A stretch of 10,960 nucleotides of DNA from positions 1-10,960 of the forward strand of contig JANXTD010000435.1 of NCBI GenBank assembly GCA_025352585.1, in the 5' to 3' direction. Both the position numbers and the translations under genes were made by a program. The notes beneath the pieces are model-generated. The model saw only the letters and a list, made by a program, of their open reading frames with translations, was not told where the DNA came from and ran no database searches. The stretch comes from Fimbriiglobus sp. Lineage in GTDB: Bacteria; Planctomycetota; Planctomycetia; Gemmatales; Gemmataceae. How positions within the stretch are numbered: the first letter of the stretch is position 1; every line of letters starts with the position of its first letter. Shown here in pieces: positions 1-10,960 of this stretch.

Positions 1-92
1 AGTTGCACTTTGCGAGGCGGAATCTTCTGCAACACATAGTTGAGCATGGTGCCTGGCAATTTCTGGCCTGTTAGCCATCCCCGCTCCGTCAT
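1..92 (-). CDS. Partial CDS, N-terminus of a Gemmata-type paralogous family protein
   Basis: The minus strand reads ATG at 92-90 and stays open for 30 codons to the window edge. The translation begins MTERGWLTGQKLPGTMLNYV and ends in IPPRKVQ. I recall a large family of Gemmata proteins of unknown function that begin with a consensus like MTE-x-x-WL, then ML, then RK-x-x-LF, and this fragment fits that spacing. A second in-frame ATG lies one codon upstream (95-93), and a GGTGG stretch just before it could be a weak ribosome-binding site. The rest of the gene lies outside the window, so no function can be given. The gene would be transcribed divergently from the thioredoxin-like gene at 300. 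Family membership rests on memory of the N-terminal pattern only. Confidence 0.5.
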   Translation of the reverse strand, partial: MTERGWLTGQKLPGTMLNYVLQKIPPRKVQ

Positions 93-168
93 CATCCACC
101 CCCCGCCGGGCGATGCCGCGGTATGGGGGATTTGTGCCGGCTCGCCTCCGGATTATCGCCGCGGGAAC

Positions 169-199
169 TTGAAAGGAATTCCGCCGGCGGCGGTATAGT
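169..199 (+). promoter_or_regulatory. Sigma70-type promoter for the thioredoxin-like gene
   Basis: TTGAAA at 169-174 (5 of 6 to the -35 consensus) and TATAGT at 194-199 (5 of 6 to the -10 consensus) are separated by 19 bases, slightly longer than ideal. Transcription would start near 205-207, leaving a leader of about 95 bases before the ATG at 300. The AT-rich hexamers stand out in a GC-rich background. If real, the promoter rules out the long upstream extension of the reading frame beginning at 123. Confidence 0.5.
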
Positions 200-299
200 C
201 GTCGTGTCGCGGGTGCGTAGGATGCCCCCGCGGTGGCCGAACCGGGATGGCCCCGGACGCGGCGAAGTCGCTTGTCCCTTGTGTACGAGGATGTCCGAG

Positions 300-860
300 A
301 TGATCCGCAAACTGTTCGCTTCGGTGGTTGCCCTGACCCTGGTCGCCGGCGTGGTGACCGCCGCCGACATCGTCTCCGGCCCGCAGACCGGCGAGAAGCT
401 GCCCGGCCCGTTCTCGCCGCTCAACATCAACGGCAAGAGCGCCGGCGAGAAGAACTGCCTGTACTGCGCCAACGGCAACAACCCCGTCGTGATGATCTTC
501 GCCCGCGACCCCGAGAGCCCGACGACGCAGGCCCTCATCAAGAAGGTCGACGGCCTCTGCGCCAAGAACGACAAGTGTGAGATGGGTAGCTTCGCGGTGT
601 TCTGCACCGACGACAGCACCGCCGAAGCCAAGTTGAAGTCGGTCGTGGAGAAGCAGGGCCTCAAGAACATCGTCCTCTCGCTGGACACCCCGGCCGGCCC
701 GGCCAAGTACAAGTTCGCCAAGGACGCCGACGTGACTGTGGTGTTCTACACCGAGCGCACCGTCAAGGCCACGCACACCTTCAAGGCCGGCGAACTGACC
801 GCCGAGAAGATCGACGAAGTCCTCAAGGATGTGTCGAAGATCACCCCGACCGCGAAGTAA
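300..860 (+). CDS. Secreted thioredoxin-like protein with CLYC motif
   Basis: A 186-residue protein with a clear Sec signal peptide: positive n-region MIRK, hydrophobic stretch about residues 5-20, and a likely cleavage around VTA-A or TAA-D (residues 19-23). The mature part carries C53-L54-Y55-C56 just before a predicted beta strand (NPVVMIFAR, 61-69), the place where thioredoxin-fold proteins hold their CxxC. Further cysteines lie at 87, 93 and 102. This suggests an exported redox-active or redox-derived protein in the planctomycete periplasm, but no partner is visible. The start at 300 was chosen because GAGG (287-290) lies 9 bases upstream and the signal peptide then has a normal n-region; ATG 291 is the alternative. 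It converges on the lipoprotein gene, with a long hairpin between them. The fold assignment is moderate; the enzymatic role is inference. Confidence 0.75.
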   Translation: MIRKLFASVVALTLVAGVVTAADIVSGPQTGEKLPGPFSPLNINGKSAGEKNCLYCANGNNPVVMIFARDPESPTTQALIKKVDGLCAKNDKCEMGSFAVFCTDDSTAEAKLKSVVEKQGLKNIVLSLDTPAGPAKYKFAKDADVTVVFYTERTVKATHTFKAGELTAEKIDEVLKDVSKITPTAK

Positions 861-866
861 CTGCTT

Positions 867-950
867 CGGGTATGGGGTGTCGGGTGTCGGGTATGGTCAG
901 AACGGGAATGATCCCTTATGCGATACCCCACACCCGACACCCCATACCCG
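867..950. repeat. 30-bp inverted repeat of GGGTRTS heptamers; possible bidirectional terminator
   Basis: Arms 867-896 and 921-950 are complementary at 28 of 30 positions, with a 24-base loop. The left arm is four heptamers in a row: GGGTATG (868-874), GGGTGTC (875-881), GGGTGTC (882-888), GGGTATG (889-895). Read on the minus strand, the right arm gives GGGTATG, GGGTGTC, GGGTGTG, GGGTATC. The repeat starts 6 bases after the stop of the thioredoxin-like gene and ends 3 bases before the stop codon of the convergent lipoprotein gene, so it could end both transcripts. There is no U-tract. Each arm also has four GGG runs on its G-rich strand, enough for a G-quadruplex. Confidence 0.8.
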
Positions 951-953
951 GTC

Positions 954-1727
954 TTAACGCGTCCACTTCAACCGCGATGACCGCTGAGGCGGCGGCAACT
1001 CTTCTCCACCCCCCGACGGCAACTCCTGCGGCGGCAACCCACCCAGCGGCGGCGCAACGGTCGGCGTCAGCAAGCCGCCGGGGCGACTGCCGGTTAGTAC
1101 GCGGACGGTCACGTCCTTGTCGGCCTCGAAACTTTGCCCGTCATTCGACGTGAACCGCACGACGATGCGTAGGCGGTCGGTGCCGGGCAGCCTGTCCCAC
1201 TGCAACGGCACGAAGTAGCCGCTCGACAGCAGCCCGCTCTTCCACGCCCGCCGCAGTTGGTCCGGCGTCACGTTCCACTGGCCGATCTGTGTTTTTAGTC
1301 CCTGCGGACTGATCTCGTAAGCGGCAATCACCGCCTGGCCCGGCACCTTGACGGCGGTGCCGTCGTCGTCGCGCGGGACGATGTCGACCATCAGCGACTC
1401 GTCGCCCGGCTTGCCGTCCTCGTCGACGCCGCCGGTGCCACTGCCGAGGGCGATTTCCTTCAACGGCATCGTCGGCGCGGCCCCTGTCGGTGGGGTGCCG
1501 CCGCCGTGCTGGGCGTAGCCGTCCCACGCCGGTTGCCGCTGGTAGGTGAGGTTCAACTGTCGCTGGTGCTGGACTTCGCCGCGGAGTTCGAGGATTTCAC
1601 GCTCGCGGGTGCGGAGTTCGGCTTCGAGCAGGTCGTAACTCTTGTCCTTGCCGACAAGTCCGCCCGACTTGCAGCCGACGCATGCCAGGAGTAGCAACGC
1701 CAAAACGCGGACACCCCGGCCGGTCAT
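954..1727 (-). CDS. Coiled-coil lipoprotein, planctomycete hypothetical
   Basis: A 257-residue protein of unknown function. The N-terminus is a short basic segment, a hydrophobic run at about residues 8-15, and two cysteines (C16, C19). LLAC16 is a usable lipobox and C19 is the alternative, so the product is probably a lipoprotein. A charged heptad-like helix follows (about 30-64, rich in E, L, R), suggesting a coiled coil. Next come a Gly/Pro linker (75-110), a compact beta-rich region (about 110-212, including Q-W-D and R-I-V-V-R-F stretches) and a Pro/Gly-rich tail. I chose the ATG at 1727 because it gives a normal lipoprotein signal; the ATG at 1772 would add 15 residues. Neither has a good ribosome-binding site. 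It lies 71 bases (26 with the longer start) after the clpP2 stop on the same strand and may be the last gene of that transcript. Confidence 0.7.
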   Translation of the reverse strand: MTGRGVRVLALLLLACVGCKSGGLVGKDKSYDLLEAELRTREREILELRGEVQHQRQLNLTYQRQPAWDGYAQHGGGTPPTGAAPTMPLKEIALGSGTGGVDEDGKPGDESLMVDIVPRDDDGTAVKVPGQAVIAAYEISPQGLKTQIGQWNVTPDQLRRAWKSGLLSSGYFVPLQWDRLPGTDRLRIVVRFTSNDGQSFEADKDVTVRVLTGSRPGGLLTPTVAPPLGGLPPQELPSGGGEELPPPQRSSRLKWTR

Positions 1728-1798
1728 CCGGGGGGGCGTCCGCGTCGGGGGTTGCGTGACAAGCGTCGGCATTCCGTTGCCGCGTCGCGGGGGCGTGG

Positions 1799-2404
1799 CT
1801 AGCTCTGCTTGCCGACGCCGTCCGCGATGCGCTCCAGCACGCCGTCGATGAGGCCGTAGTCGCGGGCCTCCTCGGACGACATGAAGTTGTCGCGGTCGGT
1901 GTCCTTCTCGACCTGTTCGAGAGTCTTACCGGTGTGCCGCTTGATGATCTCGTTGAGCTTCTTCTTGGTCTTCAAGAATTCCTTGACGTGAATCTTGATC
2001 TCGGTCGCGTTGCCCTCCATGCCGGCGAGCGGCTGGTGGATCATGATCCGCGCGTTCGGCAGCGCGAACCGCTTGCCGGCGGCCCCGGCTTGGAGCAACA
2101 GCGCCCCCATGCTCGCGGCCATGCCGACACAGTAGGTCGCCACCGGACAGGTGATGAACTGCATGGTGTCGTAGATGCCGAGGCCCGCGGAGACCGAGCC
2201 GCCGGGGCTGTTGATGTACATGTGGATGTCGGCCTTCGGGTCTTGCGAGTGCAAGAGCAGAAGTTGCGCGACGATGGCGTTGGCCATCTCGTCCTGCACC
2301 ACCCCTTGAAGGAAGATGATGCGGTCCTTGAGCAGGCGCGAGTAGATGTCGTACACCCGCTCGTCGCGGCCGTTGCTCTCAATCACGTAGGGAATCGACG
2401 GCAT
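1799..2404 (-). CDS. clpP: ATP-dependent Clp protease proteolytic subunit ClpP (copy 2)
   Basis: A 201-residue ClpP, the serine peptidase subunit that forms a double heptameric barrel and degrades unfolded substrates fed by ClpX or ClpA/ClpC in the cytoplasm. The catalytic triad is complete: Ser98 in [11 protein letters not shown], His123 in MIHQP, Asp172 in DRDNF. The oxyanion and substrate-binding loop [10 protein letters not shown] (65-74) is intact. The N-terminus ([13 protein letters not shown]) matches canonical ClpP and the overall length is normal, with little or no propeptide. The start is supported by AGGA (2412-2415) 7 bases upstream of the ATG. It lies 143 bases downstream of clpP copy 1 on the same strand. 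The two proteins share the core motifs but differ at the termini, so they are paralogues and not a recent exact duplication. No clpX or tig is visible nearby. Confidence 0.97.
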
Positions 2405-2547
2405 GTGCGTGTCCTGGTTCGGGGCGTGCCGTCGCTCGTCAATGTTATCGGGCGGCGGCCGGCAGTGGGGTGAGGGGCAGCGGGGGCGGCGGCCGGAGTC
2501 AACGTCCGGCGCGGCAACGTGTGCGGGTTGGCGAACTTAGACCACAC

Positions 2548-3297
2548 TTACACGAGGAGGGGGCCGGTCGGCAGGGCACCCGGCGTGCCCTTGGGAGCCT
2601 TGATCAGCACGTCATCGACGAGGCCGAATTCCTTCGCCTCGGTGGCCGTGAAGTAGTTGTCGCGGGCGCTCGCCTTGTCGATCTCCTCGACCGTCCGGCC
2701 GCAGTGCTTCGCCAGGATCTCGTTCAGCCGGACGTGCTCCTTCATCATCTCGTTGGCCTGGATCTCGATGTCCGAGATTTGCCCGCCGACCTGGCCCGAC
2801 GGCTGGTGGATCATGATCTTGGCGTTGGGCAAGGCGTAGCGCTTGCCCTTGGTGCCCGCCGCGAGCAGCACCGCGGCCATACTGGCCGCGAAGCCCATGC
2901 AGTAGGTGTTGACGGGGCACTCCAGGAACTGCATGGTGTCGTACAGGGCCAGGCCCGCCGACACGGAGCCGCCGGGGCTGTTGATGTAAAGGTGAATGTC
3001 GGCCGTCTTGTTCTCGGTGACGAGGTACAGCATCCGCTGGATCGTGTAGTTCACCAGGAAGTCGGTGATGACGCCGTTGGTGCCGTTGTCCGGGGAGCTG
3101 CCCAGGAAAATGATGCGGTTCTCCATGAGCAAGTCGGAAAGCGTCATCGTGCGCTGGCGGGCGTAGTTGCCGCCGCGCTGCATCGTGGTGGCCATCACGG
3201 GGGCCAAGGGGCCGAAGTTCGACATGGCCATCGGGTGGAAGCCGGCCGCGAACTCGGAACCGTCGCCCTCGGGCGTCGGGAACATGGGCGGAATCAT
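2548..3297 (-). CDS. clpP: ATP-dependent Clp protease proteolytic subunit ClpP (copy 1, N-terminally extended)
   Basis: A 249-residue ClpP paralogue with an intact triad: Ser139 in GFAASMAAVLL, His164 in MIHQP, Asp213 in ARDNY. The loop [10 protein letters not shown] is at 106-115. It starts with about 46 residues that have no counterpart in copy 2, rich in Met, Phe and Pro (Met at 1, 5, 23, 25, 35, 39). This could be a propeptide removed on assembly or an altered axial gate. After the handle region the C-terminus ends in a Gly/Pro-rich tail. The start is secure: AGGAG lies 6 bases upstream of the ATG at 3297. The reading frame stays open far upstream, but that stretch is the shadow of the GAF gene. 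With copy 2 it could form a mixed ClpP1P2 barrel as known in other bacteria with two ClpPs; that is inference. Confidence 0.96.
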   Translation of the reverse strand: MIPPMFPTPEGDGSEFAAGFHPMAMSNFGPLAPVMATTMQRGGNYARQRTMTLSDLLMENRIIFLGSSPDNGTNGVITDFLVNYTIQRMLYLVTENKTADIHLYINSPGGSVSAGLALYDTMQFLECPVNTYCMGFAASMAAVLLAAGTKGKRYALPNAKIMIHQPSGQVGGQISDIEIQANEMMKEHVRLNEILAKHCGRTVEEIDKASARDNYFTATEAKEFGLVDDVLIKAPKGTPGALPTGPLLV

Positions 3298-3302
3298 CGG
3301 TG

Positions 3303-3308
3303 GCTCCT
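3303..3308 (-). promoter_or_regulatory. Strong ribosome-binding site deciding the clpP1 start
   Basis: On the minus strand the sequence reads CAGGAGCCACCG then ATG (3297-3295). The AGGAG core has good spacing and selects this ATG over the roughly 155 extra codons that remain open upstream in the same frame. Confidence 0.7.
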
Positions 3309-3400
3309 GTGCGGGTGAACGTCGAAGATACTCTACGGTAGCCGTCAACGGCGCGCAGGGGCAAAAGCAGGCGGCCGACTTCGCGGGCGGGCACGGCAGG

Positions 3401-4012
3401 TCAGAGGCGGGCGAGCAGGCCGGCGAGGGTTTCCATGAGCGCGACGCCCTCGGCGTCGGCCGGCACGGGCGTGAGGTCGAAGTGGCACAGCGAGCCGAAG
3501 GTGTGGCCGTCGCGGTCGAAGACCGGCACGCCGCAGTACGCCTTGACCTGGCCCAGCGCCGTCCGGCCGGCGGTCGCGTTCTCGGGGGCGTCCTCGACGA
3601 CGAACGGCACGCCGCCGTCGCGGACGTAGACGCAGTAGCTCGCCTCGACGGGGTAGTCGTCGCCGGCCTCGACGCTGGGGTTGTCGCGGTCGTAGAAGTA
3701 CAGGCCGCGGGCGAGCGACCTGTCGAAGCGGTACAGCGCCGTGAAGCGGTAGCCCGAGGCACGGTTCAACTCGATGAGCGCGGCGCGGACGCCGGCCGCG
3801 AGCAGAGTCGCGTGGAGGTCCGTGGCGTGGGCGGTAGGGTTGACGGGGGTTAATCCTTCCGAGGCGAGTTCTGGCCGGGCGATACGATTGTAGACGCGTT
3901 GAACGGGCTTGGCGAGGGGCGACCGGTTCGGCCTCGCGCCGTTCCCCGCCTTCCCGCCCCCGCCAAGGCGGTACGGCCGGAACTGGCACCCGGCGACGGG
4001 GTTGAATATCAT
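3401..4012 (-). CDS. GAF-domain protein
   Basis: The C-terminal 135 residues form a GAF domain, a fold that binds small ligands or serves as a sensor module. Visible signatures are YRFTALYRFD (88-97), an SYCVYVRDGGVPFV stretch (125-138), AYCGVPVFDRDG (158-169) and GSLCHFDLTP (173-182). No kinase, cyclase or DNA-binding domain is attached, so it is a stand-alone sensor or a partner of another protein. The start is doubtful. The ATG at 4012 has no ribosome-binding site and gives about 60 low-complexity residues before the domain, and the ATG at 4075 is worse because it overlaps the divergent NRPS. Inside this stretch lie a TACAAT hexamer (3887-3892) and GGAAGGA (3854-3860), but no ATG, GTG or TTG follows in frame until within the domain. 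It may be read with clpP1, 103 bases downstream. Confidence 0.7.
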   Translation of the reverse strand: MIFNPVAGCQFRPYRLGGGGKAGNGARPNRSPLAKPVQRVYNRIARPELASEGLTPVNPTAHATDLHATLLAAGVRAALIELNRASGYRFTALYRFDRSLARGLYFYDRDNPSVEAGDDYPVEASYCVYVRDGGVPFVVEDAPENATAGRTALGQVKAYCGVPVFDRDGHTFGSLCHFDLTPVPADAEGVALMETLAGLLARL

Positions 4013-4054
4013 GACGCGTGCAGTTTCGTCGGTCCCCCAGCGACTCCCTCTCCC

Positions 4055-7000
4055 ATGCAGCAGTTGCCAACGCACAACCCGGCCCCGGCCTCCGCGCGCC
4101 GGCCCGGTTCACCCTGGGCGGCCCCGGCCGGCCGCGCGGAGGAGCGGGCCGTGGCACCGGCCGCCCCCGTCCGCCGGCTGCACCAGTTCTTCGAGCGCGC
4201 CTGCGACGAGCACCCGTCGAACCTCGCCGTCGTCTGCGGCCCGGACCGCCTCACCTACGCCGACCTCGACTCGCGGGCGAACCGCCTGGCGCACCGCCTC
4301 GCCCGGCTCGGCGTCCGGCCCGGCGACCGCGTCGGCCTGCTGATGGAGCGGTCGGTCCACACCTACGTCTCGCTGCTCGCGGTCCTCAAGGCCGGGGCCG
4401 CGTTCGTGCCGCTCGACCCGTCGTCCCCGCACGAGCGCGTGACGTTCATTGCCACCGACGCGGAACTGGCCCTGCTCCTGACCACGTCCGACCTCGCGGC
4501 CGTCGCGGCGGCCCGGTGCCCGTCGCTGGCCCTCGACGCGGAGGCCGCCGCCATCGCCGCGGAGCCGGCGGGCCGCCCCGCGCTCTCGGACGAGGGCGAT
4601 TCGCTCTGCTACGTCATCTACACCTCCGGCACCACCGGCCGGCCGAAGGGCGTCGCCGTCAACCACTCGAGCGCGTGCAACTTCGTCGCCTCGTGCGCGC
4701 CGATCTACGGCGTTACCGCCGCCGACCGCGTCTACCAGGGGATGACGCTCGCCTTCGACTTCTCGGTCGAGGAGGTCTGGCCGGCGTTCCGCTGCGGGGC
4801 GACGGTCGTGGCCGGGCCGAACGACCACCGCAAATTCGGCAGCGGGCTGACCGACTTCCTGATCGAGCAGGGCGTCACGGTGCTCGCCTGCGTGCCGACG
4901 CTGCTGGCCACGCTCGACCGCGACGTGCCGACGCTGCGGACGCTGCTCGTCGGCGGCGAGGCGTGCCCCGCGGACCTGGTCACCCGCTGGGCGCGGCCCG
5001 GCCGCGTGATGCTCAATACCTACGGCCCGACGGAGACGACGGTCACCGCGACGTGGTGCGAGTTGCTGCCCGGCCGGCCGGTGACGATCGGCCGCCCGCT
5101 CCCGACTTACACCGCCCACATCCTCGACGCCTCGCTGCGGCCGGTGCCGCCCGGCGTGCCCGGCGAGGTCTGCGTCGGCGGGCCGGGCGTCGCCGTCGGC
5201 TACGTCAACCGGCCGGAACTGACGGCCGAGAAGTTCGTCGCGGACCCGTTCTCCGACCGGCCCGGTGCCCGCCTGTACCGCACCGGCGACCTCGGCGTCC
5301 TGACCCCCGCCGGCGAGATCGAGTACCGCGGCCGCATCGACACGCAGGTGAAGATCCGCGGCTACCGCGTCGAGTTGGGCGAGGTCGAGGCCGTGCTGCT
5401 CGAGGCCGGCCCCGTCGTGAGCGCCGTCGTCGCGGTCGTCACTGGCGGCGGCGGCGCGGACGAACTGGCGGCCTACGTGGTGACGCGGCCCGGCACCGAC
5501 TTCGCCGCGCTGAGGCGGCAGCTCCACGACGCCCTGCGGCAGCGGCTGCCGTCGTACATGGTGCCGGCCTACGTCGAGGCGATCGACGCGGTGCCGATGC
5601 TGCCGAGCCAGAAGGCGGACCGGTCGCGGCTGCCGAAGCCGGCGGGGCCGCGGCTCGCGGCCGGGGGCGGCGGCGAGGGGGTGCCGCCGGCGACGCCGCT
5701 GGAGCACCAGGTCGCGGCGGCGTGGGCGGTGGCCTTCGGCCACGCGGTCGGCTGCGTCGAGGCGAACTTCTTCCTCGACTACGGCGGCCACTCGCTGCTC
5801 GCCGCCCGCGTGGTCTCCGCGCTGCGGTCGCTGCCGGAGTTGAGCCGCCTCGGCCTCGCCGACCTGTACTCGCATCCGACGATTCGCGGCCTGGCGGCCC
5901 TGGCGGCCCCCGCCGCGGCCGCGCCGGCCCGGCCCGCCACGCCGGCGGCCCGTCGCCGCGGCCCGCTCCTGGCCACGATTGCCCAGACCGCGTGGCTGCT
6001 CGCCGGGTTGGTGCTGGGCGGCTCGGCCCTGTACCTCGCGCTGTTCGAGGCGGTGCCCGCGCTGACCGGCGGCCTCGGCCCGGTCGGGTTCGTGCTCGCG
6101 GTGCCGCTGCTCTCGGCGCTCGGCACCTGCGGGTACGGCGTCGGCTCGGTGGCGTTCGCCGTCGCGCTGAAGTGGGTGCTGATCGGCCGCTACCGGCCGC
6201 GGCGCGAGCCGGTGTGGGGGGGCTTCTACGTCCGCAACTGGGCCGTCCACCAGGCCGCCCGCCTCGTCCCGTGGCGGCTGCTGGAGGGGACGGTCTTTCA
6301 AAGCGCGGTCTTGCGCGCCCTGGGGGCGCGGGTCGGCCGACGCGTCCACGTCCACCGCGGCGTGGACCTCACCCACGGCGGCTGGGACCTGCTCGAACTC
6401 GGCGACGACGTGACGCTGAGCCGGGACGCCACCGTCCGTCTCGTCGATTACGAAGACGGCCAGGTCGTGGTCGGGTCGGTCGCCCTCGGCAGCGGCTGCG
6501 TCCTCGAACCCCGGTCCGGCGTCGGGCCGGGCACCGCGATGGGGCCTGACAGCCGGCTGACTTCCCACGCGTACCTCGAGCCGGGCGGCCGGGTGCCGCC
6601 GGGCGAGAGTTGGTCGGGCGTCCCGGCCCGCCCCGCCGGTGCCGCGCCGGGGCCGCCGCCGCTGCCGGTTGGTAGCCGGGAGCTGTCGGCGGGGTGGTAC
6701 GGGGTCGTGCTGCTGTCGTCCCGGCTGTTCTTCGCCGCGTTCGGCGTCGTCCCGCTCGCGGCGTTGGCCCTCGCCTGCTCGTGGGCGTGGGGCGTTGACA
6801 CCGCCACGGCCGCCGAGTGGGTGCTGCACCCGTCGGTGGAGCCGGGGGCGGCCTTCGCCTCCCTGAGCCTCGTGGTGCTGCTGGTGCCGGCCCTGCTGCT
6901 TTGGCGGTGCGCGTCGATGCGGCTCCTGGGGCCGGTCCGCGAGGGCGTGATCCCGCGCTGGAGCTACGCCTACGCCCGCGTGCAACTGAAGTCCGACACC

Positions 7001-8092
7001 CTCGAGTGGGCGAACGACTGGCTCGACGGCACGGTGTTCTGGCCGGTCTGGCTCCGCGGGGCCGGGATGACGGTCGGCCGCTGGAGCGAGATCAGCCGGC
7101 TCCACGACACTGTCCCCGAACTGACCGCGATCGGGGCCGGCTCGTTCCTCGCGGGCGGCGTCTACCTCGGCTCGCCGGCCGTCCACCGCGGCACGGTGAC
7201 GCTGGCGCGGGTGGCGCTCGGCGACGCGGTCTTCGTCGGGAATTACGCCGTCGTCGCGGCCGGGCAGTCGATCCCCGACGGCGTGCTGGTCGGCGTCGGC
7301 ACCGTCGCCGACGACGCGCTCATGCGGCCCGGCACGGCGTGGTTCGGGGTGCCGCCGTTCGAGCTGCCCCGCCGCGAGGTCGTGGCGGCCGACGTCGGCC
7401 TGACGTTCCGGCCGTCCTGGTACCGCATCGCGAACCGCCTCTTCTGGGAGTGCCTGCGGTTCGCCCTGCCGCTCGGCCCGGCGGCCCTGGCCCTCGCCTG
7501 GCTCGCGCTGCTGGGGCTGGCGGCCGACGCGCTGCCGCTCCCCGTGGTGGCGTTCGCCGTCGTTCCGGCCCTGGACCTGGCGTTCCTGGCCGGGCTGTGC
7601 GGGCTGGCGCTCGCGGCGAAGTGGTCCCTGCTCGGCCGGGTCCGGCCGGGCACCCACGCCTTGTGGTCGTCGTGGTGCTGCCGGTGGGACTTCAACTACA
7701 CCGCCACCCACGCGCTGGCCGTCGACGCGCTACGGGCCTTGGAGGGGACCGTCTGGCTGAACTGGTACCTGCGGCGGCTGGGCGTGCGGGTCGGCCGCAA
7801 CGTCGCCCTGTTCGACGTGTCTTCGTTCTGCACCGACCCGGACATGCTCGACATCCGGGCCGAGGCGACGGTGAACGGCCTGTACCAGGCGCACACCTTC
7901 GAGGACCGGGTGCTCAAGACCGGCCCCATCGTGATCGGCGACCGCGCCACGGTCGGCACCGGGGCGATCCTGCTGTACGAGACGGCCGTGGGCGACGGCA
8001 CGCGGGTCGCGGCCCACAGCGTGGTGATGAAGGGCGAGCGCCTGGGGCCGGGCCAGACCCACGCCGGCAGCCCCACGCGGCGGGTGTTGTGA
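4055..8092 (+). CDS. Pls/PosA-family single-module NRPS (poly(amino acid) synthetase-like)
   Basis: A 1345-residue membrane-bound enzyme with the order A-T-(2TM-LbH)x3, the layout of epsilon-poly-L-lysine synthetase. The adenylation domain (about 35-525) has core A3 TSGTTGRPKG (190-199), A4 FDFSVEE (234-240), A5 NTYGPTETT (321-329) and A10 Lys520. Asp235 should bind the amino group and Lys520 the adenylate. The carrier domain (about 545-615) holds the phosphopantetheine site Ser580 in DYGGHSL. Membrane segments lie near 643-664, 677-705, 892-912, 932-950, 1136-1157 and 1164-1187. Each pair is followed by a hexapeptide-type beta-helix domain opening with a GTV...LR..G..VGR motif; these replace ordinary condensation domains and in Pls join monomers. 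There is no thioesterase. The ATG at 4055 lacks a ribosome-binding site; the GTG at 4151 has AGGAG 6 bases upstream and is a serious alternative. The stop overlaps the next gene. Product identity is unproven. Confidence 0.9.
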   Translation: MQQLPTHNPAPASARRPGSPWAAPAGRAEERAVAPAAPVRRLHQFFERACDEHPSNLAVVCGPDRLTYADLDSRANRLAHRLARLGVRPGDRVGLLMERSVHTYVSLLAVLKAGAAFVPLDPSSPHERVTFIATDAELALLLTTSDLAAVAAARCPSLALDAEAAAIAAEPAGRPALSDEGDSLCYVIYTSGTTGRPKGVAVNHSSACNFVASCAPIYGVTAADRVYQGMTLAFDFSVEEVWPAFRCGATVVAGPNDHRKFGSGLTDFLIEQGVTVLACVPTLLATLDRDVPTLRTLLVGGEACPADLVTRWARPGRVMLNTYGPTETTVTATWCELLPGRPVTIGRPLPTYTAHILDASLRPVPPGVPGEVCVGGPGVAVGYVNRPELTAEKFVADPFSDRPGARLYRTGDLGVLTPAGEIEYRGRIDTQVKIRGYRVELGEVEAVLLEAGPVVSAVVAVVTGGGGADELAAYVVTRPGTDFAALRRQLHDALRQRLPSYMVPAYVEAIDAVPMLPSQKADRSRLPKPAGPRLAAGGGGEGVPPATPLEHQVAAAWAVAFGHAVGCVEANFFLDYGGHSLLAARVVSALRSLPELSRLGLADLYSHPTIRGLAALAAPAAAAPARPATPAARRRGPLLATIAQTAWLLAGLVLGGSALYLALFEAVPALTGGLGPVGFVLAVPLLSALGTCGYGVGSVAFAVALKWVLIGRYRPRREPVWGGFYVRNWAVHQAARLVPWRLLEGTVFQSAVLRALGARVGRRVHVHRGVDLTHGGWDLLELGDDVTLSRDATVRLVDYEDGQVVVGSVALGSGCVLEPRSGVGPGTAMGPDSRLTSHAYLEPGGRVPPGESWSGVPARPAGAAPGPPPLPVGSRELSAGWYGVVLLSSRLFFAAFGVVPLAALALACSWAWGVDTATAAEWVLHPSVEPGAAFASLSLVVLLVPALLLWRCASMRLLGPVREGVIPRWSYAYARVQLKSDTLEWANDWLDGTVFWPVWLRGAGMTVGRWSEISRLHDTVPELTAIGAGSFLAGGVYLGSPAVHRGTVTLARVALGDAVFVGNYAVVAAGQSIPDGVLVGVGTVADDALMRPGTAWFGVPPFELPRREVVAADVGLTFRPSWYRIANRLFWECLRFALPLGPAALALAWLALLGLAADALPLPVVAFAVVPALDLAFLAGLCGLALAAKWSLLGRVRPGTHALWSSWCCRWDFNYTATHALAVDALRALEGTVWLNWYLRRLGVRVGRNVALFDVSSFCTDPDMLDIRAEATVNGLYQAHTFEDRVLKTGPIVIGDRATVGTGAILLYETAVGDGTRVAAHSVVMKGERLGPGQTHAGSPTRRVL
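4140..4153 (+). promoter_or_regulatory. AGGAG plus GTG: alternative start of the NRPS
   Basis: AGGAG at 4140-4144 is followed 6 bases later by an in-frame GTG (4151-4153). The shorter protein would begin just before the conserved A-domain N-terminus (RLHQFFERACDEHP), losing only 32 Ala/Pro-rich residues. This is better translational evidence than exists for the ATG at 4055. Confidence 0.45.
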
Positions 8093-8526
8093 GCCGCCCC
8101 GCCGCCGGCTCCTCGCCCCGCCCCCTCGAAGGCGGCGGCCGGGGCGGTGCCAAACCGCGCGACTACTTCCGACGGCGACTCCGCAGCTTCGGCCACGCCT
8201 TCCGGGGCGGCCGCACCCTCGTCGCCACGCAGCCGAACGCGCGGGTCCACGCCGCGGCGACGGTCGCGGTCACGGCACTGGGCCTCGCGCTGGGGATCGA
8301 TCGCCTGGAGTGGGTCGCTCTCGCCGTGGCGATGGCGTTGGTCTGGCTGGCCGAGGCGCTCAACACGGCGGTCGAGTTGCTGGCCGACGAGGTGACGCTG
8401 GAGCGGCGTGTGCGCATCGGGCAGGCCAAAGACGTGGCGGCGTTCGGCGTGTTGGCGGCCGCGATCGGTGCGGCCGCCGTGGGGCTACTCGTCTTCGCCC
8501 CACGCCTGTTCGACTCCGGGCGCTGA
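8089..8526 (+). CDS. dgkA: Diacylglycerol kinase / undecaprenol kinase (DgkA family)
   Basis: A 145-residue small integral-membrane lipid kinase that would phosphorylate diacylglycerol or undecaprenol with ATP. The family signature E-A-L-N-T-A-V-E-L-L-A-D is present with Glu89, Asn92, Glu96 and Asp100, followed by a K-D-x-A-A helix. Hydrophobic stretches at about 58-70, 74-90 and 120-139 give the expected three membrane helices, and the basic segment before them (FRRRLRSF) is typical. The first ~35 residues are a Gly/Pro/Arg-rich extension. Translation starts at GTG 8089, which overlaps the TGA of the NRPS (GTGA, 8089-8092), so the two are almost certainly co-translated. It converges on infC with 16 bases between the stops. 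Whether the substrate is diacylglycerol (as in Gram-negatives) or undecaprenol (as in Gram-positives) cannot be read from the sequence. Confidence 0.88.
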   Translation: MSRPAAGSSPRPLEGGGRGGAKPRDYFRRRLRSFGHAFRGGRTLVATQPNARVHAAATVAVTALGLALGIDRLEWVALAVAMALVWLAEALNTAVELLADEVTLERRVRIGQAKDVAAFGVLAAAIGAAAVGLLVFAPRLFDSGR

Positions 8527-8542
8527 CGCCTCCGGCTGCCGG

Positions 8543-9082
8543 TTACTTGTGGCCCTTCGGCGCGAGCAACGCGGACATCTGCTTGCCCTCCATCTGGGCC
8601 GCCTTCTCGATTTTCGAGCAGTCGAGCAGCTTGGTCAGCATGTCTTCGATGATGCGGCGGCCTTCCTCGATGTGCTGCATCTCGCGGCCGCGGAACTGCA
8701 CCTTGATGAGGACTTTGTCGCCCTCTTCGAGGAAGCGGCGGGCCTGGTTCACCTTGGTGTCCACGTCGTGGACGCCCGTTTTCGGGCGGACGCGGAGTTC
8801 CTTGAGCTTCTGCTGGTGCGTCTTCGCGCCCTGCTTCTTCGACTGGGCGTACTTGTGCTTGCCGTAGTCGATGATCTTGCAGACCGGCGGGCGCTCGGTG
8901 GCGGAGACCTCGACGAGGTCCATGCCGAGTTCGCGGGCCATCTCCATCGCCTGCATGGTCGGCACAATACCGTGCTGCTCGCCCTCGGCCCCGATCAGGC
9001 GGATCGGGCTGATGCGGATCTGGTCATTCATGCGGGGGCCGGTCGGCGGACGCGGCGGGCCATTGCGGTCGAACGGGGGGAT
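8543..9082 (-). CDS. infC: Translation initiation factor IF-3, probable ATC start
   Basis: IF-3 binds the 30S subunit, blocks premature 50S joining and proofreads start codons. From ATC at 9082-9080 the protein is 179 residues, almost the same as E. coli IF-3 (180). The N-domain (about 18-88) contains NDQIR, GIVP, DLVEVS and PPVCKIIDYGKHKY. The C-domain (about 95-179) contains KELRVRP, RRFLEEGDK, FRGREM, EGKQM and LAPK. The ATC lies 7 bases after a strong AAGGAG. The only in-frame ATG nearby (9031) has no ribosome-binding site and would remove 17 residues. E. coli infC uses AUU and autoregulates through IF-3's rejection of non-standard codons, so the same control is likely here. The gene is followed by the opposing kinase gene, not by rpmI and rplT. 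Confidence 0.96.
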   Translation of the reverse strand: MPPFDRNGPPRPPTGPRMNDQIRISPIRLIGAEGEQHGIVPTMQAMEMARELGMDLVEVSATERPPVCKIIDYGKHKYAQSKKQGAKTHQQKLKELRVRPKTGVHDVDTKVNQARRFLEEGDKVLIKVQFRGREMQHIEEGRRIIEDMLTKLLDCSKIEKAAQMEGKQMSALLAPKGHK

Positions 9083-9095
9083 AGACAGTCTCCTT
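9080..9095 (-). promoter_or_regulatory. infC: Shine-Dalgarno AAGGAG and ATC initiation codon of infC
   Basis: Reading the minus strand, AAGGAG (9095-9090) is followed by 7 bases and then ATC (9082-9080). This is optimal spacing to a codon that is not a normal start. The same frame has CTG only one base after the AGGAG, too close to be used. Together with the protein length this picks ATC. Confidence 0.75.
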
Positions 9096-9366
9096 TCGGG
9101 GTCACGAAACGGGTCGGGCCGGACGACACCGCCCGACAGTCCCAGGACACACTCTACCCGGCCAGAGGTTCGCGGGACATCGAGCGGGCCTGTCTGCACC
9201 CTTCCTTAACATAACATCCATAACTCCCCTCACCCCCCCCGTCAACGCCGGTCGGCCAAACCCCGGCGGAATTTTCCCACCCGATTCCTCGTCCCGTCGA
9301 CCCCGAGGCGGCACCGCACTTGCAACTCGGCGACCGTCCCCCCACGATTTCCCACCCGGAGACGAC
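9083..9366. other. Divergent intergenic region: infC leader and upstream region of the SRPBCC gene
   Basis: No gene is seen here. On the infC side the leader contains a perfect 7-bp stem (GTCGGGC 9113-9119 with GCCCGAC 9131-9137, 11-base loop). An AT-rich island (about 9203-9226) is the most likely site of the infC promoter, though no good -35/-10 pair was found. A run of eight C lies at 9233-9240. On the plus-strand side, GGAAT (9268-9272) and CGTC (9290-9293), 17 bases apart, resemble an ECF sigma promoter. GGAG at 9358-9361 is the ribosome-binding site of the following gene. Confidence 0.4.
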
Positions 9367-10131
9367 ATGGCAACCACACTTTTGGCCACCGCCGCGAAGT
9401 CGGTCGGCGGGCCGGGTTCGAGCCTCACCCACGCCGTCGAGGCGCTGCCGAGTACCCCCACCAACCTCAGCAGCCCGGAGCGCTGGGTGTCGCTCGTCGC
9501 CGGCGGGGCGGTCGCCCTGTTCGGCCTGACCGAGAAGCACCCGTCGGTCCTGACGACGGCGCTGGGCGGCTACCTGATGTACCGCGGCCTCAGCGGCAAC
9601 TGCCCCGCCTACCAGGCGCTCAACATCAACACCGCCCACTCGACTGCCCCGAGCACTGTCGTCGCCGCCGGGCACGGCACCCGCGTCGAGGCGACCGTCA
9701 CCGTCAACAAAACGACGCTGGAGACCTACGACTTCTGGCGCGACTTCGAGCAACTGCCGCGCTTCATGGTCCACCTGATCGACGTGGAGACGACCAACGA
9801 CGGCCAGTCGCACTGGGTCGCCAAGGGGCCGCTGGGGCTGCGGGTCGAGTGGGACGCCAAGATCATCCGCGACGAGCCGGGCAAGGCGATCGCCTGGCAG
9901 TCGTTGCCGGGGGCCGACGTCGACAACGCCGGCTCGGTCCACTTCCGCGCGGTCCAGGCCGGCACCGAAGTCCGCGTCAACTTGAAGTACGACCCGCCGG
10001 GCGGCCAACTCGGCACCGCGGTGGCGAAGCTCTTCGGCGAGAACCCGCAGCGGCAGGTCCAAGAAGACCTGCTTCGTTTCAAGAAGCTGATCGAGACCAG
10101 CGGCATCCCGTCGAGAATCGTCCACGCTTGA
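9367..10131 (+). CDS. DUF2892-like membrane segment fused to SRPBCC (polyketide cyclase-like) domain
   Basis: A 254-residue protein in two parts. Residues 33-88 resemble the YgaP-type inner-membrane domain (DUF2892): NLSSPERW, a hydrophobic segment (about 41-54), a second one (about 61-75), then GNCPAYQALNI. Residues about 105-245 look like an SRPBCC (START/Bet v 1 fold) domain with RVEATVTVNK, YDFWRDFEQLPRFM, a WDAKIIRDEPGKAIAW strand-turn-strand and a C-terminal amphipathic helix ending in RFKKLIET. Such domains bind hydrophobic ligands; no enzyme activity can be assigned. The start is supported by GGAG 5 bases upstream. It is the first of three genes on this strand, with only 27 bases before the next. 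Domain calls are from recognisable patterns; the cellular role is unknown. Confidence 0.85.
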   Translation: MATTLLATAAKSVGGPGSSLTHAVEALPSTPTNLSSPERWVSLVAGGAVALFGLTEKHPSVLTTALGGYLMYRGLSGNCPAYQALNINTAHSTAPSTVVAAGHGTRVEATVTVNKTTLETYDFWRDFEQLPRFMVHLIDVETTNDGQSHWVAKGPLGLRVEWDAKIIRDEPGKAIAWQSLPGADVDNAGSVHFRAVQAGTEVRVNLKYDPPGGQLGTAVAKLFGENPQRQVQEDLLRFKKLIETSGIPSRIVHA

Positions 10132-10158
10132 CCCACTCCCCTGACACGTGAGAACGCC

Positions 10159-10311
10159 ATGAAGAAGCCCGAGAAACCGGCCGACGCCCCCGCCAAGAAG
10201 TTGCCCAAGGCGACGGTCCCGGAGCCGACCGAAGGCGGGCCGGAGGACGAGGCCGACGCTTCGGAAGAATTGCCGACGCCGGTCAAGCCGAAAAAGCCTG
10301 ACAAGAAGTGA
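10159..10311 (+). CDS. 50-residue Lys/Pro/acidic peptide, hypothetical
   Basis: A short frame from ATG 10159 to TGA 10309-10311, beginning MKKPEKPADAPAKKLPKATV. It has 11 Lys, 11 Pro, 7 Glu and 4 Asp, giving no net charge. The acidic residues cluster in the middle (22-37) and the lysines at both ends. There are no aromatic residues, cysteines or membrane segment, so it should be disordered. The upstream signal is weak (GTGAGA). It lies 27 bases after the SRPBCC gene and 97 before the next gene, in the same direction, and is probably co-transcribed. Without a homologue search it could be a chance frame, but its strong low-complexity pattern and tight placement favour a real gene. Confidence 0.55.
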   Translation: MKKPEKPADAPAKKLPKATVPEPTEGGPEDEADASEELPTPVKPKKPDKK

Positions 10312-10408
10312 ACGCCGGGCGACGATTGCGGTCCGGCTTTCGCCTCAACGGCACGGGAGATGCAACAACTTCTTTCGCTCCAATGACGACACCCGGAGGA
10401 TTGATCCG

Positions 10409-10867
10409 ATGGTCACCGAAAACACCCACGCCGCCCTGCCGGCCTCGAACGCGCTGACGACTTCGGCCGAGGACTTGCACGACCGCCTTGTCAAAATCCT
10501 CGACGGCGGCCCCGGCGCGATCGACGAGCGCTTGCGGGAGATCGACGCGGCGTCCGCCAACGCGACTGAGCCGACGATGACCTCGGCGATCATCGCCGGG
10601 GGCGAGAAAATCCTGGTCAAGCTCTTCGGCGCTCGCTTTGCCTCGAAGTCGGTAGGCCCCGCCGACCCGCTCGACCTCGAACGCGAGAAGATCGCCCTGC
10701 GTGCCTTGCGCGGCGACTTCCAGGCGTTGCCGACGGTCCACGAGATCGAGGACCGCCACGCGCTGCTGCGGATGGAGGGCGAGGGCGGTATCGCCGTCGA
10801 ACACGACGTAACCAAGCTCGACACCGTCGCGGCTGTCGAGGCGGTCTTGCTGGCCACTGGAAAGTAG
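10409..10867 (+). CDS. Hypothetical protein, 152 residues
   Basis: I do not recognise this protein. It has no signal peptide and no long membrane segment, so it is probably cytoplasmic. It looks mainly helical: charged helix at about 20-48 (EDLHDRLVKI...IDERLREIDAA), a hydrophobic-basic stretch at 58-80 (SAIIAGGEKILVKLFGARFA), a charged helix at 88-102, and an acidic C-terminal half (111-150) ending in VEAVLLATGK. There are no cysteines and no obvious catalytic motif. The start is well supported by GGAGGA (10395-10400) 8 bases upstream of the ATG. It follows the 50-residue peptide by 97 bases and precedes a strong hairpin, so it is likely the last gene of this unit. Confidence 0.75.
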   Translation: MVTENTHAALPASNALTTSAEDLHDRLVKILDGGPGAIDERLREIDAASANATEPTMTSAIIAGGEKILVKLFGARFASKSVGPADPLDLEREKIALRALRGDFQALPTVHEIEDRHALLRMEGEGGIAVEHDVTKLDTVAAVEAVLLATGK

Positions 10868-10899
10868 CGGCTCAAGTTCTTTCGGCGTCGTGTCGAGAA

Positions 10900-10926
10900 A
10901 AGCGGTCACCTTCGCGGTGGCCGCTT
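10900..10926 (+). terminator. Hairpin after the last gene
   Basis: Arms 10900-10910 and 10916-10926 form an 11-bp stem with one G-T pair and a TTCGC loop, starting 33 bases after the stop at 10867. Its A and T ends are complementary but no long U-tract follows, so it may be an atypical intrinsic terminator or an RNA-stabilising hairpin. Confidence 0.55.
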
Positions 10927-10960
10927 GGCGTTCCCGGAGTCCCGTGGGGTGAGACTGTGA

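Follow-up and report, generated by a model that had tools for sequence, protein, structure and literature searches.

The window, a stretch of 10,960 nucleotides, holds on its forward strand a synthetase gene that starts with ATG, ends with TGA and encodes 1345 residues with no internal stops (Table 1). Pfam models match AMP-binding (residues 46-383, 3.6e-86), AMP-binding_C (443-520), PP-binding (553-616) and Hexapep (1292-1324), and detect neither a condensation nor a thioesterase domain in the protein at E 0.001. It therefore has a single adenylation (A) and a single carrier (T) domain, as do the broadly defined cationic homopoly(amino acid) synthetases. The sequence-only reading had described one A domain, one carrier, six membrane segments and three beta-helices without ordinary condensation or thioesterase domains, and the reading frame, Pfam, hydropathy and AlphaFold2 agree with it; Asp235, Lys520 and Ser580, which it had named as key residues, are all present. 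The planctomycete-type genome that it proposed was also borne out, as the closest named relatives of the synthetase are Gemmata and Gemmataceae proteins. The layout is not due to chance, because eight further clusters have it too, at 65-86% identity across 97-100% of the length.

Table 1. Coordinates of the synthetase gene, its parts and its flanking genes in the window.
Feature	Position	Strand	Evidence
Hybrid A-T-terminal-domain synthetase, 1345 aa	4055..8092	+	ORF, Pfam, TIGR02353, lineage HMMs
Adenylation domain, residues 46-520, lineage A	4190..5614	+	Pfam; 7/7 diagnostic A-T columns A
Carrier domain, residues 553-616, Ser580 as phosphopantetheine site	5711..5902	+	Pfam and residue check
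Junction interval, residues 608-641	5876..5977	+	Diagnostic columns; sliding identity
Membrane helix pair 1, residues 636-710	5960..6184	+	AlphaFold2 and hydropathy
Left-handed beta-helix 1, about residues 757-863	6323..6643	+	AlphaFold2; fold match
Membrane helix pair 2, residues 881-958	6695..6928	+	AlphaFold2 and hydropathy
Left-handed beta-helix 2, about residues 1005-1104	7067..7366	+	AlphaFold2; fold match
Membrane helix pair 3, residues 1134-1193	7454..7633	+	AlphaFold2 and hydropathy
Left-handed beta-helix 3, about residues 1244-1343	7784..8083	+	AlphaFold2; Hexapep Pfam
QAHTFEDRVLK, residues 1278-1288, proposed catalytic centre	7886..7918	+	Conservation in both lineages
Prokaryotic diacylglycerol kinase gene, GTG start overlaps synthetase stop	8089..8526	+	PF01219 1.6e-25
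GAF-domain gene, divergent flank, start codon uncertain	3401..4075	-	PF01590
infC (translation initiation factor IF-3), convergent flank	8543..9199	-	Pfam

A simple Kyte-Doolittle scan, which also gave two signals within the soluble A domain, found three hydrophobic pairs at the positions of the membrane helix pairs. The AlphaFold2 model of residues 625-1345, built on an 84-row alignment (pLDDT 93.1, pTM 0.92), repeats a helix pair followed by a beta-helix three times, which is the architecture of homopolymer-synthetase terminal domains. At the level of the fold, beta-helices 1 and 2 of the model belong with the hexapeptide acyltransferases, and the matches to the beta-helices were serine acetyltransferase, LpxA and sugar N-acetyltransferases.

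Typing the A-T and terminal halves of the relatives separately, we distinguish lineage A, the classical Pls/PosA enzymes, from a second, sister lineage B, which occurs in Acidobacteria, Planctomycetes and Actinobacteria. The synthetase is a natural hybrid of the two, with its A-T half from lineage A and its terminal half from lineage B. On P0001, the lineage A and B HMMs scored 855 versus 458 bits for the A-T half and 426 versus 1012 bits for the terminal half. While every diagnostic A-T column of the synthetase has the A state, 17 of the 19 columns that are diagnostic across the entire terminal domain have the B state and none the A state; the last A-state column is 608 and the first B-state column 641, which puts the junction at the end of the carrier. 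Identity to P0027 and P0033 is 72% over the A-T half and 28-29% over the terminal half, whereas identity to the Gemmata-type P0010 and P0018 is 40-42% and 60-61%, respectively. The recommended TIGR02353 search did find a match (positions 27-694 of 695), but its 357.4 bits stay below the curated cut-off of 423.1. Scores of this model were two-peaked in 15 rows: 609-645 bits for A/A rows (A-T/terminal; n=6), against 343-398 for B/B rows (n=5) and 357-392 for hybrids (n=4).

The trees tell the same two stories. The synthetase is nested in lineage A in the A-T tree (support 99, 97) and stands beside Gemmata B rows in the terminal-domain tree (support 100, 97), where a long branch separates the two lineages. 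The earlier claim of a Pls-like enzyme that would group with Pls-type relatives thus holds for the A-T half and fails for the terminal half, which HMM and tree assign not to the lineage of Pls and its classical kin but to lineage B, the rooting of which is ambiguous. In AU tests, the terminal data rejected joining hybrids whose pocket begins DFE with their A-T sisters (p 2e-47), and the A-T data rejected joining them with their terminal sisters (p 1e-57); a terminal tree with the DFE hybrids and all A rows as one side stands (p 0.177), in keeping with the ambiguous rooting of B. A single clade of all seven tree hybrids was ruled out by the terminal data (p 2.8e-4). P0009 lies apart from the other four DFE hybrids in the A-T tree, at an open fork, and a single origin is unsupported there. 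The A/B rows came from at least two swaps.

Altogether 412 rows were classified, as 199 A/A, 201 B/B and 12 A/B; the reverse hybrid, a B loader with an A terminal domain, was found in none of the 412, even with a query built to favour it. In the first row set, nine A/B rows had a DFE and two a DAE pocket. These counts are of rows rather than species, some loci repeat P proteins, and each protein search contributed its best 120 matches, a choice skewed toward hybrids or, in one search, toward reverse hybrids. Twelve loci with no full-length single-frame relative (L037-L046, L114, L116) were set aside, as were the window's own gene (L017), the Embleya locus L010 with its disrupted frame, the A-domain-only loci L135-L155 and a match on contig C111 of G028 that has no locus. 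By tblastn, L114, L116 and L010 are A/A-like in the parts covered.

One of the closest known systems is PosA, the delta-poly-L-ornithine synthetase of Acinetobacter baumannii (PMC10522769). PosA has the same A-T-terminal order, and its published model likewise sets three beta-helices above six membrane helices (PMC10522769). The PosA pocket, DMEHNGTVSK, shares Asp, Glu, Gly, Thr, Val and Lys with that of the synthetase and has Met instead of Phe at the chain-length position (PMC10522769). Unlike those of the PosA lineage, the terminal domain of the synthetase is of another lineage and scores under the TIGR02353 cut-off. A Sphingomonas row with the pocket DMEHNGTVTK, taken as a stand-in for PosA, is 48% identical to the synthetase in the A-T and 32% in the terminal half. 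The annotated Pls in L008 (1319 aa) is alike in domain order, size, carrier and terminal repeats; its identities are 39% and 29%, and its pocket, DAESIGTVVK, has Ala at the chain-length position. Actinobacterial poly-Dap and poly-Dab synthetases (PMC4668381; L005 assigned by context) share the Phe, as stated in PMC10522769. L005 is 54% identical in the A-T half, but its terminal domain is classical and 29% identical, and it adjoins Dab-making genes, of which the window has none. By sequence alone, several ordinary NRPS A domains of the PDB equal or exceed Pls (7wew) as matches to the A domain.

Named lineage B rows come from Gemmata, Blastocatellia, Horticoccus and Kutzneria, and perhaps include Bdellovibrionales OFZ39577, to judge from its published pocket code. 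The Gemmataceae B rows L018-L033 are 50-61% identical to the synthetase in the terminal half but only 38-43% in the A-T half, with pockets such as DSECYGGVTK and DSECHGDVVK. The sequence-only reading had called a homopoly(amino acid) or short isopeptide from such an organism unusual and possibly undescribed. Gemmataceae and Singulisphaera entries named as Pls/PosA family are already in the databases, and classical planctomycete relatives are annotated; the new part is the hybrid architecture. Among the literature matches listed, titles and abstract openings name neither a planctomycete polymer synthetase nor hybrids of both lineages, and planctomycetes go unmentioned in the main text of PMC10522769.

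The A-domain pocket consists of D235, F236, E239, A278, L298, G300, T322, V330, T331 and K520 (DFEALGTVTK). D235 and E239 form the Asp (position 1) and Glu (position 3) pair of diamino-acid enzymes, and the pocket suggests a cationic diamino acid as the monomer class; pocket logic and polymer chemistry follow the PosA paper (PMC10522769). The epsilon-poly-L-lysine-type enzyme of the sequence-only reading did not survive this comparison: F236 occupies position 2, where lysine enzymes have Ala, in a pocket otherwise of the diamino-acid type. A plain epsilon-PL synthetase was dropped, since both the pocket and the terminal lineage disagree with it. Phe at the chain-length position is a feature of PDAP/PDAB synthetases according to the same source (PMC10522769), and F236 agrees with it; DFECLSAVTK, a same-class pocket of Streptomyces NBC_01527, is encoded next to genes for a diaminobutyrate transaminase and an aspartate kinase. 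Even so, the DFE..GTVTK pattern is not safely read as Dap or Dab, because, among the named genomes that carry a DFE pocket (42, from 80 loci), 12 have neither dat nor SbnB over cut-off; 28 have dat and 17 SbnB. In the synthetase's own genome, a draft in 964 contigs that is 87% complete, SbnB had no match and the dat and SbnA models matched only below cut-off. A firm assignment to Dap or Dab was dropped on these grounds.

The reading we favour, and consider probable though by no means secure, is that of a natural hybrid of two sister membrane-bound amino-acid-polymer synthetase lineages that loads a small cationic amino acid and polymerises it at the membrane. The A domain would adenylate one such amino acid, with Asp235 holding the alpha-amine and Glu239, Thr322 and Thr331 the side-chain amine; because Phe236 would shorten the pocket, the substrate would be Dab, Dap or Orn rather than Lys. 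The activated amino acid would then be loaded onto the carrier at Ser580. The terminal domain, in which three left-handed beta-helices are fused and sit on three membrane hairpins, may be seen as a single-chain hexapeptide acyltransferase trimer that would take over the carrier-bound aminoacyl thioester and couple it to the amine of the growing chain. Conservation points to the proposed catalytic centre and its residues: Q1278, H1280, F1282, E1283, D1284, R1285 and K1288 are kept in both terminal lineages, H1280 in all 106 A/A rows with a letter at that column (108 rows in total) and in 199 of 199 B/B rows. His1280 would be the likely base in the coupling, and the cycle would repeat without a thioesterase. 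That the enzyme polymerises at all is suggested by its homologues Pls, PosA and PDAP synthetase. The A-T half derives from classical Pls/PosA enzymes, and the terminal half from lineage B, which in other Gemmataceae proteins is mostly joined to a DSE-type pocket.

A simpler explanation, which we think unlikely but worth serious attention, is that the enzyme is an ordinary Pls/PosA-type homopolymer synthetase with a known product, e.g. gamma-poly-Dab, beta-poly-Dap or delta-poly-Orn, and that the lineage of its terminal domain is functionally irrelevant. The pocket is indeed of the classical class, and Q1278, H1280, E1283, D1284 and R1285 are common to both lineages. However, the lineages are separated by the long branch and by the 19 fixed-difference columns, some of them at the conserved site, which reads LQTHLFEDR.MK in A versus FQAHTFEDR.LK in B, and Dap/Dab supply genes over cut-off are lacking from the 87% complete genome.

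We consider it improbable that the enzyme is not a polymerase at all and that its B terminal domain moves one aminoacyl group to a membrane lipid, a glycan or another envelope acceptor, with the kinase gene acting in the same process. This would suit the matches of the beta-helices to single-group acyltransferases, the overlap of the diacylglycerol kinase gene with the synthetase stop codon, and the weak L-Arg activation by a Bdellovibrionales A domain whose pocket, DSECYGGVTK, is the commonest in lineage B (PMC10522769). Yet the whole terminal domain is homologous to proven polymerases, the hybrids took their A-T units from the polymer-synthetase lineage, as the nine DFE and two DAE rows attest, and the kinase pairing is known from this window alone. 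That the gene is an assembly chimera or a decaying fusion, as the 964 contigs of the draft and the lack of a full-length match in the congener G007 (assembly 87% complete) might suggest, is very improbable given 1345 intact codons with D235, K520 and S580 in place, even GC/GC3 over the junction (75.4/97.4% versus 74.9/96.6%) and the same hybrid layout in the eight further clusters.

L-Arg offers no amine fit for isopeptide bonds. Of the 199 B/B rows in the first row set, 9 have no pocket Glu (DSA 5, DSD 3, DSS 1); the product class of lineage B is ambiguous. The one assayed enzyme that we met and that may belong to lineage B is that Bdellovibrionales A domain (PMC10522769). According to the same paper, the terminal domain had no experimental structure at the time (PMC10522769).

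As a natural hybrid, the enzyme sets loader and polymeriser apart and shows that both halves can be exchanged at one linker. With the two apart, it becomes testable whether monomer, linkage and chain length are governed by one half or the other. Residues of the Pls tandem domains were reportedly mutated by Kito in 2013 (cited in PMC7179176). Lineage B makes up about half of the sampled relatives (201 of 412 rows, in a query-steered sample) and lies under the cut-off of the NCBI model, and the hybrid may make a new polymer. We would go further only tentatively: lineage B might be a large overlooked class in which the terminal domain sets the amine used and the chain length; in the hybrids, diamino-acid loaders would have been placed before it at least twice, the synthetase would make a cationic polymer that differs in linkage or length from any known poly-Lys, poly-Orn, poly-Dab or poly-Dap, and the linker 609-640 would be a natural exchange point for enzymes of this type.

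The surroundings of L047-L126 were surveyed by tblastn with named exemplars. Assigning a function from neighbours was dropped, as the Gemmataceae lineage B loci have no recognisable biosynthetic ones. The synthetase's own genome contains a PF01648 (ACPS/PPTase) gene, which may serve the carrier. Some neighbours are common to small groups of the Gemmataceae B loci, and a Fur-like and an endonuclease V-like gene (names assigned by eye) lie near six of them.

The protein encoded by the window's synthetase gene (P0001) changes its affinities sharply along its length, and its identity profile breaks near residue 630. Its adenylation and carrier domains (A-T) share 72% identity with P0027 and P0033 and its terminal part, the three membrane-helix pairs and β-helices, 28-29%; with P0010 and P0018 the values are 40-42% and 60-61%, respectively. 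We also used diagnostic columns fixed differently (≥90% in each) between the classical Pls/PosA lineage (A) and its sister lineage (B), hybrids excluded. P0001 carries the A state in 7/7 A-T columns, and the B state in 17 of the 19 terminal columns with the A state in none. Column 608 is the last A state and column 641 the first B state. Hence, loader and carrier were transferred as a single unit, with the join either at the carrier end or in the linker preceding the first membrane helix. The gene is real and intact, and this natural loader-polymeriser exchange is the real source of its interest, beyond that of a plain Pls homologue.

The sequence-only reading had matched the entire enzyme to Pls. 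This stands for the A-T part, which trees and lineage HMMs place in lineage A, but not for the terminal domain, which belongs to lineage B; the protein scores 357 bits against a cut-off of 423.1 in NCBI's Pls/PosA model TIGR02353. Six tested A/A rows (A-T/terminal domain) scored 609-645 bits, five B/B rows 343-398, and the hybrids P0003, P0009 and P0050 362, 392 and 359, respectively. As their scores are below the cut-off, the tested B rows go without the Pls/PosA name in NCBI's pipeline; named B rows are labelled 'amino acid adenylation domain-containing protein' or 'non-ribosomal peptide synthetase'. The A-domain model TIGR01733 gave 428-455 for A loaders and hybrids and 366-374 for B.

Lineage HMMs for A (trained on 24 classical rows) and for B (on 15 rows of Gemmata, Acidobacteria or Streptomyces type) divided 319 homologues into 108 A/A, 199 B/B, 12 A/B and 0 B/A, counts that reflect the choice of queries rather than frequencies in nature. 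The 12 hybrids comprise P0001-P0009 (pocket beginning DFE), P0050 and P0121 (DAESIGTVIK) and P0135, a fragment whose first pocket positions are absent. Another 93 rows, found with a query favouring the reverse combination, were A/A (91) or B/B (2), with no hybrid of either kind. One relative of 1500 aa, P0116, has an additional PF00856 (SET) domain in precomputed Pfam annotation.

Trees of 50 rows were built by a quick method with SH-aLRT support only (in brackets). The A-T tree groups the DFE hybrids with P0027, P0033, P0078 and P0084 (97) within A; four of the five form a clade (99), and P0009 stands apart within that group at an open fork. The terminal tree unites all five DFE hybrids in a clade (100) adjoining the Gemmata-type P0010, P0015 and P0018 (97) within B, and places P0050 and P0121 apart from them, with actinobacterial B terminal domains (98). 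The A/B rows are therefore the product of at least two swaps. AU tests ruled out the DFE hybrids joined with their A-T sisters on terminal data (p 2e-47) or with their terminal sisters on A-T data (p 1e-57), and hybrids joined with B on A-T data (p 2.5e-4). A single clade of all seven hybrids was ruled out by terminal data (p 2.8e-4). Terminal data did not reject a tree with the hybrids and all A rows together on one side (p 0.177), which we read as uncertainty about where B is rooted along its long stem.

The nearest named synthetase relatives among the matches listed are Gemmata and Gemmataceae proteins; on this basis, and on its ClpP match to the congener G007, the window's genome probably belongs to Gemmataceae. 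Across 95 family genomes, the 19 other full-length loci classified were B/B (16; L018-L033) or A/A (3; L034-L036), with no A/B hybrid among them. The A/A synthetases L034-L036 (genomes G028, G051 and G006, the last of the window's genus) have the pocket DAESIGTVIK, nearly that of Streptomyces Pls, and are thus candidate ε-polylysine makers.

The congener G007, which shares an identical ClpP (100%) with the window's genome, matches the left and right flanks of the locus at 85% and 86% identity, on separate contigs. Its left contig lacks both synthetase and kinase over 12 kb beyond the break, and its right contig, which stops about 0.4 kb beyond it, lacks the kinase in that stretch. Hence, the synthetase-kinase segment was either gained in the window's genome or lost or moved in G007. 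The segment, absent at that place in G007, is bordered by a short dispersed repeat lying across the kinase stop codon; it has at least 41 further matches in G007, and its 25-base core occurs once in the window. In the congener G006 (L174), a classical synthetase lies ~6 kb from infC in the order and orientation of the hybrid and infC in the window, so the window locus may have held a synthetase before the swap. The adjacent ClpP genes also occur as a pair in most of 20 relatives searched.

Positions of features in the window and in loci of other synthetases (L numbers)
Feature	Sequence	Positions	Strand
Left flank matched in G007	window	982-3826	
Two adjacent ClpP genes	window	1799-3288	-
Synthetase	window	4055-8092	+
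Diacylglycerol kinase	window	8089-8526	+
Dispersed repeat	window	8512-8548	
Right flank matched in G007	window	8513-10268	
infC	window	8543-9199	-
Classical synthetase	L174	8024-11953	
infC	L174	18114-18668	
BPL-N-domain gene set, example	L074	13990-15824	
M1 family metallopeptidase	L008	6828-8240	
M1 family metallopeptidase	L009	9918-11249	
Phosphopantetheinyl transferase	L006	9903-10460	
Fur-like/endonuclease V-like genes, example	L162	5395-6009	
Fur-like/endonuclease V-like genes, example	L158	6833-7813	

The ten pocket code positions of the window enzyme, aligned with 120 homologues, read DFEALGTVTK. For the PosA pocket (DMEHNGTVSK), the passages of PMC10522769 on the pocket describe binding of the α-amine by Asp and of the side-chain amine by Glu, with Thr304 and Ser313 at hydrogen-bond distance from the latter; the Met position governs chain length, being Ala for lysine, Met for ornithine and Phe in poly-Dap/Dab enzymes. 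The Phe of the window pocket at this position points to a short diamino acid. Similar pockets occur at L005 of Streptomyces (DFECLSAVTK), where diaminobutyrate transaminase and aspartate kinase genes follow, and at L057 (DFECLSVVTK), again paired with a diaminobutyrate transaminase gene; however, both differ from the window pocket at the G-T positions. In the window's own draft genome (964 contigs, 87% complete), the supply model SbnB found no match and dat and SbnA matched only below cut-off. Among 42 named genomes with a DFE enzyme, drawn from 80 loci, dat exceeded the cut-off in 28, SbnB in 17 and neither in 12 (from the union of two row sets). Because of these pocket differences, own-genome matches and the 12 genomes without either, the candidate monomers are Dab, Dap and Orn, along with an unusual analogue. 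A BPL-N-domain gene lies near, mostly downstream of, the mostly actinobacterial DFE synthetases at 44 of the 80 loci (L047-L126), often accompanied by an HGSNAT-like acetyltransferase-domain gene, a conserved and unexplained set.

Hexapeptide acyltransferases use a subunit-interface histidine as the base for acyl transfer from a thioester to an amine or hydroxyl. In the terminal domain, 52 columns are kept at ≥95% in both lineages; repeats one, two and three contain 9, 20 and 23 of them, respectively. Conservation is densest in the third β-helix, in the run Q1278, H1280, F1282, E1283, D1284, R1285 and K1288, with D1263, Y1308, M1325, K1326 and E1328, also conserved, nearby in sequence. By analogy with these enzymes, the carrier would hand its aminoacyl thioester to the fused three-helix array, where H1280 would aid attack by the chain amine. 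Several lineage-fixed differences surround this site (LQTHLFEDR.MK in A versus FQAHTFEDR.LK in B; EFDL versus DPDM at residues 1261-1264), so the acceptor or linkage of lineage B may differ from that of A. In Pls, chain length is reported to be regulated by linkers between the membrane helices (Hamano 2014, cited by PMC7179176).

Among assayed enzymes in those passages of PMC10522769, a single Bdellovibrionales A domain has the B pocket seen most often, DSECYGGVTK (present in 52 of 120 rows of the homologue alignment); it weakly activated L-arginine. The pocket Glu (position 3) is absent in 9 of the 199 B/B rows (DSA 5, DSD 3, DSS 1), L018, L019 and L025 included; with Ala, Asp or Ser in its place, the substrate of these nine loaders may be other than a diamino acid. 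Six loci with Gemmata-type lineage B synthetases have upstream genes for a Fur-like regulator and for an endonuclease V-like protein, both named by eye. At L008 and L009, the gene immediately after the pls-type gene with a lysine pocket encodes an M1 family metallopeptidase, and at L006, in Sphingomonas parapaucimobilis, a synthetase with the PosA-like pocket DMEHNGTVTK has a phosphopantetheinyl transferase gene of its own after it.
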